A stretch of 64,000 bases of DNA, from NCBI RefSeq assembly GCF_003003255.1, contig NZ_PVTD01000008.1, positions 62,001-126,000 on the forward strand, written 5' to 3'. A program made the translations under genes and the position numbers. Position 1 is the stretch's first letter, and each line of letters opens with the position of its first letter. The DNA is from Aliiruegeria haliotis (lineage in GTDB: Bacteria; Pseudomonadota; Alphaproteobacteria; Rhodobacterales; Rhodobacteraceae). Positions 1-64,000 of this stretch are shown here, piece after piece. Under the pieces are notes generated by a model, which was not told the origin of the DNA, did no database searches, and saw only the letters and a program-made list of their open reading frames with translations.

Positions 1-78
1 GAACTCGCAGGCCTGCCCGATGACGATGGGCCCTGCTCCGATGATCATGATGGACGAGATATCGGTACGTTTAGGCAT
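1..78 (-). CDS. carB: Carbamoyl-phosphate synthase large subunit, N-terminal fragment
   Basis: Only the first 26 codons are inside the window; the gene runs off the left edge. The reverse strand from the ATG at 78 reads [20 protein letters not shown] and continues GQACEF, the well-known start of CarB, including the ATP-grasp domain's glycine-rich GAGPIVIGQ segment. CarB makes carbamoyl phosphate for arginine and pyrimidine synthesis from bicarbonate, ATP and ammonia delivered by CarA. The fragment is too short to judge integrity. The 91 bp between this start and the stop of the next reverse-strand gene (170) would hold its leader. Confidence 0.93.
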
Positions 79-169
79 GGGCGAGTCTCCGGGCAGCGGG
101 CTATCGGCAAATTGACTGCGTTATAGACAGCGCGCCCGGCGGCGCAAGCCCTGTTGGGCGTCGTCGCCG

Positions 170-1462
170 CTAACCCTGCCAATCGCCGTCTGATCGCCGT
201 CCCGGGGTCAGGATCGCAAAGAAAAGGCACAGCATGACTGCGACGCTGAACGACACCGACGCCAGGTCGCCGTTCCATACCTCCCGCAATCGCCAGAAAA
301 GCCAGTTGCTCGTCAGAAGCCCGAAGATGCCAATGACCGCATAGGCCCTCGCGGGCGGCAGGAAGGCGGGAAGGGACGGCAGCAGCAGGAGCGGGAGGAG
401 GTAGTAGTGAATCCATCCCAGCGGGCCGAACAGGTTGAGCAGCAGCGACAGGGACATCAGCCGAACCGGTAGCCGGACCGCCTCCGGCATCCGTTGTGTC
501 CTCAGCACCATCCAGAGAACAAGAAGCGCGAACACGGCCTTGCTCGCTAAACGTGCGCCCTCCATGCCGCTTCTGATGCGGACATTGTAGCCCGACACGT
601 CCAGCGGTGGCAGGAGCCCAAGCCAGTCGCCCAGCACAGGAAGCAGCGGCGTCACCGAATAGTTGGTCGAACTGAGAAACAGCGTGTTCTGCACCACGTC
701 GACGGCCGCACGAAAGGCGAGGTGGAGCTCCGGCCCGATCAAAAACAGGCCAAGCCCCCCGATCACGGCACAGGTTGCGGCAAATGCTCCAAGCGCGCGC
801 CAGTTGCGATCCAGAAGGAAGATCAGGGCGAATCCGGCCGGCGCCAGTTTGAGCATAGCGGCCAATCCAAGAATGCTCCCCGCGAGCCCGGCGCGCCCTG
901 CCAGGTAGCGTTCGAAGGCGAGCAACGTCAGGAAAGTTACCAGGATTTGCGGCTGCATCAAAAGGAATGCAAAGGTTGAGATCAGCGATGTCAGCAGCAG
1001 GCCCGCCGACATCATCAGCCAGATCCAGAGTGCGGGCGCACGCGGTCCCGCGATCCGCCATGCAAGCCAGATCGACAAGGCGCCGAGGGTTGCCTGGAGC
1101 ACGGCCACCCCGTTGAAGAAAGCCTGTGGCGACACGGAGGTTGCAATCGGAGAGATCATGGCCGCCCACAGGGGTGGATAGACGTAGGGCGTCACGAACT
1201 GATCGCCCAGACCGAAGTCCTCCATGTAGGGCGCCCAGGTCGGGGGTGAACTCCCAAAGAACCCCGGCGGGGCGTCGTAGATCAGCTCCGGTTTCCCGAT
1301 TCCGTAGAAATACCCGGCCATGTAGACCGCGGAGAGATCCGCCATGAAGGTGTTCCAGACCTCCATCAGGCCGATCGCGCACACCGCGACGACTGTCAGC
1401 ACGCCAGCAAGGGTTTTCGGATCGGCGCGTCCCTGCCGCACCATGGTCTGATCTAGGACCAT
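170..1462 (-). CDS. Polytopic membrane glycosyltransferase, GT87/DUF2029 type
   Basis: A 430-residue, very hydrophobic protein with roughly ten predicted membrane spans. The first extracytoplasmic loop after TM1 has the layout of the GT87/DUF2029 family (polyprenyl-phosphate-mannose dependent alpha-mannosyltransferases): a D-x-S-A-x-Y-x-A-G segment, a YVYPPLWA motif near residue 95, and later MQPQILVTFL and LKLAPAGFAL. The ATG at 1462 was chosen because GGAGG lies 9 bases upstream; the frame stays open to 1933 but that extension has no membrane or family character. A second, diverged member lies at 2333-3643 on the same strand, and a CPBP protease is divergently placed between them. Donor and acceptor sugars cannot be deduced; a periplasmic glycan role is inferred from the family. 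Confidence 0.75.
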   Translation of the reverse strand: MVLDQTMVRQGRADPKTLAGVLTVVAVCAIGLMEVWNTFMADLSAVYMAGYFYGIGKPELIYDAPPGFFGSSPPTWAPYMEDFGLGDQFVTPYVYPPLWAAMISPIATSVSPQAFFNGVAVLQATLGALSIWLAWRIAGPRAPALWIWLMMSAGLLLTSLISTFAFLLMQPQILVTFLTLLAFERYLAGRAGLAGSILGLAAMLKLAPAGFALIFLLDRNWRALGAFAATCAVIGGLGLFLIGPELHLAFRAAVDVVQNTLFLSSTNYSVTPLLPVLGDWLGLLPPLDVSGYNVRIRSGMEGARLASKAVFALLVLWMVLRTQRMPEAVRLPVRLMSLSLLLNLFGPLGWIHYYLLPLLLLPSLPAFLPPARAYAVIGIFGLLTSNWLFWRLREVWNGDLASVSFSVAVMLCLFFAILTPGRRSDGDWQG

Positions 1463-1685
1463 CCTGTCCTGCCTCCGACGGTGGAATGCCGGCGCTTTCC
1501 CTGCCCGGCCTTTTCTGCTCGGGACGTAGGGTGCCGGCACCTTGACGATCCTGTCAATCGAACCGGGATGCCCTGCCGACCGCTGTGGTTTTTCCGCAGC
1601 CCGTCCCTGCCTTCCCCGCACCCATTGACCTTGCCGCGGTACACCGCATCTTTTGGTCCGGTGAAACGAGCGGGGAAAACGTGCC

Positions 1686-2363
1686 ATGGCGCGAAGCAAG
1701 ATCACGACCAGCGCGACGGCGGCATCACCTGCCCGCCTTTGGAGCGAGTTTGTGTTGTTCTTTGGCGCCGCACCTCTGACCCTGGCGCTTCTGCTTCCGC
1801 CCGACAGGATGTTTCCGATGCTGTTCGCCGTGACAGCACTCGGGATGATCCTGCTGCACATGACGCCGAGTTTTCGTTGGGCCGACCTGCTCGACGGACG
1901 GGATCGGATCCGCTGGGGTGCTGTCGTTGGCATCGGCGCGCTGGTGCTGGCCTTCGGTGTGGCCTGGCTGGCGCTTGCACGGCCCGATGACTTGTTCCAG
2001 ATCGCCCGGCGGCAGCCTCTGCTGCTGGCGATGATCCTGTTGCTCTATCCGCTGGTCTCTGCCCTGCCGCAGGAAATTGTCTATCGCGCGCTCTTCTTCC
2101 GCCGCTACGCGCCGATCCTGCCACGCCGCCCGAAGGCGATGCTGCTTGCAAACGCGGCCCTCTTCTCCATGGCGCACCTGATGTACTGGTCGTGGATCGT
2201 TCTGGTCATGACCTTCCTCGGCGGGCTGGCGTTCGCCTGGGCCTACCAGGTCCGGCGCAGCTTCCCCATAGCGGTCCTTCTGCATGCGGTGGCCGGGAAC
2301 GCGATCTTCCTCGTGGGCCTCGGTGCGTATTTCTATTCCGGCAACGTTGTGCGACCTTTTTGA
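1686..2363 (+). CDS. CPBP family intramembrane metalloprotease (Abi/CAAX-type)
   Basis: 225 residues with about seven hydrophobic spans. The three motifs of CPBP/Abi proteases are visible: PQEIVYRALFF (motif 1, normally EExxxR, here with the common Q-E variant) near residue 120, a MAHLMYW histidine near 160, and LLHAVAGN near 205 carrying the third metal-ligand histidine and the conserved Asn. These glutamyl intramembrane proteases are related to the eukaryotic Rce1 CAAX protease; bacterial substrates are mostly unknown. It lies between two GT87-like genes on the opposite strand, and its last 31 bp overlap the 3' end of the rightward neighbour tail to tail. Its upstream spacer of 223 bp is shared with the divergent gene at 1462. 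Confidence 0.8.
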   Translation: MARSKITTSATAASPARLWSEFVLFFGAAPLTLALLLPPDRMFPMLFAVTALGMILLHMTPSFRWADLLDGRDRIRWGAVVGIGALVLAFGVAWLALARPDDLFQIARRQPLLLAMILLLYPLVSALPQEIVYRALFFRRYAPILPRRPKAMLLANAALFSMAHLMYWSWIVLVMTFLGGLAFAWAYQVRRSFPIAVLLHAVAGNAIFLVGLGAYFYSGNVVRPF

Positions 2364-3643
2364 GGCGCTTCCGCCCGGAGTCCGGCAACCACAAATGCAG
2401 CAATGAAGAACAGCATCGACAGGAATCCCAGGACGGAGAACCACCTGTTCATGCCGACACCGAAGCTGCTTTGCAGGAACACCAGAAAGGTCACGTTGGT
2501 GGGTAGAACCCCGAGTGCGAGAATCATACCGCCTCTTGTCCAGCCGAAAACGGACAGGAACGTGGGCGCGAAGGCCAATGGCGCGATGTAGTAGTAGGGC
2601 CAGCTCAACGGGCTCAGAAGTCCGAGCGCAATCATGGAAACGGGCCAGATGGAGGTGTAGAGCGCCTGCTCTCCCATCCGGCGTGTGAACCAAACCGCAG
2701 CGGCCAACGTGGCAAGGGTGAGGACGCGTGTCGCGAGTGTCCAGACTGCCGTTTTCTCGACGACAAGCCAGTAGCCGCCGGACTCCGCTGCCGCGAGCGT
2801 TTGCACCGGCACCCGCGTCATTGCGCTGTCATCCACGAGATAGGCCAGGATATTGTCGAGCCCGATCCCGAATGGTGTCTTCATCGCGGAGGCCGACACC
2901 GCGTGAACCCCGGAGAGGAACTCCAGATGGAGCGGCCACCCGGCCAACGCGATGGAGCCGAGCCCAAGGGCAGCCCCCACGATCAGGAAGGACAGGACGG
3001 CCCGATGCAACCCGGCCGCCAGGAACAGCACGATGTAAAGCGCGGGGAACAACTTGATCGCGGCGGCGATTGCGAGCGCCGTTCCGGCGGCGACCTCCCG
3101 ACCAGCGCGGGCCCTCTCGATGGCAACAAGCAGCAGGAAAGCGACCAGGATCTGGGGTTGGTTTTGCTGAATTGCGATGTCGCCGACAGTCGACAGTGAC
3201 AGGATGGTCCCACCCGCGATCACGTATATCAGCGGATGCAGCGGTGTCCGCACCGCGCGCCAGGCCAGCAATACCACCGCCAGGAGCAGCATCGGGTTGA
3301 CGAGATTTGCCAGCGACCGGAATTGCGCAAAGCCGATAACCTCTGTCACCGGCGCCATCAGGTAGGCCCAGAGAGGCGGGTAGAGATACGGGAAGACCGT
3401 GCTCTGGTGGCCGGTTGCGGCGGCCATGTCCAACCACTCCGGCAGGGGTGGCTGCATGGTAAAGGCGTCCGGATAGCTGGAATATATCAGGTCGGGACGT
3501 TGGTCCGCTACGGCCTGCCCGGCCAGCCACAATGCGAGAAGGTCTTCGCTCGGGCGATAGAGATCCGGCAGGATTACGAAGCCCACCGCCAGAAGAACTG
3601 TCATCGCCAACGCGGCAAACGCGATGGTACGGATCGGCGTCAT
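2333..3643 (-). CDS. Second polytopic glycosyltransferase, GT87/DUF2029 type
   Basis: 436 residues, about ten membrane spans, same architecture as the protein at 170-1462: an L-W-L-A-G loop after TM1, VFPYLYPPLWAYLMAP near residue 95, QQNQPQILVAFLL and IKLFPALY further on, and a conserved SWPYYYIAPL near residue 350. The ATG at 3643 follows GGAGG by 7 bases; the upstream open frame to 3772 lacks any family character. The two GT87-like proteins share fold motifs but look well diverged, so this is an old duplication or two separate acquisitions rather than a recent tandem copy. The 3' end overlaps the convergent CPBP gene by 31 bp. Acceptor unknown. Confidence 0.75.
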   Translation of the reverse strand: MTPIRTIAFAALAMTVLLAVGFVILPDLYRPSEDLLALWLAGQAVADQRPDLIYSSYPDAFTMQPPLPEWLDMAAATGHQSTVFPYLYPPLWAYLMAPVTEVIGFAQFRSLANLVNPMLLLAVVLLAWRAVRTPLHPLIYVIAGGTILSLSTVGDIAIQQNQPQILVAFLLLVAIERARAGREVAAGTALAIAAAIKLFPALYIVLFLAAGLHRAVLSFLIVGAALGLGSIALAGWPLHLEFLSGVHAVSASAMKTPFGIGLDNILAYLVDDSAMTRVPVQTLAAAESGGYWLVVEKTAVWTLATRVLTLATLAAAVWFTRRMGEQALYTSIWPVSMIALGLLSPLSWPYYYIAPLAFAPTFLSVFGWTRGGMILALGVLPTNVTFLVFLQSSFGVGMNRWFSVLGFLSMLFFIAAFVVAGLRAEAPQKGRTTLPE

Positions 3644-3781
3644 TACAGTCCTCCGGCCGCCCCGGCTCTCACCGTCGGCTTGAGCCAGAGACGCTAGCAG
3701 AACAGGGATTCGCCAGATATCGGCAACCATCCACACGGGGGCTGCCGGGGTGGATTGTTGCTGGCACGACACGAACTGTCG

Positions 3782-4984
3782 TCACGTCACGCGATAGAGA
3801 TAGTCCCGTGTCAGCGGCACCGCATCCTGTCGCCGGGACAATTGCACCTGAAACACAACCTGGTTGTGATAGCGGAACGACATTTCGCTCGCGGTCAGGT
3901 AGTAGCGCCACATACGACAGAACCGCGCGTCATAGAGCGCAAGCGCTGCACCCTCGTTGGCCGCGAACCTTTCCCGCCAATGCCGAAGGGTCTCCGCGTA
4001 GTGCAGCCTCCAGACCTCGACATCAGTCGTCCAAAGCCTTTCCTTTTCGACGGCGGCCATCACTTCCGACAACGCCGGCAGGTAGCCCCCGGGAAAGATG
4101 TACTTGGATATCCACGGGCTGGTGGACCCCGGTGGCGTGTTCCGTCCGATCGTGTGTACGACCGCAATCCCGTCGACGGTCAGCCGGTCCCGGACATGGC
4201 CGAAATACTCCCGGTAGTGCGGCACACCCACGTGTTCGAACATGCCTACTGAAACAATGCGGTCGAACTCTCCCGTCACCTCCCGATAGTCCATCAGGCG
4301 GAACTCTGCCCGGTCGGCCAGCCCCGCCATCTCTGCCCGCTGCTGCGCCACCGCATGCTGTTCTCTGGACAGGGTCACACCCAGCACGTGCGCACCATGC
4401 TCGCCGGCCAGTGTCAGCGCCATGCCCCCCCAGCCGCAGCCGATGTCGAGTACGCGCATGCCCGGCTCCAACCTCAGCTTGCGGGCAATATGGGCCTTCT
4501 TCTGTGCCTGGGCCTGCTCCAGCGTGTCCTCTGGCGACCGGAAATAGGCACAGGAATACTGGCGATCCTCGTCGAGGAAGAGGTCGTAGAGCGCGCCCGA
4601 CAAGTCGTAGTGGTGGGCCACGTTCTGACGCGCACGTTGCAGAGGGTTGTATTGCTGCACCCGCCGCAGGAGGCGCCGCAGACCAAGGTTCAAGCGAATG
4701 GCCCAACCGGATTTTCCCGCACCGCGGTTCATCAACAGGAGCGCCAGGAACCCGGGAAGATCGTCTCCGTCGATGGTCAGGTCCTGATCCATGTAGGCCT
4801 CCCCCAGCGCGAGATCGGGGTTCAGGATCAGACGTCGCGGGAGTGTGGGGTCGTGGAGCCAGATCGTCACTTGCGGTCCGCTCCCGTTGCCGTAGGTGCG
4901 CTCGACCACACCCGCGCCGCGAACTGTCAGCCGCCCGTCATGAACGATCCGTTCCAACAACCGATCCAGCAATCCGCTCCACAT
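3782..4984 (-). CDS. cfa: Cyclopropane-fatty-acyl-phospholipid synthase
   Basis: 400 residues from the ATG at 4984. The class I SAM-binding motif DIGCGWGGMALTLA starts near residue 180, followed by the family's GVTLSREQ and FDRIVSVGMFEHVG. Typical upstream signatures are present: NVAHHYDLSGALYDLFLDE and SCAYF, and the downstream FPGGYLPAL with its conserved aromatic and catalytic-region residues. The enzyme adds a methylene group from S-adenosylmethionine across cis double bonds of membrane phospholipid acyl chains, usually in stationary phase or stress. The start is a choice: the frame continues open to 5107 but the extra residues are Arg-rich and unlike the family, which usually begins close to the M-W-S-G-L-L-D segment. 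The divergent DUF1992 gene starts 167 bp away. Confidence 0.9.
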   Translation of the reverse strand: MWSGLLDRLLERIVHDGRLTVRGAGVVERTYGNGSGPQVTIWLHDPTLPRRLILNPDLALGEAYMDQDLTIDGDDLPGFLALLLMNRGAGKSGWAIRLNLGLRRLLRRVQQYNPLQRARQNVAHHYDLSGALYDLFLDEDRQYSCAYFRSPEDTLEQAQAQKKAHIARKLRLEPGMRVLDIGCGWGGMALTLAGEHGAHVLGVTLSREQHAVAQQRAEMAGLADRAEFRLMDYREVTGEFDRIVSVGMFEHVGVPHYREYFGHVRDRLTVDGIAVVHTIGRNTPPGSTSPWISKYIFPGGYLPALSEVMAAVEKERLWTTDVEVWRLHYAETLRHWRERFAANEGAALALYDARFCRMWRYYLTASEMSFRYHNQVVFQVQLSRRQDAVPLTRDYLYRVT

Positions 4985-5151
4985 CCCGACCTTGCCTCGC
5001 GCCTGCCATGCGCCCACTGCCAACCTCCGACCAGCGAAAAGTCTGGCATCCCGGGCCCTCCTTGTCGAGGTTTTCGACCACGGGCGGCTCGAGTGCATAG
5101 CGGCCATTCCATTGTATTTCTGGAAGAAATGGATAGGTTCGCTGCACAGGA

Positions 5152-5472
5152 ATGAATGCCATAAACCACCCGTTGAACCTCACCATCGACCTGTATCTCC
5201 AGCGTATGGAAAAGCGCGGTGCCTTCCGGGAACTTCCCGGGGAGGGAGAACCGGTGGAGCTGTCCAAGGACACGCCCTCGGTAATCAACAGGATGATGGC
5301 GGAAGCCGATGTGAAACCGGCGGCAGTCGTGCTTTACCGCAAACAGACTGACCTTCGGGCCCGGCTCACTGCGTGCATGGATCCGGCAGAATGCAAGGTC
5401 ATCCAACGGGAACTTGCAGATCTGCAAACTCGCCTTGCCATCGAACTCGAAAGCCTGAATCGGTTCGGGTAG
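5152..5472 (+). CDS. DUF1992 (DnaJ-homologue subfamily C28 conserved domain) protein
   Basis: 106 residues. Residues 10-75 fit DUF1992: an early Y-L-Q-R-M-E-K-R-G-x-F segment, the characteristic L-P-G-E-G-E-P turn, then a helical region with KPAAVVLYRKQTDLRARL. The domain occurs in vertebrate DNAJC28 without clear biochemistry; no function is assigned in bacteria. Start ATG at 5152 gives MNAINHPLN. It is monocistronic, convergent with the oxidoreductase operon, and ends 108 bp before the stop of that operon, with a shared hairpin in between. Confidence 0.75.
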   Translation: MNAINHPLNLTIDLYLQRMEKRGAFRELPGEGEPVELSKDTPSVINRMMAEADVKPAAVVLYRKQTDLRARLTACMDPAECKVIQRELADLQTRLAIELESLNRFG

Positions 5473-5522
5473 CCCCTGCGCCGGCCGACCCCCGCCCCAT
5501 CCTCCTGCCACGAATGCACCGA

Positions 5523-5550
5523 GGGCGCCGGATTATCTGATCCGACGCCC
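5523..5550. terminator. Hairpin between convergent genes
   Basis: An 11-bp stem with one mismatch (GGGCGCCGGAT / ATCCGACGCCC) around a TATCTG loop, between the DUF1992 stop and the stop of the reverse-strand flavoprotein. It could act for both strands, although neither side has a clean T-run immediately after the stem. Confidence 0.5.
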
Positions 5551-5579
5551 TGCGGCAGTCTCTGCTTGATAGGCTTTTT

Positions 5580-8336
5580 TTAAAGACCGTGGGCTTCCAG
5601 GCTTCGCACTTCCTGTGCCTTGAACTGGTTGAAACGGGGCATGAACTTGTCCCACTCAACCGTATGTGCGTCGAACTCAGGCCCGTCGATACAGGCGTGC
5701 ATCCGAACGTTCTTTCCGTCGCGCACCACCGGCACCATGCAAGCGCCACACATGCCGGTTGCATCGACCATGATCGAGTTGAGGCTCACCACCGTCGGCA
5801 CGCCAAAGGGCTGCGTCAGGTCGCTCACCGCGCGCATCATCATCGGGGGACCGACGGAAATGACCTCGGCCAGCTTGCGCCCCTTGGACATATTGTTGTC
5901 CTTGAGCATCTCTTCCAACGGACCGGTCACGAAACCGGCCGTGCCGAAGCTGCCGTCATTGGTGCAGTAGATGATGTCGATCTTGTCGCCGTACTTCGCT
6001 TTCAGAAGCCCCATCCGCTCATCGTCGCCGGTCCAGAACAGGTGATCCGCGGAACGGAAGCCGATGACCATGGTCACGTGGTTGCCGATCTCCAGATGCG
6101 CCTTGGCGATAGGGTAGATCGCCGGCAATCCGACGCCGCCAGCGGCAAAGACGACGGTCTCGTCCTCGGCGTAGCGATGCACCGCGCTCGGCCGCCCGAG
6201 CGGACCGGCAATACCGGAGAAGGACTCGCCTTCCGACATGCGGTTCATCAGCTTGCTCGATGTGCCCAGCCCCTGGATCACCAGGTCGATGGTCCCGGCG
6301 TCCGCATCCCAGTCGGCCAGCGTCAACGGGATCAACTCGCCATCGTCGCTCGCCAACACCCGCACGAACTGCCCGGCACGAGCGGCCTTGGCCACCACGG
6401 GCGCGTTGATCGTCATCTCGACGATCTCCTCGGCCACCTCGGTATGCTTGAGGATAACCTGGCTTGCCTGCCCCATGGCCGTGTAGGCTTCGGCCTTCTT
6501 CACGCGCTCCCTGATCTCCTTGGCATCGAAGGGGATATCGCCAACGATCTGGCGCGCGGCCGCCTGTCCGTCGCCTGCCGCGAGGATCGCGGTTGAGCCA
6601 CCCCGGGCAGCATCGCCACCGGTGTAGACATCCTTGACGGAGGTCTCCTGGCCTTCCTCGACCTCGATCGTGCCCCACTTGGAGAGCTTCAGATCCGGCT
6701 CCGCCTCGGGGATGATCGGGTTCGACTTGTTGCCGAGCGCCATGATGACCAGGTCAGCCGGCATCTCGATCACCTCGCCCGTTGGCTGTGGACGCCTGCG
6801 ACCGGACGCATCCGGCTCGCCGAGTTCGTTCACATCCACGATTGCGTGAGTCACGAAATGTGTGTGGCTGTCGCCCACGAACTCCTTGGGTCCGCGCAGC
6901 TCGGAGAGGATGATCCCCTCTTCCAACGCGTGGTGAAGCTCTTCGACCCGGCAGGGCATCTCGGCCTCTGTCCGGCGGTAGACGATCTGCACCTTGCCAC
7001 CCAGTCGCTTGGCGGTGCGTGCGGCATCCATCGCGGTGTTGCCCCCGCCGATGACCAGGATGTGCTTGTCCTTCACCTCCGGCAACGGTGTCTCGTACTC
7101 GGGTGACCGCCCGCGCATGAGGTTGACGCGGGTCAGGAACTCGTTCGCGGACATAACACCATTCAGGTGCTCACCGGGAACGTTCATGAAGGTCGGCAGA
7201 CCTGCGCCCGAGCCGACGAAGATCTTCCAGAACCCCGCGTTCTTGAGGTCATCCAGCGTCGCCGACTTGCCGACGACGAAGTTCTTCACGAACTTGCCGC
7301 CAAGAAGGTCGATCTTCTGAACCACGTCGTCGATCAGCGAGTTCGGCAGCCGGAATTCCGGAATGCCATAGCGCAGCACGCCGCCCAGTTCATGGAACGC
7401 TTCGAACACGGTCACAGGATAGCCTTCAACCGACAGCAGATAGGCATTGATCAGCCCGGAAGGGCCGGACCCGACAACAGCGATGGGGGGTTTGTCGGCC
7501 TTCGACCAAGGGCTGATCGCGCCCTTGAACCGTTGCAGCCGGTCCGGATCGGCCAGTTTCTCGTGCTCCGGCAGATACCACTCCAGCTGACCGATCTCGA
7601 TCGGGCGCTTGGTATGTTTGCACACGCCCTGGCACTGGTGTTCCTGCGGACAGACGCGGCCGGTGACGTTGGGCAATGGATTGGAGCTTTCGATCAATTC
7701 CAGCGCCTGCCGGATCTTGCCGTTGCCAATCAGGTCCAGCATCTCGGGGATGTGGATCTTCACAGGGCAGCCGCCGGCCGCCTTCGCTTCACGCTCGCGC
7801 ACTTTCTCCATCAGCACGCCAAGTTCGCAGGGGCGATCCTCGCATTGCTTGTCGCGCATCACTTCGAGCCAGACGAACAGGTCCACCTCGCGCAGGGAAT
7901 ATCCCAGCGCGCGGTAGCCGAGGTAGCCGGTGTTCACCAGATCGAAATCCTGGCTGCGGTCCTCCGGCGGGCGCACGTAGGGCGGGATGAAGTTCTCCGC
8001 CGGCCAGCCCTTGGACAGCCCCTCGAACATCGGGTAGCGGCCCGAAAGGTGCTGGTCCAGTGCGCGAATGAACTTGCGCTTGTACTTCAACGGCAGGTCC
8101 CAGAGGAACCGCTGAAGCACCGTGCTCATGTCATCCTCCCGCAAGAGGAGGTTCCAGAGAACGCCGATGAAGCGTTCCCCGAGTTCAGGCTGCTGGAACT
8201 CCCAGGCCATTGCCTGGGTTCCATCTGCGACGAAGACATTCCTGAGCGAGCGGGGATCCGCCGCCAGATGCTTCTTCAGGACCTCGATCTGTTGCTGGAA
8301 CAGCTCGTCCTGAGTTGTGGTGGCCTCGACGTTCAT
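5580..8336 (-). CDS. Single-chain NfnB-NfnA-like flavoprotein (fused GltD-type and FNR-type modules)
   Basis: 918 residues in three parts. Residues 1-190 form a domain I do not recognise. About 200-620 is a GltD/NfnB-type module: Fe-S region with CPQEHQCQGVCKH near 226, FAD motif GSGPSGLINA near 284, and a second dinucleotide motif VIGGGNTAMDAA near 425. About 630-918 is an FNR-type NfnA module ending in DATGMCGAC (near 855) and HACIDGPEFDAH (near 880). The Asp before the CGAC pair matches the unusual Asp ligand known for the NfnA [2Fe-2S] cluster, so Nfn-type ferredoxin/NAD(P)H chemistry fits better than glutamate synthase; no GltB-like large subunit is nearby. The start overlaps the stop of the 2-oxoacid oxidoreductase gene (ATGA), implying translational coupling. 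Inferred role: passing electrons between that enzyme's ferredoxin and NAD(P). Fusion of NfnB and NfnA in one chain is unusual. Confidence 0.75.
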   Translation of the reverse strand: MNVEATTTQDELFQQQIEVLKKHLAADPRSLRNVFVADGTQAMAWEFQQPELGERFIGVLWNLLLREDDMSTVLQRFLWDLPLKYKRKFIRALDQHLSGRYPMFEGLSKGWPAENFIPPYVRPPEDRSQDFDLVNTGYLGYRALGYSLREVDLFVWLEVMRDKQCEDRPCELGVLMEKVREREAKAAGGCPVKIHIPEMLDLIGNGKIRQALELIESSNPLPNVTGRVCPQEHQCQGVCKHTKRPIEIGQLEWYLPEHEKLADPDRLQRFKGAISPWSKADKPPIAVVGSGPSGLINAYLLSVEGYPVTVFEAFHELGGVLRYGIPEFRLPNSLIDDVVQKIDLLGGKFVKNFVVGKSATLDDLKNAGFWKIFVGSGAGLPTFMNVPGEHLNGVMSANEFLTRVNLMRGRSPEYETPLPEVKDKHILVIGGGNTAMDAARTAKRLGGKVQIVYRRTEAEMPCRVEELHHALEEGIILSELRGPKEFVGDSHTHFVTHAIVDVNELGEPDASGRRRPQPTGEVIEMPADLVIMALGNKSNPIIPEAEPDLKLSKWGTIEVEEGQETSVKDVYTGGDAARGGSTAILAAGDGQAAARQIVGDIPFDAKEIRERVKKAEAYTAMGQASQVILKHTEVAEEIVEMTINAPVVAKAARAGQFVRVLASDDGELIPLTLADWDADAGTIDLVIQGLGTSSKLMNRMSEGESFSGIAGPLGRPSAVHRYAEDETVVFAAGGVGLPAIYPIAKAHLEIGNHVTMVIGFRSADHLFWTGDDERMGLLKAKYGDKIDIIYCTNDGSFGTAGFVTGPLEEMLKDNNMSKGRKLAEVISVGPPMMMRAVSDLTQPFGVPTVVSLNSIMVDATGMCGACMVPVVRDGKNVRMHACIDGPEFDAHTVEWDKFMPRFNQFKAQEVRSLEAHGL

Positions 8337-11300
8337 TTGATGATCTCCGAGTCGCAGTTCGCGGCGACCTTGGCCATGCGGGCTTGCAGCTGATCCGTCA
8401 CCTCGACCTTGTCGAGCGCGCCCGGCACCATGTGCGCCACCTGCTTTGCCTCGCCATCCACGACGATCTTCGTCAGCTCGAAGAGCTCCGGTATCTCCTG
8501 ATAGCAGGTCTTGCAATCGGAGCAGAGCGGCACGTCTTCGTCCCGGATGAAGGGAAGCCCTGTCGCGCTCTCCTCCACGGCCGGAGCCCCTGCCGGGGCG
8601 GGCGCGGCACTTGCCACGGGCGAGAGTGCCCCGCCAAGCCCGACCGCAGCCGGTGCGTTGGAGGCTGCGGCAAGCTCGCTCATGCCGGTGGCGATGCTGT
8701 CCATCGTCTCCTCGCGGGCGTTCACGGCCTCTTCATAGCGTTGTTGCAAGGCTGTGACTTCGGCGTGGTGTGCCGCATCAAGCTGCTCGACAGGCATGCC
8801 GGCCAGATGCTGCAACGTCCGCCATGCGCGACGGCGTTCCTCGACCAGGTGCACGACCGTGGTGCCGACCTCCAGCCGGATCAGCCGGCGGTCGTCGTCC
8901 GTGGCGTAAACGAAGGGCACCTTGCCCATCCGATCGGCCAGCGGCAGGTCGATATACTCTGTCACGGGCACGCCGACGGCGCCTTCGGCCATCGGACGGA
9001 ACTGCTTCTTGAAGCGGGTTTCGTCGAAGGCGAAGTTGGCGGGCGTCAGCGGCACGTCCATGAGCTTGAGCGTACCATCCTCGACATACTCGATCGTCGT
9101 GGTGGCCCAGTCCTTCTCCACGGCGGGGTTGCCATCGAGCGAGAACCGCTCCTCGATCGTGTCGCCCGCATTCGGGTCGTGCACGAAGACCGGGCTGATC
9201 CGGGCCTCCACGGCCAGCTTGGCACGCTGGCTCGCAGCGGCATCGGCGATCCCGTGCTCCGCCTGACATGGCGTGTAGACATCGAGCAGCGCGGGCGAAT
9301 CCGTGTGCTCCAGGAACTTGACCATGTTGCGCAGGAAGTGCCCGGGCACCGAGGTCGCGCTCTGCACCACGAGGACGTCGGGGTGGAAGGCCGCGATCAG
9401 GCCAAGCTCCTTGCGGTCTTCCTGTTTGCCGTGGGAGGCCGGGCCGAAGCGGCTGAGGTCGCTGTCCTGCCCGGAGAGCGACGCCGTGGAGGCTTGACCG
9501 CCGGTGTTGGAATAGACGCCCGAATTCAGTACCATCACCTTTACCGGCGTGTTCGACGCCAGCAGGCGGGACAGTGCCCCGAAGCCGATATCATAGGCCG
9601 CACCGTCACCGGAGATGTTGATCACCGTCGGCAGCAGCTTCCGCTCCTCGGTAGAGAAGTTCTGCCACTCAAAATTGCGGAAGAAGGCGTCGTCGGCGGT
9701 GTCATAGGCATCCGCCAGTTCCAGCTTCGCGGTGCGCAGCGCCTTGAAGTCGACCGTCGCCGTCGCCGTGATCCCCTCGAAGATCCCCTTGGAGAGCGCC
9801 GGGCCGTCCTGGAACAGGCTGTTCACCCAGGGATCGTTGTAGGGGTTGTAGGGGAAGGTCGAGGCATAGACAGAGCTACAGCCGGTGGCATTGGCGACCA
9901 CCATCGCGGCCGGGCCGTTTCCGGTCGGTCCGCCTTCCATGAGGAAAAGACGCTTCTCCAGCACCTTGACCGCTTCGGCAATCCGATCCTTGCGCGCCGC
10001 ATCGTCGACTTGCGGCAGCTTGGCTTCCAGATCGGCAACCATGCCCTCCAATTCGCGGACATGTGCCTTGCGGCGCCGGTCGTGGATGGCGTGGGTGGCC
10101 GAAACCACCTGCCGGATCGCGGTCACCTCGCCGCAACCGCGGCAGGCACCGTGTCCACCGGTAGTGGCATAGTAGGTGTCGCGGTCGAGCATCATCCGCT
10201 TGATGTCACCCTCGGGTTCGAAGGCGGATTCGATGTATTTCGAGGGCGTGTTCGGTGTCTTCGACAGGAACTCGAACTCGGCCTGAAGCTTCTTCAGAAG
10301 TGGCTCGTCCTGCTCGGCCTCGCTCAACGCGGCAGGGCCACAGACATCGATGCACTCAAGGCAGCCGGAACATTTCCACGGGTCGATGACCACGGAGAAG
10401 AGGCCACCGGACCCGGCACGCTCGGCTTCCATCGCATCGAAGAACGGACGCGTCCGGGAGACAGGCAGCAGCCCCGCCGCCTCCGCCATGCGGGCGAGGT
10501 TCTTGCGCACGACGGCACTTTCGACGTCGAGCGTCTCGACCGCCTCCGCCACCAAGGCACCAAACGGTTTGGTCTCCTTGCTTTCGCCATAGGCGGCGCG
10601 GACAGCCTCACCGACAGGCCGCACGTGATCGCGCAACACGTCCCGTTGGGCGGCCGGCATCTCGACCTCCTTGAGGGCGGTCAGCAGCAGGTCGTCGATA
10701 TCGAAGACCGTCGCCGGGATCGCGGCATCCGGGCAGACCATGGTGCATTCCAGGCAACCGGTGCAAAGATCGGCATCAAGCACTGGAACATCGCGCCGGA
10801 ACAGGCCTTTGTCCCGTGCGGCTGCGGTGCCGGACGGCATGAACATGCCGCTGCCGGGCAAAACAGGTGCCTCCCCGATAGTGCCTTCGCGGAAGGGCGC
10901 GGCAACCGTCTCCTCGTAGTAGCCGTGGTCGAACAGACCCGTCGGAGACGAGTCCTGCGCAATGCGGCACATGTTCGTGGAAATCTCCGGACCGAACTCG
11001 GCCACCGGATCCGTCGTCACCTCTGCGAACTCGGGTTGCGTGTAGTCCACCGTGACCGTTGCCTCGGCGCCGTCGCGGATCACGGCCATGTTGCCATCGA
11101 CAACCGCCTTGCCTTTGGAACCGAACTTCTTTGCGATCTGGGTGCGGATCTTCTCCAACACCGCATCCCGGTCGGCGCCGGCCGTGATGCGCTCCACATG
11201 GCTGCAAACCGCGCCGATGAAGGCGATGCCCATCATGCGGGTTTCCAGCTCGGGTCGCGGGGCGTGCTTCTTGGCAATCGCGAAACCGTCCAGGACAAAG

Positions 11301-13309
11301 AAGCGGATCTTCTTTCGGACGATGAAGTCCCGCATCGCGGCCGGAAGCTCCTTCCAGACCTCAAGCGGCGACAGGCTCGATTGCAGCACGAAGGTGCCAC
11401 CCTCGACCAATCCGCGCAGGGGGTTGGAATGGACGAAGACTTTGTGGTCGGGCGAGACCACGACCTCCACATCCTCCAGATCCGCGTTGGTGATCTTCAC
11501 CTCTTCGGGGCTGAGCGTGATGTAGTAGTTGGTTGGCGCGCCGGACTTCTCGGAGCCGTATTTCGGTGCGGCCTTCGAGTGAAGCTTCAGGGCGTTGGCC
11601 AGAATGTCCGTCAGCAGCTTGCCGGTGGCAATGGTGCCGTATCCACCAACCGAGTGGAAACGGATGCGCAGCCCGTCTTCGGGCAGAAGCCTCGGGTTGG
11701 GCTTTGTCTCCAGCGCCATCAATTCGGTTTCAGGATAGGCCGCGCGCAGCTTGTCCTGCAATTCGGCGAGTTGCGGGCTCGGCGTCTTGGAGAAGAACTG
11801 GCTGCCAAGGTAGACAAACGGCGCGCTGCCTTCGTCCATGTTGTCGAAGGCGGCAATCAGGTGCCGCGGCTGAAGATCGTGCGCACCGAGCCCGAAAATG
11901 GCCGTGGTCAGGCGCGGCAGACGCTTCAGCGCCGGGATACCGGGGTACCGGTCCTCCTCGACATTCTCGACCGCCTTGACCAGAGCCTGGTTCACCAGCC
12001 CGGTGAGCGCCGTGACGTCGGACCGCTCCAGAACCGTCACTGCTCGCTTTCCGGCCAGCGCCTCGACAAGTTCGGCCTCCGGGAATGGCTGAAGCATCTT
12101 GATCGAGACGACCCCGACCTTGCGGCCCTGACGGCGCAGGTAGGCCGCCACAGCTTCGGCATCGTCGGTCACTGAACCGAGGCCCACCAGAACGGTTTCG
12201 GCATCGTCGCACTGGTAGGTCATCACTGGCTTGTATTCGCGGCCCGTGAGTTCGGAATACTCTTCCATCGCCTCGCGGACGAACCGGGGAACGTCACGGA
12301 CGAAGTGGGTGCGGTGATCGACGGAGCCAGCCTGATAATCCGGCTGGTTCTGCACGCCGCCGGTCAGGCCCGGATTGTGCACATCCACCTGCGCAGGCAC
12401 ACGTTGACGGGTGCCCTTTTCATAGGCGTTGATCCACTGCCGGCGCCATTGTGCGTGCAGTTCTTCGGGCACTTTCGCGAGGGTCTGCTCGACCATCGCG
12501 CCATCGTTGTCCTGCTCGATCGCGTCTGCGTTGGCATCGAGGAAATCGATCAGCGCAACGTAGTCGTCCTGCATCATGTCCGAGCTGTGGCGCCCGAGGT
12601 AGCGCTTGAGCTGGAAGACACGGCCCTTGGCACCGAAGAGCATTTCCTGCGCCACGGTCGGGCATTTGATCCGGCCCGCCGGATCACCGAGGAACCGCTG
12701 CAGCAGTTCGTCCTCCGGCATCATCACCTCGCTCATCATGTGGGAGGTGACAAATCCGTCCATTGAGTTGGCAACCGGGATCATCGACATCGCGCTGACC
12801 TTGTAGGAGATCGCGGCGAGATCCGCGGCTTCCTGCGGGTTCGAGCCAAAGAGGATCGTGTAGCCCGACGGCAGCAGCGCATAGACATCGTCATGTCCTG
12901 CCATCACGTTGAGCGAATGGCGGGAGACGGAGCGCGCGGCCACCTGCATGACGAACCCGCCAACCTTCTTGCCGACGGTCACGTAGTGGGATTCGATGCC
13001 GTAAAGGATGCCCTGGCTCGACGACGCGTTGGAGATATACTGTCCGCCGGTCAGAGCCGCGCCCAGGGCGCCGGACTGAGCCGAGTGCTCTCCTTCAGGT
13101 TCGAAGAAGAACGGGTGTCGCCCCCAGAGGTTCACACCACCGCCGGCGCGGAAGGCCTCGTAAATCTCCGCGATCTCCGTGGAAGGCGTGATTGGATAGC
13201 CGATCACCCCTCCGCACACCTGGCCCATCACTTGGGCAATCGCCCCATTTCCGTGGATGACTGTGGCTAGCCCCGGAAACTCCGGAGGCGTCGGAAGCGT
13301 ATCTTTCAT
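8333..13309 (-). CDS. 2-oxoacid (pyruvate?):ferredoxin oxidoreductase, NifJ-like, with C-terminal ferredoxin module
   Basis: 1658 residues, longer than classical NifJ (about 1170-1200). Order: thiamine-pyrophosphate pyrimidine-side domain with GYPITPSTEIAE near residue 38; transketolase C-like domain around 370-480; gamma domain around 540-760; two ferredoxin cluster motifs, CTGCLECTMVCP near 845 and CSGCLECIDVC near 977; TPP domain with ACRGCGEVTAIRQ near 1060 and the GDGAAYDIG...N motif near 1230; an Ala/Pro-rich linker near 1545-1580; and a terminal CSDCKTC...NCDSEII module from about 1592 that resembles a single-cluster ferredoxin. The substrate is not decided by sequence: pyruvate is the default, but the gene follows sucA-sucB-lpd, so 2-oxoglutarate or another 2-oxoacid is possible. 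Its stop overlaps the start of the Nfn-like gene. A 421-bp spacer separates it from lpd, which has its own terminator, so it probably has its own promoter. Confidence 0.85.
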   Translation of the reverse strand: MKDTLPTPPEFPGLATVIHGNGAIAQVMGQVCGGVIGYPITPSTEIAEIYEAFRAGGGVNLWGRHPFFFEPEGEHSAQSGALGAALTGGQYISNASSSQGILYGIESHYVTVGKKVGGFVMQVAARSVSRHSLNVMAGHDDVYALLPSGYTILFGSNPQEAADLAAISYKVSAMSMIPVANSMDGFVTSHMMSEVMMPEDELLQRFLGDPAGRIKCPTVAQEMLFGAKGRVFQLKRYLGRHSSDMMQDDYVALIDFLDANADAIEQDNDGAMVEQTLAKVPEELHAQWRRQWINAYEKGTRQRVPAQVDVHNPGLTGGVQNQPDYQAGSVDHRTHFVRDVPRFVREAMEEYSELTGREYKPVMTYQCDDAETVLVGLGSVTDDAEAVAAYLRRQGRKVGVVSIKMLQPFPEAELVEALAGKRAVTVLERSDVTALTGLVNQALVKAVENVEEDRYPGIPALKRLPRLTTAIFGLGAHDLQPRHLIAAFDNMDEGSAPFVYLGSQFFSKTPSPQLAELQDKLRAAYPETELMALETKPNPRLLPEDGLRIRFHSVGGYGTIATGKLLTDILANALKLHSKAAPKYGSEKSGAPTNYYITLSPEEVKITNADLEDVEVVVSPDHKVFVHSNPLRGLVEGGTFVLQSSLSPLEVWKELPAAMRDFIVRKKIRFFVLDGFAIAKKHAPRPELETRMMGIAFIGAVCSHVERITAGADRDAVLEKIRTQIAKKFGSKGKAVVDGNMAVIRDGAEATVTVDYTQPEFAEVTTDPVAEFGPEISTNMCRIAQDSSPTGLFDHGYYEETVAAPFREGTIGEAPVLPGSGMFMPSGTAAARDKGLFRRDVPVLDADLCTGCLECTMVCPDAAIPATVFDIDDLLLTALKEVEMPAAQRDVLRDHVRPVGEAVRAAYGESKETKPFGALVAEAVETLDVESAVVRKNLARMAEAAGLLPVSRTRPFFDAMEAERAGSGGLFSVVIDPWKCSGCLECIDVCGPAALSEAEQDEPLLKKLQAEFEFLSKTPNTPSKYIESAFEPEGDIKRMMLDRDTYYATTGGHGACRGCGEVTAIRQVVSATHAIHDRRRKAHVRELEGMVADLEAKLPQVDDAARKDRIAEAVKVLEKRLFLMEGGPTGNGPAAMVVANATGCSSVYASTFPYNPYNDPWVNSLFQDGPALSKGIFEGITATATVDFKALRTAKLELADAYDTADDAFFRNFEWQNFSTEERKLLPTVINISGDGAAYDIGFGALSRLLASNTPVKVMVLNSGVYSNTGGQASTASLSGQDSDLSRFGPASHGKQEDRKELGLIAAFHPDVLVVQSATSVPGHFLRNMVKFLEHTDSPALLDVYTPCQAEHGIADAAASQRAKLAVEARISPVFVHDPNAGDTIEERFSLDGNPAVEKDWATTTIEYVEDGTLKLMDVPLTPANFAFDETRFKKQFRPMAEGAVGVPVTEYIDLPLADRMGKVPFVYATDDDRRLIRLEVGTTVVHLVEERRRAWRTLQHLAGMPVEQLDAAHHAEVTALQQRYEEAVNAREETMDSIATGMSELAAASNAPAAVGLGGALSPVASAAPAPAGAPAVEESATGLPFIRDEDVPLCSDCKTCYQEIPELFELTKIVVDGEAKQVAHMVPGALDKVEVTDQLQARMAKVAANCDSEIIK

Positions 13310-13671
13310 GTGTCTTACCCGATTTTGGCTGCCCCCGATCTAGACGCATATGATCAGACAAAACATGCCGCTTAACCGCACACCGATGGCAAACGCCTCA
13401 AAATCGGGCGGATTGTGCACGTGCAGCAAAGGGATTTCCGAGCGCGGCCCCGGCAATTTGTCAACTTTTGCAAAGGCCTGAACGGCATTTGGCAAGCGCC
13501 CGGAAAGCCATGCAATCAGAGGAAATCCGGCATGCCGTTTTTGCACCCCTTATGGTAGCGCCAAAACTCCCGCAATGTCCTTTCGCGGGCAGATAAAATG
13601 CAGAAATATTATGCCTCTAGTCGCACAGGAATCGCGCCCCGCCCCGCCGCGTCGCTCCGGCCGGACTTGAC
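13310..13671. other. Intergenic leader of the oxidoreductase operon
   Basis: About 360 bp with no convincing coding sequence on either strand. It is clearly more AT-rich than its surroundings around 13,450-13,620. It holds TTTGTCAA-CT-TTTGCAAA at 13457-13474 and should contain the promoter of the reverse-strand operon starting at 13309. No clear -35/-10 pair was identified by eye. Confidence 0.5.
13457..13474. promoter_or_regulatory. Possible operator, TTTGTCAA-N2-TTTGCAAA
   Basis: A perfect TTTGCAAA palindrome (13467-13474) preceded by the one-mismatch-pair copy TTTGTCAA (13457-13464), one helical turn centre to centre, 148 bp upstream of the oxidoreductase start. TTTGCAAA repeats are the recognised sites of short-chain-acyl-CoA regulators of the PccR/RamB family in Rhodobacter and actinobacteria, though the spacing usually quoted differs. 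Suggestive only. Confidence 0.3.
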
Positions 13672-13715
13672 AAACAAAACAGGCGCACGCCGGTGTCGGC
13701 GCGCGCCCGCTGTTT
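13672..13715 (-). terminator. Rho-independent terminator of the suc-lpd transcript
   Basis: On the reverse strand, 24 bases after the lpd stop, a 10-bp GC-rich stem (GGCGCGCGCC with GGCGTGCGCC, one G-T wobble) with a GACACC loop is followed by TGTTTTGTTTG. It separates lpd from the oxidoreductase operon. Confidence 0.8.
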
Positions 13716-13730
13716 CGCAATCTCGCTGGC

Positions 13731-15125
13731 TCAAGCGTGGATGGGTCCGTCTCCGCATGCCATGGCTGCCTCGCGCACCGCTTCCGATGTGGTCGGGTGG
13801 GCGTGGCAGGTGCGTGCGAGATCCTCGGCAGATGCCCCGAACTCCATCGCGACGCAGATTTCGTGGATCATCTCGCCAGCCACCGGGCCAATGATGTGAG
13901 CGCCGAGGATCCGGTCGCTTTCCTTGTCCGCGATGATCTTCACAAAGCCCTCTGCCTGCATCATCGCCTTGGCCCGGCCATTGCCCATGAAGTTGAACTT
14001 GCCGACCTTGTAGGCGCGTCCTGCCTCCTTGAGTTGCTCTTCCGTGGCGCCGACCGACGCAACCTCCGGCGTGGTGTAGATCACACCCGGGATCAGGTTG
14101 TAGTCGATATGGGGCTTCTGTCCGGCGATCATCTCTGCCACGGCACCGCCCTCGTCTTCTGCCTTGTGGGCAAGCATTGGCCCGTCGATCACGTCACCGA
14201 TGGCATAGATGCCAGGCACGTTGGTCCGGTACTGCGCATCGACCTCGATCTGGCCGCGCTTGGAGACTTTCACGCCGAGCTTGTCGAGCCCAAGGCCCTC
14301 GGTATGGGGCACGCGGCCGGTGGCGCAGAGCACGACATCGGCATCGATCTGGTGCTCGCTGTCATCCTTGCGCAGCTTGTAGCTGACCTTAGCCTTGGTC
14401 TTCAGCGTCTCGACCCTGGAGACGGCGGCACCGGTGATGATTTCCAGCCCCTGTTTCTTCAGGATCTTCTGGAAGTTGCGCGCGACCTCGCCGTCGGCGC
14501 CCGGGGTGATGCCATCCATGAACTCGATGACCGTCACATCCGAGCCAAGACGCTTGTAGACAGAGCCCAGCTCAAGGCCGATCACACCGCCGCCGACGAC
14601 AACCATCTTTTTGGGAATCTTCGGCAGCTCCAGCGCACCGGTCGATGTGACGACGATCTTCTCGTCGATCTCGACCTCTGCGCCGGGGATCGATGCGGCG
14701 TCGGATCCCGATGCGATGATGATGTGCTTGGCCTCGTGGACGTCGTCGCCGACCTGGACCTTACCGGCGGCCGGGATCGAGCCCCAGCCCTTCAGCCAGT
14801 CGATCTTGTTCTTCTTGAACAGGAACTCGACACCCTTGGTGTTGGCACCGATCACACCATCCTTGTAGTCGAGCATTTTCTTCCAATCGATTTTCGCACT
14901 GGCGGTCTTGATGCCCATCTCCTCGAAATTGTGGTCGTTCTCATGAACGAGATGCGAGGCGTGCAGCAGCGCCTTGGACGGAATACAGCCAACGTTGAGA
15001 CAGGTTCCTCCAAGGGTGTCACGTCCCTCGACGCATGCGGTTTTAAGGCCCAACTGGGCACAGCGGATGGCGCAGACATAGCCGCCGGGGCCGCTGCCGA
15101 TTACGATGACGTCATAATTTGGCAT
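13731..15125 (-). CDS. lpd: Dihydrolipoyl dehydrogenase (E3)
   Basis: 464 residues, standard length. FAD motif [19 protein letters not shown] at the N-terminus, the redox-active disulfide in [17 protein letters not shown] near residue 40-50, the NAD motif [19 protein letters not shown] near 175, [18 protein letters not shown] near 310, and the C-terminal dimer-interface [14 protein letters not shown] that carries the catalytic His-Glu pair. It reoxidises dihydrolipoyl groups of the 2-oxoglutarate dehydrogenase complex and reduces NAD. It is the last gene of the sucA-sucB-lpd run, 131 bp after sucB, and is closed by a strong terminator at 13672-13715. Confidence 0.96.
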
Positions 15126-15171
15126 GGTGTGTTCCTTTGCGGTTGGGGGGCGTCATATGGCGGCGTGGGAG

Positions 15172-15240
15172 GGGGGGGCTGTCTGCCCCCCCGGGCGCTG
15201 GCGCGCCGCCCCCCGAGGATATTTCCGGAAAGATGATTGG
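15172..15240. repeat. GC-rich hairpin plus candidate extragenic repeat unit
   Basis: Between sucB and lpd: an 8-bp G/C homopolymer stem, GGGGGGGC (15172-15179) with GCCCCCCC (15185-15192), then GCGCTGGCGCGCC, CCCCC and a GAGGATATTTCCGGAAAGAT tail (15215-15234). From memory, motifs of the form (G)AGGATATTT...AAGATGA after a C-run recur in intergenic DNA of Rhodobacteraceae. No second copy was found in this window, so repeat status is recalled, not shown. Confidence 0.35.
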
Positions 15241-15256
15241 GCTGCCGCCCGGTTGA

Positions 15257-16756
15257 CTACAGGTCCATCAGCAGGCGGCGCGGGTCTTCGAGCGCTTCCT
15301 TGACCTTCACAAGGAAGGTCACGGCGCCCTTGCCGTCGACGATGCGGTGATCGTAGCTGAGCGCGAGGTACATCATCGGGCGGGCGACGATCTCTCCGTT
15401 GATGACCATCGGGCGCTGCTGGATCTTGTGCATGCCGAGTATGCCCGATTGCGGCGGGTTGAGGATCGGCGAGGACATCAGCGATCCGTAGACACCGCCG
15501 TTGGAGATCGTGAAGGTGCCGCCCTGCATTTCAGCCATGGAAAGCTTGCCGTCACGGGCGCGCTTACCCTTCTCCGCGATTGCCGCCTCGATCTCCGCGA
15601 AAGACATCCGATCGGCGTCGCGAATAACCGGAACGACGAGCCCCTGCGGTGTACCGGCCGCGACGCCCATGTGGACGAACTTCTTGTAGACGATCTCGTC
15701 CCCGTCGATCTCGGCATTGACCTCTGGAACTTCCTTGAGCGCAGCGCAGCAGGCCTTGGTGAAGAAGGACATGAAGCCCAGGCGCACACCATGGCGTTTC
15801 TCGAACTCTTCCTTGTACTGGCTGCGCAGGGCCATCGTCTCCGTCATGTCCACCTCGTTGTAGGTGGTCAGGATCGCGGCGGTGTTCTGCGCGTCCTTCA
15901 AGCGGCGGGCGATGGTCGAACGCAGGCGGGTCATCTTGATCCGCTCCTCGCGAACGGCGTCTTCCGCCGGGACCGGAGCGCGGGGGGCAGCCGGCGCGGC
16001 AGGCTTCGCCGCAGGCTGCGCCAGGGCGTTGATGACATCTCCCTTCATAACGCGGCCGTCGCGGCCCGAACCCTGAACGTTCGCCGGGTCGATGCCCTTC
16101 TCTGCCATCAGCTTGCGCGCGGAGGGCGCATCGGCGACGTCCTTGCCGGCGGCTGGGGCTGTGGCGGGCGTCGGTGCTGCGGCGGCAGGCGCTGCGGTCG
16201 CGGCGGCGTCCCCGGAGGAAATCACGGCAAGCTTCGCGGTGGCATCCACGGTGCTTCCCTCGGCGGCAACGATCTCCGTCAGCACGCCGGAGGCGGGGGC
16301 AGGCACTTCGACGGACACCTTGTCCGTCTCCAGCTCGCAAAGCATCTCGTCCTGTGCCACGGCCTCTCCGACGGCTTTGAACCACGTGGAAACGGTCGCT
16401 TCCGTGACGCTCTCACCCAGGGTCGGGACCATGACGTCGACCGCGGCCCCACCGGAAGCCGCCGGGGCCGGTGCGGCCTCGGACGGGGCTTCCTTGGCGG
16501 GTGCGGGCGCGGCCCCTTCACCTGCCTGCAAGGTGGCGAGAAGGGCATCGACGCCCACTGTCTCCCCCTCCTCGGCGACAATCTCTCCGAGGACACCGGC
16601 CGCAGGTGCCGGAACCTCCACGGTTACCTTGTCGGTTTCCAGCTCGCACAGCATCTCGTCGACGGCGACGGCATCTCCCGGCTTCTTGAACCAGGTGGCA
16701 ACGGTCGCCTCGGTAACGCTTTCACCCAGAGTCGGGACGCGGACTTCAATGGTCAT
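15257..16756 (-). CDS. sucB: Dihydrolipoamide succinyltransferase (E2o) with two lipoyl domains
   Basis: 499 residues. Two lipoyl domains in tandem (about 1-77 and 105-180), each with the lipoylation motif ELETDKV (T/S)VEVPAP; a long Ala/Pro-rich linker follows each. A peripheral-subunit-binding domain ([12 protein letters not shown]...GSGRDGRV) lies near 215-250 and the catalytic acyltransferase domain fills 265-499, ending in the active-site [15 protein letters not shown]. coli SucB has one lipoyl domain; two is usual in this bacterial family. It transfers succinyl groups from E1o to CoA. The ATG at 16756 is 3 bases after the sucA stop, so the two are translated as a unit. Confidence 0.96.
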
Positions 16757-16759
16757 TGC

Positions 16760-19711
16760 TTACTTTCCTTCAGTGGTCAGCGCTTCGTCGATGAGCGCGG
16801 CTTGCTGTGCTTTGTGCATGGAGGCCAGGCCGGTGGCTGGCGAAGCGGAAGCGGAGCGGCCGGCATAGGCCGGGCGCTTGTAGGCTGCACCGATGCGGGT
16901 GAGGACCCACTCGATATTCGGCTCGATAAAGGTCCAGGCGCCCTGGTTCTTGGGTTCCTCCTGGCACCAGACCATCTCCGCCTGCTTGAAGCGCTCCAGC
17001 TCTTTCACCAGCGAGATTGCCGGGAATGGATAGAATTGCTCGATCCGCAGCAGGTAGATGTCGTCGATCCCACGGGCATCGCGCTCTTCCAGCAGATCGT
17101 AGTAGACCTTGCCCGAACACATGACGACGCGCTTGATCTTGTCGTCCGACACCAGGTTCGTGTCAGAATTGCCCTTTTCCGCATCGTCCCAAAGAACACG
17201 GTGGAACGAGGAGCCTTCTGTGAAGTCTTCCCGGTCCGAGATGCAGAGCTTGTGCCGCAGCAGCGATTTCGGTGTCATCAGCACCAGCGGCTTGCGGAAG
17301 CTCCGGTGCAACTGACGACGCAGGATGTGGAAATAGTTCGACGGGGTCGAGACGTTGGCGACGATCCAGTTGTCCTGCCCACAGCTTTGCAGGAACCGTT
17401 CCAGGCGGGCGGAGGAGTGCTCCGGACCTTGCCCTTCGAAGCCATGCGGCAGCAGCATCACGAGCCCCGACATCCGCAGCCACTTGCTTTCACCCGAGGA
17501 GATGAACTGGTCGAACATGATCTGGGCGCCGTTGGCAAAGTCGCCGAACTGGGCCTCCCAGAGCGTGAGCGCATTCGGCTCGGCAAGCGAGTAGCCGTAT
17601 TCGAAGCCGAGCACCGCGTATTCCGAGAGCATCGAGTCGATGACCTCGTACTGCGCCTGCCCCTCGCGGATATGGTTGAGCGGGTAGTATCGCTCTTCGG
17701 TTTCCTGGTTGATGAAGCCGGAATGGCGCTGTGAGAACGTCCCGCGCGTGGAATCCTGCCCCGCGAGTCGGACCGGGTAGCCCTCGGTGAGCAGCGAACC
17801 GTAGGCCAGCGCCTCCGCCGTTGCCCAGTCGAAGGCCTTGCCGGTGTCGAACATCTTCTTCTTGGCTTCAAGAAGTCGGCCAACCGTCTTGTGCAGCGGG
17901 AAGCCCTCCGGGACTGTCACCAGCGCTTTGCCGACCTCGTCGAAGGTCTCGTCGGCAATCGCCGTTTTGCCACGCTGGTACTGGTCGCCTTCCCGGTCGA
18001 GATGCGACCAGCGGCCATCGAGCCAATCCGCCTTGTTGGGCTTGAACTCCTTGCCGGCCTCGAACTCGTCGTTCAGGTGCGCCTGGAAGGCGGCCTTCAT
18101 ATCCTCGATCTCGCCTTCCGGGATCAGGCCATCCTTGACCAGCCGCTCCGTGTAGAGAGCCAGCGTGGTCCGGTGCTTCTTGATCCGGTTGTACATGACC
18201 GGGTTGGTGAACATGGGCTCGTCGCCCTCGTTGTGCCCGAACCGGCGGTAACAGAAGATGTCGATCACGACGTCCTTCTGGAACTTTTGTCGGAACTCGG
18301 TCGCGACCTTGGCTGCGTGCACGACGGCCTCCGGGTCGTCGCCGTTCACGTGGAAGATCGGCGCCTCCACAACCAAAGCATTGTCCGTCGGATAGGGCGA
18401 GGACCGCGAGAAGTGCGGCGCGGTGGTGAAGCCGATCTGGTTGTTGACGACGATGTGTATCGTGCCGCCGGTCCGGTGCCCCTTCAGGCCGGACAAGCCG
18501 AAACACTCCGCCACGACCCCTTGACCGGCGAAGGCGGCGTCGCCGTGCAGCAGGATCGGAATGACCGAGGTGCGCTGCGCATCGCCCTTCTGGTCCTGCT
18601 TGGCACGAGACTTGCCAAGAACCACCGGGTTCACCGCTTCGAGGTGTGACGGGTTCGCGGTGAGCGACAGGTGCACCGAGTTGCCGTCGAACTCGCGGTC
18701 GGAGGAGGCGCCGAGGTGATATTTCACATCGCCGGAGCCATCCACGTCCTCGGGCTTGAACGAGCCCCCCTGGAACTCGTTGAAGATGGCGCGGTAGGGC
18801 TTGCCCATCACGTTGGCGAGCACCGAGAGACGCCCCCGGTGCGGCATGCCGATCACGACCTCGGTCGCACCCAGCGCACCGCCGCGCTTGATGATCTGCT
18901 CCATCGCCGGGATCAGCGCCTCGCCCCCATCAAGACCGAAACGCTTGGTACCCATGTACTTGACATGCAGGAACTTCTCGAAGCCTTCCGCCTCGACCAG
19001 CTTGTTGAGGATCGCGCGACGGCCCTCGCGGGTAAACTGGATCTCCTTGCCGAAGCCCTCGATCCGCTCCTTCAGCCATGCGGCCTGTTCGGGGTCGGAA
19101 ATGTGCATGTACTGCAACGCGAACGTACCGCAATAGGTGCGCTTCACGATCTCGATGATCTGGCGCATCGAGGCCATCTGGAGGCCAAGCACGTTGTCGA
19201 TGAAGATCGGGCGATCCATGTCGGCATCGGTGAAACCGTAGGAGGCCGGGTCGAGCTCCGGGTGCGGGGTCTGGTCCCGCATGCCCAGCGGGTCGAGATC
19301 CGCCACCAAATGACCCCTGATCCGGTAGGCCCGGATAATCATTAGCGCGCGGATCGAGTCGAGCACGGCCCGCTTGACCTGCTCCTCCGAGACCTCGACG
19401 CCGGTTTCGGCGGCCTTGGCCTGGATCTTCTTTCCGGCGTCGGCGACTTCCTCGGTCGGCCATTCGCCCGTCAGCGCCGCGGTCAGTTCGTCAGCGACGT
19501 ACCCATTGTCCCGTGCCCAGGACGGTCCGGCTGCCTCGGCACGGACTTCGCGTTCACCGTCCCCGAGCTGGCGGAAGAACTCGACCCAGGCTTCGTCGAC
19601 CGATGCGGGGTCCGACGCATAGCGGGCATAGAGCTGTTCCACATATTCTGCGTTGTGCCCCTGCAGGAAGCTTGAGGCGTGGAAGATGTCGTTGGGGCTA
19701 TGTTCTGTCAT
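16760..19711 (-). CDS. sucA: 2-oxoglutarate dehydrogenase E1 component
   Basis: 983 residues, thiamine-dependent decarboxylase of the TCA cycle. The N-terminal FLQGHNAEYVEQLYARY segment matches the part that tethers E1o to the complex. The active-site region has GMPHRGRLSVLANVMGKP near residue 300 and the thiamine motif GDAAFAGQGVVAECFGLS near 395; the C-terminal half has SEYAVLGFEYGYSLAEPN and LLPHGFEGQGPEHSSARLERFLQ. It is full length with no frameshift. A good ribosome site (GGGAG, 6 bases before the ATG) lies in a 169-bp spacer downstream of the glycan-type gene pair, so it may have its own promoter as well as readthrough from sucCD. Confidence 0.97.
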   Translation of the reverse strand: MTEHSPNDIFHASSFLQGHNAEYVEQLYARYASDPASVDEAWVEFFRQLGDGEREVRAEAAGPSWARDNGYVADELTAALTGEWPTEEVADAGKKIQAKAAETGVEVSEEQVKRAVLDSIRALMIIRAYRIRGHLVADLDPLGMRDQTPHPELDPASYGFTDADMDRPIFIDNVLGLQMASMRQIIEIVKRTYCGTFALQYMHISDPEQAAWLKERIEGFGKEIQFTREGRRAILNKLVEAEGFEKFLHVKYMGTKRFGLDGGEALIPAMEQIIKRGGALGATEVVIGMPHRGRLSVLANVMGKPYRAIFNEFQGGSFKPEDVDGSGDVKYHLGASSDREFDGNSVHLSLTANPSHLEAVNPVVLGKSRAKQDQKGDAQRTSVIPILLHGDAAFAGQGVVAECFGLSGLKGHRTGGTIHIVVNNQIGFTTAPHFSRSSPYPTDNALVVEAPIFHVNGDDPEAVVHAAKVATEFRQKFQKDVVIDIFCYRRFGHNEGDEPMFTNPVMYNRIKKHRTTLALYTERLVKDGLIPEGEIEDMKAAFQAHLNDEFEAGKEFKPNKADWLDGRWSHLDREGDQYQRGKTAIADETFDEVGKALVTVPEGFPLHKTVGRLLEAKKKMFDTGKAFDWATAEALAYGSLLTEGYPVRLAGQDSTRGTFSQRHSGFINQETEERYYPLNHIREGQAQYEVIDSMLSEYAVLGFEYGYSLAEPNALTLWEAQFGDFANGAQIMFDQFISSGESKWLRMSGLVMLLPHGFEGQGPEHSSARLERFLQSCGQDNWIVANVSTPSNYFHILRRQLHRSFRKPLVLMTPKSLLRHKLCISDREDFTEGSSFHRVLWDDAEKGNSDTNLVSDDKIKRVVMCSGKVYYDLLEERDARGIDDIYLLRIEQFYPFPAISLVKELERFKQAEMVWCQEEPKNQGAWTFIEPNIEWVLTRIGAAYKRPAYAGRSASASPATGLASMHKAQQAALIDEALTTEGK

Positions 19712-19880
19712 TCTGTGCTCCCTTGGAGACGCGGGGTCTTTCGATCTGGTCTGGCCGTTCTGCGTGCTGGGGTCGTCCGCCGCGCAACCCGGTCGGCGCG
19801 GCCGGGTTCCACGGTCTGAAACTGGTATGAACGGTTGCTGTTGTCATGTTCAATTCACTCTCTGCCTCCCGCACCGGTCC

Positions 19881-20654
19881 CTACAACCACAAGGCCGGCG
19901 CATAGCGGCGCGACACGCGGCGCAGGTATCCTTTCGCGCGCGACGGCAGGTCATTGTAATCCTTTCCCGATTCGGCACCGACTCCATGCATGACGGGTTG
20001 TACCCTGAACCGGGGATAGAACCGGGGGTCCCGCCCCTGGGCTTCGATATAGTCAGGGAACAGGGCCAGTTCGACCGTGTAGCTCACACCGTCAGGTGTC
20101 CCGACAACGGATTTCTTGCCAAGCAGGTAGTCCCGGTATCCCCGGGACGTGAAGGCGATGATGCGGGTATCGGCCCAGTCGTTGGTGCCCAGCAGGTTCC
20201 CGATATGGGGCACTGACCGGATATCGATGCAGAAATCCATGTCCGCGGGCGTCGTTTCTATCAGCTCGGCGATGTTCTCGATGATAAGCCGCCCGGTGAC
20301 CTTCCAGTACTTCTCAGTGTCCGCGAGATCACCAAAGAACGCCTCATAGGCGCGATCGAGCATGTCGAGCTCACTGTGGCCCTTGCCATACTCCTCCGGC
20401 GTATCGGAGACAAAGCTCAGGAACTCGACCTGCTTGCCGAGGGGGTTCGCGGTCTCTGCAATCTCCCGCAGGGTGGAAAGATCGGCACCGGAGTTTTCGC
20501 AGAAGATGATACGCGACAGGGCGGACGACCGAACACCGAGGTAGAACCGCAGGGCGTCCTCATAGTCGCGACGCCGCAACCCGGGGTCTGCCCGAAGCGT
20601 CACGCCGGCACCAGCAGCCGGAACGATTGTCGCGGTCATCACGAGAGTGCTCAT
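19881..20654 (-). CDS. Protein of unknown function found with glycosyltransferases
   Basis: 257 residues, soluble, no signal peptide. The layout is reminiscent of a glycosyltransferase-like alpha/beta domain: an N-terminal TATIVPAAGAG strand, a SRIIFCENSGADLSTLRE segment near residue 45, EKYWKVTGRLIIENI near 120 and DIRSVP near 145. Proteins with an ENSG segment and a K-x-TGR motif are recurrent in polysaccharide loci but, as far as I recall, uncharacterised. The ATG at 20654 overlaps the stop of the upstream glycosyltransferase gene (ATGA) and has GGAGG in front, so the two are probably translationally coupled. The pair sits inside the suc operon between sucD and sucA. Function not assigned; a glycosyltransferase-related role is an inference from context. 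Confidence 0.6.
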   Translation of the reverse strand: MSTLVMTATIVPAAGAGVTLRADPGLRRRDYEDALRFYLGVRSSALSRIIFCENSGADLSTLREIAETANPLGKQVEFLSFVSDTPEEYGKGHSELDMLDRAYEAFFGDLADTEKYWKVTGRLIIENIAELIETTPADMDFCIDIRSVPHIGNLLGTNDWADTRIIAFTSRGYRDYLLGKKSVVGTPDGVSYTVELALFPDYIEAQGRDPRFYPRFRVQPVMHGVGAESGKDYNDLPSRAKGYLRRVSRRYAPALWL

Positions 20655-21931
20655 GCCGCGCCCTCCGCCATCGTTTGCCGGGGCGACAGCGCCGGAACGC
20701 GACACAGGATATCCTGTGCGATTCCACGAATAACGCTGGACCTTGCGAAGGTCCGCTCCTGCCAGGCCTTCAGTGTTTGCCCGATGGCTTCTGCCTCTTC
20801 CGGCCGCTCCAGCAAGTGGCAGCAGCCTGCGACAAAGCCCGTCGGGTCGTCTGCAACCGGAATGATCGGCGCAAGGTCCGCGCCGAACCCGCGAACGGAC
20901 TCGGGCGTCGAGACCACAGGCCGCGCATAGGCAGCCGCCTCGATCAGCTTCACCTTGGATCCGCTGGCCTCTCGCATGGGACAGATTGCCAGCCGGGCAC
21001 GTGCATATTCCGGGTCAAGCACCTCCACCGCGCCGACGATATCGACCCCCTCCAGATCCAGACCCTCGTCACGCAGGCTCTCCCAGGCGCCGACCCCGAC
21101 CAGCCGCAACCGCGTCCGTGGGAAGGCCGCCCGGATGGGCTTCCAGCAGGTTTCAAGGAACCACCGCATGCCATCGCGGTTGGGCCGGTGCGCGTGGGAT
21201 CCGACGAACAACAGGTCGTTGCCGGATGCGGCCCCGGGCACACCGCCCGCGCCGAATGCCAATGACGCCACATTCGGAGCGACGCTCGTCGCTGTACCGG
21301 GCAATTGCCAGATATCCTCTGACGCCGCGAACCAGACATGATCAGCCCGCGCCAGGCCCCTCTTCAGGTGCGCCCGGTGGCGCGCCAGAACGATACTGTC
21401 AAAGAGGCCCTGAAGGAATGGCACCCTGATCCTCGAGGCAAAAGCGCTGGCCAACCGCTGGTCGTCGCGGTCATCGACATCGACAAGAACCGGGACCTTG
21501 CGTTCGACATTCCCCGATATGGGACCAGCCACGGGCAGTCCGGTGGCAAGAAACACGCGCGCATACCGGTTGAGGACAGCCTCGGCACCGGTCTCGTCGA
21601 CGAGGCGGCAAAGGCTCTCCTGCAATGTCGGGTCGATACCATAGCGGACACGCGGCACCAGCAGTTCGTGCATGAGGTCAAGTGTTTTGCGGATGGGACC
21701 ACGCATGGGCGGGGCCACGCGATCGCTGCGCACAACCGCGACGCGATCTGCCTCCGGAAAGGCCGCGCGGAGGTCAGCGTCACTCATGTCGCCAACGCCG
21801 AGCACCGACACCGATCCGAGCTGTCCCGCGGCTTCGGCAAAGAGCCGGGAGCGCTGTCCGCCACCCGTACGCGGATCGAGACCGATGGCCGGAACCACCA
21901 GGACGATACCAGAGAGGTGTTGTCGCTCCAT
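20651..21931 (-). CDS. Glycosyltransferase, GT-B fold, GT4-like
   Basis: 426 residues. The N-terminal half begins VLVVPAIGLDPRTGGGQRSR, the typical first strand and glycine-rich loop of GT4 enzymes. The C-terminal Rossmann half has NDLLFVGSHAHRPNRDGMRWF near residue 240 and the donor-binding GSKVKLIEAAAYARPVVST, the usual E-x7-E region analogue, near 345. A leading ATG at 21931 was taken; a GTG one codon earlier is possible. It lies 138 bp after the sucD stop on the same strand and overlaps the following unknown gene by four bases. Sugar and acceptor unknown. Confidence 0.8.
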   Translation of the reverse strand: MERQHLSGIVLVVPAIGLDPRTGGGQRSRLFAEAAGQLGSVSVLGVGDMSDADLRAAFPEADRVAVVRSDRVAPPMRGPIRKTLDLMHELLVPRVRYGIDPTLQESLCRLVDETGAEAVLNRYARVFLATGLPVAGPISGNVERKVPVLVDVDDRDDQRLASAFASRIRVPFLQGLFDSIVLARHRAHLKRGLARADHVWFAASEDIWQLPGTATSVAPNVASLAFGAGGVPGAASGNDLLFVGSHAHRPNRDGMRWFLETCWKPIRAAFPRTRLRLVGVGAWESLRDEGLDLEGVDIVGAVEVLDPEYARARLAICPMREASGSKVKLIEAAAYARPVVSTPESVRGFGADLAPIIPVADDPTGFVAGCCHLLERPEEAEAIGQTLKAWQERTFARSSVIRGIAQDILCRVPALSPRQTMAEGAA

Positions 21932-22069
21932 CACAGGATATCACCGCGTCCGTTGGTTTGTGGCAATGCCCCCCGTATCGCACGGAGGGCATGAACCTTG
22001 TCTTCGCTGCCTGCCCCGGTGCGCCACGCATTGGACACGGGGCCCGAGGCGACAGGCCGGCACAGGCCG

Positions 22070-22951
22070 TCAGCCGATGGCCTTGAGCACCGCCTCGCCA
22101 AGATGTGCGGGGCTTTCGGCAACAGTGATACCCGCCGAGAGCATCGCCTCGATCTTGTCTTCGGCCCCGCCCTTGCCGCCGGCAACGATTGCGCCTGCGT
22201 GGCCCATACGGCGACCCGGAGGTGCCGTTCGGCCAGCGATGAAGCCCGCGGTCGGCTTCCAGCGACCCTTCTTTTTCTCGTCGGCGAGGAACTGGGCGGC
22301 TTCCTCTTCCGCGGAGCCTCCGATCTCGCCGATCATGATGATCGACTGGGTCTCGTCATCCGCCAGGAACATCTCCAGCACGTCGATATGCTCGGTGCCC
22401 TTGATGGGGTCGCCACCGATACCGACTGCCGACGACTGGCCAAGGCCACTGTCTGACGTCTGTTTCACCGCTTCATATGTCAGCGTGCCGGAACGGGACA
22501 CGACGCCAACCGAACCACGCTTGTGGATGTGGCCGGGCATGATGCCGATCTTGCAGGCATCCGGCGTGATGACACCGGGGCAGTTCGGGCCGATCAGACG
22601 GGATTTGCTGTCCATCAGCGCACGCTTCACCGTCTGCATGTCCATGACCGGAATGCCTTCGGTGATGCAGACGATCAGCTCCATCTCGGCGTCGATCGCT
22701 TCAAGGATCGAGTCGGCCGCGAAGGGGGGCGGGACATAGATCACGGTCGCATTGGCCTCGGTCCGTGCCTTGGCCTCATGGACCGAGTCGAACACCGGCA
22801 GGTCGAGGTGGGTTTGGCCACCCTTGCCCGGGGTCACGCCACCGACCATCTTCGTGCCATAGGCAATCGCCTGTTCGGAGTGGAAGGTGCCTTGCGAACC
22901 GGTGAAGCCCTGGCAGATCACCTTGGTGTTTTCATCAACGAGAACAGCCAT
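22070..22951 (-). CDS. sucD: Succinyl-CoA ligase, alpha subunit
   Basis: 293 residues. The CoA-binding Rossmann domain starts [19 protein letters not shown]; the second half has [10 protein letters not shown] near residue 125, [20 protein letters not shown] with the ligase Ser/Thr pattern near 155, and the phosphorylated-histidine region ends [17 protein letters not shown] near 240. With SucC it interconverts succinyl-CoA and succinate with substrate-level phosphorylation. The start is 5 bases after the sucC stop, preceded by AAGGA. Length and motifs are normal. Confidence 0.97.
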
Positions 22952-22956
22952 TCTTC

Positions 22957-24150
22957 TTATCCTTTCACCGCTGCGACGATCTTCTTGGCGCCATCGGCCA
23001 GATCATCTGCCGCGATCACGTTCAGACCGCTCGTGGCAATGATTTCCTTGCCCTTTTCCACATTCGTACCCTCAAGGCGCACGACAAGCGGAACTTGCAG
23101 GCCCACTTCCTTGACCGCGGCGATCACGCCTTCGGCGATCACGTCGCAGCGCATGATTCCACCGAAGATGTTCACCAGGATGCCCTTCACGTTGGGATCG
23201 GAGGTGATGATCTTGAAGGCCTCGGTCACCTTTTCCTTGGTGGCGCCGCCACCAACGTCGAGGAAGTTCGCCGGCTCGGCGCCGTAGAGCTTGATGATGT
23301 CCATGGTCGCCATGGCAAGGCCCGCGCCGTTCACCATGCAGCCGATGTCACCGTCGAGGGCGATATAGTTCAGATCGAACTTGGACGCTTCGAGTTCCTT
23401 CGGATCCTCTTCGGTATCGTCGCGCAGCGCGGCCACGTCGGGGTGGCGGTAGAGCGCGTTGCCATCGAAGCCCATCTTGGCATCGAGGCACTTGAGATCG
23501 CCGCTGTCGGTCACGATCAGCGGATTGATCTCCAGCATGTCCATGTCTTTCTGCACGAACATCCGGTAGAGCGTCTTCATCAACGCAACGCACTGCTTCA
23601 CCTGCGGTCCTTCGAGGCCGAGCATGAACGCGATGCGGCGCCCATGGTAGCCGTGGTAGCCGGTGGCCGGATCGACCGAGAAGGACAGGATCTTCTCGGG
23701 GGTCTCCGCGGCAACCTCCTCGATGTTCATGCCACCTTCCGTCGAGCAGACGAAGGAGATGCGCGAGGTCTGGCGGTCGATCAGCAAGGCGAGGTACAGC
23801 TCGCGCTGGATGTTGGCACCTTCCTCGATATAGACGCGGTGGACTTCCTTGCCGGCGGGGCCGGTCTGTTCGGTCACCAGCGTGCGGCCAAGCATTTTCT
23901 TGGCCTCTTCCGCAGCTTCCTCCACAGATTTGGTCAGGCGGACACCGCCTTTTTCACCGGCTTCCGGTTCCTTGAAGGACCCCTTGCCGCGACCACCTGC
24001 GTGGATCTGGGCCTTGACCACCCAGAGCGGGCCGTCGAGTTCGCCGGCGGCCGTCTTGGCCTCCTCTGCCCTGAGAACGATACGGCCGTCACTGACCGGG
24101 GCGCCGAAATCGCGAAGGAGTGCCTTCGCCTGGTATTCATGGATATTCAT
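22957..24150 (-). CDS. sucC: Succinyl-CoA ligase, beta subunit
   Basis: 397 residues from [19 protein letters not shown], the canonical start of SucC; the frame is open for 20 more codons but the family begins here. ATP-grasp domain with [15 protein letters not shown] near residue 45 and the C-terminal [17 protein letters not shown] and [15 protein letters not shown] that complete the active site with SucD. First gene of the leftward suc run. Its upstream region carries two TGTGATCACA palindromes (24257-24266 and 24278-24287), about 107-138 bp before the ATG. Confidence 0.97.
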
Positions 24151-24254
24151 GAAATTGTCCCGTCTTGCTGCGATTTTGGATTGATTGGCATGTCCGGCCC
24201 CGTGAACCAAAGGTTTTCTTGCTGTTCTGCCAGGATTTCGCCGAAAATCCGACC

Positions 24255-24289
24255 AATGTGATCACACCGGCAAATTGTGTGATCACATT
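24255..24289. promoter_or_regulatory. Paired operator: two TGTGATCACA palindromes 21 bp apart
   Basis: AATGTGATCACAC (24255-24267) and GTGTGATCACATT (24277-24289) form a perfect 13-bp inverted repeat with a 9-base spacer, and each arm is itself a palindrome, TGTGATCACA. Centre-to-centre distance is 21 bp, two turns of B-DNA. This is not a CRP site: CRP half-sites TGTGA and TCACA are 6 bp apart, here they abut. Located between divergent sucC and the glycosyltransferase gene at 24453. The same core occurs at 54865-54873 next to a GntR gene start. Confidence 0.7.
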
Positions 24290-24452
24290 GAATGTGGTCG
24301 TTAGCGCAAACTCATCGAGCGATCAAAGAATCATCCGTCTCTCCGGGATCTGTTAACCGCTGTCGGTCATGATGCTGAACGCTGTCGAAACCCCGGCGAA
24401 GCTGGGCAATTGCGGCGTCCAATACACCTGCCAGCACACGAGGCAACCAAAA

Positions 24453-25562
24453 ATGGAGAGCATTCAGCGATGGGCCGTGGTTGCGACCGTCATGGAGCCG
24501 ACAAACCTCGTTCTGGCGTTTGCGGCGCACCACCTTGGCCTTGGTGCCTCGGAAGTTCACCTGTTCCTAGATGACCCCGGCGACCCATGTGCCAACATGC
24601 TCCGGCGCCTTCCCCGCTGCTACATCACGCGATGCGATGACTGGTACTGGTCCGAAGTTCGGAATCGAGACCGGCCGCTGCTCCAGTCCCAGAGGCAAGC
24701 AGCGAATGCCACCTGGGCCTACAACCGGACCGAGGCCGACTGGTTGCTGCACATCGATGCCGACGAGTTTCTTCAACTGGACAGGCCGCTTCCTCAGATC
24801 CTTTCCCGTCTCGGCGATGAGGTGGACTGGTTGCGCATCCCGAACCATGAGCGGGTCTGGCTCGCCGCCGAGACCCCCGTCACGATTTTTGACGGCGTGT
24901 TCCGCTCCCCTCGCCGAATGCCCGATGACGTCTACCGCCGAACTCCTCGCGGCAATGCGCGGTTCCTGCGGCGCGGGCTCGCGGGCTATCCGAATGGCAA
25001 ATCCCTTTCCCGAACGGGCCGTGGGCTTCGGATCGGTGCCCACGCACCACACGCCAACACTACGGGAAACCACGCGCTGCCCGCCGGGAGAACCTCGCCC
25101 GACGCCCGCCTTCTCCATTTCGACGGCCTGACACCCCTGCACTGGGCCCTGAAGACACTTCGCTATGCAGCGGTGGACGACAGAAACATCACTGAACTGC
25201 TGCACCCCGAACGACAGGCTCAGGTACGCCATGTCCGTGACGCCTGCCACGACCTGCAAGCCGTTCTGGCCTTTCATCGGGACCTCTTTGTCCTCGACCC
25301 ATTGGAAGCCGATGCCCTGCGTAGGCGCGGGGCGCTTTTCCGGTCGCGCATTGCGCCACAAAGGGACCTGGCATGGCTGCTACCGGATCATACGCCGCGT
25401 TTTGCTCCAACAGACTTTGACGAATCGCTGGACTCGAAGGGCGCAGTGCACCTGATGCAAGGAGATGGAGGATGCCTCTCCCCTTGTCCTCAGCCGGCGG
25501 TTTTCGGGTCGGCCTTGACTGCGCCAACGCCTCCACCGGGGACGATTGCCGCGCGGGCCTGA
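24453..25562 (+). CDS. Glycosyltransferase family 2-like protein (PF13704 type)
   Basis: 369 residues from the ATG at 24453 (GAGG 9-10 bases upstream; the frame is open earlier without similarity). The N-terminus, VVATVMEPTNLVLAFAAHHL, and the following LFLDDPGD are typical of the glycosyltransferase-2-like family in which a short GT-A domain starts with a V-x-x-x-K/E-x-E/P pattern; the metal-binding LLHIDADEFL is near residue 100. The C-terminal third is Arg-rich and less conserved. The last 73 bp overlap the 3' end of the convergent sulfotransferase gene. It is divergent from sucC and shares the operator region. Substrate unknown; cell-surface glycan assembly is an inference. Confidence 0.75.
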   Translation: MESIQRWAVVATVMEPTNLVLAFAAHHLGLGASEVHLFLDDPGDPCANMLRRLPRCYITRCDDWYWSEVRNRDRPLLQSQRQAANATWAYNRTEADWLLHIDADEFLQLDRPLPQILSRLGDEVDWLRIPNHERVWLAAETPVTIFDGVFRSPRRMPDDVYRRTPRGNARFLRRGLAGYPNGKSLSRTGRGLRIGAHAPHANTTGNHALPAGRTSPDARLLHFDGLTPLHWALKTLRYAAVDDRNITELLHPERQAQVRHVRDACHDLQAVLAFHRDLFVLDPLEADALRRRGALFRSRIAPQRDLAWLLPDHTPRFAPTDFDESLDSKGAVHLMQGDGGCLSPCPQPAVFGSALTAPTPPPGTIAARA

Positions 25563-26269
25563 TCCTTAGCTAGCGCCGGCCCACCGTCCTGCTCCGCCCG
25601 CAAGGTCGCAAAGAGGTCATAGTCGGCGCGGTAGTGCTTCTCGATCAATCTGCGTGTGGCGTGCGTCATCTGGACGTCACTGGTCCGGGCCCGGTTCGTA
25701 TGGGGGACCTCGATCTCGGGACCAAGGCCGGCTTGATTTCCGATCCAGCGGCAGATCTTGTCGAGTCCGTCCTCGAGGAAAAAAACCCTGAGACCCGCCC
25801 GGAAGAACTCCGACTGCGGTCTGAAGTGGTTGTTGCCCTTGTACGGCCATCGTTTCTGGATCCAGAAGACGCCGCGCACCCATGTGTCGAAATCGATCGC
25901 CCATTCGCGGCCCATGAAAGGATAGCTGCGAGCCTTCCGACCACGAACATGCGCCCATGTGCGCAACAGGTGATTGGCCGGGTTCAGCGACCGCCCCGGC
26001 GGGCCGGCATACATGCCATAGCTGCTAACCAACCGTTCGACCGGATCACGGAAGACGATGAAACCGTGGTCGAAGAAACGGTCGGGCACGAAGCGCGTGT
26101 GCAGATCGGCATGGATATGGTCAACGGTGCATTTCGACCAGGTGGTGGCGCCGTGCCCGTCAAAGGCCGTCACGCCATGCGTGTCGAGAAACCGCTTGAT
26201 GCTGGTTCCACCACATTTCGGGACATGCACGAAGAAGAACAGGTGGCCGTTGACACGTGCGATGGGCAT
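25490..26269 (-). CDS. Sulfotransferase family protein
   Basis: 259 residues. The 5'-phosphosulfate-binding loop is HVPKCGGTSIKRFLD near residue 15, the standard start of membrane or cytosolic carbohydrate sulfotransferases (PF03567-type), and the 3'-phosphate-binding FIVFRDPVERLVSSYG lies near 70-85. These enzymes move sulfate from PAPS to sugars or lipids. The gene is downstream of mdh on the same strand but separated by a large hairpin (26378-26419). Its 3' end overlaps the convergent glycosyltransferase gene by 73 bp, consistent with the two acting on the same exported glycan. Confidence 0.8.
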   Translation of the reverse strand: MPIARVNGHLFFFVHVPKCGGTSIKRFLDTHGVTAFDGHGATTWSKCTVDHIHADLHTRFVPDRFFDHGFIVFRDPVERLVSSYGMYAGPPGRSLNPANHLLRTWAHVRGRKARSYPFMGREWAIDFDTWVRGVFWIQKRWPYKGNNHFRPQSEFFRAGLRVFFLEDGLDKICRWIGNQAGLGPEIEVPHTNRARTSDVQMTHATRRLIEKHYRADYDLFATLRAEQDGGPALAKDQARAAIVPGGGVGAVKADPKTAG

Positions 26270-26377
26270 GTTCGGCTCCGACTACGGCCACAGGACCGCA
26301 GACGTGCGATGCCATGGGGTTGGTGCCCGACGAATTGATCCCCTCGCCGCTCAAATTGTCACGGCTGTTCTCACGAT

Positions 26378-26419
26378 GGCATTGCCCGGCCTTCCACCCA
26401 TTGAGGGCCGGGCAATGCC
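26378..26419. terminator. Long perfect hairpin after mdh
   Basis: A perfect 14-bp inverted repeat, GGCATTGCCCGGCC / GGCCGGGCAATGCC, around a 14-base loop, 10 bases beyond the mdh stop. It probably ends or stabilises the mdh transcript. There is no T-run on the reverse strand, so it may need Rho or act as an RNA-protecting hairpin. Confidence 0.6.
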
Positions 26420-26428
26420 GATATCAGT

Positions 26429-28015
<1,587 letters not shown>

Positions 28016-28885
28016 ATGGATCTTGCCGCCCGCCCCTATCGCTCTGTGCTCTATATTCCGGGGTCGAAGGACCGTGCCCTGGTAAAGGCGAAGTCCCTTC
28101 CCGTCGATGCGATTATCTTCGACCTCGAAGATGCTGTCGCGATCGATGAGAAGGCGAATGCGCGCAGGTTGCTGGTCGAGACACTCAAATCCGGCGGTTA
28201 TGGAGCGCGCGCGCAAATCGTCCGCCTCAATGGCATGGATACCGAATGGGGCCCCGACGACCTTGAGGCGGTGGTGGAGATCGGACCGCAGGCGGTCCTG
28301 TTGCCCAAGGTCGAAACGGTCGCGCAGATTGAGGCTATCACCGCAAGGCTTGATGCCGATCCGGCCTGTGTCGACACGCAGATCTGGGCCATGATGGAGA
28401 CCCCCCGCGGTATTCTGAATGCAGGCGCCATCGCCGCCGCACCCCGGATGGGCGGTTTCATCATGGGCACCAACGACCTCGCCAAGGAGCTGAACTGCCG
28501 ATTCCGCCCCGACCGGCTGCCCATGCAGACCGCGCTGCAGACCTGCCTGCTCGCCGCTCGGGCGGCCGGAATCATCTGTGTCGATGGTGTCTACAATGCG
28601 TTCAAGGATGACGATGGCCTGAAGGTCGAGTGTGAACAGGGGCGCGACCTTGGCATGGATGGCAAGACGCTGATCCATCCCGCCCAGATTGCCACCGCGA
28701 ATGCAGCCTTTGCACCGACGGACTCGGAGATTGACCTCGCCCGCCGCCAGATCGCCGCCTTCGAGGCCGCCGAAGCGGAGGGGCTCGGTGTCGCTGTTGT
28801 CGATGGAAAAATCGTGGAGAATCTGCATATCGTGACCGCGAAGGCCACGCTGGCGAAAGCGGAGGCCATTTCTGCATTGGCCTAG
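28016..28885 (+). CDS. mcl2: (3S)-malyl-CoA thioesterase, CitE-like (Mcl2 type)
   Basis: 289 residues, HpcH/HpaI aldolase superfamily. Start ATG at 28016 follows GGAGAG; the frame is open far upstream, but the family begins with R-P-x-R-S-V-L-Y-I-P-G-S as here. Metal and substrate residues are in FDLEDAVA near residue 40, RLNGMDTEW near 75, LLPKVE near 100 and MMETPRGI near 135. In Rhodobacter sphaeroides the protein with this location (between mdh and mch) is Mcl2, which hydrolyses malyl-CoA to malate and CoA in the ethylmalonyl-CoA pathway; the lyase Mcl1 is a different, longer paralogue. Assignment rests on length, N-terminus and synteny; a lyase activity cannot be excluded. Confidence 0.8.
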   Translation: MDLAARPYRSVLYIPGSKDRALVKAKSLPVDAIIFDLEDAVAIDEKANARRLLVETLKSGGYGARAQIVRLNGMDTEWGPDDLEAVVEIGPQAVLLPKVETVAQIEAITARLDADPACVDTQIWAMMETPRGILNAGAIAAAPRMGGFIMGTNDLAKELNCRFRPDRLPMQTALQTCLLAARAAGIICVDGVYNAFKDDDGLKVECEQGRDLGMDGKTLIHPAQIATANAAFAPTDSEIDLARRQIAAFEAAEAEGLGVAVVDGKIVENLHIVTAKATLAKAEAISALA

Positions 28886-28894
28886 GAGATCCCC

Positions 28895-29458
28895 ATGAGC
28901 TGGCTTCTATTGATACTTGGCGTCGCACTCTGGTGGGGGGCGCATCTCTACAAACGTGTCGCCCCCGACAAACGGGCGATGATGGAGGACAACCAGGCCA
29001 AGATGATGGTCACCGGGGGCCTCGTCGCGGCGGTCGTCCTGATGGTGGTCGGCTATCGTGCCGCGCCCTTCGTGGAAATCTGGTCGCCGCCGTCTTTCCT
29101 GCGCCACATCAACAACCTGATCATTCTGATCGCGATCTACATGATGAGCCCTGCCCCGAAGAAAGGGGCACTGCTGAACGGCATGCGGCACCCGATGCTG
29201 GCCGGGTTCAGTCTCTGGGCCATCGCGCACCTGCTGGTGAACGGCGATCTTGCCGGGATCATCCTGTTCGGCGGTCTGCTCGGCTGGTCGCTGGTCACGC
29301 CGGGAATCATCAACCGTGCCGAACCCGACTGGACACCGCCCGAGGCCGGCAGCATCGCCAAGGACGCGATGTTCCTCGCCGCCAGCGTCGTCTTGTTGGT
29401 GGTTATCGGCTTCATCCACGGGTGGCTTGGCTACCCGGTCTTTGGGAGCGGACAATGA
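28895..29458 (+). CDS. NnrU-like integral membrane protein
   Basis: 187 residues, five to six membrane spans. The N-terminal WLLLILGVALWWGAHLYKR and the later NGMRHPMLAGFSLWAIAHLLVNGD (conserved R-H-P and H-L-L-x-N-G-D) match the NnrU family, first named from a denitrification-linked gene and related to isoprenylcysteine methyltransferase-like folds. No other denitrification genes are in the window, so a nitric-oxide role is not supported here. AGGAGATC precedes the ATG at 28895, 9 bases after the mcl2 stop. The stop overlaps the next gene (ATGA). Confidence 0.8.
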   Translation: MSWLLLILGVALWWGAHLYKRVAPDKRAMMEDNQAKMMVTGGLVAAVVLMVVGYRAAPFVEIWSPPSFLRHINNLIILIAIYMMSPAPKKGALLNGMRHPMLAGFSLWAIAHLLVNGDLAGIILFGGLLGWSLVTPGIINRAEPDWTPPEAGSIAKDAMFLAASVVLLVVIGFIHGWLGYPVFGSGQ

Positions 29459-29658
29459 AACTCTACCGATTTCTGAGCGAGGACGACACCTCGGCCTTCT
29501 GCCACAAGGTGACAAAGGCGCTGAACGATGGCTGGCATCTCCACGGCGATCCCACCTACGCCTTCGACGCCACAAAAGGCGTCATGCGCTGCGGTCAGGC
29601 CGTGGTGAAGGACGTACCGGGAATATACAGCCCGGACATCAAACTGGGAGAACACTGA
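29455..29658 (+). CDS. DUF1737 small protein
   Basis: 67 residues, beginning MKLYRFLSEDDTSAFCHKVT and containing ALNDGWHLHGDPTYAFD, the hallmark of DUF1737 domains (a lone W-x-L-x-G-D/G turn). Function unknown. Its ATG overlaps the stop of the NnrU-like gene and the next gene starts 3 bases after its stop, so it is locked into the mcl2-nnrU-mch operon by translation spacing. Confidence 0.75.
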   Translation: MKLYRFLSEDDTSAFCHKVTKALNDGWHLHGDPTYAFDATKGVMRCGQAVVKDVPGIYSPDIKLGEH

Positions 29659-29661
29659 ACC

Positions 29662-30690
29662 ATGGCCAAGACCAATCCGGGCCGCTTCTTCGAGGATTAC
29701 CGGCTGGGCGAGGTAATTGCGCACGCCGTGCCGCGCACCGTTTCCGGGGGAGAGCGGGCGCTGTACCACGCTCTCTACCCGGCCCGCCACGCGTTGGCAT
29801 CCTCGGATGAGTTTGCCCGGGCCTGCGGTCTGCCGGTCTCTCCCATGGACGACCTGATCACGTTTCACACGGTGTTCGGAAAGACGGTTCCGGACATCTC
29901 GCTCAATGCTGTGGCCAACCTCGGCTATGCAGAGGGTCGCTTTCTGGCGCCGGTCTATCCCGGTGACACCCTGCGGTCCGAGAGCGAAGTGATCGGGTTG
30001 AAACAGAACTCGAACGGCAAGTCCGGCGTGGTCTATGTCCGCACCACTGGGCGCAACCAGGACAATCAGAGCGTGCTGGAATACGTTCGCTGGGTCATGG
30101 TCCGGAAGGGCAATCTGGATGCGCCGGCCCCGGACACGACGATTCCGGAACTGGCCGATGTGGTGTCGCCAGACGACCTGGTGCTTCCGGAGGGATTGGA
30201 TTTCACCGGCTACGACTTCGCCCTCGCGGGCGAGCCGCACCGCTGGGGCGACTACACTGTGGGCGAGCGGATCGACCATGTCGATGGCGTGACGATCGAG
30301 GAAGCCGAGCACATGCTGGCCACCCGGCTCTGGCAGAACACCGCCAAGGTGCATTTCGACGCCACCTTCCGCCCGGATGGCAGGCGCCTGATCTATGGGG
30401 GTCATGTGATTTCCATGGCACGGGCGCTGAGTTTCAATGGACTTGCAAATGCATCGATGATCGTCGGGTTGAATGGCGGTGCACATGCGAATCCCTGCTT
30501 CGCGGGGGACACAATCAAGGCCTGGACGGAAGTCCTCGGCAAGGCAGAGACCTCCGCACCGGGAGTTGGCGCGCTGCGACTGCGGCTCGTCGCAACGAAG
30601 GGCGCGCCCTTCGAGTTGAAGGGGGAGGACGGGAAGTACCTCCCGGATGTGCTCCTCGACCTGGACTATTGGGCGCTTGTTCCTGTTTGA
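29662..30690 (+). CDS. mch: Mesaconyl-CoA hydratase (beta-methylmalyl-CoA dehydratase)
   Basis: 342 residues, a double hot-dog MaoC-like protein. The N-terminal half begins PGRFFEDYRLGEVIAHAVPRTV and has LGYAEGRFLAPVYPGDTL near residue 85; the C-terminal half repeats the fold with LIYGGHVISMARALSFNG near 255 and CFAGDTIKAWTEVL near 285. Length and position (last gene of an mcl2 operon just before sdh) match Mch of Rhodobacter sphaeroides, which hydrates mesaconyl-CoA to beta-methylmalyl-CoA in the ethylmalonyl-CoA pathway. A 7-bp hairpin (30691-30707) follows the stop. Confidence 0.88.
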   Translation: MAKTNPGRFFEDYRLGEVIAHAVPRTVSGGERALYHALYPARHALASSDEFARACGLPVSPMDDLITFHTVFGKTVPDISLNAVANLGYAEGRFLAPVYPGDTLRSESEVIGLKQNSNGKSGVVYVRTTGRNQDNQSVLEYVRWVMVRKGNLDAPAPDTTIPELADVVSPDDLVLPEGLDFTGYDFALAGEPHRWGDYTVGERIDHVDGVTIEEAEHMLATRLWQNTAKVHFDATFRPDGRRLIYGGHVISMARALSFNGLANASMIVGLNGGAHANPCFAGDTIKAWTEVLGKAETSAPGVGALRLRLVATKGAPFELKGEDGKYLPDVLLDLDYWALVPV

Positions 30691-31188
30691 CCTGCCGAAC
30701 CGGCAGGCGATGGAAGCGCGTCATGCAAGCCGGGTTTCCGCGGCTAGCCCAGCCCCTCGTAGCAGCGCCGCCTGACGCCTGTGTTGTTGGCTGGGCCGAG
30801 GGCCCCTCAGAGCGCAAGTTAGGTCGTTCGCAACCACCCGCTTCGCCCTACCCCGGCTTTCGCGAATGAGCGGGACTCAGGCAAGGTGCACAAGGCTCCA
30901 AAACCCACGCACAGGATCGCAGAGCGCCCGAAAGAGATATGCACGGGACGCATGATCGGTCGACCCGGATTCGCCGACGGCATACAGCCTTCAGAGTAAT
31001 ATCATTACAAAACAAATCACTACGACCTATTTCGTGCGGACACCGGATCACAGTCGCCTGGCGCACACCGCCGGATTGCGCCAATAAACCGCGCCCAATG
31101 CGGCCTCATCCACGTGACACGCGCACCAGATGCATTAGGAAGAGTGCAAATGCGGGACCTGTACCGCGCCAGCAAAGGAGCCAGGCAC
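30691..31188. other. Intergenic region upstream of sdhCDAB
   Basis: 498 bp with no supported gene. It starts with a CCTGCCG-AAC-CGGCAGG hairpin directly at the mch stop, which may end that operon. An AT-rich patch at about 30988-31022 is the likeliest promoter site for sdhC, but no clear -35/-10 pair was identified. AAAGGAG at 31174-31180 is the sdhC ribosome site. Confidence 0.5.
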
Positions 31189-31587
31189 ATGACTGCTGAT
31201 GTGAACCGGGGAAATCGACCTCGGTCGCCGCACCTCTCCATTTATCGTCCGCACATTCTGATGGTCAGCTCGATCCTCATCCGGATCTCGGGCAACGGAC
31301 TGACGGTGGGTATTCTTCTCATGCTGTGGTGGCTTCTTGCCGCTGCCGCCGGCCCCGAGGTCTACGCGGCGCACAACGAATGGCTCACCGGCTGGTGGCT
31401 GGCCTACATCGTTTGGTTCGGCATCATCTGGGCGCTCTGGTACCACATGCTGGGCGGCATCCGTCACATTATCTGGGACGAAGCCATCGGGCTTGATCTG
31501 CCGACGGCCGAAAAACTCGGCTGGGCGCTGGTCTTCGGCTCGGTCGCTGGCACCGTCCTGACCTCGATCATCCTGCTCATTGTCTGA
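31189..31587 (+). CDS. sdhC: Succinate dehydrogenase cytochrome b556 subunit
   Basis: 132 residues, three membrane helices. The N-terminal VNRGNRPRSPHLSIYRPHI motif is the conserved SdhC start, with the quinone-site Ser and Arg region RISG after the first helix boundary; the heme-b ligand is in WYHMLGGIRHIIWD near residue 85-98. The ATG at 31189 sits 8 bases after AAAGGAG; earlier in-frame ATGs lack this site and family similarity. First gene of sdhCDAB; sdhD follows after 13 bases. Confidence 0.94.
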   Translation: MTADVNRGNRPRSPHLSIYRPHILMVSSILIRISGNGLTVGILLMLWWLLAAAAGPEVYAAHNEWLTGWWLAYIVWFGIIWALWYHMLGGIRHIIWDEAIGLDLPTAEKLGWALVFGSVAGTVLTSIILLIV

Positions 31588-31600
31588 CCCGGAGGAAGCC

Positions 31601-31990
31601 ATGTCCTATCTGACAGATCGCAAGCGCGCCTCCGGCAAGGGCTCGATCGCCCACGGGGCCGAGCACCAGCTGGAAGTCACCACCAGTTCCTACATGATGG
31701 CCGCCCTGGTCATCCTGTTCCTGTTCTGCATCGCGCCACTCATCGGCGCCCCCTACGAAGTCGTCGTCGAAGGCCTCACCCGGCCCTTCAACATGGTCAT
31801 CATGGGCCTCTTCGTGGTCTCGGCCACCTATCACTGGCGCTTCAACATCAAGAAGGTGTTCGAAGACTACGTTCCGCACGGCTTTGATTTTGCCGGTGTC
31901 ATCATCACCACCGCGCTTGGCTGGTTCTTCTGCGGCCTGGGCCTCTTTGCCCTGGTCAAGATCCTGATCGCTTCCATGATCGCCGGCTAA
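31601..31990 (+). CDS. sdhD: Succinate dehydrogenase hydrophobic membrane anchor
   Basis: 129 residues with three membrane helices. It starts [19 protein letters not shown], typical of alphaproteobacterial SdhD, and has [17 protein letters not shown] near residue 75-90 with the heme-ligand His and the quinone-site Asp-Tyr. GGAGGAA precedes the start. With SdhC it anchors SdhAB to the membrane and passes electrons to ubiquinone. Confidence 0.93.
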
Positions 31991-32006
31991 GGCTTCGGAG
32001 AGAAAA

Positions 32007-33812
32007 ATGTCCGCATACGAAATCACTCACCACAAATACGACGTTGTCGTCGTAGGTGCCGGTGGCGCCGGCCTTCGCGCGACCCTCGGCATGGCCGAAC
32101 AGGGTCTGAAGACCGCCTGCGTCACCAAGGTGTTCCCGACCCGCTCGCACACTGTCGCCGCCCAGGGCGGCATCGCGGCCTCGCTTGGCAACATGGGCCC
32201 CGACAGCTGGCACTGGCACATGTACGACACCGTGAAGGGGTCCGACTGGCTCGGCGACACCGACGCGATGGAATACCTGGCCCGCGAGGCACCCAAGGCC
32301 GTCTACGAGCTGGAGCACTACGGTGTGCCCTTCTCGCGCACCGAAGAAGGCAAGATCTACCAGCGCCCCTTCGGCGGCCACACCACCGAGTTCGGCGAAG
32401 GCCCCCCGGTGCAGCGGACGGCTGCTGCCGCCGACAGGACCGGCCACGCCATCCTGCACACGCTCTACGGCCAGTCGATCAAGGAAGACGCCCAGTTCTT
32501 CATCGAGTACTTCGCCACGGACCTGATCATGTCCGAGGATGGTGTGTGCCAGGGTATCCTTGCCTGGAAACTCGATGACGGCACGCTTCATGCCTTCAAC
32601 GCCAAGATGGTTGTCCTTGCGACTGGTGGATATGGCCGCGCCTACTTCTCCGCGACCTCGGCACATACCTGCACAGGCGACGGCAACGCCATGGTCGCCC
32701 GCCAGGGGCTTCCCCTGCAGGACATGGAGTTCGTTCAGTTCCACCCGACCGGCATCTACGGTTCGGGCTGCCTGATCACCGAGGGGGCCCGTGGCGAAGG
32801 CGGCTACCTGACCAACTCCGAAGGCGAGCGCTTCATGGAGCGCTACGCTCCGACCTACAAGGACCTCGCATCGCGCGACGTGGTTTCGCGCTGCATGACC
32901 ATCGAGATCCGCGAAGGCCGAGGCGTGGGACCGAACAAGGACCACATTTCGCTGCACCTCAACCACCTGCCCCCCGAAACGCTCGCCGAGCGTCTGCCGG
33001 GCATCACCGAAAGCGCCGAGATCTTCGCCGGTGTGGACCTCACGAAAGAGCCGGTGCCGGTTCTGCCGACGGTCCACTACAACATGGGCGGCATCCCGAC
33101 CAACTATTGGGGTGAAGTGCTCAACCCGACCGCCGACAATCCCGACGCAATCGCGCCGGGCCTGATGGCCGTCGGGGAAGCGGGCTGTGCCTCTGTGCAC
33201 GGCGCCAATCGTCTCGGCTCCAACTCGCTGATCGACCTCGTGGTCTTCGGCCGCGCCGCCGCCATCAAGGCGGGTCAGGTGGTCGACCCCGCAGCGCCGA
33301 ATCCGGAGTTGAACCAGGCGAGCCTCGACGCCGCGATCGCGACTTTCGACAAGTTCCGCTATGCCGATGGCTCGGTCACGACGGCCGATCTGCGGGACGA
33401 AATGCAGCGCACGATGCAGGCCGACGCCGCCGTCTTCCGGACCGACAAGACCCTCGCCGAGGGTGTCGAGAAGATGAAGGCGGTCGCTGCCAAGCTGGAC
33501 GACGTGAAGGTCACCGACCGCTCGCTGGTCTGGAACACCGACCTGATGGAAACTCTGGAGCTGTCCAACCTGATGCCGAACGCCATGGCGACCATCGTCT
33601 CGGCCGAGGCACGCAAGGAAAGCCGCGGTGCCCACGCCCACGAGGACTACCCGGACCGCGACGACGAGAACTGGCGCAAGCACACGCTTGCGGTGGTTGA
33701 CGGCCCGAATGTCGAACTCGAGTACCGTCCCGTGCACCTTGACCCGCTTACGGTCGAGGACGAAGGTGGAATCGATCTCAAGAAGATTGCACCAAAAGCG
33801 AGGGTTTACTGA
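32007..33812 (+). CDS. sdhA: Succinate dehydrogenase flavoprotein subunit
   Basis: 601 residues. FAD-binding [19 protein letters not shown] at the N-terminus, the covalent-flavin histidine in [17 protein letters not shown] near residue 45, active-site [21 protein letters not shown] near 245-265 with the catalytic Arg region in [13 protein letters not shown] near 295, and [18 protein letters not shown] near 400. It oxidises succinate to fumarate. The stop codon shares its last base with the ATG of the following small secreted-protein gene (TGATG), so that gene depends on sdhA translation. Confidence 0.97.
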
Positions 33813-34228
33813 TGTTCAACCGGGCCAAACTTCTCACCACCGCACTTGCACTGGCTGTTGCCCTTCCGGGCGCCGCCTCCGCGCTCACCGCTGTCGAAGA
33901 ACAGCGCAGCGTGATTCTGGACTGCAAGAAATCACGCGGAGTGGGCGGCGCGGCCTACCTGGAGCAACAGAAAGCCAATCCATCTTCCACGGCGATGTCG
34001 GTACAGATCGTTCCCTATGATCGTGTCACCTACATCGACGCGGATGCGATCAACGCCTGTGCGGCCCGGCGACTGGGGCTTGCCCCGGCTCAGGGCCGTT
34101 TGACCGCGAACCAACGCACGATTGTCCGGTCGATCAGGGCACCGGGCGGGTATCGCGGCATGGATTGCGGGCGAAACCCGACTATCCTTTTCAGGGGCGA
34201 TCTCTATTGCCAGTGGGCGCGGCGCTGA
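33812..34228 (+). CDS. Small secreted protein of unknown function inside the sdh operon
   Basis: 138 residues. A clear signal peptide ([20 protein letters not shown], cleavage probably after AASA near residue 23) leads to a mature domain of about 115 residues. The mature part has four cysteines, in ILDCKK, INACAARRLG, MDCGRN and LYCQWARR, compatible with two disulfides. I do not recognise a characterised family. It begins at the last base of the sdhA stop and ends 81 bp before sdhB. Being in the periplasm it cannot be part of the cytoplasmic SdhAB catalytic core; a role near the periplasmic face of SdhCD is only a guess. Confidence 0.75.
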   Translation: MFNRAKLLTTALALAVALPGAASALTAVEEQRSVILDCKKSRGVGGAAYLEQQKANPSSTAMSVQIVPYDRVTYIDADAINACAARRLGLAPAQGRLTANQRTIVRSIRAPGGYRGMDCGRNPTILFRGDLYCQWARR

Positions 34229-34309
34229 TGCGGCGCTCTCCCCGCATAACCCTCGAACCCAAGCCACGCGGCGGCCATGCTGCCGCCCGCAGAAAGCTGA
34301 GGTGACCTT

Positions 34310-35089
34310 ATGGTTCAATTCACACTCCCCAAGAACTCGAAAGTCATGACGGGCAAGACATGGCCAAAGCCGGCCAATGCCAAGAATGTCCGGAAATTCG
34401 TGATCTATCGCTGGAATCCTGATGACGGGAAAAACCCGCAACTCGATACCTATTTCATCGATCTGGACGATTGCGGCCCGATGATTCTGGACGCACTGAT
34501 CAAGATCAAGAACGAGATCGATCCGACGCTGACCTTCCGCCGCTCCTGCCGCGAAGGGATCTGCGGTTCCTGCGCGATGAACGTTAACGGGATCAACAAG
34601 CTTGCCTGTATCTGGGGCATCGACGACCAGAAGGGCGACATCAAGATCTACCCGCTGCCGCACATGCCGGTGGTGAAGGACCTGGTGCCGGACCTGACCC
34701 ATTTCTATGCTCAGCATGCTTCCATCAAGCCCTGGCTGGAGACGAAGACACCCGCGCCGGAGAAGGAATGGCTGCAGTCGCCTGAAGATCGCGCCCTGCT
34801 GGACGGTCTTTACGAATGCGTGCTCTGCGCCTCCTGCTCGACCTCCTGCCCCGCCTATTGGTGGAACGGCGACCGGTATCTCGGACCGGCAGCCCTTCTG
34901 CATGCCTACCGCTGGCTCATCGACAGCCGTGACGAAGCCACGGGCGAGCGTCTGGATGACGTGGAAGATCCCTACAAGCTCTATCGCTGCCACGTGATCA
35001 TGAACTGCACCCAGACCTGCCCGAAAGGCCTGAACCCGGGTGAAGCAATCGCCAAGATCCGCCTTATGGCGCAGGAACGCCTTCACTAG
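34310..35089 (+). CDS. sdhB: Succinate dehydrogenase iron-sulfur subunit
   Basis: 259 residues. [2Fe-2S] ligands in [13 protein letters not shown] near residue 80, [4Fe-4S] motif [17 protein letters not shown] near 170 and the [3Fe-4S] motif [14 protein letters not shown] near 225, all intact. It relays electrons from SdhA flavin to quinone. GAGGTGACC precedes the ATG at 34310. It is the last gene of the operon, followed by a strong terminator at 35113-35137. Confidence 0.97.
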
Positions 35090-35112
35090 GCAACACGACA
35101 GTGACGACACGG

Positions 35113-35137
35113 AGCCCGGCCACTGGCCGGGCTTTTT
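35113..35137 (+). terminator. Rho-independent terminator of the sdh operon
   Basis: A 9-bp perfect stem, AGCCCGGCC / GGCCGGGCT, with an ACT loop, followed by TTTTT, 23 bases after the sdhB stop. Confidence 0.92.
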
Positions 35138-35221
35138 CGTTGAGCCTGCCTTGGTGGACGATTGCCAGCGGTCGAAGTCTCGACCATGCTCCGGGCATCA
35201 CAGCCAAACTGCCGAGCCTCT

Positions 35222-36064
35222 ATGCAACACCCCGCCGACGCCGACGCCCGCCGCGCCATCGCTCCCGTGATCTGCTACCCGGTCGACACTTTGCCCCAGC
35301 CGGACATGCCCGCTCTCGGGAGACACCGGACCCGATTGGAGAAAACCGGCGAAGTCATCGTGCCCGCACGGGACGCGGCGTGTTTCCGGGTGCCTGCCGG
35401 GGGGGCCTTCCGGATCACTTCCATAGAGGGGCCGCAGGTTGGAGATCTGAACCTGTGGAATGCCAACGACCTGACCGAGCGTTTCTACTCCGGCAAGACA
35501 AGGGCGCTTCACGGCACCCATGTCACGACGGGCAACCGGCTTTGGTCGGGATTCCCGAAACTGCGCCCGATGGCGACAATCCTGCAGGACACTCTGGAAT
35601 GGTATGGGATAGATGAGTTCGGTGGCTCTGTGCACGACGTAATCGGTACACGCTGCGATCCCTACACACACGCCCTCCTCTCGGGCGGGCATTATCACCA
35701 CTGCTGCCACTCGAACCTGACCCGAGCGCTGGCGTCAGACACCGGGATGCCGCTTCAACATGCCGAAGCTCATGTCCACGACGTGCTCAACGTCTTCATG
35801 TGTACCGGGTTCACCCGTGACACGGGCCAGTACTTCATGAAGGCGAGCCCGGTCCGCCCCGGCGATTTCATCGAGTTCATCGCCGAAATTGACCTTCTCG
35901 GTGCTCTTTCGGCCTGCCCCGGCGGCGATTGCTCCTCCGAGCATTCCTCCGACGCCGCCGCGTGTCACCCGTTGAAGGTCGAGATCTTCAGCGGGCCAGC
36001 GACCGCCGACTGGACGGCGCCGGGCGCCGCCCCCTACGATCGCACGCACGGGCTCTCCGAATGA
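35222..36064 (+). CDS. DUF1989 (urea carboxylase-associated type) protein
   Basis: 280 residues from the ATG at 35222; earlier in-frame starts at 35162 (TTG) or 35186 (ATG) are possible and none has a strong ribosome site. The family signature is seen throughout: VPARDAACFRVPAGGAFRI near residue 45, QVGDLNLWNANDLTERF near 70, SGGHYHHCCHSNLTRAL near 155 and the metal-binding-like FMKASPVRPGDFIEF near 215. It ends GGDCSSEHSS then Cys-His, a Cys/His-rich end. DUF1989 proteins accompany urea carboxylase/allophanate hydrolase or act alone; no urea genes are near. Function unassigned. Confidence 0.75.
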   Translation: MQHPADADARRAIAPVICYPVDTLPQPDMPALGRHRTRLEKTGEVIVPARDAACFRVPAGGAFRITSIEGPQVGDLNLWNANDLTERFYSGKTRALHGTHVTTGNRLWSGFPKLRPMATILQDTLEWYGIDEFGGSVHDVIGTRCDPYTHALLSGGHYHHCCHSNLTRALASDTGMPLQHAEAHVHDVLNVFMCTGFTRDTGQYFMKASPVRPGDFIEFIAEIDLLGALSACPGGDCSSEHSSDAAACHPLKVEIFSGPATADWTAPGAAPYDRTHGLSE

Positions 36065-36068
36065 GCGA

Positions 36069-37025
36069 TCACACAGGGGTCGGAAGGTCCCGCCCTTCTA
36101 GTGCCGCGCGGATATTGTCGAGGCAGAGCATCCCCATGTTGGTCCGCACTTCGAGTGTCGACGTGCCCATGTGCGGCAACAAAACGGCGTTGTCGAGGTC
36201 GCGCAATGCCTGCGGGACCTTGGGCTCGAACTCGTAGACATCGAGCCCCGCCCCGCCAATCCGCTTCTCCTGCAAAGCCTTGATGAGGTCGGCCTCGACC
36301 ACGACATTGCCGCGGGCAATGTTCACCAGCACGCCAGTAGGTTTCATCGCCGCGATCTCTGCGGCGCCGATCAGGTGACGGGTCTGCGGGGTTGCCGGCA
36401 CCGTCACGACCACGATGTCTGCCGTCGACATCAGGTCCTCGATCGTGTCGAGCTGCGTGGCAGGCAAGCCGGGGTCTTCCACCCGGGAGCGGTTGTAGAA
36501 CACGATCGGCATGTCGAAACCGAAATGCGCGCGGCGGGCAACGGCCTTCCCGATCCGCCCCATCCCGACAATACCGAGCGTCTTGCCGGTCACGTGCATT
36601 CCCAGCAATTCCATCGGCCGCCAGCCTTCCCATTGACCGGACCGCACAAGCCTCTCGCCCTGTGCAGCACGCCGACAAGTCATCAGGACAAGTGTCATGC
36701 CGATGTCGGCCGTGGCATCGGTTACCGCGCCGGGAGTGTTGGAAACCGCGACACCTGCGGCCTTGGCGGCCGGTGCATCGATATGCTCGTAGCCGACACC
36801 GAAATTGGCAATGACCTTGCAACGGAAAGGGCCGGTCTCGAAGGTCTCGGCGCCGAAGGCGTCCCCGCCCATGCTGAGGATTCCGTCATAGTCATTTAGT
36901 GCCTGTCTGGCTTCACCGAGATCAAGCGGAATGCGCCCCGGGCGAACAGTCACCTCACCGAGGCGCGCAGCCTCCTCCAGAATCGCTTCGGGAAGCGTAC
37001 GGGATATCAGGATACGTTTGGTCAA
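36069..37025 (-). CDS. D-2-hydroxyacid dehydrogenase (glyoxylate/hydroxypyruvate reductase-like)
   Basis: 318 residues. NAD(P) motif LGIVGMGRIGKAVARRA near residue 150, catalytic Arg in VNIARGNVVVE near 235, Glu in LDVYEFEPKVP near 262 and His in LLPHMGTST near 285. The family reduces glyoxylate, hydroxypyruvate or related 2-oxoacids. The start is TTG at 37025: it overlaps the csaA stop (TTGA), GGAGGG lies 9 bases upstream, and the first residues TKRILISRTLP fit. The only nearby ATG (37030) is in another frame and is part of csaA's last codons. Third gene of a translationally coupled proC-csaA operon. Confidence 0.85.
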   Translation of the reverse strand: MTKRILISRTLPEAILEEAARLGEVTVRPGRIPLDLGEARQALNDYDGILSMGGDAFGAETFETGPFRCKVIANFGVGYEHIDAPAAKAAGVAVSNTPGAVTDATADIGMTLVLMTCRRAAQGERLVRSGQWEGWRPMELLGMHVTGKTLGIVGMGRIGKAVARRAHFGFDMPIVFYNRSRVEDPGLPATQLDTIEDLMSTADIVVVTVPATPQTRHLIGAAEIAAMKPTGVLVNIARGNVVVEADLIKALQEKRIGGAGLDVYEFEPKVPQALRDLDNAVLLPHMGTSTLEVRTNMGMLCLDNIRAALEGRDLPTPV

Positions 37026-37360
37026 TGCATTCGCCCTCCTACAGGGACATCTTGATCCGGGGTCAGCAACACAACCTCCCCATCCTCGTCGGGCACGCCA
37101 AGGAGAAGGACCTCCGACATGAACCGACCAATCTGGCGCGGTGGAAAGTTCACCACGCCCATCACCATTCGCCCCGCCAGCGTCTCGGGATCGTAGTGAC
37201 GCGTGACCTGGGCAGAGGTCTTCTTCTCTCCGATCTCCGGCCCGAAATCGACCCAGATTTTCAACGCCGGCTTGCGCGCCTCCGGGTAGGGTTCGGCGCG
37301 CAGGACCCGTCCGACGCGAATGTCGACCTTCATAAAATCGTCGAAACTGATTTCGCTCAC
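37022..37360 (-). CDS. csaA: CsaA-type tRNA-binding/export chaperone
   Basis: 112 residues, an OB-fold EMAP/tRNA-binding domain. The N-terminal SFDDFMKVDIRVGRVLRAEP, central KIWVDFGPEIGEKKTSAQVT and C-terminal FMSEVLLLGVP match CsaA, a small dimeric tRNA-binding protein with reported chaperone activity in Bacillus. The start is GTG at 37360, overlapping the proC stop as GTGA. An upstream open extension to 37408 lies inside proC and is not family-like. Confidence 0.88.
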   Translation of the reverse strand: MSEISFDDFMKVDIRVGRVLRAEPYPEARKPALKIWVDFGPEIGEKKTSAQVTRHYDPETLAGRMVMGVVNFPPRQIGRFMSEVLLLGVPDEDGEVVLLTPDQDVPVGGRMH

Positions 37361-38169
37361 TTGCCCAGCTCCCGGCTCCTGTCCGCGGCGGCGCCGACCG
37401 CCTGGCACATCAGCGGCGGCAGACCGGTTTCCTCCGACATCAACACCTCAAGTGCCGCTGCCGTTGTCCCATTGGGAGACGTCACATTGATCCGAAGCTG
37501 CGCCGCGCTCTCGTCGGCCTGGGCGAGCAGTTCTCCTGCTCCGGCAACGGTTGCGCGCGCAAGCTGCATGGCAAGATCGCCGGGAAGCCCTTGAGCTTCC
37601 CCGGCGATCGCCATCGCCTCGACCATATGAAAGACATAGGCTGGCCCGGAGCCGGAGACTCCGGTCACGGCGTCCATCTGTCCCTCGTTCTCCAGCCGCA
37701 CCACATCACCGACGGCGGAGAGGAAGAGTTCTGCCAGATCCATCTCGTCAGCGCCCGCGTGGTCATTGCCGATAATCGCCGTGATGCCTCGCCCGACAGC
37801 CGCGGGCGTGTTGGGCATGGCCCGAACCACGGGTGTGGCTGTACCCAAGGCCGACTCGTAGAAAGAGATCGGCGTGCCGGCAGCGACGCTCATGAACAAC
37901 GTGCCGCCGCCACCCAATGCTGCGAGCCGGGGCAGCGCCTCTGCCATCATCTGCGGCTTGACTGCGACCAACACGATGGCCGGATCGTCCGGCAGATCCC
38001 CGTTCACAGAAACCCCTGTTGACGTCAGCCATTCCGACGGTGCGGGATCGATCACATGGACGGAGCTTGCGGGAAACCCGTCTGCCAGCCATCCCTGCAA
38101 CATCGCAGATCCCATCTTTCCGCAGCCCAGCAGAACCAGCCCACGGGTTCGCACAGTTTCGATATCCAT
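37357..38169 (-). CDS. proC: Pyrroline-5-carboxylate reductase
   Basis: 270 residues. NADP-binding VLLGCGKMGSAMLQGWLADG at the start, VKPQMMAEALPRL near residue 75, VRAMPNTPAAVGRGITAI near 120 and the active-site GVSGSGPAYVFHMVEAM near 165 followed by ATVAGAGELL. It makes proline from pyrroline-5-carboxylate. The ATG at 38169 has AGGGG 7 bases upstream; the frame stays open to 38670 without proC character. Confidence 0.94.
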   Translation of the reverse strand: MDIETVRTRGLVLLGCGKMGSAMLQGWLADGFPASSVHVIDPAPSEWLTSTGVSVNGDLPDDPAIVLVAVKPQMMAEALPRLAALGGGGTLFMSVAAGTPISFYESALGTATPVVRAMPNTPAAVGRGITAIIGNDHAGADEMDLAELFLSAVGDVVRLENEGQMDAVTGVSGSGPAYVFHMVEAMAIAGEAQGLPGDLAMQLARATVAGAGELLAQADESAAQLRINVTSPNGTTAAALEVLMSEETGLPPLMCQAVGAAADRSRELGK

Positions 38170-38300
38170 GGAGTACCCCTGATTATTCGGCGCGAGGTTA
38201 GAACTGCGAAGGAGCAATCGCAATGCCCGCCGAACGATGTGTTCGACGGGCATTCCTGCCTGCATGATATGCTGTTTGCGCCGGTTGGCAGACCCGGGTG

Positions 38301-38801
38301 TCAGGCCCGTCCGAAGGCTTCCGCGATGGCGACCTGCATCGCGTCCTTTGGCGACTGACCGCCCCAGACGACCAGCTGGAAGGCGGGATAGTAGCGCTCG
38401 GCGGCCATGACCGCAGTTCCGATCAACCGGTCTATCTGGTCCGGGCTCGCCATCTGACCCCCGGCAAGTACCAGACCATAGCGATAGGTCATCAGTTGTT
38501 GCTCCCGCCAGTAGGTGAAGGCGCCGGCCCAGCAATTGTCGTTGACCGTGTTCAGCGCCTCGTAAAGCTGACCGAGACGATCCTCCGGCGGCTCCATCTC
38601 GAATGTGCAGATCAGGCGCAGCGTCTCGTCGAAGGGCGACCAGGCCAGGGTGATCGAATAGGTCCGCCATTGCCCCTCGACCGCCATCGCGATCTGATCA
38701 TCGGCGATGCGGTCAAAGTCCCAGGAATTGTCCTCCGCCAGCGCTTCGACAATGTCGATTGGATGTAGGTCTTCTGTCAGGAAGTCTTCGGATAGGGACA
38801 T
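38301..38801 (-). CDS. YbjN domain-containing protein
   Basis: 166 residues from the ATG at 38801 with GAGG 6 bases upstream. It starts with HPIDIVEALAEDNSWDFDR and has WRTYSITLAWSPFDETLRLICTFEM near residue 60, the fold of the YbjN (type III secretion chaperone-like) family, common and uncharacterised in alphaproteobacteria. It stands 131 bp upstream of proC on the same strand and may be co-transcribed. Confidence 0.8.
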   Translation of the reverse strand: MSLSEDFLTEDLHPIDIVEALAEDNSWDFDRIADDQIAMAVEGQWRTYSITLAWSPFDETLRLICTFEMEPPEDRLGQLYEALNTVNDNCWAGAFTYWREQQLMTYRYGLVLAGGQMASPDQIDRLIGTAVMAAERYYPAFQLVVWGGQSPKDAMQVAIAEAFGRA

Positions 38802-39148
38802 GCCTGGCCTCACTTCTTTCGCGCCCCGGCCAATTGACATGGCAACTAGGGCTAGGTGCCTGCTCTAGGTCCGGCGGTGCATGCCACCGTCCTTACCACA
38901 TATGGTGCGGGCAAAGCGCCATGCCTGTAAAGAAGATTTTTTGTGACAAAGGCAATGCGACTCGCAAGATGTTGCGCGTTTGCGGAGATTTTGGGGCGTG
39001 ACCGCGTTGGTCCGGATGGCATGATCGCCAAGGAAAAAAGGGAACGTAGCCGACTAAATTGGTGACGTTAACCAAGGTAAATCAATGATGAAGCGCCAAT
39101 TTGACTCAGTTGAATTGGCGTGTCTTACCTCGGCTTTTCCACGGTCTG
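38802..39148. other. Intergenic region, no gene seen
   Basis: 347 bp, AT-richer than the neighbours, with homopolymer stretches (GATTTTTTGTG near 38936). It contains the YbjN leader and the end of the sulfotransferase transcript. No RNA gene or clear hairpin terminator was recognised. Confidence 0.4.
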
Positions 39149-39919
39149 CTATCTCAGATCGTCCCAAATGCCGCCAACATCCGAAAAGGACGAGAATTGC
39201 TCGCGAAGCTCAGCGATATTCGGCACGTGCTCCAGGATGCTTGCGGAATTCTGGGATGTACCCGTCAGCGTCTGGTTCAACGCACTCTCATAGTCAGAGT
39301 TGGCGGAGACATCGACCCCCAGAAACTCCATCAATCCCGCGACTTTTTCTACCCCGACCGACGGGTCACCGTAGACCTCCTCGAAGAGCACCACGTGCGG
39401 GCGCTTTCCATGGGCCGAAAGTTGGCGCTTGAGCATTGCCCGCCGATTGCGTCCCGTCTCCAGAGCGCTCCGGACTTTCTCTGCTGAAATCGGCTCCAGC
39501 TTTATCCGCCCCGCGAGGATCTCAGGATAGCGCTCCTTCGCGCCGCTGGGTCCCCAGGCGCCAGTCTGCTGTGCAAGCTGCAACGACAACACCCGGTCAA
39601 GATCGTTTCGACGATCCAGGATCACGAAGCTGTAGGAGTGGTTTGCAGCCACCTCCAGCAGGGCTTTGTGAATTGGAACGGGCAGAAGATCATAGCAATG
39701 CTTAATGCAAGGACTGTCTTTCAAAGCCTCTTCCATGTCGCTCGACAGGGATTTGTGCTCGGCGTCCTGCTTAAAATTCCGCACGATCCAATGGAACGGG
39801 CGCTGCGCATTGAACGGCTCGTGATGCCATGGCTTGCGCCCGGACATCTGGGCCACAAGCGACGTCAATGACGTTCCGCCGGTTCGACGATACGTCCAGA
39901 TCAGGCAGGGGTTCTTCAT
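39149..39919 (-). CDS. Sulfotransferase-like protein
   Basis: 256 residues from the ATG at 39919; a TTG start at 39940 would add seven residues. The N-terminal CLIWTYRRTGGTSLTSLVAQ is a modified PAPS 5'-phosphosulfate loop (R-T-G-G-T-S replacing the more usual K-x-G-x-T/S), and FVILDRRNDLDRVLSLQLA near residue 95 occupies the place of the 3'-phosphate R-D-P motif. The family call is therefore by pattern, not exact motif. Codon use is slightly less GC-rich than in neighbours, hinting at acquisition. Its 3' end is followed by AT-rich DNA. Confidence 0.55.
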   Translation of the reverse strand: MKNPCLIWTYRRTGGTSLTSLVAQMSGRKPWHHEPFNAQRPFHWIVRNFKQDAEHKSLSSDMEEALKDSPCIKHCYDLLPVPIHKALLEVAANHSYSFVILDRRNDLDRVLSLQLAQQTGAWGPSGAKERYPEILAGRIKLEPISAEKVRSALETGRNRRAMLKRQLSAHGKRPHVVLFEEVYGDPSVGVEKVAGLMEFLGVDVSANSDYESALNQTLTGTSQNSASILEHVPNIAELREQFSSFSDVGGIWDDLR

Positions 39920-39955
39920 ACGCTTCTCTTCGTTCGTCAACGTGCCCGACAGGGG

Positions 39956-40207
39956 CTACCGGGACTTGAGTGCGTCTTCCAGGGCATCGACACGCGCCTT
40001 CAGAGCCTCGTTCTCTTCGCGCGCCTTCTGGGCCATCGCCCGCGCCGCGTCGAATTCCTCGCGGGTGACGAAATCGCGGTCGGCCATCCAGCGGTCGATC
40101 ATGGATTTGAAAGCGGTCTCCGCCTCGTCCTTCGCGCCCTGGGCCACACCCATCGCGTTGGTCATCAGCTGGGACATGTCGTCGAAAAGTCTGTTTCGGC
40201 TTTGCAT
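39956..40207 (-). CDS. ubiK: UbiK-like accessory factor (BMFP domain)
   Basis: 83 residues, almost all helical. Residues 1-35 (NRLFDDMSQLMTNAMGVAQG) and the C-terminal coiled coil (EEFDAARAMAQKAREENEAL to LEDAL) are the two halves of the BMFP/UbiK family, a trimeric lipid-binding factor that assists ubiquinone biosynthesis in E. coli. Divergent from lgt with a 97-bp spacer. Confidence 0.82.
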   Translation of the reverse strand: MQSRNRLFDDMSQLMTNAMGVAQGAKDEAETAFKSMIDRWMADRDFVTREEFDAARAMAQKAREENEALKARVDALEDALKSR

Positions 40208-40304
40208 GGGGTACCCGTCCGTTGCATCTGCCCACTATATGGCGCCCGAGACGGCAGGACTCAAGGTTGACTTCGCCGCAGCGACACAGGCAAGACCGGT
40301 CACG

Positions 40305-41231
40305 ATGAAAGCCCTGATCCAATTTCCCGAACCCAGCCCGGAACTCTTCTCGATCACAATCCTCGGGATGGAGTTTGCCCTTCGGTGGTATGCGCTTGCC
40401 TATATTGGCGGGCTGTTGATCGGGTGGTGGATGATCACGCGCCTGCTGAACCGCCCGGCGCTCTGGCCCCGAGATACACCACCGATGCGCCCGGCTCAGG
40501 TCGAGGATCTGCTGACCTGGGTGATCCTCGGGGTGATCCTTGGCGGAAGGCTTGGATTCGTGCTGTTCTACAGGCCGGCATACTACCTGGCCAACCCGGC
40601 ACAGATACTTGCGGTCTGGGAAGGTGGCATGGCCTTTCACGGCGGGCTCCTTGGCGTGATCGTGGCAGTCTGGCTCTATACCGGACGCCACGGGATCCCG
40701 CGCCTGGGCGCGGCCGATGCGATGGCAATTGCCACGCCGCCGGGGCTCTTCCTCGGACGGATCGCCAACTTTGTGAATGGAGAGCTTTGGGGGCGCCCCT
40801 CAGACGCGCCATGGGCGATGAAATTCCCGACCATGTGCAGCGATCCTGCCTACCAAGGCTGCGCCAGGACGGGCGAATGGTTCTACTATGGCAACGAGGT
40901 CGCGCGGCATCCGAGCCAGCTCTACGAGGCTGCGCTCGAAGGCGTGGTGCTTGGCGCGGTCTTGCTGTGGATGGCATTGGTCCGCAAGTCGCTGAAAGTG
41001 CCCGGACTGACTGCCGGTGTCTTCTTCGCAGGCTATGGCACGAGCCGATTCGTCGTCGAGTATTTCCGCCAGGCCGATCCACAGTTCATCACGCCAGAGA
41101 ATCCGATCGGCTTTGTCATTGGCAGTGGTTCTGTCGGAATCACAATGGGGCAGTTCCTGTCGCTGCCCATGGTGGCCCTTGGGCTCGCATTGATCGCCAT
41201 CGCACTGAGACAACGACCCGCACCCGAATGA
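40305..41231 (+). CDS. lgt: Prolipoprotein diacylglyceryl transferase
   Basis: 308 residues, about seven membrane spans. Lgt landmarks: ALRWYALAYIGGLLIGWW at residue 22, MAFHGGLLGVIVAVWLY near 105 with the essential His, and the Lgt signature GRIANFVNGELWGRPSD near 145. It transfers diacylglycerol from phosphatidylglycerol to the lipobox cysteine of prelipoproteins. The ATG at 40305 was chosen from the family start (MKALIQFPEPSPELF); an in-frame ATG at 40239 is upstream. First gene of lgt-midA-pgeF, overlapping the next by ATGA. Confidence 0.94.
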   Translation: MKALIQFPEPSPELFSITILGMEFALRWYALAYIGGLLIGWWMITRLLNRPALWPRDTPPMRPAQVEDLLTWVILGVILGGRLGFVLFYRPAYYLANPAQILAVWEGGMAFHGGLLGVIVAVWLYTGRHGIPRLGAADAMAIATPPGLFLGRIANFVNGELWGRPSDAPWAMKFPTMCSDPAYQGCARTGEWFYYGNEVARHPSQLYEAALEGVVLGAVLLWMALVRKSLKVPGLTAGVFFAGYGTSRFVVEYFRQADPQFITPENPIGFVIGSGSVGITMGQFLSLPMVALGLALIAIALRQRPAPE

Positions 41232-42298
41232 CCGCGCTCAAGCAACTCCTGATTCAACGAATTGCCGCGACGGGTCCGATGACGCTGGCCGATTTCATGG
41301 GGGAATGCCTGCTGCATCCGTCGTTTGGATACTACACCAACGAAACCGTCTTCGGGCGGCGCGGCGATTTCACCACGGCCCCGGAAATCAGCCAGATGTT
41401 CGGCGAACTCCTCGGCTTGCTGCTGGCGCAGGTCTGGATGGACCAAGGCCAACCCTCGGCGACACTGGCAGAGGTCGGGCCCGGGCGGGGGACATTGATG
41501 AGCGACGTGCTGCAGGCCACGCGCAAAGTTCCCGGGTTCGCAAAGGCCATGCAGGTGCACCTTGTGGAGGCCAGCCCACAGCTTCGGGCGCTTCAGGAGG
41601 AAGCGGTTCGAGGGTACGGCGCCAGATGGCACAACGCCCTCTCCGATCTTCCGGACGCTCCGCTTTTCCTGTTGGCCAACGAGTTCCTCGACGCCCTTCC
41701 GGTTCGGCAGTTTCGCCGGGACGGCACCGGCTGGCGAGAGTGTCTTGTCCACGCCGAAGGGGCCGACCTCCGCTTCGCGTTCTCCGAGATCGTCGACGTC
41801 CCCGCCATCGCCCACCGCCTCGTTGACACACAACCGGGAGAAATCGTCGAGTTCTGCCCCGCCCTGTCCGCCGCGATCGGCGAGATCTCGCGCCGGATTG
41901 CCCGGCACGGCGGATTGGCGGTGATCATCGACTATGGTGACTGGCGGTCCCGTGGGGATACCTTCCAGGCGGTGCAGTCGCACCAACCAGTGGACCCGCT
42001 GCTGGCGCCCGGCCAGGCCGACCTGACCGCACATGTGGATTTCGAGGCCGTCGCCCGCGCCGCGGCTATGGCCGGCGCGACCACCTCCCGAATGACCTCT
42101 CAGGGTGTTCTTCTGGAGCGGCTGGGCATAACCGCCCGCGCTCAACAGATCGCAGAAAGGCTGCCGGACAAGGAGGCGCTTGATTCGCATATCGCCGCGC
42201 ATCAGCGCTTGACCCACCCGCAGGAAATGGGTTCGCTCTTCAAGACGATTGCGATCTACCGCCCCGGAACCCCGCCACCGCCAGGATTCGACCCATGA
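41228..42298 (+). CDS. MidA/NDUFAF7-like SAM-dependent methyltransferase
   Basis: 356 residues. DUF185/Methyltransf_28 family: GPMTLADFMGECLLHPSFGYY near residue 17, FTTAPEISQMFGELLG near 48, SAM-binding AEVGPGRGTLMSDVL near 83, FLLANEFLDALPVRQF near 145 and IIDYGDW near 235. The mitochondrial member NDUFAF7 dimethylates an arginine of complex I subunit NDUFS2; a bacterial role in complex I is inferred from that. It overlaps lgt and pgeF by ATGA on each side, a fixed arrangement in many alphaproteobacteria. Confidence 0.88.
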   Translation: MTALKQLLIQRIAATGPMTLADFMGECLLHPSFGYYTNETVFGRRGDFTTAPEISQMFGELLGLLLAQVWMDQGQPSATLAEVGPGRGTLMSDVLQATRKVPGFAKAMQVHLVEASPQLRALQEEAVRGYGARWHNALSDLPDAPLFLLANEFLDALPVRQFRRDGTGWRECLVHAEGADLRFAFSEIVDVPAIAHRLVDTQPGEIVEFCPALSAAIGEISRRIARHGGLAVIIDYGDWRSRGDTFQAVQSHQPVDPLLAPGQADLTAHVDFEAVARAAAMAGATTSRMTSQGVLLERLGITARAQQIAERLPDKEALDSHIAAHQRLTHPQEMGSLFKTIAIYRPGTPPPPGFDP

Positions 42299-43050
42299 CA
42301 CTGGAAGTCCTGACAGCCGACATCCTGTCCCCGCTGCGGCACGGGTTCTTCACCCGGCATGGCGGCGCGTCCTCGGGTGTCTTCGAGGGCCTGAACTGCG
42401 GTCAGGGATCCTCCGATCAGGCGGAGATCGTGACCATCAACCGCGAACGCGTCGCGGCTGCCATGGGTGTTCAACTCCGAAATCTCGTGACGGTCCACCA
42501 GGTCCATTCGGCGGATGTGGTCACTGTCGACGCTCCATTGACCGAGAGCCGAAAGGCAGACGCCCTCGTGACCGCAACACCGGGTTTGGCCCTGTCGATC
42601 CTGACGGCGGATTGCCAGCCCGTTCTTTTTGCCGACCACGACGCCGGCGTGATCGGTGCGGCACATGCCGGCTGGCGCGGCGCCGTGGGCGGCGTGCTGG
42701 AAGCGACATTGGACGCGATGGAAGCCCTCGGCGCAGATCGCGCGAACACGCAGGCGGTCATCGGCCCAACGATCAGCCAGGGCGCCTACGAAGTTGGCTG
42801 GGACTTCTACGACACGTTTGCGGCCGAAGACCCCGACAACGCGCGTTTCTTTGCCAATGGCGAGGGAGAGCGGCCGATGTTCGACCTTCCGGCCTATGGC
42901 TTGCACAGGCTGCGGCGGGCCGGTGTGGGCCAGGCCACTTGGACGCGCCACTGCACTTATGCGGACCCCGGACGTTTCTATTCCTACCGTCGATCCGTGC
43001 ACCGAAAGGAGGCGGATTATGGCCGCCTGATCTCGGCCATTCGGCTTTGA
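42295..43050 (+). CDS. pgeF: Peptidoglycan editing factor PgeF (laccase-domain, YfiH family)
   Basis: 251 residues. Laccase-domain landmarks: GFFTRHGGASSGVFEGLNCG near residue 18, VHQVHSADV near 68 (metal/substrate His), GAAHAGWRGAVGGVLEATL near 120, and RHCTYADPGRFYSYRR near 218. PgeF removes L-Ser wrongly added in place of L-Ala in peptidoglycan precursors. Third gene of the lgt-midA-pgeF unit; no further coupled gene follows. Confidence 0.92.
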   Translation: MTLEVLTADILSPLRHGFFTRHGGASSGVFEGLNCGQGSSDQAEIVTINRERVAAAMGVQLRNLVTVHQVHSADVVTVDAPLTESRKADALVTATPGLALSILTADCQPVLFADHDAGVIGAAHAGWRGAVGGVLEATLDAMEALGADRANTQAVIGPTISQGAYEVGWDFYDTFAAEDPDNARFFANGEGERPMFDLPAYGLHRLRRAGVGQATWTRHCTYADPGRFYSYRRSVHRKEADYGRLISAIRL

Positions 43051-43191
43051 ACCTCGCCAGCGCAGCCCCCTGACATTGGCGTGCGAGGCGCCGAGAATTG
43101 CCCGATTTTGCCTCAGACATGCCCCAATGCGCCGCCATGGTGGGTCCAAGACACGGGCCCCGACTGCGGCCAAGACAGATTGGAGAGGCAC

Positions 43192-43335
43192 ATGAAGACC
43201 AAGACACGCTGGATCGAAGCCATCATGCGGGAAGCCGAGACGCTGGAGGTTAGCCTTCCCTTTGAACGCGGCGCCGCGAGAGAGGCCATGATCGCCCGTC
43301 GCAGCGACACCGGTGCGGAGCGTATGTCGGCCTGA
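43192..43335 (+). CDS. Small basic protein of unknown function
   Basis: 47 residues starting MKTKTRWIEAIMREAETLEV, with a central LPFERGAAREAMIARR segment and a strong ribosome site GGAGAGG five bases before the ATG. I recall similar short proteins with an L-P-(Y/F)-x-R-G-x-R-R signature annotated as hypothetical in roseobacters, so it is likely real, but function is unknown. It has its own terminator 45 bases after the stop (43380-43402). Confidence 0.6.
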   Translation: MKTKTRWIEAIMREAETLEVSLPFERGAAREAMIARRSDTGAERMSA

Positions 43336-43379
43336 TCCCGACACGAGCAGCAACACCGAGCGTTGCCAGGATCGCGATG

Positions 43380-43412
43380 GGCCACGGAGAAACACCGTGG
43401 CCTTCGTTGTTT
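43380..43412 (+). terminator. Rho-independent terminator after the 47-residue gene
   Basis: Perfect 8-bp stem GGCCACGG / CCGTGGCC with an AGAAACA loop, then TTCGTTGTTT. Confidence 0.85.
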
Positions 43413-43661
43413 CCGGCACGACCACACAGGCCCCGCATCAGGCTGGACCTCGATTCGCACGCGGTCCGCGATAGTGGCGGCGCGGTTCTCGCCCCGGAAA
43501 CAAAACCTGCAGTGGCCGCAAGATTGACCCTCAGGAAGACGCAGAAGTCGACGGAACTTTGACAATCCGCCATCTGCGCTGACATTATCAACCGACAGAA
43601 TAGTCGATCTGCGAACTGGTGGGGGCCACGGCAGATGTGACCGACCCGAAGGATCGATTAC

Positions 43662-44465
43662 ATGATGACCCCTCGCCAACCTGTCGCAGCGATCGCGACG
43701 GACCTCGCGGGCGAAACGCCCGCCACGGCAGACCGGACAGTACGCCCGGATCGGCAAACCCAGCGCGTGCAATCTCTCACCCGTCGATACGAGGTTTTGT
43801 ACCTTAACGCGCTAGGCGATGTTGAGGACATGACCCGCGTGGCCCCTGCCACGCCGGTATTTGAGGATGCCTTTGCGGCGCTGGCACGCGGCACGCTCAT
43901 TTCCACCGTCCACGGTCCTGTCGCTGTCGAGGATCTCCTTCCCGGCACACTTGTGGACACTGTCGAGAACGGACCTCAAATGCTGTTGTGGGTCGGTTCG
44001 ATGACCGTCTATCCCGAGACCGCCGAGGTGCAGGGGGGCGAGGCGGCGCGGCTGACGCGACTCGCGACAGATGCATTCGGCCTCGGCCGCCCGATGCCCG
44101 ACCTGATGCTCGGGCCACGGGCACGCGTTCTCTACCGGAACAGCCGGTGCGTTGAACTGCTCGGGACAAACCAGGCCTTCGCCCCGGCGCGTGGCTTCGT
44201 GGATGGCGTGAGCGTCATCGAGGTGGCGCCGGTTTCTCCGGTGCGCGTGTTCCACCTCGGCTTCCGAGGCCAGCAGATCCTGTTGGCCAATGGAATGGAG
44301 GTCGAGAGCTACCACCCCGGATCGCAGATCGAGGCAGTGATGGACCGCAACTCCCGGGACCTCTTCCTGAGCCTGTTCCCGCATGTAAGTGGTCTCGAGG
44401 ATTTCGGACCGATGCACACGCCAAGACTGACCGCGTTTGAACTGGAGAACCTGCGGCTCGCCTAA
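43662..44465 (+). CDS. Degenerate Hint-domain protein
   Basis: 267 residues. The central part is recognisable as a Rhodobacteraceae Hint_2 domain: ARGTLISTVHGPVAVEDLLPGT near residue 75, MLLWVGSMTV near 108, LMLGPRARVLYR near 146 and FHLGFRGQQILLANGMEVES near 195. The self-splicing chemistry looks lost: no Cys stands before the G-T-L-I segment and the block-B His (usual S-P-Q-H-R-V-L) is Ala here. The only Cys is in NSRCVEL. It is therefore unlikely to self-process; it may be a structural relic or a binding module. The N-terminal 60 residues have no recognised domain. 3' end overlaps the convergent SDR gene by four bases. Confidence 0.75.
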   Translation: MMTPRQPVAAIATDLAGETPATADRTVRPDRQTQRVQSLTRRYEVLYLNALGDVEDMTRVAPATPVFEDAFAALARGTLISTVHGPVAVEDLLPGTLVDTVENGPQMLLWVGSMTVYPETAEVQGGEAARLTRLATDAFGLGRPMPDLMLGPRARVLYRNSRCVELLGTNQAFAPARGFVDGVSVIEVAPVSPVRVFHLGFRGQQILLANGMEVESYHPGSQIEAVMDRNSRDLFLSLFPHVSGLEDFGPMHTPRLTAFELENLRLA

Positions 44466-45193
44466 CCTCGTCCGATGTAGGGCATCTTGGTCGCCATCAG
44501 GGTCATGAACTGGACGTTCGCATGCAGCGGCAAATTGGCCATTTGCCAGACGGCATCGGCAACATGCTCCACTTCGATTGTGTCCGGCGGCGCCTGTCCG
44601 TCGGCGATCGCCTTATCGGTCACCTGTTGTAGGATCTCGGTCCGGGCGTTTCCGATGTCGATCTGTCCGCAGGCGATGTCGAAGGGGCGACCATCCAGCG
44701 AGATCTGACGGGTCAGGCCGGTGACACCATGCTTCGTGGCCGTGTAGGGCGCGGCACCCTCCCTCGGCATATAGGCCGAGATCGAGCCGTTGTTGATGAT
44801 TCGCCCGCCTCCGGGATCCTGACGGCGCATCTGGCCAAAGGCAGCGCGCGCCGCGAGGAACATACCGGTCAGATTGACATCCATACAGGCCTGCCAGTCC
44901 GATACCGAGATTTCGTCGATCGACCCCAGGGGCGCAAGCATTCCGGCATTGTTGAACAGCACGTCCAGCCTGCCGGCATTCGACACAAATCGTTCCACGG
45001 CATGATCGACGGCCGCCGCATCGGTGATGTCTCCAGGCAGGATATGGGCGTTGTGCGCTCCATCCGCCACCGACTCCAAAGCTGCGCGACGCCGGGCAAA
45101 AAGCCCAACCTGCCAGCCCTCGTCCAGGAACTTCTTCGCCGTGGCCGCACCGATACCGCTCGACGCTCCGGTCATGAATATCGTCCCGCTCAC
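44462..45193 (-). CDS. Short-chain dehydrogenase/reductase
   Basis: 243 residues, classical SDR. Cofactor motif TGASSGIGAATAKKF at residue 8, NNAGMLAPLG near 83, active-site Ser in NNGSISAYM near 135 and YTATKHG near 150. Length and motifs are complete; substrate is not deducible. The start is GTG at 45193 with GAGGAGG ahead, overlapping the stop of the helicase gene (GTGA). Pairing of an oxidoreductase with a helicase seems to be co-transcription only. Confidence 0.88.
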   Translation of the reverse strand: MSGTIFMTGASSGIGAATAKKFLDEGWQVGLFARRRAALESVADGAHNAHILPGDITDAAAVDHAVERFVSNAGRLDVLFNNAGMLAPLGSIDEISVSDWQACMDVNLTGMFLAARAAFGQMRRQDPGGGRIINNGSISAYMPREGAAPYTATKHGVTGLTRQISLDGRPFDIACGQIDIGNARTEILQQVTDKAIADGQAPPDTIEVEHVADAVWQMANLPLHANVQFMTLMATKMPYIGRG

Positions 45194-46722
45194 CCTGGTT
45201 CCTCCTCCTGTTCCAATGACAACGCCGGGGCGGGCTTCGCCAAATCGTCAATCGACAAAGGCGCCTTGGGCTTGCCCAGCCGATACCGGGTGACCCAGAA
45301 CAGCCGCTCTTCGGCACGTGTGATCGCAACGTATGCCAATCGTTTCCACAAGGGTTGCCCGGCCTCCACCCGCCCGGCCCGCGCCGCGGCATAGAGATCC
45401 GGCGCAAAGACCTGCACACTTGGCCATTGCGATCCCTGCGCCTTGTGGATCGTCACCGCGGCACCGTGGAGGAACGTTGCCCCCATACGTGCCGCATATG
45501 GGATGAAGGGTTCCTCCTCATCCGGTTTTTCGATCTTGATGATGGAAGCGGCCGAAAGCCGGGGATCCTCCGCGCCGATCACGTGGAGCCGGGAGAACCC
45601 GGCCTTGTTCCCTGCGCCAAGGTAGACCACCTGAGCGCCCTTGATGAGGCCGCGCGCCTCCAGGTCGAGTCTTTTCTTGCGGTGCTTTACCGGCAGTTCG
45701 ATCCCGTCGCAGATCAGCGGCTCTCCCGGAAGCAACCCATCAGCGGGCGCCCCGTAGGCCGCCCGAAACGCACTAATCAGACGAATTCTGGTGGCATTGC
45801 GCCAAACCAGCACAGGTGACCGGGCCATCATCTCCGATTCCACCCGCTGGCCGATACGCACCCGATCGTCATCTTGTGCCGCGTCCTCGATCATGCGTTC
45901 GAACTGTTCGAACTCTAGATCCGGATCGGCCAATGCATGGGCCAGATCCAGGATCGGGTTGTCGCCGGACTGGCGGTGCACACGGTGCAAAACCATCTTC
46001 TGCGACTCGGGCAGAGTGTCGAAGACCATCGCGCCGCCGCTGTTGACCGGGGCAAGTTGCGCTGGGTCGCCGAACAGCAGCAATGTTGGGAAGATCTCCT
46101 GCAGATCCTCGAACTGTCGCTCGTCGAGCATCGAGCTTTCGTCGACAAATCCAATGTCGAGCGGCTCCTCGCGCCGCTTCCATCCAGTTATGAAATCGGA
46201 CCCACGCAGCCCTGCCGCAGCCAGCGCACCGGGAATCGAACTGTGCGCTTGGTAGAATGCGTATGCCCTGTCGAGTGCCGCATCGGTCAGGCCCTCGATC
46301 TCCGGCCGATCGCCTTGTCCGGCAAGCCATTCGGCGATGTTCTCGTACTCGGGGTCGTAGACAGGCGTATATAGGATGCGGTGTATGGTCGTGGCAGGCA
46401 CGCCGCGGCTTCGCAGAACGCTCGCCGCCTTGTTGGTTGGCGCCAGAATAGCCAGTGTCCGGCGGTCCTTCCGCTTGCGACCTTCCCAATCTCCGGAAAC
46501 GACGTCGACACCCAGTTCCTGCAACTCTTGCGCAAGCCGCGCAAGCAGCAGAGTCTTTCCCGATCCGGCTTTGCCGACAATCGCCAGAGCCTTGTCCGTG
46601 CCACCGCCCGGCGGAAGCAGGGTTTCGTTCACGAGGTCAACACCGGATACAGCCAGAAGCTCGGATGCACGGTCCCAGGCATCTGCCTGGTCTTCGGAAA
46701 ACTGGACTGCGGGTACGGCCAT
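45190..46722 (-). CDS. RecD-like superfamily 1 helicase
   Basis: 510 residues. Walker A in IVGKAGSGKTLLLARL near residue 48, motif Ic TNKAASVLR near 95, Walker B-like DIGFVDESSMLDE near 190, GDPAQLAPVNSGG near 218 (motif III), VHRQSGDNP near 245, and C-terminal VTIHKAQGSQWPSV near 425 and AYVAITRAEERLFWV near 470. It resembles the RecD2/TraI-type 5'-3' helicases (annotated as exodeoxyribonuclease subunit or AAA ATPase); no RecB/RecC partners are nearby, so a stand-alone role is likely. The GC-rich start context lacks an obvious ribosome site. Confidence 0.88.
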   Translation of the reverse strand: MAVPAVQFSEDQADAWDRASELLAVSGVDLVNETLLPPGGGTDKALAIVGKAGSGKTLLLARLAQELQELGVDVVSGDWEGRKRKDRRTLAILAPTNKAASVLRSRGVPATTIHRILYTPVYDPEYENIAEWLAGQGDRPEIEGLTDAALDRAYAFYQAHSSIPGALAAAGLRGSDFITGWKRREEPLDIGFVDESSMLDERQFEDLQEIFPTLLLFGDPAQLAPVNSGGAMVFDTLPESQKMVLHRVHRQSGDNPILDLAHALADPDLEFEQFERMIEDAAQDDDRVRIGQRVESEMMARSPVLVWRNATRIRLISAFRAAYGAPADGLLPGEPLICDGIELPVKHRKKRLDLEARGLIKGAQVVYLGAGNKAGFSRLHVIGAEDPRLSAASIIKIEKPDEEEPFIPYAARMGATFLHGAAVTIHKAQGSQWPSVQVFAPDLYAAARAGRVEAGQPLWKRLAYVAITRAEERLFWVTRYRLGKPKAPLSIDDLAKPAPALSLEQEEEPG

Positions 46723-46815
46723 TTCGCGACCCTAGCCGCGCGCGAAGCGGGGCGAAAGGGAGAGGTGGCACCAAATTCGCACGCGAGGGGGCCGCCTCTC
46801 TTCCGGGTTCGCAGT

Positions 46816-47460
46816 TCAGGCGATGGCAGCCAGTGGCATTTCCGTCGGCGTCGTACGGTTGAACGACCTGTTGAACCAGCCAATCGAGGTCCGGCGATCA
46901 ATTCCAAGGCGCCTCAATGTCGGGGCCCAGGCTTCGGGCTTCATTTCCCACAGCCCGACACCGATCCGGTCCTTGCCCTCTCCGGCGCTGCCGATCACAT
47001 CGGGGTCGACATGATACAGGCGATAAATGCGCTCCATGCGCGGATCGAAGACACCGCAGAAATGCGAGAGGTGGAAGTTGTCCATCAACTCCCCACCACC
47101 GAGCACCAACGCCGCCGCAGCCCGTCGATCAGCACGCGGAGAAATGCAGAACCGGGTGCATTCCCAGATCAGAGGCGACTGGATCAGCACACCATCCGTA
47201 AGATGAGAGAAATGCTCGTTGATCATTGTCCGGCCGGTTGTCGGCAGGAAGCGCATTGATCCGCCATGGGATCCGTCTTCCAGTTCCCAGATCACATACA
47301 GCGGGTTCAGGACGTCGTATTGATCCCGCTCTTCCCCTTGGGAATTGACTGAGACCTCCCAACCGAGGCGTCGGGAGAATTGCTCAGCACGATCGAGAAA
47401 CATCGTGTCGCGGAGTGTCGGATAGCGGTCGAGATTGTTTCCATATACGTAACGCAGCAT
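46816..47460 (-). CDS. luxI: Acyl-homoserine-lactone synthase (LuxI family)
   Basis: 214 residues. All the LuxI invariant positions can be placed: the R-D-T-M-F-x-D-R-A-x-Q-F helix with W-E-V, E-R-D-Q-Y-D after it, the GSMRFLPT Arg, and WECTRFCIS with the Glu-x-x-Arg pair near residue 105. It joins an acyl chain from acyl-ACP to the homocysteine moiety of SAM to make an N-acyl-homoserine lactone. The ATG at 47460 is served by AAAGGAG 9 bases upstream; the upstream ATG at 47505 has none. Acyl-chain length cannot be read from sequence. It follows luxR on the same strand after a 121-bp gap with a hairpin at its ribosome site. Confidence 0.94.
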   Translation of the reverse strand: MLRYVYGNNLDRYPTLRDTMFLDRAEQFSRRLGWEVSVNSQGEERDQYDVLNPLYVIWELEDGSHGGSMRFLPTTGRTMINEHFSHLTDGVLIQSPLIWECTRFCISPRADRRAAAALVLGGGELMDNFHLSHFCGVFDPRMERIYRLYHVDPDVIGSAGEGKDRIGVGLWEMKPEAWAPTLRRLGIDRRTSIGWFNRSFNRTTPTEMPLAAIA

Positions 47461-47471
47461 GACGAGAGGCT

Positions 47472-47494
47472 CCTTTCCGTCAGATACGGAAAGG
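47472..47494 (-). promoter_or_regulatory. Inverted repeat overlapping the luxI ribosome site
   Basis: Perfect 8-bp inverted repeat CCTTTCCG / CGGAAAGG with a 7-base spacer. On the luxI transcript it would fold with its right arm covering part of the AAAGGAG Shine-Dalgarno (47470-47476). It might instead be a protein operator, but at 23 bp with this sequence it does not match a standard 18-20 bp lux box. Confidence 0.65.
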
Positions 47495-47581
47495 ATTGGC
47501 GCCATATGGTTAACAGACCCCTACGATGTTTCGAGGATGTTCTGTGGATAACCTTATTTCCGTAAATTCCGTCCCGTCACT

Positions 47582-48295
47582 CTAGACGACGATCAATCCT
47601 CTGCTCAATGCACGCGCTACCGCATGAGTTGTGTTCATAGCTCCGAGTTTGTGACGTGCTGCCTCGATATAGACCCGCAGCGTGTGCTCGGAGATCTCCA
47701 TTTCCTTCGCGGCCTGTGACCGGCTCAATCCCTTGGCGAGGTAGGTCATCGCCTCCAACTCGCGAGGCGACAGCGTCGGCACCGGGGCACTATCTCCCCC
47801 CTGCTCGAATTCCAGAGCCTTCTTGTTGAATTCATGTGCGATGATCATCAGATCGCGCATGTTCTCGTCCACAAAAACAGCCCAGACATAGTCGTCGCAA
47901 TGGTCCGAAGCGGTGAACAACGCAAACTGCCCAGCCGGGCCCCGGATCGGGATGGTGAGGCCCTGGTTTCCAACGCCAAAGTTGATCGCTTCACGCAGGA
48001 AGTCCCGTGACGCACGGCTCGACCAATCCAGTTCCTTCCAATCCACGGGATTGAACCGCTGCAGGCAGCCGAGAATGACCGGATCCATACGGAGATAGTC
48101 CTTCTCGACGTAGCGATCGACCCATTCCTGGCTGTAGGTCCCGGCCCCGAACCGCTCACCGACGCTGTTGACCCAATGGTAGACGATATGGGCGACGTCG
48201 TAGTAGTCACGCAGTTGCTCGGTCGCAGCCTGCAAGTCGCCGACATCGGATGCACGCTGCACACGCTCACATAGGGATTCGAGCTTCTCCTGCAT
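47582..48295 (-). CDS. luxR: LuxR-family autoinducer-binding regulator
   Basis: 237 residues from the ATG at 48295. N-terminal ligand domain with the TraR/LuxR positions W-x3-Y (EWVDRYVEKDY), RMDPVI (Asp-Pro pair) and VDWKEL Trp, near residues 63-90. The C-terminal GerE helix-turn-helix is LSPRELEAMTYLAKGLSRSQ to LGAMNTTHAV, near 175-235. It should bind the acyl-homoserine lactone made by the adjacent LuxI. The first 28 bases overlap the end of a 70-residue small gene, which probably couples the two. Confidence 0.93.
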   Translation of the reverse strand: MQEKLESLCERVQRASDVGDLQAATEQLRDYYDVAHIVYHWVNSVGERFGAGTYSQEWVDRYVEKDYLRMDPVILGCLQRFNPVDWKELDWSSRASRDFLREAINFGVGNQGLTIPIRGPAGQFALFTASDHCDDYVWAVFVDENMRDLMIIAHEFNKKALEFEQGGDSAPVPTLSPRELEAMTYLAKGLSRSQAAKEMEISEHTLRVYIEAARHKLGAMNTTHAVARALSRGLIVV

Positions 48296-48479
48296 GGTCG
48301 GCCGGTTTCGGCGCACCCTTTCCGAGTTCGTATCTGTTCCGGCCGTCCGACAGATCCGCGCATTCCGCGACCGCCACCTTCTGGACGTCGTCCAGTTGCT
48401 CGGCAAGCGCATGAAGCTCATGTCGACGCGCGTAGGCGCCAAGGTCTGCAAGAACGTCCAGTATCCAAGCGTGAGTCAT
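48267..48479 (-). CDS. Small protein encoded just upstream of luxR
   Basis: 70 residues starting MTHAWILDVLADLGAYARRH and continuing HALAEQLDDVQKVAVAECADL; predicted all-helical with a Lys/Ala-rich tail. GGAAGAG lies about nine bases before the ATG. I recall short proteins beginning M-(T/S)-H-x-W-I-L-D-V-L-A-D-L encoded beside luxR in roseobacters, so it is probably a genuine partner; function is unknown. Its 3' end overlaps the luxR start by 29 bp. Confidence 0.65.
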   Translation of the reverse strand: MTHAWILDVLADLGAYARRHELHALAEQLDDVQKVAVAECADLSDGRNRYELGKGAPKPADHAGEARIPM

Positions 48480-48731
48480 AGCAGAGTCTCTTCCGGGGTC
48501 ATCACCAAATTTCAGCAACCACTCTAGCACGACACAGATTCCCGCAGAATTCACGGGTTCTGCCTCCCCCAAAATGGCGAGGTCACATCAGCCAGAGCGT
48601 TGATTCGCGAAGAAGACGACGTCAGGGGACGGTTTTCTGCCACTTGGCCGCCGAAAGCGAACTGCAATCGCTTTGCACGCACTGTGGCCTTCGCGCAGTC
48701 AGGCGAAAGTCCCGGGTGGTGCGACAAACGC
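48480..48731. other. Leader region of the small gene-luxR-luxI operon
   Basis: 252 bp between the ccr terminator and the small gene start. It should carry the promoter for the quorum-sensing operon; no lux-box palindrome or clear -35/-10 pair was identified by eye. Confidence 0.4.
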
Positions 48732-48770
48732 AAAAGAAAACGCCGTCCCTCAGGCTTCGGGGGACGGCGC
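48732..48770 (-). terminator. Rho-independent terminator of ccr
   Basis: On the reverse strand, 20 bases after the ccr stop: CGCCGTCCC / GGGACGGCG, a 9-bp perfect stem, followed by TTTTCTTTT. It isolates ccr from the quorum-sensing operon downstream on the same strand. Confidence 0.92.
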
Positions 48771-48789
48771 AGAACGTCAGCAGACTTGC

Positions 48790-50073
48790 TCAGCGGCCCG
48801 CTTCGAGAGCATCCTCAAAAGTCACGAGGCCGGTTGTCGGCGCCTGAACCAGCACGGCCATGTTGCCCGGCTTGTGCTCATTCCGCATCATTTTCATGTG
48901 CGCTTCCGGGATTTCGTCCCAGGAAAACACCTCGGACATGCAGGGATCGATGCGACGCTCGCACATCAGCCGGTTTGCCGCCGCGGCCTGCTTGAGATGC
49001 GCAAAATGCGAGCCCTGCAGACGTTTCTGGTGCATCCACATGTAGCGAACGTCGAAGGTGCAATTGAAGCCGGTTGTGCCCGCGCAGATCACGACCATTC
49101 CGCCCTTCTTGCAGACAAAGGTGGAAACCGGGAAAGTTGCCTCGCCGGGATGCTCGAACACCATGTCGACGTTATTGCCCTTGCCGGTAAACTCCCAGAT
49201 GGCTTTGCCGAACTTGCGGGCCTCCTTGAACCAGGCAGCATACTCCGGCGTATTCACGGTCGGCAACTGGCCCCAGCAGTCGAAGTCCTTGCGGTTGATC
49301 ACCCCCTTGGCGCCAAGGTCCATGACAAACTGACGCTTGTCTTCGTCCGAGATCACGCCAATGGCATTGCCGCCGGCGGCATTAATCAGCTGGATCGCGA
49401 AGGACCCGAGCCCGCCGGACGCCCCCCAGACCAGGACGTTCTGGCCCGGCTTCAGCTCATGAGGATGGTGGCCGAACAGCATCCGGTAGGCTGTGGCCAA
49501 TGTCAGGGTATAGCAGGCGCTTTCTTCCCAGGTCAGGTGTTTCGGCCGCGGCAGTAGCTGTTGGGCCTGCACGCGGGTGAACTGGGCAAAGGACCCGTCG
49601 GGCGTCTCATAGCCCCAGATACGTTGACTAGGCGAATACATCGGGTCACCGCCATTGCACTCCTCGTCGTCGCCATCGTCCTGATTACAATGGATGACAA
49701 CCTCGTCGCCGACCTTCCAGCTTTTAACCTTCGAGCCAACGGCCCAGACGATGCCTGACGCATCCGAGCCTGCGACATGGTACGGCGCGCCATGGCCGTC
49801 GAACGGCGAGATCGGCACCCCGAGACCAGCCCACACGCCGTTGTAGTTCACGCCTGCAGCCATCACGAGCACCAGAACCTCATGGGTATCGAGCGGCGGT
49901 GTTTCCACGACCTCGACCTGAAAGGACTTGTCCGGCTCGCCATGTCGCTCGCGCCGGATTGCCCAGGCGTACATCTTGGGCGGGACATATCCCATCGGGG
50001 GCATTTCGCCGATTTCGTAGAGCTCCTTCTCAGGGGCCTCGTATGTTGCGTGGGTCATATCATCCAGAGCCAT
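48790..50073 (-). CDS. ccr: Crotonyl-CoA carboxylase/reductase
   Basis: 427 residues, medium-chain dehydrogenase family. Landmarks: MAAGVNYNGVWAGLGVPISP near residue 72, GSDASGIVWAVGS near 100, VVIHCNQDDGDDEECNGGDP near 125, the NADPH motif VWGASGGLGSFAIQLINAAGG near 218, VFEHPGEATFPVSTF near 300 and WMHQKRLQGSHFAHL near 340. The EHPGE and H-x-x-K segments belong to Ccr and are not found in ordinary crotonyl-CoA reductases. The enzyme carboxylates crotonyl-CoA to ethylmalonyl-CoA using CO2 and NADPH, the key step of the ethylmalonyl-CoA pathway. GGAGG precedes the ATG at 50073. Divergent from ecm. Confidence 0.96.
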   Translation of the reverse strand: MALDDMTHATYEAPEKELYEIGEMPPMGYVPPKMYAWAIRRERHGEPDKSFQVEVVETPPLDTHEVLVLVMAAGVNYNGVWAGLGVPISPFDGHGAPYHVAGSDASGIVWAVGSKVKSWKVGDEVVIHCNQDDGDDEECNGGDPMYSPSQRIWGYETPDGSFAQFTRVQAQQLLPRPKHLTWEESACYTLTLATAYRMLFGHHPHELKPGQNVLVWGASGGLGSFAIQLINAAGGNAIGVISDEDKRQFVMDLGAKGVINRKDFDCWGQLPTVNTPEYAAWFKEARKFGKAIWEFTGKGNNVDMVFEHPGEATFPVSTFVCKKGGMVVICAGTTGFNCTFDVRYMWMHQKRLQGSHFAHLKQAAAANRLMCERRIDPCMSEVFSWDEIPEAHMKMMRNEHKPGNMAVLVQAPTTGLVTFEDALEAGR

Positions 50074-50301
50074 CCAGGCCTCCCATCGTCAGTGGTGCCG
50101 CGACGCAGAATCGTCACGGTTGCACGTAGTGGATTAGATGTGGCAACGCAACTTAGCAACACCAATGGTATCATTTTTGAAATTTTATGTCCTTTCGGAT
50201 GCAATTTCACGTGCTTTCGGAGCCTTATGTGCTGCTCAAAACCCCGAAAAACTGGCGCCCAGACGCGGTCGGGGGCCAATCTCCTTGGGATCGGAGCAAA
50301 A

Positions 50302-50347
50302 TTTCTGCAATGCAGAGAATTGACAGGCGCACAATGTTTCGAATAAC
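50302..50347 (+). promoter_or_regulatory. Candidate ecm promoter with upstream palindrome
   Basis: TTGACA (50320-50325), a 16-base spacer and AATAAC (50342-50347) look like a sigma-70 promoter ending 45 bases before the ecm ATG. Directly upstream, TCTGCA-A-TGCAGA (50304-50316) is a perfect 13-base palindrome that ends four bases before the -35 element. The divergent region also has two CTTTCGGA direct repeats, 22 bp apart (50192-50199 and 50214-50221). Confidence 0.5.
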
Positions 50348-50392
50348 TCACTCGAAGCGCAATCTTGTTACTCAACCGACTCGCGAGCCAAT

Positions 50393-52360
50393 ATGTCCGA
50401 CGTAAAGAAAGATCGCCCCTGGCTGTTCCGGACCTATGCCGGTCATTCAACCGCAAGGAAGTCCAACGAGCTCTACAGGTCCAATCTTGCCAAGGGTCAG
50501 ACCGGCCTTTCGGTGGCGTTCGACCTGCCGACGCAGACGGGATACGACAGCGACCACACGCTCGCGCGCGGCGAAGTAGGCAAGGTCGGCGTCCCCGTTT
50601 CTCATCTCGGCGACATGCGGACCCTGTTCGACCAGATTCCGCTCGAACAGATGAACACCTCGATGACAATCAATGCCACGGCGCCATGGCTGTTGGCTCT
50701 GTATATCGCGGTTGCCGAGGAGCAGGGCGCGGACGTCGCATCGCTTCAGGGTACGGTCCAGAACGACATCATCAAGGAGTACCTTTCGAGGGGCACCTAT
50801 ATCTGTCCGCCGAAACCATCGCTCAAACTCATCACGGACGTTGCCGAATACTGCTACCACAACGTTCCGCGCTGGAACCCGATGAACGTCTGCTCCTATC
50901 ACCTTCAGGAAGCTGGCGCGACACCCGAGCAAGAACTTGCCTTTGCGCTCGCAACGGCGCAGGCCGTTCTGGACGGGTTGAAAGACAAGGTCGAGCCGGA
51001 AGATTTTCCGAAGCTTGTCGGGCGCATTTCCTTCTTTGTGAACGCCGGCATCCGTTTCGTTACCGAGATGTGCAAAATGCGGGCCTTCGTCGACCTCTGG
51101 GACGAGATCTGCCGTGAACGCTACGGCGTCGACGACCCGAAGTACCGCCGCTTTCGCTACGGCGTACAGGTGAACTCGCTCGGACTCACCGAGCAGCAAC
51201 CGGAGAATAACGTCTACCGGATCCTGATCGAGATGCTTGCGGTCACGCTTTCCAAGAAGGCCCGAGCACGCGCGGTGCAACTTCCGGCCTGGAACGAGGC
51301 GTTGGGCCTTCCCCGGCCCTGGGACCAGCAATGGTCGCTGCGCATGCAGCAAATCATGGCCTACGAAACGGACCTGCTGGAGTACGAAGATCTCTTCGAC
51401 AGCAATCCGGCGGTGGAGCGCAAGGTCGAGGCCCTCAAGTCCGGTGCCCGTGCAGAGCTGGCCAACCTGGAGAGCATGGGCGGCGCGATCGACGCCATCG
51501 AATACATGAAAGCGCAATTGGTGAACTCCAATGCAGATCGCCTGAACGATATCGAGAAGGGCGACACCACTGTCGTCGGCGTGAACCGTTGGACCGATGG
51601 CGAGCCGTCGCCTCTGATGGACGAAGAAGGCGGGATCATGGTTGTCGATCCGGCCGTCGAACAGGACCAGATCCACCGGCTGAATGCCTGGCGGGCAGAA
51701 CGGGACGCCGGTGCCGTAGAGGCGGCGCTCCGCGCATTGCGCGAGGCCGCACGCAATGGCGACAATGTCATGGAGCCCTCGATCAATGCAGCCAGGGCGG
51801 GCGTGACGACCGGCGAATGGGCCGGCGTCATGCGGGAGGTCTTCGGGCAGTTTCGCGGACCGACAGGTGTCGCCAGATCAGTGTCGAACAAGACCGAGGG
51901 GCTGGACGACATTCGGCAGGCCGTCGATGCGGTGTCGGACAAACTCGGGCGCAGGTTGAAGTTCCTGATGGGCAAGCCGGGGCTGGACGGTCATTCGAAT
52001 GGCGCAGAGCAGATTGCCTTTCGCGCCCGCGATTGCGGCATGGATATCGATTACGCGGGAATTCGCCTCACGCCGGAGGAGATAATTTCTGCGGCGCAGA
52101 AGGACGGCGCGCATGTGATCGGCCTCTCCATCCTGTCCGGAAGCCACATGCCATTGGTTGCCGATCTGCTTGGGAAAATGCGCGCGGCTGGCCTTGGCGC
52201 TGTGCCGCTGATTGTCGGTGGGATCATTCCGGACGACGACGCCGACCGCCTCCTCGCAATGGGCGTTTCCAAGGTCTACACACCAAAAGATTTTGAATTG
52301 AATCGGATCATGATGGATATTGTTGGGCTCGCTGACCCGGAGCGCATTGCTGCTGAATAG
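50393..52360 (+). CDS. ecm: Ethylmalonyl-CoA mutase
   Basis: 655 residues, coenzyme-B12-dependent acyl-CoA mutase. N-terminal PWLFRTYAGHSTARKSNELYRSN then LSVAFDLPTQTGYDSDHTLARGEVGKVGV, matching the Ecm/MeaA subgroup in length and motifs. The C-terminal B12-binding domain has the base-on GKPGLDGHSNGAEQIAFRARDCG motif near residue 525 (D-x-H-x2-G) and GLSILSGSHMPLVADLLG near 580. It isomerises ethylmalonyl-CoA to methylsuccinyl-CoA. Compared with methylmalonyl-CoA mutase (about 710 residues) it is shorter, as expected for Ecm. Divergent from ccr, the previous enzyme of the same pathway. Confidence 0.94.
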   Translation: MSDVKKDRPWLFRTYAGHSTARKSNELYRSNLAKGQTGLSVAFDLPTQTGYDSDHTLARGEVGKVGVPVSHLGDMRTLFDQIPLEQMNTSMTINATAPWLLALYIAVAEEQGADVASLQGTVQNDIIKEYLSRGTYICPPKPSLKLITDVAEYCYHNVPRWNPMNVCSYHLQEAGATPEQELAFALATAQAVLDGLKDKVEPEDFPKLVGRISFFVNAGIRFVTEMCKMRAFVDLWDEICRERYGVDDPKYRRFRYGVQVNSLGLTEQQPENNVYRILIEMLAVTLSKKARARAVQLPAWNEALGLPRPWDQQWSLRMQQIMAYETDLLEYEDLFDSNPAVERKVEALKSGARAELANLESMGGAIDAIEYMKAQLVNSNADRLNDIEKGDTTVVGVNRWTDGEPSPLMDEEGGIMVVDPAVEQDQIHRLNAWRAERDAGAVEAALRALREAARNGDNVMEPSINAARAGVTTGEWAGVMREVFGQFRGPTGVARSVSNKTEGLDDIRQAVDAVSDKLGRRLKFLMGKPGLDGHSNGAEQIAFRARDCGMDIDYAGIRLTPEEIISAAQKDGAHVIGLSILSGSHMPLVADLLGKMRAAGLGAVPLIVGGIIPDDDADRLLAMGVSKVYTPKDFELNRIMMDIVGLADPERIAAE

Positions 52361-52455
52361 CAGGTGACGGGCATTTGATTGCCGATCCGGATTTCCACCA
52401 TTGTGTTTCTTCGGGAGCTGTGTCTTTCACTTGGCATTGCAATCTGGAGAAACGA

Positions 52456-52782
52456 ATGGAATACGATCTCGACTCCCTTTCCCGGAAGGAGCTGCAAGCG
52501 CTTCAGAAGAAAGTCGCCAAGGCGCTGGATACGCTTGACGACCGTGAACGCGCCGCAGCACTCAAGGCCGCAAAGCAAGCCGCCGCCGCTCATGGATTTG
52601 ACCTTTCCGAATTGACCGGGTCCGCCTCCGCCAAGGCGAAGGGAAAATCGCGTAGCAAAAGCCCTGCGAAATATCGCAACCCGACCAACCCGGACCAAAC
52701 CTGGACGGGTCGCGGCCGGAAGCCTGAATGGTTCAAGAAGGCCGAAGAAAACGGTGTCGATCTGTCGACTTTGGAGATCTGA
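52456..52782 (+). CDS. H-NS family DNA-binding protein (HvrA/Spb type)
   Basis: 108 residues. An N-terminal coiled-coil (SLSRKELQALQKKVAKALDT to AALKAAKQAAAAHG) is followed by a basic linker and the C-terminal DNA-binding motif YRNPTNPDQTWTGRGRKPEWF, with the H-NS T-W-T-G-R-G-R-x-P core. Rhodobacter HvrA and Spb are this type and act on light- and oxygen-regulated operons. GGAG precedes the ATG at 52456. It is 46 bp upstream of deoD on the same strand. Confidence 0.88.
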   Translation: MEYDLDSLSRKELQALQKKVAKALDTLDDRERAAALKAAKQAAAAHGFDLSELTGSASAKAKGKSRSKSPAKYRNPTNPDQTWTGRGRKPEWFKKAEENGVDLSTLEI

Positions 52783-52828
52783 CTTCACTGAATTGACTGC
52801 CACATCGGCAGACTGACGGGATGCAATT

Positions 52829-53533
52829 ATGACGGTACATATTGGCGCCGAGCCAGGCCAGATCGCCGAAACGGTTTTGATGCCCGGAGACCCCTACCGG
52901 GCCAAATGGGTCGCGGAGCAATTTCTGGAGGATGCGGTCTGCGTAAATGAAGTCCGCGGCATGCTGGGCTTTACAGGCACCTGGCATGGAAATCGCGTGA
53001 CAATTCACGGGTCGGGCATGGGAATGCCGAGCCTGTCGATTTATGCGAATGAGTTGATACGTGACTATGGTGCCCAAACCCTCATACGCATTGGATCGGC
53101 CGGCGCGATGCAGGAGAAGGTGCACGTTCGCGACGTGGTCCTTGCAATGACGGCCTCGACTGTCTCCACGCCCTCTCGTGGGATATTCCGAGAGCTCGGC
53201 TACGCTCCCTGTGCTGACTGGTCTCTGCTGTCTGCCGCTGCAAAGGCCGCGGAAAGCAAGGATGTCGGCGTCCATGTTGGTGGCATCTATTCTTCGGATG
53301 TCTTCTACGACGAGCGTCCGGATCTGACCGAACAGATGACCCGTCACGGTGTCCTCGCGGTAGAGATGGAAGCGGCGGAGCTCTACACGTTGGCTGCACG
53401 CTACGGGCGGCGTGCACTGGCCGTTCTTACCATTTCCGACCACCTGTTGACCGGTGATGCACTGCCCTCGGACCAGCGGGAGCGCAGTTTCGGCGACATG
53501 GTTGAGATCGCGCTGGAAGCCGCTTTCTCCTGA
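52829..53533 (+). CDS. deoD: Purine-nucleoside phosphorylase
   Basis: 234 residues, hexameric (E. coli DeoD) type. [16 protein letters not shown] near residue 20, [18 protein letters not shown] near 64, RIGSAGAM near 87, [14 protein letters not shown] near 178 and [10 protein letters not shown] with the catalytic Asp near 200. It cleaves purine (deoxy)nucleosides with phosphate. A GC hairpin (GCCGGGC...GCCCGGC, 53540-53565) follows the stop, before tdk. Confidence 0.92.
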
Positions 53534-53604
53534 GACTTCGCCGGGCGGGGTTTCCCCTGCCCGGCCGACTTGCCTGACCGCGCCGCGCAAGCTAGAGCGC
53601 TGCC

Positions 53605-54207
53605 ATGGCCAAGCTCTATTTCCACTACTCCACGATGAACGCCGGCAAGTCGACGATCTTGCTGCAAGCATCCTACAACTACCGTGAACGCGGCATGGAG
53701 ACCTATCTCCTGACGGCCGGCGTCGATACACGCGCCGGTGCTGGCACGATCGGCTCCCGAATCGGCATCTCTGCCGAGGCAGACGTGTTCGGGCTCGAAG
53801 ACGACCTCCTCGTGAAGATTCGTGACCGTCTGGCCAAGGGTCATGTCGCCTGCATCTTCGTCGACGAGGCTCAATTCCTGACGGACGATCAGGTCTGGCA
53901 ACTTGCGCGCGCCGTTGACGACCTCAAGGTGCCGATCATGTGCTACGGGCTGCGCGTCGATTTTATGGGCCGTCTCTTCCCCGGTTCCGCGACGCTTCTC
54001 GCGCTCGCCGATGAAATGCGGGAAGTCCGAACGATCTGCCATTGTGGAAAGAAGGCGACGATGGTGGCCCGGATGGGGGCCGACGGATCGGCGCTCAAGG
54101 AAGGCGCACAGGTCCAGATCGGCGGAAACGAAACCTATGTCTCCCTGTGCAGGCGCCATTGGCGGGAAGCCATCGGGGACCTGGCGCCTACTGAGCCAGA
54201 AGCCTGA
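53605..54207 (+). CDS. tdk: Thymidine kinase
   Basis: 200 residues, type II thymidine kinase. P-loop YSTMNAGKSTILLQASYNY at residue 8, catalytic-Glu region CIFVDEAQFLTDDQ near 85, lasso/zinc region CHCGKKATMVARM near 145 and CRRHWREA near 182. It phosphorylates thymidine; with DeoD it forms a nucleoside salvage pair. The last 20 bp overlap the convergent GntR gene. Confidence 0.93.
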   Translation: MAKLYFHYSTMNAGKSTILLQASYNYRERGMETYLLTAGVDTRAGAGTIGSRIGISAEADVFGLEDDLLVKIRDRLAKGHVACIFVDEAQFLTDDQVWQLARAVDDLKVPIMCYGLRVDFMGRLFPGSATLLALADEMREVRTICHCGKKATMVARMGADGSALKEGAQVQIGGNETYVSLCRRHWREAIGDLAPTEPEA

Positions 54208-54856
54208 GGCCCTGCGTCACATCGCTCCTAACGGCAAGGCGCAGCGACGGCTCGTCCCCGGCCCTCAGCGCCGCCACGATCAGCCGGTGGTAGTGGGGCG
54301 CCTCCTTCCGCCGCAAACGATCATAGAGCATCCCCATCGTGGGCCCGAGTTGCAGCCAGACCGTTTCCGTCATGGCCAGCATCGCCGGCGCCTGCGCCCG
54401 CAGGTAGAGGGTTCGGTGAAACTCCAGGTTCGCGCGGATATAGGCTGGTGCATCCTGCCGCGTGTTCACCTCCACTATAGTCTGGTTGATGCTCTGGAGC
54501 CGGTCGATGAGGGCGAGGTGTGCACGTGGCAAGGCGCGGGTCGCCAGCTCCGGCTCCAGCAACGCCCGCAGCGCCGCCAGTTCTTCAATCCGCTCATTGC
54601 TGAGTTCCGGCGTGGACACGCGGCCCGAGGTCGACAGTGTCAACGCCCCTTCCGCAACAAGGCGGCGCAGTGCCTCCCGGGCAGGCGTCATGGACACGCC
54701 GAACTCGCGCCCCATGCCGCGCAGGGTCAGTGCCTGCCCTGGCATGACCTCGCCATGCATGATCCGTTGCCGCATGGTCCGGTAGAGCCGGTCGTGGGCG
54801 GCGGCGGTCGGCGCGGATTGTGGCCCGGCGCTGGCGGACGAGGATGTCAGGAACAT
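54188..54856 (-). CDS. GntR-family transcriptional regulator (FadR/FCD subfamily)
   Basis: 222 residues from the ATG at 54856. Winged helix near residues 23-85 (YRTMRQRIMHGEVMPGQALT, then FGVSMTPAREALRRLVAEGAL), followed by an all-alpha FCD ligand domain with ANLEFHRTLYLRA and the later H-x-R/H patterns that bind a metal and a carboxylate effector in this subfamily. A longer start at 54931 would overlap the upstream peptidase gene by 44 bp. A TGTGATCAC palindrome lies 9-17 bases upstream of the start codon, a position suited to autorepression. The same core is doubled upstream of sucC, so TCA genes are candidate targets. Ligand unknown. Confidence 0.85.
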   Translation of the reverse strand: MFLTSSSASAGPQSAPTAAAHDRLYRTMRQRIMHGEVMPGQALTLRGMGREFGVSMTPAREALRRLVAEGALTLSTSGRVSTPELSNERIEELAALRALLEPELATRALPRAHLALIDRLQSINQTIVEVNTRQDAPAYIRANLEFHRTLYLRAQAPAMLAMTETVWLQLGPTMGMLYDRLRRKEAPHYHRLIVAALRAGDEPSLRLAVRSDVTQGLRLLAQ

Positions 54857-54864
54857 GCCCGGAT

Positions 54865-54874
54865 TGTGATCACG
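54865..54874. promoter_or_regulatory. TGTGATCAC site abutting the GntR start
   Basis: ATTGTGATCACGG, a palindromic TGATCA core extended to GTGATCAC, 9 bases upstream of the GntR ATG, in the 31-bp gap after the peptidase gene. It shares 9 of 10 bases with both TGTGATCACA sites upstream of sucC. Confidence 0.6.
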
Positions 54875-54887
54875 GCCGGGAACGTGG

Positions 54888-55580
54888 TCAATCGGTGAAT
54901 CTGTAGCGGTGCAGGGTTTCGCCGTTTTCACGCAGCCAGGCGCGTCGCTCCTCGTAGCCGGGCATCAAGTTTCCGACGGCCGTCCAGAAGCGCGGACCGT
55001 GGTTCATGTGGGCGAGGTGGGCCACCTCGTGCGCGGCCACATAGACGAGCACATCCGGCGGGGCGAGGACCAACCGCCAGGAATACATGAGGGCACCATC
55101 CGCGGAGCAGGACCCCCACCGCGACCGCGTATCCCGGATCGTGAGCTTGGTGTAGGGGCGCCCGAGGATCCGGGCGTAGTGATCGGATGCTGCGGCAAGC
55201 CGGTCGCGCGCATGTGCCTTCAGCAATCCCGCAACCGCGCCCGGCACATGGCCGACCCGGCGGGAGATCTGTATGACGTCCCGCTCCTCGCAGATCCGGG
55301 TACTGTCCCCGCGCACGATTTGCATGGGCCGCCCGTCGACCGGCAGCGACGCACCGAGCTCGACGAGCACCTCGCTGGGCCGCTCCTCCAGCTGCTTGCG
55401 GATCCAGCCCTCCTTCTCGTGGACGAAAGCAAGCCCACGCGCTTGCGAAGCGCCCTGTGGCATGGTCAGCGTCACCCGCCCGTCCAGCCGCGACACCCGA
55501 AGCGAGTACCGCCGAGCCCGGGCCGAGCGCCGCAGAACCACCCGAATGGGGCGTTCTCCCGGAAGCACATGTTCGCTCAT
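54888..55580 (-). CDS. YgjP/WLM-type zinc metallopeptidase
   Basis: 230 residues from the ATG at 55580. The catalytic zinc motif is YVAAHEVAHLAHMNHGPRFW near residue 180 (HExxH plus a downstream His), preceded by the DTRSRWGSCSADGALMYSWRL signature of the YgjP/DUF45 family. These proteins are common SprT/WLM-like peptidases with unknown targets. The divergent FYDLN-acid gene starts 103 bp away. Downstream on the same strand is the GntR gene after 31 bp. Confidence 0.85.
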   Translation of the reverse strand: MSEHVLPGERPIRVVLRRSARARRYSLRVSRLDGRVTLTMPQGASQARGLAFVHEKEGWIRKQLEERPSEVLVELGASLPVDGRPMQIVRGDSTRICEERDVIQISRRVGHVPGAVAGLLKAHARDRLAAASDHYARILGRPYTKLTIRDTRSRWGSCSADGALMYSWRLVLAPPDVLVYVAAHEVAHLAHMNHGPRFWTAVGNLMPGYEERRAWLRENGETLHRYRFTD

Positions 55581-55683
55581 TGTCCGCCGCCCTTCCGTCG
55601 CGTCGCGTCTTTTGGTTTGACAGGCCACCGTCGTTGTGGCATCGGCCCCTTTCACGATTTGCCCACAGATGAAGGACCATCCG

Positions 55684-56013
55684 ATGCCCAAGGAAGAATG
55701 GGGAGTCAAGCGCGTGTGCCCCACGACGGGAAAGCGGTTCTACGATCTCGGCCGGAATCCGATTGTCAGCCCCTACACGGGCGAGGTCGTGCAACTGGAA
55801 ACCGGAAACAAGTCCCGTGTTCTGATCAAGGACGAGAAGGACAAGCAATCCACCGATGAGTCGGAAAAGCTCATCGAGGATGATGCCGATGTCCTTGATG
55901 ATGCCGATACTGACGTGGATCTCGGGGATGATGTTCTCGATGACGACGCGGACGATGATGATGTCTCGCTCGACGAGATTGCCGACGTCGCTTCGGACGA
56001 CGACGAATCCTGA
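55684..56013 (+). CDS. FYDLN-acid (TIGR02300) protein
   Basis: 109 residues. The N-terminal half has WGVKRVCPTTGKRFYDLGRNPIVSPYTG, a conserved zinc-ribbon-like segment with a single C-P-x-T-G-x-x-F-Y-D-L-x-R-x-P core; the C-terminal half is an Asp/Glu run (about 30 of the last 50 residues acidic). The family is almost confined to alphaproteobacteria and has no known function. AAGGA precedes the chosen ATG at 55684; an in-frame ATG at 55669 is possible. Closed by the terminator at 56079. Confidence 0.85.
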   Translation: MPKEEWGVKRVCPTTGKRFYDLGRNPIVSPYTGEVVQLETGNKSRVLIKDEKDKQSTDESEKLIEDDADVLDDADTDVDLGDDVLDDDADDDDVSLDEIADVASDDDES

Positions 56014-56078
56014 CGAAAGTGGGGGCTCGGGCGCGCGCCGTTCGAATGCCCCCCCGACCAAATGACCCGTTGCGCTCC

Positions 56079-56100
56079 GGGCCCGCTTGTGCGGGCCCTT
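56079..56100 (+). terminator. Rho-independent terminator of the FYDLN-acid gene
   Basis: Perfect 8-bp stem GGGCCCGC / GCGGGCCC with a TTGT tetraloop, followed by TTCGCTTG, 66 bases after the stop. Confidence 0.8.
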
Positions 56101-56449
56101 CGCTTGCGCGGGGGCTAGCGTGACCTCACACGCACCAACGCCGTTGTCCCTGCCAGACCTCAGCGGATGTACAACCCGAGCTTGCGTGCGAACGGCCACC
56201 ACCCTGTCCGATAGCACAGCGCCTTGCCAGCCGCTCCAGCTTGCTCTGCCCAAATTGACCTGAGCGAAATCCGCTATCCATCCTACGCCGACCGCCCGGC
56301 AGGCCCCGTTCAGTCGACCGCGACAAAGGGCGCCGAGTTGCCATACGTGAAAGCGACCGAAGCTACCTGCGGATTGGCGCTAAAAACGCCAAGAACGAGG
56401 AAATTTCCTCTTGAACTCCCCCCAGTCGGTGAATACACACCGCGCTACC
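56101..56449. other. Intergenic region before tRNA-Ala
   Basis: About 350 bp without a supported gene. Near its end are a GGCG-CTAAAAA-CGCC hairpin (56376-56390), the palindrome GAGGAAATTTCCTC (56397-56410) and CTTGAAC, a plausible -35 element of the tRNA promoter. Confidence 0.45.
56397..56410. promoter_or_regulatory. 14-bp palindrome at the tRNA-Ala promoter
   Basis: GAGGAAATTTCCTC is a perfect palindrome whose last bases abut TTGAAC (56411-56416), a possible -35 element followed 17 bases later by TACACA. Could be an operator or chance. Confidence 0.4.
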
Positions 56450-56525
<76 letters not shown>

Positions 56526-56743
56526 GATTTCCAGTCAAAACAGACACTTGCCCTCCGAAAGCCTGCGGATTCGGAGCCTCCGACATGGCCGAACCCGTCG
56601 ATGGCCGGGCCGCCTCAAGGCGTATTGAAGATTCGTCTCCAAAGGTTGATGGCTGTCTCTATCATCACTACCCGCAACTTTGCGCGGCAATCCGATCCTT
56701 CGCTGCCATGCACCGCGGTCGGCGCGAGCAGGGCACCAATCTG

Positions 56744-57409
56744 TCAGGAAACCTGTAACCGGTAGCCCAAGCCGCGCATGGTGACGATGGAGACTGGCGA
56801 GCCCTCAAGGTGCTTTCGCAGACGGCCGACGTAGACCTCGATGGCGTTTTCGGAGACATCCTCATCGTAGGAGAACAGCCGGTCCACGAGCTTTGCCTTG
56901 CTGAGAATCTGATCCTGCGCCCCGAGAAACGCCTCCAGCAGACGCAACTCCTTGGCGCGCAACGTGGTCGTGCGATCGCCGACCGTCAGAGTTCCCGCCT
57001 GTGGATCAAAGGTGAGGTTGCCGATGCGACGCTGGTTCGTGACGCTGCCACCCCGCCGGCGCAGCACTGCCCTGCATCGGGCCTCCAGCTCGGAAAAGTC
57101 GAAGGGTTTGGTAAGGTAGTCGTCCGCCCCGAGGTCAAGTACCGTGACTCGGTCGGACACTTCGGAGCGCGCTGTCATCACGATAACGGGTGTTTCGTCG
57201 CGGAGACGGCGCTGCGCCTCCAGAAAGCTCCGGCCGTCGCCATCCGGCAGCATGATATCAAGCAGGATCAGGTCGTACTCGGTGGTGGCAATGAAGTCCC
57301 TTCCAGAGCCAATGTCCGGGCCGTGATCAACAACATGCCCATCGAGCGTGAGGCGCTCGATCACGGCTGAAGCCAGCTTGGCGTTGTCCTCTATCAGTAG
57401 GAATCTCAC
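56744..57409 (-). CDS. OmpR/PhoB-type response regulator, orphan
   Basis: 221 residues from GTG at 57409. Receiver domain with acidic pocket IEDN at residue 6, phosphoacceptor Asp in LILLDIMLPDGDGRSF near 51, VIVMTARS near 78 and LTKPFDFSELEARC near 102. The C-terminal winged helix has LRAKELRLLEAFLGAQDQIL and NAIEVYVGRLRKHLEGS, then MRGLGYRL. No histidine kinase is adjacent, so its partner is elsewhere. It is divergent from the GGDEF/EAL gene across 322 bp. Confidence 0.93.
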   Translation of the reverse strand: MRFLLIEDNAKLASAVIERLTLDGHVVDHGPDIGSGRDFIATTEYDLILLDIMLPDGDGRSFLEAQRRLRDETPVIVMTARSEVSDRVTVLDLGADDYLTKPFDFSELEARCRAVLRRRGGSVTNQRRIGNLTFDPQAGTLTVGDRTTTLRAKELRLLEAFLGAQDQILSKAKLVDRLFSYDEDVSENAIEVYVGRLRKHLEGSPVSIVTMRGLGYRLQVS

Positions 57410-57731
57410 GTGCGGTTGTCCCCTGTCCGGTGCCGACACTCCAACGAGGCCTGCACGCCACCTTAGTACACGCTGTTGCGCCAATCCATCCGGGGACGCC
57501 GACCGGACCAACGTGGCGTCGCAGGGCCACGCGCCCGGACAGACTCACGCCAACGATCATTCGCTGAGGTATGCCGAACCATGTCCGTTTTTTCCCGGTG
57601 TCATGTGAGCAAGCCACCGTGGTTAGGCGACTGCTAACACTTGGCGGCTAGGCTGCCCGGGAAAAGCAGGCTGACACGCGTCGCCGTCGATCAGGATCGT
57701 GGCACGCTTGGCCGGAGAACTGGAGCGATGG
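57410..57731. other. Divergent intergenic region, regulator and GGDEF/EAL genes
   Basis: 322 bp with no supported gene. It should hold the promoters of both flanking genes; no strong motif was recognised. Confidence 0.35.
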
Positions 57732-60272
57732 ATGTCCGGCAGGCGAAGGATTCGAAAACGGGCAATCATGGCCGCGTTCCTTGTCATGGCAGTGTCCCTG
57801 GTGATTGGGAACATGATCCGTGCGGCTCAGGTCGACCGGGTCGCATCCGTTGTGCAGACGTTCTCGGGTGTTTTTGTCGCCAAGATGGAAGTGCAACTGC
57901 AGGCCCGGTTTTTCATCGCCGAACTGGCGCGACAACACTGGCAACGGGCCGGGGATCACAGCGACTTCGCCACGCTGAGCACGGCGTTGACACGGCAGTT
58001 CGAGGACTTGCAGGCACTGAACTGGGTTTCCCGCGAAGGCGTCATCGAACTGGTTTCGCCTATGGACGGAAACCATGCCGCTCTTGGACTCGATCTCACC
58101 CGGCTGGATGTGCCCGCATGGGCACTGCGGAGGGCGGACGAGACCGATCGATTGCAAATCACGTCGCCCATAACGCTGGCGCAGGGTGGCCGAGGGATCG
58201 CGGCCTATGCCCCGGTACGGAGCGACAATGAGCTATCGGGCTTTATCAACCTCGCATTTCGGGTCGACCCGCTGATCGAAAGTGTCCTTGGGGAGGACGC
58301 CGCGAACACATTCAACATAGCGATCCTCGACGATTCCGATCCACTGTTCATCACCGATGTCGACGCCGCAACTTCACGCTTTGCTGTCGTGACGCCCCTG
58401 AATGTCGGCGGGCGCACCTGGACCATTTCAATCACACCAACGGCCACCGAGATCGCCAAGGCGCAGAGCAACCTTGACGAGCTTGTCTTGCTGATCGGTA
58501 TGGCACTGTCGATCTCGGTGGCATTGATCCTGAACGAGGCGGCGGAGAACCGGGAGACACTGGAGAGAAGCGAGGAACGGTTTGCGCTCGCGATGAAGGG
58601 CGCATCGGACGGGCTCTTTGACATCGACTACCATTCGACGAAGGTGTTCTTCTCACCAAGATGGTTCCAGATGCTTGGCTACGCACCAAATGCCCTCCCG
58701 TCGCGGCTCTCGACTTTCGCCGAACTCCTCCATCCTGACGACATGGCACGTGTCCTGAAGACCCCCGATGAACTCTATCGGCTTCCCGGCGATGTTGTGG
58801 AGGAGGAGTTCCGACTTCGTCACAAGGACGGGCATTGGGTGGTGATCCTGTCGCGGGCTAGTATTCTAAGGCGCGCCGGAAAGGTCGGGCGGGTGGTGGG
58901 CACCCACGTCGACATCAGCGAGTTGCGGCACCAGCAGAGTGAACTGGAACGCGCCGCATGGACAGACGACCTGACCGGCCTCCGGAACCGGCGTGAGCTG
59001 ACCGCGGCCTTGTCCGACCTGTCGCGGTCGGGGCTCGGCGATGGACGGCTGGCGCTGTTTCATGTTGATCTCGACAGGTTCAAGGCGGTCAACGATGCAA
59101 ACGGCCACGACGCTGGCGATCATGTGCTCAGGCAGACGGCAGACAGGTTGAGTGCGCACACCTTCTTCTTTGATATCGTAGCGCGAGTTGGCGGTGACGA
59201 GTTTCTGCTGGCCAAAAGAACCGATGCCGAAAACGCCCATGTCTATGAAATGGCAACTCGGATCGTCGAGGCGATTTCACAGCCAATCGTCTATGGGGAA
59301 CAGCAGCTTCTGGTTGGGGCGAGCGTCGGAATCGCCTTCGTCGAGACCGATGACACGGACAAGATCGACGAGGCGACCGCAAACGCCGACATCGCGCTGT
59401 GCACTTCGAAATCGCTGGGGCGCGGTCGCTGCGTTTTCTTTGAACCCGGAATGCGGGCCGCAGCCGTGCGGGCAGTCGAACTCGCATCAGAAATCCGCGA
59501 TGGCTTGGAGGGGGACGAGTTCAAGCCGTTTTTCCAGCCACAGATCGACACTCGGACACGAGAAATCATCGGGTTCGAAGCACTCGCCCGATGGTATCAC
59601 CCAAAGCGTGGCATCCTGAGTGCTGCCGATTTCGTTTCCTTTGCGGAGCGTGCCTTTCTGTTGGAAGCAATCGACGACCAGGTTTTCCAACACGCGTGCC
59701 GCGCCGTCTCCGACATTTCTGCGGCAGGCGCTGCAGAGGCAACCATCAGCGTGAACGTCTCCACGGCCCGCCTCAGCAATGCGAAACTGGTGGACAAGCT
59801 GATCGAGACATCCCGGCAGGCCGGTGTGGATCCCGATCGCATTCGCATCGAGATCCTCGAAACGACCTTGCTCAGCGAACGCACAACACACATCACCAGA
59901 AACATCTTCGATTTGGCTGATGCCGGGTTCAAGCTGGAGCTCGATGATTTCGGAACGGGGCACACTGCCATCGCCAGCCTTCGGAATTTCCCCGTGTCAC
60001 GAATCAAGATCGACAAGAGCCTGATCTCGGGGGTCCAAGGCGATCCTATGCTTCAGGCCATTTCCAGCGCTGTCATTGATCTGGGCTCGAAATTGGGTAT
60101 CGAAGTCTTGGCTGAAGGCGTTCAGACTGATGCCGAGCTTGCGTTTCTTGAAACGCTTGGCTGCTCCCAGGTTCAGGGCTTCCTGATCGCTCCCCCGTTG
60201 TCTATGGACGAACTGCCTGCTTGGATCGACAAATGGTACGGTCAGTCCTGCCTATTAACGCAAGAGGCATAG
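57732..60272 (+). CDS. Membrane-bound PAS-GGDEF-EAL protein with periplasmic sensor
   Basis: 846 residues. TM helix at about 15-35 after an Arg-rich N-terminus, a periplasmic CHASE-like sensory domain (about 40-250, with LNWVSREGVIELVSPMDGN and GIAAYAPVRS), a second TM (about 255-275), a PAS domain (about 285-405), GGDEF (about 415-570) and EAL (about 590-835). The GGDEF signature R-V-GGDEF is intact but the inhibitory RxxD site upstream is absent. EAL catalytic residues are in place: FEALARW, VNVSTA, IEILET, LDDFGTG, IKIDKS, EVLAEGV and the Q in VQGF. So both cyclase and phosphodiesterase could be active. The ATG at 57732 (GGAG 6 bases ahead) was preferred over a GTG at 57699. Confidence 0.92.
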   Translation: MSGRRRIRKRAIMAAFLVMAVSLVIGNMIRAAQVDRVASVVQTFSGVFVAKMEVQLQARFFIAELARQHWQRAGDHSDFATLSTALTRQFEDLQALNWVSREGVIELVSPMDGNHAALGLDLTRLDVPAWALRRADETDRLQITSPITLAQGGRGIAAYAPVRSDNELSGFINLAFRVDPLIESVLGEDAANTFNIAILDDSDPLFITDVDAATSRFAVVTPLNVGGRTWTISITPTATEIAKAQSNLDELVLLIGMALSISVALILNEAAENRETLERSEERFALAMKGASDGLFDIDYHSTKVFFSPRWFQMLGYAPNALPSRLSTFAELLHPDDMARVLKTPDELYRLPGDVVEEEFRLRHKDGHWVVILSRASILRRAGKVGRVVGTHVDISELRHQQSELERAAWTDDLTGLRNRRELTAALSDLSRSGLGDGRLALFHVDLDRFKAVNDANGHDAGDHVLRQTADRLSAHTFFFDIVARVGGDEFLLAKRTDAENAHVYEMATRIVEAISQPIVYGEQQLLVGASVGIAFVETDDTDKIDEATANADIALCTSKSLGRGRCVFFEPGMRAAAVRAVELASEIRDGLEGDEFKPFFQPQIDTRTREIIGFEALARWYHPKRGILSAADFVSFAERAFLLEAIDDQVFQHACRAVSDISAAGAAEATISVNVSTARLSNAKLVDKLIETSRQAGVDPDRIRIEILETTLLSERTTHITRNIFDLADAGFKLELDDFGTGHTAIASLRNFPVSRIKIDKSLISGVQGDPMLQAISSAVIDLGSKLGIEVLAEGVQTDAELAFLETLGCSQVQGFLIAPPLSMDELPAWIDKWYGQSCLLTQEA

Positions 60273-60881
60273 CGTCGGGATCGGCGGGACCTGACCCGAA
60301 ACGGCTCTTTGTTCATGAAACAGCGCGATCTGGTTCCGCATGACGGCGCTCACAGAAATGTACCGCCTCCTTGAGCCAACGGGACGCTTGGTTACTTCCG
60401 TTTGACTGGGCTTCACGCGAACGGATCAGCCAGCGTCTCCCGCAGATGCCCAAGATGGATCGACGCCTGCTTTCTTCTCCAGGACACGCCACGCCCCGAG
60501 CTCGCCTGCGGACGGAAAAGGACCAAAACCACCGGTGCCGTATCATGTATCGTTCGGCGACGATGTGCGCTGTATCGGCTTTGTGTCGAACCGCCAGCCT
60601 CTTCTTGCAGACGTCATACTGGCGATACGATGGATGATCTTCGCACCCCCGAGAAGCGACCACGATGCGCAGAAATGGCTGACGCGACACGTTCGGCCGC
60701 CGGCGCCCAGGCCTTTCTCTGCCCCTGTTGAGATGCTAATCGGTGCGACCGGTCAATACGAAGGCGGACGCTTGCCCACATCCGTCGCAGCAACAAGGCC
60801 AAAGCTGCGTCGTGTTTTCGACGTTTAGCGACCGTTCCAGGAACGGTCAAGCCAGCGCTCCCACTCGAGCAAGTTGGGCAG
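60273..60881. other. 609-bp stretch with no recognisable gene
   Basis: Several frames on both strands stay open for 80-125 codons but none shows a known domain, good ribosome site or typical codon use. It may be a decayed gene or former mobile element. A 19-base palindrome lies at 60830-60848. Confidence 0.4.
60830..60848. repeat. Perfect 19-base palindrome after the Gfo/Idh gene
   Basis: GACCGTTCC-A-GGAACGGTC, 33 bases beyond the stop of the reverse-strand gene. It may serve as a transcription-end hairpin without a T-run or mark an element end. Confidence 0.45.
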
Positions 60882-61895
60882 TCAGCCGCTTCCCTCAGCC
60901 AGCATTTGCGCCTTGATCGCCAGTTCCATCACCTTGAAGCAATGTTCCTGCGGCATCGCAGTCTCCGTGCGATTCAGAATGTCGTACCTGAGTCGATCAA
61001 AATACGGCAGGCCCGCATCCGAACAGTCGATTTTCTCATACCGGTCTCCGGTCACGAGAAACAGGTGATCGGTACCGGCCGGATTTGCGATGTCCACGTA
61101 TTTCCTGAGCTCGATGTACCCCTTGGTTCCAAGGATGGTCAGGCGCCCATCGCCCCAGTTCGGCAGCGCATCGGGCGTGTACCAGTCGACGCGAACATAG
61201 CCATGGGCATGGTCATTGCGCAGCACCAGTTCGCCGAAATCCTGCAACCCGGGCGTGTCCGGATTTGCATAGTTCCGCACGCAGGCAGTGGCAATTTCGG
61301 CATCGGTGGAGCCGGTGAAATAGAGGAACTGATCGATCTGATGGCTGGCAATATCGGTGAGCACGCCGCCATATGCGCCCCGGTCAAAGAACCAGTCCGG
61401 GCGCGTGGGCTTGTTCAAGCGATGTGGGCCGAAGCCGGCAGTCTGCACCACCTTCCCGATGACACCGTCGTCAACCAGTTCCGCGGCACGTGTGACGCAA
61501 GGCACTTCGAACCGCTCCGAGAAATCGACCGACCAGATCCGTCCCGTGCGCGCCTGGGCCTCGCGGAGAGCGGCAAGTTGCTCCAGCGTGGTGCAACCCG
61601 GCTTGTCGGCCATCACGTCCTTTCCGGCTTCCATCGCCTCTATGGCCAGTCCAGCGCGGCGGGCTGGAATGTCAGCAACGAGGATCAGGTCAATGTCCGG
61701 GTTGTTGAGGATTTCGTCACGATCCATGACTCGCGGCACGTTCGGGAACAACCTGGCGAACTTTTCCAGCGGTTGTGCGTCGCCGTCGTTCCACCAGCCA
61801 ACGAACTCCGCACCACGCTCGATGAGGTTCCCGGCCATGCCGAAAATATGAAAGTGCTCGATGCCGAGGGCCGCGATCTTCAGGTTGCGTGTCAT
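60882..61895 (-). CDS. Gfo/Idh/MocA family oxidoreductase
   Basis: 337 residues. N-terminal Rossmann strand IAALGIEHFHIFGMAGNLIE (a divergent G-x-x-x-x-x-x-x-x-A dinucleotide loop), cofactor-site Lys in DVMADKPGCTTLEQL near residue 97, and active-site FFDRGAYGGVLTDIASHQIDQFL near 180 with the conserved H-x-x-D. Such enzymes oxidise or epimerise sugars or cyclitols with NAD(P). It overlaps the preceding gene by ATGA and has GGAG ahead of the start. Substrate unknown. Confidence 0.85.
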   Translation of the reverse strand: MTRNLKIAALGIEHFHIFGMAGNLIERGAEFVGWWNDGDAQPLEKFARLFPNVPRVMDRDEILNNPDIDLILVADIPARRAGLAIEAMEAGKDVMADKPGCTTLEQLAALREAQARTGRIWSVDFSERFEVPCVTRAAELVDDGVIGKVVQTAGFGPHRLNKPTRPDWFFDRGAYGGVLTDIASHQIDQFLYFTGSTDAEIATACVRNYANPDTPGLQDFGELVLRNDHAHGYVRVDWYTPDALPNWGDGRLTILGTKGYIELRKYVDIANPAGTDHLFLVTGDRYEKIDCSDAGLPYFDRLRYDILNRTETAMPQEHCFKVMELAIKAQMLAEGSG

Positions 61896-62941
61896 GACTG
61901 CTCCAGATCCGAAAGATGGATTGCGCGTTCCTGCTCGGACGAGAGCGTGAGCGCTGCGATCAGGCGATGCACCATGAGGGCATCGCGCCCGGATGCCGCA
62001 GGCGGGCGCCCCTCATCGAGGGCAGCCGCGAAATCCTCAAGAACGCCTTGATGCCACTCGTGGGTGAACGCCATCGGATCGGCACCGCCACCAGTCCCGC
62101 CAGCCTCGCCGATAACCTCGCTGCTTCCATCCTGCCAGTCGACCGTCAGTTGCCCGGACTTCAGCGTCGCCGAGCCTTTCGTGCCATGCAGGGCAATGCT
62201 CTCGGGATGACCAGGGAAACTCGCCGTGGAGGCGACGAACGAACCGGGGACACCCGTGTCGAAGACCAGCCCGGCGGTGACAAAATCCTCCGACTCCATG
62301 GAGTGCAGTTTCGTGGTTGCCGTCATCGCCTGCACCTTGCTGACCGGCCCCGTCAGCGTCAACGCGAGGTCGAGCGTATGAATCGCCTGGGAAATCATCA
62401 CGCCACCGCCATCGCGGGAATAGGTGCCACGCCCCGGCTCGTCATAGTAGGCTTGAGGGCGCCACCATGGCACCGCGATCTCCACCAGTGCGAGATCACC
62501 CAATGCGCCCCGCGCCAGCAGACCCGCCATTGCCTGCGAGCTTTCGCGCATCCTGTGTTGAAAGACGATCCCCAGCGGCACGTCGGCTTCCTCGCAAAGC
62601 CGAACGATGGTTTCGGCGGCCTCCGCCGTTCGCTCTATCGGTTTCTCCATCAGCACTGGCACACGCGCCGCAACCAGCACTTGGACCAGATCGAGCCGCG
62701 CATTTGGCGGGGTACAGATATCGACAAAGTCGACCTGATCGTCGGCAACCACCGCCTCCATATTCTCAAAGACCTTCGGCGCGTCCATTCCGTGAATATC
62801 CGCGCATTTTGCGGCAAAGGCTTCGGCGCGATCCGCATTGGCGGACAGAACCCCATATAGTTCCACAGCATCAGAGGCTGCCATCGCCGCCACATGGGTA
62901 TCGGCCACCATGCCGACCCCGACCAGAACGACACGCTTCAT
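61892..62941 (-). CDS. Gfo/Idh/MocA family oxidoreductase
   Basis: 349 residues. Cofactor motif LVGVGMVADTHVAAMAASDA at the N-terminus, cofactor-site Lys in VPVLMEKPIERTAEAAE near residue 96, and the active-site H-x-x-D in VMISQAIHTLDLALTLTG near 185. Clearly a canonical member, diverged from the neighbour at 60882. The ATG at 62941 has GGGAGAGAG just upstream; a GTG one codon earlier is possible. Likely acts with the TIM-barrel isomerase and the second dehydrogenase on one sugar or inositol-like compound. Confidence 0.88.
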   Translation of the reverse strand: MKRVVLVGVGMVADTHVAAMAASDAVELYGVLSANADRAEAFAAKCADIHGMDAPKVFENMEAVVADDQVDFVDICTPPNARLDLVQVLVAARVPVLMEKPIERTAEAAETIVRLCEEADVPLGIVFQHRMRESSQAMAGLLARGALGDLALVEIAVPWWRPQAYYDEPGRGTYSRDGGGVMISQAIHTLDLALTLTGPVSKVQAMTATTKLHSMESEDFVTAGLVFDTGVPGSFVASTASFPGHPESIALHGTKGSATLKSGQLTVDWQDGSSEVIGEAGGTGGGADPMAFTHEWHQGVLEDFAAALDEGRPPAASGRDALMVHRLIAALTLSSEQERAIHLSDLEQS

Positions 62942-63245
62942 CACTCTCTCCCTTCAATCCATCCCGTCGACAGCGATTGCCCGCACGTCCATTCCGCAGA
63001 AGATATGACTGGCGTCCGAGGAAAAGGTGACATGGAGCCGCCCGTTGCCCTGCGACGGCGCCGGACCGAGACAAGACCGGAACCGTCCGTAGCGGCAACC
63101 GAACGCCCAGATAGGCATCTGCGGCACAGATTGTCGAACCTGCGCGGAACAGTGGCCACTTTGTTCAACCGTTTCCAGCTTCGTCTCTTCCCCGATGGGA
63201 GACACGTCGTTCGCGACACTTGGTCCGGAGTTCGGGGCAACAGGT
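62942..63245. other. Spacer inside the sugar operon
   Basis: 304 bp between the isomerase stop and the first dehydrogenase start. An open frame on the reverse strand spans it but overlaps the isomerase end and lacks any recognisable domain; I do not call it a gene. Confidence 0.4.
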
Positions 63246-64000
63246 TCAACAGCAGCTTTCCCCTCGTGCGACGATCGTTTTGAGGACGTCATCGGGGTCC
63301 CGCTTCCACCAAGTCTCAGCCGAGAAGATCTCGACCTCGTTCAGTCCGGTGAACCCGGCCGCCTCGACCTCGGCGCGCAAGGCCGGGATGTCGGCCACGC
63401 CATCGCCCATCATGCCGCGATCTTCCAGGATGTCCTGCGTCGGCACCAGCCAGTCGCAAATGTGAAAGGCCAGAAGGCGCTCCTTCCCGGCCCGGGCGAT
63501 CTGCCGGCGGATCTCCGGATCCCACCAGATGTGATAGACGTCCAATGCTACGCCGATGCCGTCGCCAAGCCGGTCACAGATGTCCAGCGCCTGGCTGGTG
63601 GTGTTCACGCAGGCGCGGTCACCGGCATAGGCAGGGTGCAATGGTTCTATGGCGACAGGAACGCCGACACCGCGCGCATATTCCAGCGTCGCGGCCAGTC
63701 CTTCCTCCACGATTGCCCGCGCGCCGTCGATATCCTTGCTGCCAGCCGGCAATCCGCCCACGACCATCACGAGGCACTCGGCGCCAATGGCTGCCGCCTC
63801 GTCCACTGCCCGGCGATTGTCCTCCAGAACAGCCGGGGTGAGCGCGCCTTCGGCGGTGTACCAGCCGCCCCGGCAAAGCCCCGACACCTTCAGGCCCGCG
63901 TCCCGGATGGCGCGTGCCGCCGGCTCGACGCCCATTTCCTGAAGCTTGTCCCGCCACGGTGCGATGCCGCCGAGCCCATGCCGGGCACAGCCTTCGATGC
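63246..64000 (-). CDS. Sugar phosphate isomerase/epimerase-like TIM barrel, 5' end outside window
   Basis: At least 250 residues; the gene continues past the right edge. The visible part starts IEGCARHGLGGIAPWRDKLQ, typical of the second strand of AP-endonuclease-2-like isomerases (PF01261), and has LCRGGWYTA, VAIEPLHPAYAGDRACVN with the metal Glu, VALDVYHIWWDPEI with D-x-Y-H, and GLNEVEIFSAETWW near the C-terminus. In the same strand order it precedes two Gfo/Idh/MocA dehydrogenases, a common pairing for uptake and oxidation of sugars, cyclitols or hydroxy acids. Confidence 0.85.
   Translation of the reverse strand, partial: IEGCARHGLGGIAPWRDKLQEMGVEPAARAIRDAGLKVSGLCRGGWYTAEGALTPAVLEDNRRAVDEAAAIGAECLVMVVGGLPAGSKDIDGARAIVEEGLAATLEYARGVGVPVAIEPLHPAYAGDRACVNTTSQALDICDRLGDGIGVALDVYHIWWDPEIRRQIARAGKERLLAFHICDWLVPTQDILEDRGMMGDGVADIPALRAEVEAAGFTGLNEVEIFSAETWWKRDPDDVLKTIVARGESCC

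Follow-up and report, generated by a model that had tools for sequence, protein, structure and literature searches.

Our analyses revealed that the window, the 64,000-nucleotide stretch of DNA examined here, encodes a giant pyruvate:ferredoxin oxidoreductase (PFOR)-like protein (gene A) followed by a fused NfnB-NfnA-like flavoprotein (gene B), and we consider it probable (roughly 0.6) that in facultative anaerobes the two form a dedicated, soluble and perhaps confurcating oxidoreductase that links a 2-oxoacid (probably pyruvate) to NAD(P). An ORF check bore out the claim of the initial annotation that a 1658-residue NifJ-like ORF and a 918-residue fused Nfn-like ORF overlap by ATGA, the stop of A and the start of B sharing these bases. 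The genome carries one full copy of each gene, and their side-by-side placement, which recurs in many other bacteria, suggests a dedicated machine that converts 2-oxoacid (probably pyruvate) electrons to NAD(P)H. The features of the pair are as follows.

8333..13309, minus strand: gene A, giant 2-oxoacid (probably pyruvate):ferredoxin oxidoreductase, 1658 aa (ORF, Pfam, TIGR02176, structure matches)
12692..13207, minus strand: POR_N, PFOR domain I, A residues 35-206, with T41/E74/R126 (Pfam; conserved in 66/66 aligned A)
12410..12628, minus strand: insertion, A residues 228-300, found in the Nfn-linked type (absent from four Rnf-linked giants, alignment A1)
11972..12202, minus strand: PFOR core domain II, A residues 370-446 (Pfam)
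11063..11647, minus strand: POR (gamma) domain, A residues 555-749 (Pfam)
10340..10765, minus strand: two CxxCxxCxxxC [4Fe-4S] motifs, A residues 849-990 (Pfam, alignment; 66/66)
9881..10132, minus strand: helical insertion, A residues 1060-1143, flanked by C1059 and C1144, presumed ligands of the proximal cluster
9278..9628, minus strand: TPP-binding domain, A residues 1228-1344, with N1268 (Pfam, alignment)
8336..8587, minus strand: C-terminal single-cluster ferredoxin tail, A residues 1575-1658 (Fer4_15 match)
8333..8336, minus strand: ATGA overlap, A stop and B start
5580..8336, minus strand: gene B, fused NfnB-NfnA-like flavoprotein, 918 aa, "pattern C" Nfn, NF009415 (ORF, Pfam, NF009415, structure matches)
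7857..8336, minus strand: N-terminal helical extension, B residues 1-160 (absent from four NfnB-like proteins aligned)
7767..7853, minus strand: distal-cluster motif, B residues 162-190, RDx2Cx4C(insert)CPV, not RCx2Cx4Cx3CPV
7581..7652, minus strand: proximal-cluster motif, B residues 229-252, GRVCPQExQCx3C...E, Glu ligand position retained
6573..7484, minus strand: FAD/NADP(H) domain (NfnB/GltD-like), B residues 285-588 (Pfam, structure matches)
5691..6455, minus strand: NfnA-like FAD/NAD domain, B residues 628-882, ending in [2Fe-2S] motif DATGMCGAC...C

Gene A begins with ATG and has no internal stop. Its Pfam matches to POR_N, PFOR_II, POR, Fer4, and TPP_enzyme_C have the domain order of the single-chain pyruvate:ferredoxin oxidoreductase NifJ, with a further match to Fer4_15 in the tail. 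The TPP/substrate residues and the ligands of three [4Fe-4S] clusters are present in all 66 aligned A proteins. Specifically, we take T41, E74, and R126 to lie at the TPP/pyruvate positions and the cluster ligands to be the cysteines of the two motifs (C849/852/855/859 and C980/983/986/990, spaced ∼121 residues apart) together with C1056/1059/1144/1348, also found in 66/66. The match to TIGR02176 (2e-117, 393.5 bits) does not reach the equivalog cut-off of 911 bits; thus, we describe A as PFOR-like rather than as a NifJ equivalog, and its substrate no more firmly than as probably pyruvate. The insertion at residues 228 to 300 is retained by the tail-less members L069, L078, L109, and L123. The C-terminal tail contains C1596, C1599, C1602, and C1652, all four of which are kept in every aligned A that has a tail (60 of 66), and the linker leading to it is of low confidence in the structure model (pLDDT <50). 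A therefore does contain built-in Fe-S domains of a kind that could pass electrons on.

Gene B starts at the ATG at 8336, and a longer ORF of 978 aa opens at an upstream TTG within gene A. The protein matches Pyr_redox_2, Fer4_20, and DHODB_Fe-S_bind in Pfam, both Nfn subunits among solved structures, and NCBIfam NF009415 (PRK12779) over residues 7 to 917 with 1702 bits, passing the cut-off of 1519. Its predicted structure is of moderate quality (pLDDT 73), with an NfnB half that fits Nfn badly on superposition (rmsd 12-13 Å). The N-terminal extension would be a candidate docking domain. In the distal-cluster motif, canonically RCx2Cx4Cx3CPV in Nfn (PMC6405883, available portion), Asp replaces the first Cys in all 59 readable B sequences and an insertion precedes the last Cys. 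The proximal [4Fe-4S] ligands are present in 22/22 aligned rows (59/60 by pattern), with Trp in the B family where Nfn has Arg after the Glu. The [2Fe-2S] ligands are likewise found in 22/22 aligned rows and in 55/60 by pattern, partial ORFs counted, with the Gly of DGTG changed to Ala. The NfnA motif ERxPxT reads ELIPLT in gene B and, like the distal-cluster motif, differs from that of bifurcating Nfn.

The pairing of A and B is widespread among close relatives. We selected 80 named relatives by similarity to A, and in 65 of them the sequence continues for 1 kb or more beyond A; because of this selection, the count of 59 of 65 with B directly downstream applies to close relatives. Adjacent pairs occur in named Pseudomonadota and Actinomycetota whose A is 53-83% identical to that of the window, which argues that the adjacency is not due to chance, and purple bacteria, Accumulibacter-type bacteria, vibrios, and actinobacteria are among the hosts. 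Every same-genus relative having A (7/7) has B immediately after it, as do 8 genomes from a second family. A phylum sample of 398 genomes contains nine with B (eight from one genus, the ninth being the window genome); all nine also carry A, and no B without A was found. The tree distances of A and B correlate (r=0.885, 50 pairs, 0/2000 permutations), which is weak support for contact, as genes that are linked inherit a common history regardless of what they do. Homologs of the two genes are therefore not mostly found apart, and synteny, co-occurrence (9/9), and, more weakly, co-evolution uphold the view of the initial annotation that the genes belong together.

The tail does not track B perfectly. 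Tail and B are both missing at four loci, which represent two clades and not four events; L168 has B although its A tail has lost the CxxCxxC part; and L105 has the tail but lacks B, both in the 7.7 kb around A and, as a full-length gene, anywhere in its genome. These cases weaken a perfect tail-B link, and L168 and L105 limit the argument from the tail. If our reading below is true, they also provide naturally occurring mutants, lacking the tail cluster, B, or both, for testing electron channeling.

In the reading that we favor, A would use thiamine diphosphate and CoA to cleave the oxoacid, and electrons would pass singly along its three [4Fe-4S] clusters to the one-cluster tail. The tail, in place of free ferredoxin, would hand them to the distal cluster of B and on to the central FAD. 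Because B keeps most cofactor motifs of the bifurcating transhydrogenase, we regard confurcation as the likeliest net reaction, in which oxoacid electrons and NADH would together reduce two NADP+. The host would probably use this as an oxygen-limited side route alongside pyruvate dehydrogenase; its genome contains two loci above the PDH E1-alpha cut-off. If this is true, facultative anaerobes have a soluble route that leads from 2-oxoacids directly to NAD(P)H and can dispense with free ferredoxin. We entertain more tentatively a stronger version, doubtful as it stands: an obligate, hard-wired confurcating pyruvate oxidoreductase whose tethered tail replaces diffusible ferredoxin, the deepest branch of Nfn having arisen as the partner of this enzyme and not as a free transhydrogenase, with the same giant PFOR core wired elsewhere to the ion-pumping Rnf.

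Coupling of A and B might also take a simpler form, with B acting as a plain ferredoxin:NADP reductase, or reducing NAD at its NfnA half, and the altered distal cluster marking lost tight coupling. The distal motif, changed in 59/59 B, and ELIPLT in place of ERxPxT fit this idea, which we nevertheless judge rather unlikely: all 22 aligned rows retain the proximal Glu ligand, the Asp motif of the [2Fe-2S] cluster, and the two flavin/nucleotide halves, and an NADP-only enzyme would have no need of a conserved NfnA half. Less likely again is that A and B are merely co-transcribed and draw on a shared pool of free ferredoxin with no contact, as might be argued from L105 and L168 and from an Enterococcus faecalis plasmid record in which ordinary nfnAB-like genes adjoin an ordinary nifJ. 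Against this, the pairing spans two phyla, B does not occur without A in the 398-genome sample, and it is the ferredoxin-side cluster that is changed in every readable B.

The neighborhood of the pair bears on two further readings, both of which we regard as improbable. In the window, A is immediately preceded by lpd, sucB, and sucA, with sucCD slightly further away, and an ethylmalonyl-CoA gene set lies near the pair. The TCA/ethylmalonyl-CoA setting noted initially is thus real here, but none of the seven same-genus relatives having the pair shares it, and we rejected it as a general functional clue. A could use 2-oxoglutarate and so provide an anaerobic way around the 2-oxoglutarate dehydrogenase encoded next to it; however, the suc/lpd neighborhood is absent from 7/7 relatives, and A is nearest to single-chain pyruvate enzymes by sequence and fold. 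Alternatively, the pair might run in reverse: in cells growing on acetate or similar substrates, NADPH bifurcation in B would drive pyruvate synthesis by A from acetyl-CoA and CO2. The ethylmalonyl-CoA genes and the several hosts that are, by name, purple or Accumulibacter-type bacteria would suit such a role, whereas the absence of these genes near the pair in all seven relatives and the many actinobacterial hosts speak against it. A number of the actinobacterial hosts ferment. The description of the host as an aerobe is doubtful, since anoxic glucose fermentation is described for a Tropicimonas isolate (PMC10939381, available portion). Two simple patterns for an FNR-like box had no match within 330 bases upstream of A in eight same-genus sequences, whose start positions came from ORF calls except for L037, where the start was guessed.

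Sister giant PFORs sit in complete rnf operons at 5/5 loci (L024, L025, L050, L051, and L131), where they, too, adjoin a dedicated electron acceptor. No rnf-like family occurs among the 10 neighboring genes scanned around the window's pair, which sets it apart from the Rnf-linked type. A first look at the Rnf-linked loci saw no RnfB, and a family search gave FeS-domain genes, two of which Pfam named; the idea that A replaces RnfB in rnf operons was rejected, as a translated search revealed RnfB-like genes in all five loci.

Our searches of open-licence full texts found neither the near-constant A-B pairing, nor the C-terminal single-cluster ferredoxin tail of A and its joint absence with B in two clades, nor the invariant Cys-to-Asp change at the B distal cluster, nor giant PFORs within complete rnf operons; no study evidently devoted to the pair appeared among the matches listed.

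Compared with known systems, A resembles NifJ-type PFOR (6cin, 1b0p) in domain order and in its TPP and cluster residues and differs in being ∼430-490 residues longer, with insertions, a ferredoxin tail, and a score under the TIGR02176 cut-off. B shares with NfnAB/NfnSL of Clostridium, Thermotoga, and Pyrococcus most cofactor motifs and the sequence and fold of both halves, with a TM score, by target length, of 0.9 for the NfnA half and just 0.55 for the NfnB half of the predicted structure. Unlike B, those enzymes have two chains and a canonical distal cluster, and the two-chain relatives aligned have no N-terminal extension. Euglena pyruvate:NADP+ oxidoreductase likewise hands PFOR electrons to NADP through a built-in flavoprotein, a cytochrome P450 reductase-like part of the same chain; no such domain appears in the Pfam listing for A or B. 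The NAD-linked phenylglyoxylate dehydrogenase of Azoarcus and its 2-oxoglutarate:NADP+ oxidoreductase are flavoprotein-bearing 2-oxoacid oxidoreductases that reduce NAD(P); they are multi-subunit, use other substrates, and are not known to have an Nfn-type second half. NCBIfam phenylglyoxylate dehydrogenase models match A below their cut-offs.

The initial annotation knew of no characterized example of this arrangement. We found none either, but B belongs to a named family, NF009415, and is a pattern C Nfn (PMC6405883), and a complex of PFOR with an Nfn-like partner was proposed in 2020 (PMC7650540). The comparisons that follow draw on the available portions of the sources. In propionibacteria, the genes flanking PFOR are co-transcribed, its knockout cripples growth, and a complex with NfnB-like and dihydroorotate dehydrogenase-like proteins was proposed (PMC7650540). 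This complex resembles A-B, as an idea, in joining PFOR to an Nfn-like partner and differs in that two separate genes encode the partners of PFOR, with quinol proposed as a substrate. In one Propionibacterium MAG, ordinary-size PFORs with a GltD-like or DHODH-looking neighbor coexist with an A-B pair. The closest counterpart of B is pattern C Nfn of the Mobiluncus curtisii type, with which it shares an NfnB half placed first, a C-terminal NfnA half, ∼200 residues of extra length, and Actinobacteria/Proteobacteria hosts; the M. curtisii member was placed basally in the tree of Nfn (PMC6085437), and the A relative L088 comes from M. curtisii. As described in the available text, pattern C Nfn has uncharacterized properties and no assigned PFOR partner, in contrast to the pairing of B with A, and the legend of Figure 2 lists PFOR among the genes adjoining nfn in some microbe (PMC6405883). 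If our reading of A-B is true, pattern C Nfn gains a partner and a testable role.

The initial annotation had proposed a two-gene module consisting of a NifJ/PFOR-like 2-oxoacid:ferredoxin oxidoreductase (gene A) and a fused NfnB-NfnA-like flavoprotein (gene B), and the arrangement was borne out, with the two frames overlapping at ATGA:

8333-13309, minus strand: gene A, 1658 residues
5580-8336, minus strand: gene B, 918 residues

The genome contains a single full copy of each. A complete 2-oxoglutarate dehydrogenase set adjoins the pair in the window, and two loci of the genome score above the pyruvate dehydrogenase E1-alpha cut-off. Window positions 26864-52360 carry genes for an HpcH-type lyase, a mesaconyl-CoA hydratase-like protein, a succinate dehydrogenase flavoprotein, a zinc-type dehydrogenase (crotonyl-CoA reductase-like by context) and a B12 CoA-mutase, consistent with an ethylmalonyl-CoA/TCA set.

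Co-occurrence and synteny of both fusions across genomes, which the initial annotation had named as a check on the module, came out in its favor. When a single genome was scanned for each species, at least 80 named loci were obtained, chosen by similarity to A; 15 in which the sequence ends within 1 kb of A were excluded, although the beginning of B is visible in two of these (L065 and L079). Among the matches listed, translated search placed B directly after A on the same strand in 59 of the 65 testable loci and open frames did so in 58, the B frame of L113 being broken; the six listed loci without B are L069, L078, L105, L109, L123 and L131. Hosts of the pair among the matches listed include Rhodopseudomonas, Rhodovulum, Rhodopila, Accumulibacter, Rhodoferax, Vibrio, Photobacterium, Magnetococcales, Cellulomonas, Actinotalea, Mobiluncus and Propionibacteriaceae. 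An even sample of the phylum (398 genomes) had A-type matches (E<=1e-100) in 11 genomes and B (E<=1e-150) in 9, all within those 11; the window genome is one of the nine, and the other eight come from a single genus. The two A-only genomes (G651 and G734) are Rnf-linked. In the class sample, a match to A as strong as E = 1e-100 was reached by the window genome only (1/385). Within the genus, A is present in 7/8 relatives and B adjoins it in 7/7, with gene neighborhoods that vary among these relatives (n = 7). Propionibacteriaceae carry A in 13/57 genomes, with B beside it in both neighborhoods examined. One Propionibacterium MAG (G775) encodes ordinary-size PFORs (L171, L172) in addition to the pair; one has a GltD-like gene as its neighbor, and after another comes a 331-aa frame that by eye resembles dihydroorotate dehydrogenase.

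The domain order of A is that of a single-chain pyruvate:ferredoxin oxidoreductase. This enzyme was also the top structural match of a predicted model of the C-terminal half (pLDDT 78.7), with a loose superposition (TM 0.42, rmsd ~9 Å). Residues T41, E74, R126 and N1268, which align with the thiamine/pyruvate residues of known PFOR, and the 12 core cluster cysteines are conserved in 66/66 aligned relatives. A has the following extra parts:

residues 228-300: insertion
two ferredoxin motifs set widely apart
residues 1060-1143: helical insertion
residues 1575-1658: C-terminal single-cluster ferredoxin segment (tail) with four cysteines, preceded by a low-confidence linker

B consists of an N-terminal helical extension, an NfnB-like half and an NfnA-like half, and scores above the curated cut-off of NF009415. 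Its motifs were judged against the canonical Nfn motifs in excerpts of PMC6405883. B retains the proximal [4Fe-4S] ligands together with the [2Fe-2S] Asp ligand (22/22 aligned rows). According to PMC9503767, coupling of the two branches is aided by a proximal-cluster ligand other than cysteine. The flavin strand ERxPxT reads ELIPLT. In the distal-cluster motif, the first Cys is replaced by Asp in all 59 readable sequences (the partial B of L065 was left out), and extra residues are inserted ahead of the last Cys. Since ferredoxin was docked near the distal cluster of Nfn (PMC6405883, in excerpt), the altered site of B is where an ordinary Nfn meets ferredoxin, and we infer that the change reflects a dedicated donor.

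All four tail cysteines are found in 60 of the 66 aligned A sequences. In two of the others (L064 and L065) the gene is truncated or its frame broken close to the end of a contig, and the remaining four (L069, L078, L109 and L123) stop before the tail. These four loci also lack a nearby B, with no full-length B elsewhere in their genomes, some genomes behind these loss patterns being drafts. They form two clades, one of Pleomorphomonas and a Rhodospirillum MAG and one of Mobiluncus mulieris, which groups beside M. curtisii, where tail and B are kept. This joint absence suggests that tail and B go together. There are, however, two counter-cases. L105 keeps the tail and lacks B. At L168 (G799), an A gene (4397-9040) that has lost the cysteine-rich (CxxCxxC) part of the tail precedes an intact B (9037-11733), with the last tail residues and the ATGA overlap remaining; this A is a candidate natural tail-deletion. 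The genes next to A at L105 include an opposite-strand frame whose start by eye resembles a [2Fe-2S] NADH-dehydrogenase-type subunit. A different Nfn-like fusion, 44-48% identical to B and in pattern B order (NfnA half leading), is encoded at L142 in the genome of L078 (G769).

Five remoter giants (about 35-38% identity), from Gemmatirosa (L024), Persicobacter (L025), Gemmatimonadota (L131) and the phylum of the window organism (L050 and L051), form a separate clade with full support. In 5/5 loci the giant PFOR lies in a complete rnf operon, with RnfC, D, G, E and A homologs downstream; the RnfB homolog is immediately upstream in four and at the far cluster end in L025. Thus, with one branch paired with the soluble B and the other with membrane-bound Rnf, the giant PFOR core sits beside a dedicated electron acceptor in both. 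On the Gemmatirosa plasmid, a two-gene 2-oxoacid:acceptor oxidoreductase pair (L024, 3149-6024) lies slightly upstream of the giant PFOR.

B retains most parts of a bifurcating transhydrogenase, and our reaction model for it follows that for Nfn in excerpts of PMC6405883. Electrons from A would pass via the tail to B, which would combine them with NADH to yield NADPH. Family likeness favors pyruvate over 2-oxoglutarate as the probable substrate of A. Given the two pyruvate dehydrogenase E1-alpha loci and the complete 2-oxoglutarate dehydrogenase set, the pair is an additional route in its host, plausibly serving low oxygen. A Tropicimonas isolate ferments glucose under anoxia (PMC10939381, in excerpt).

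In the open-licence literature searched, we came across no account of the near-constant pairing of A with B, of the tail, of the change of a cluster ligand to Asp or of giants linked to Rnf. In a plasmid record of Enterococcus faecalis (L153, 4974-10796), two nfnAB-like genes lie immediately upstream of a nifJ of the ordinary kind, adjoining selenium-metabolism genes. The NfnB-first fusion (pattern C) was described in 2019 on sequence grounds, M. curtisii being the type (PMC6405883); in 2018, a M. curtisii homolog had already been assigned to the first Nfn branch to diverge (PMC6085437). In the 2019 review, the legend to Figure 2 names PFOR as one of the nfn-adjacent genes in some microbe (PMC6405883). 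A complex of PFOR and an Nfn-like protein was postulated for propionibacteria in 2020 (PMC7650540, in excerpt). The fused Nfn with a genetic role in R. palustris, AadN, is of pattern B and is different from gene B.
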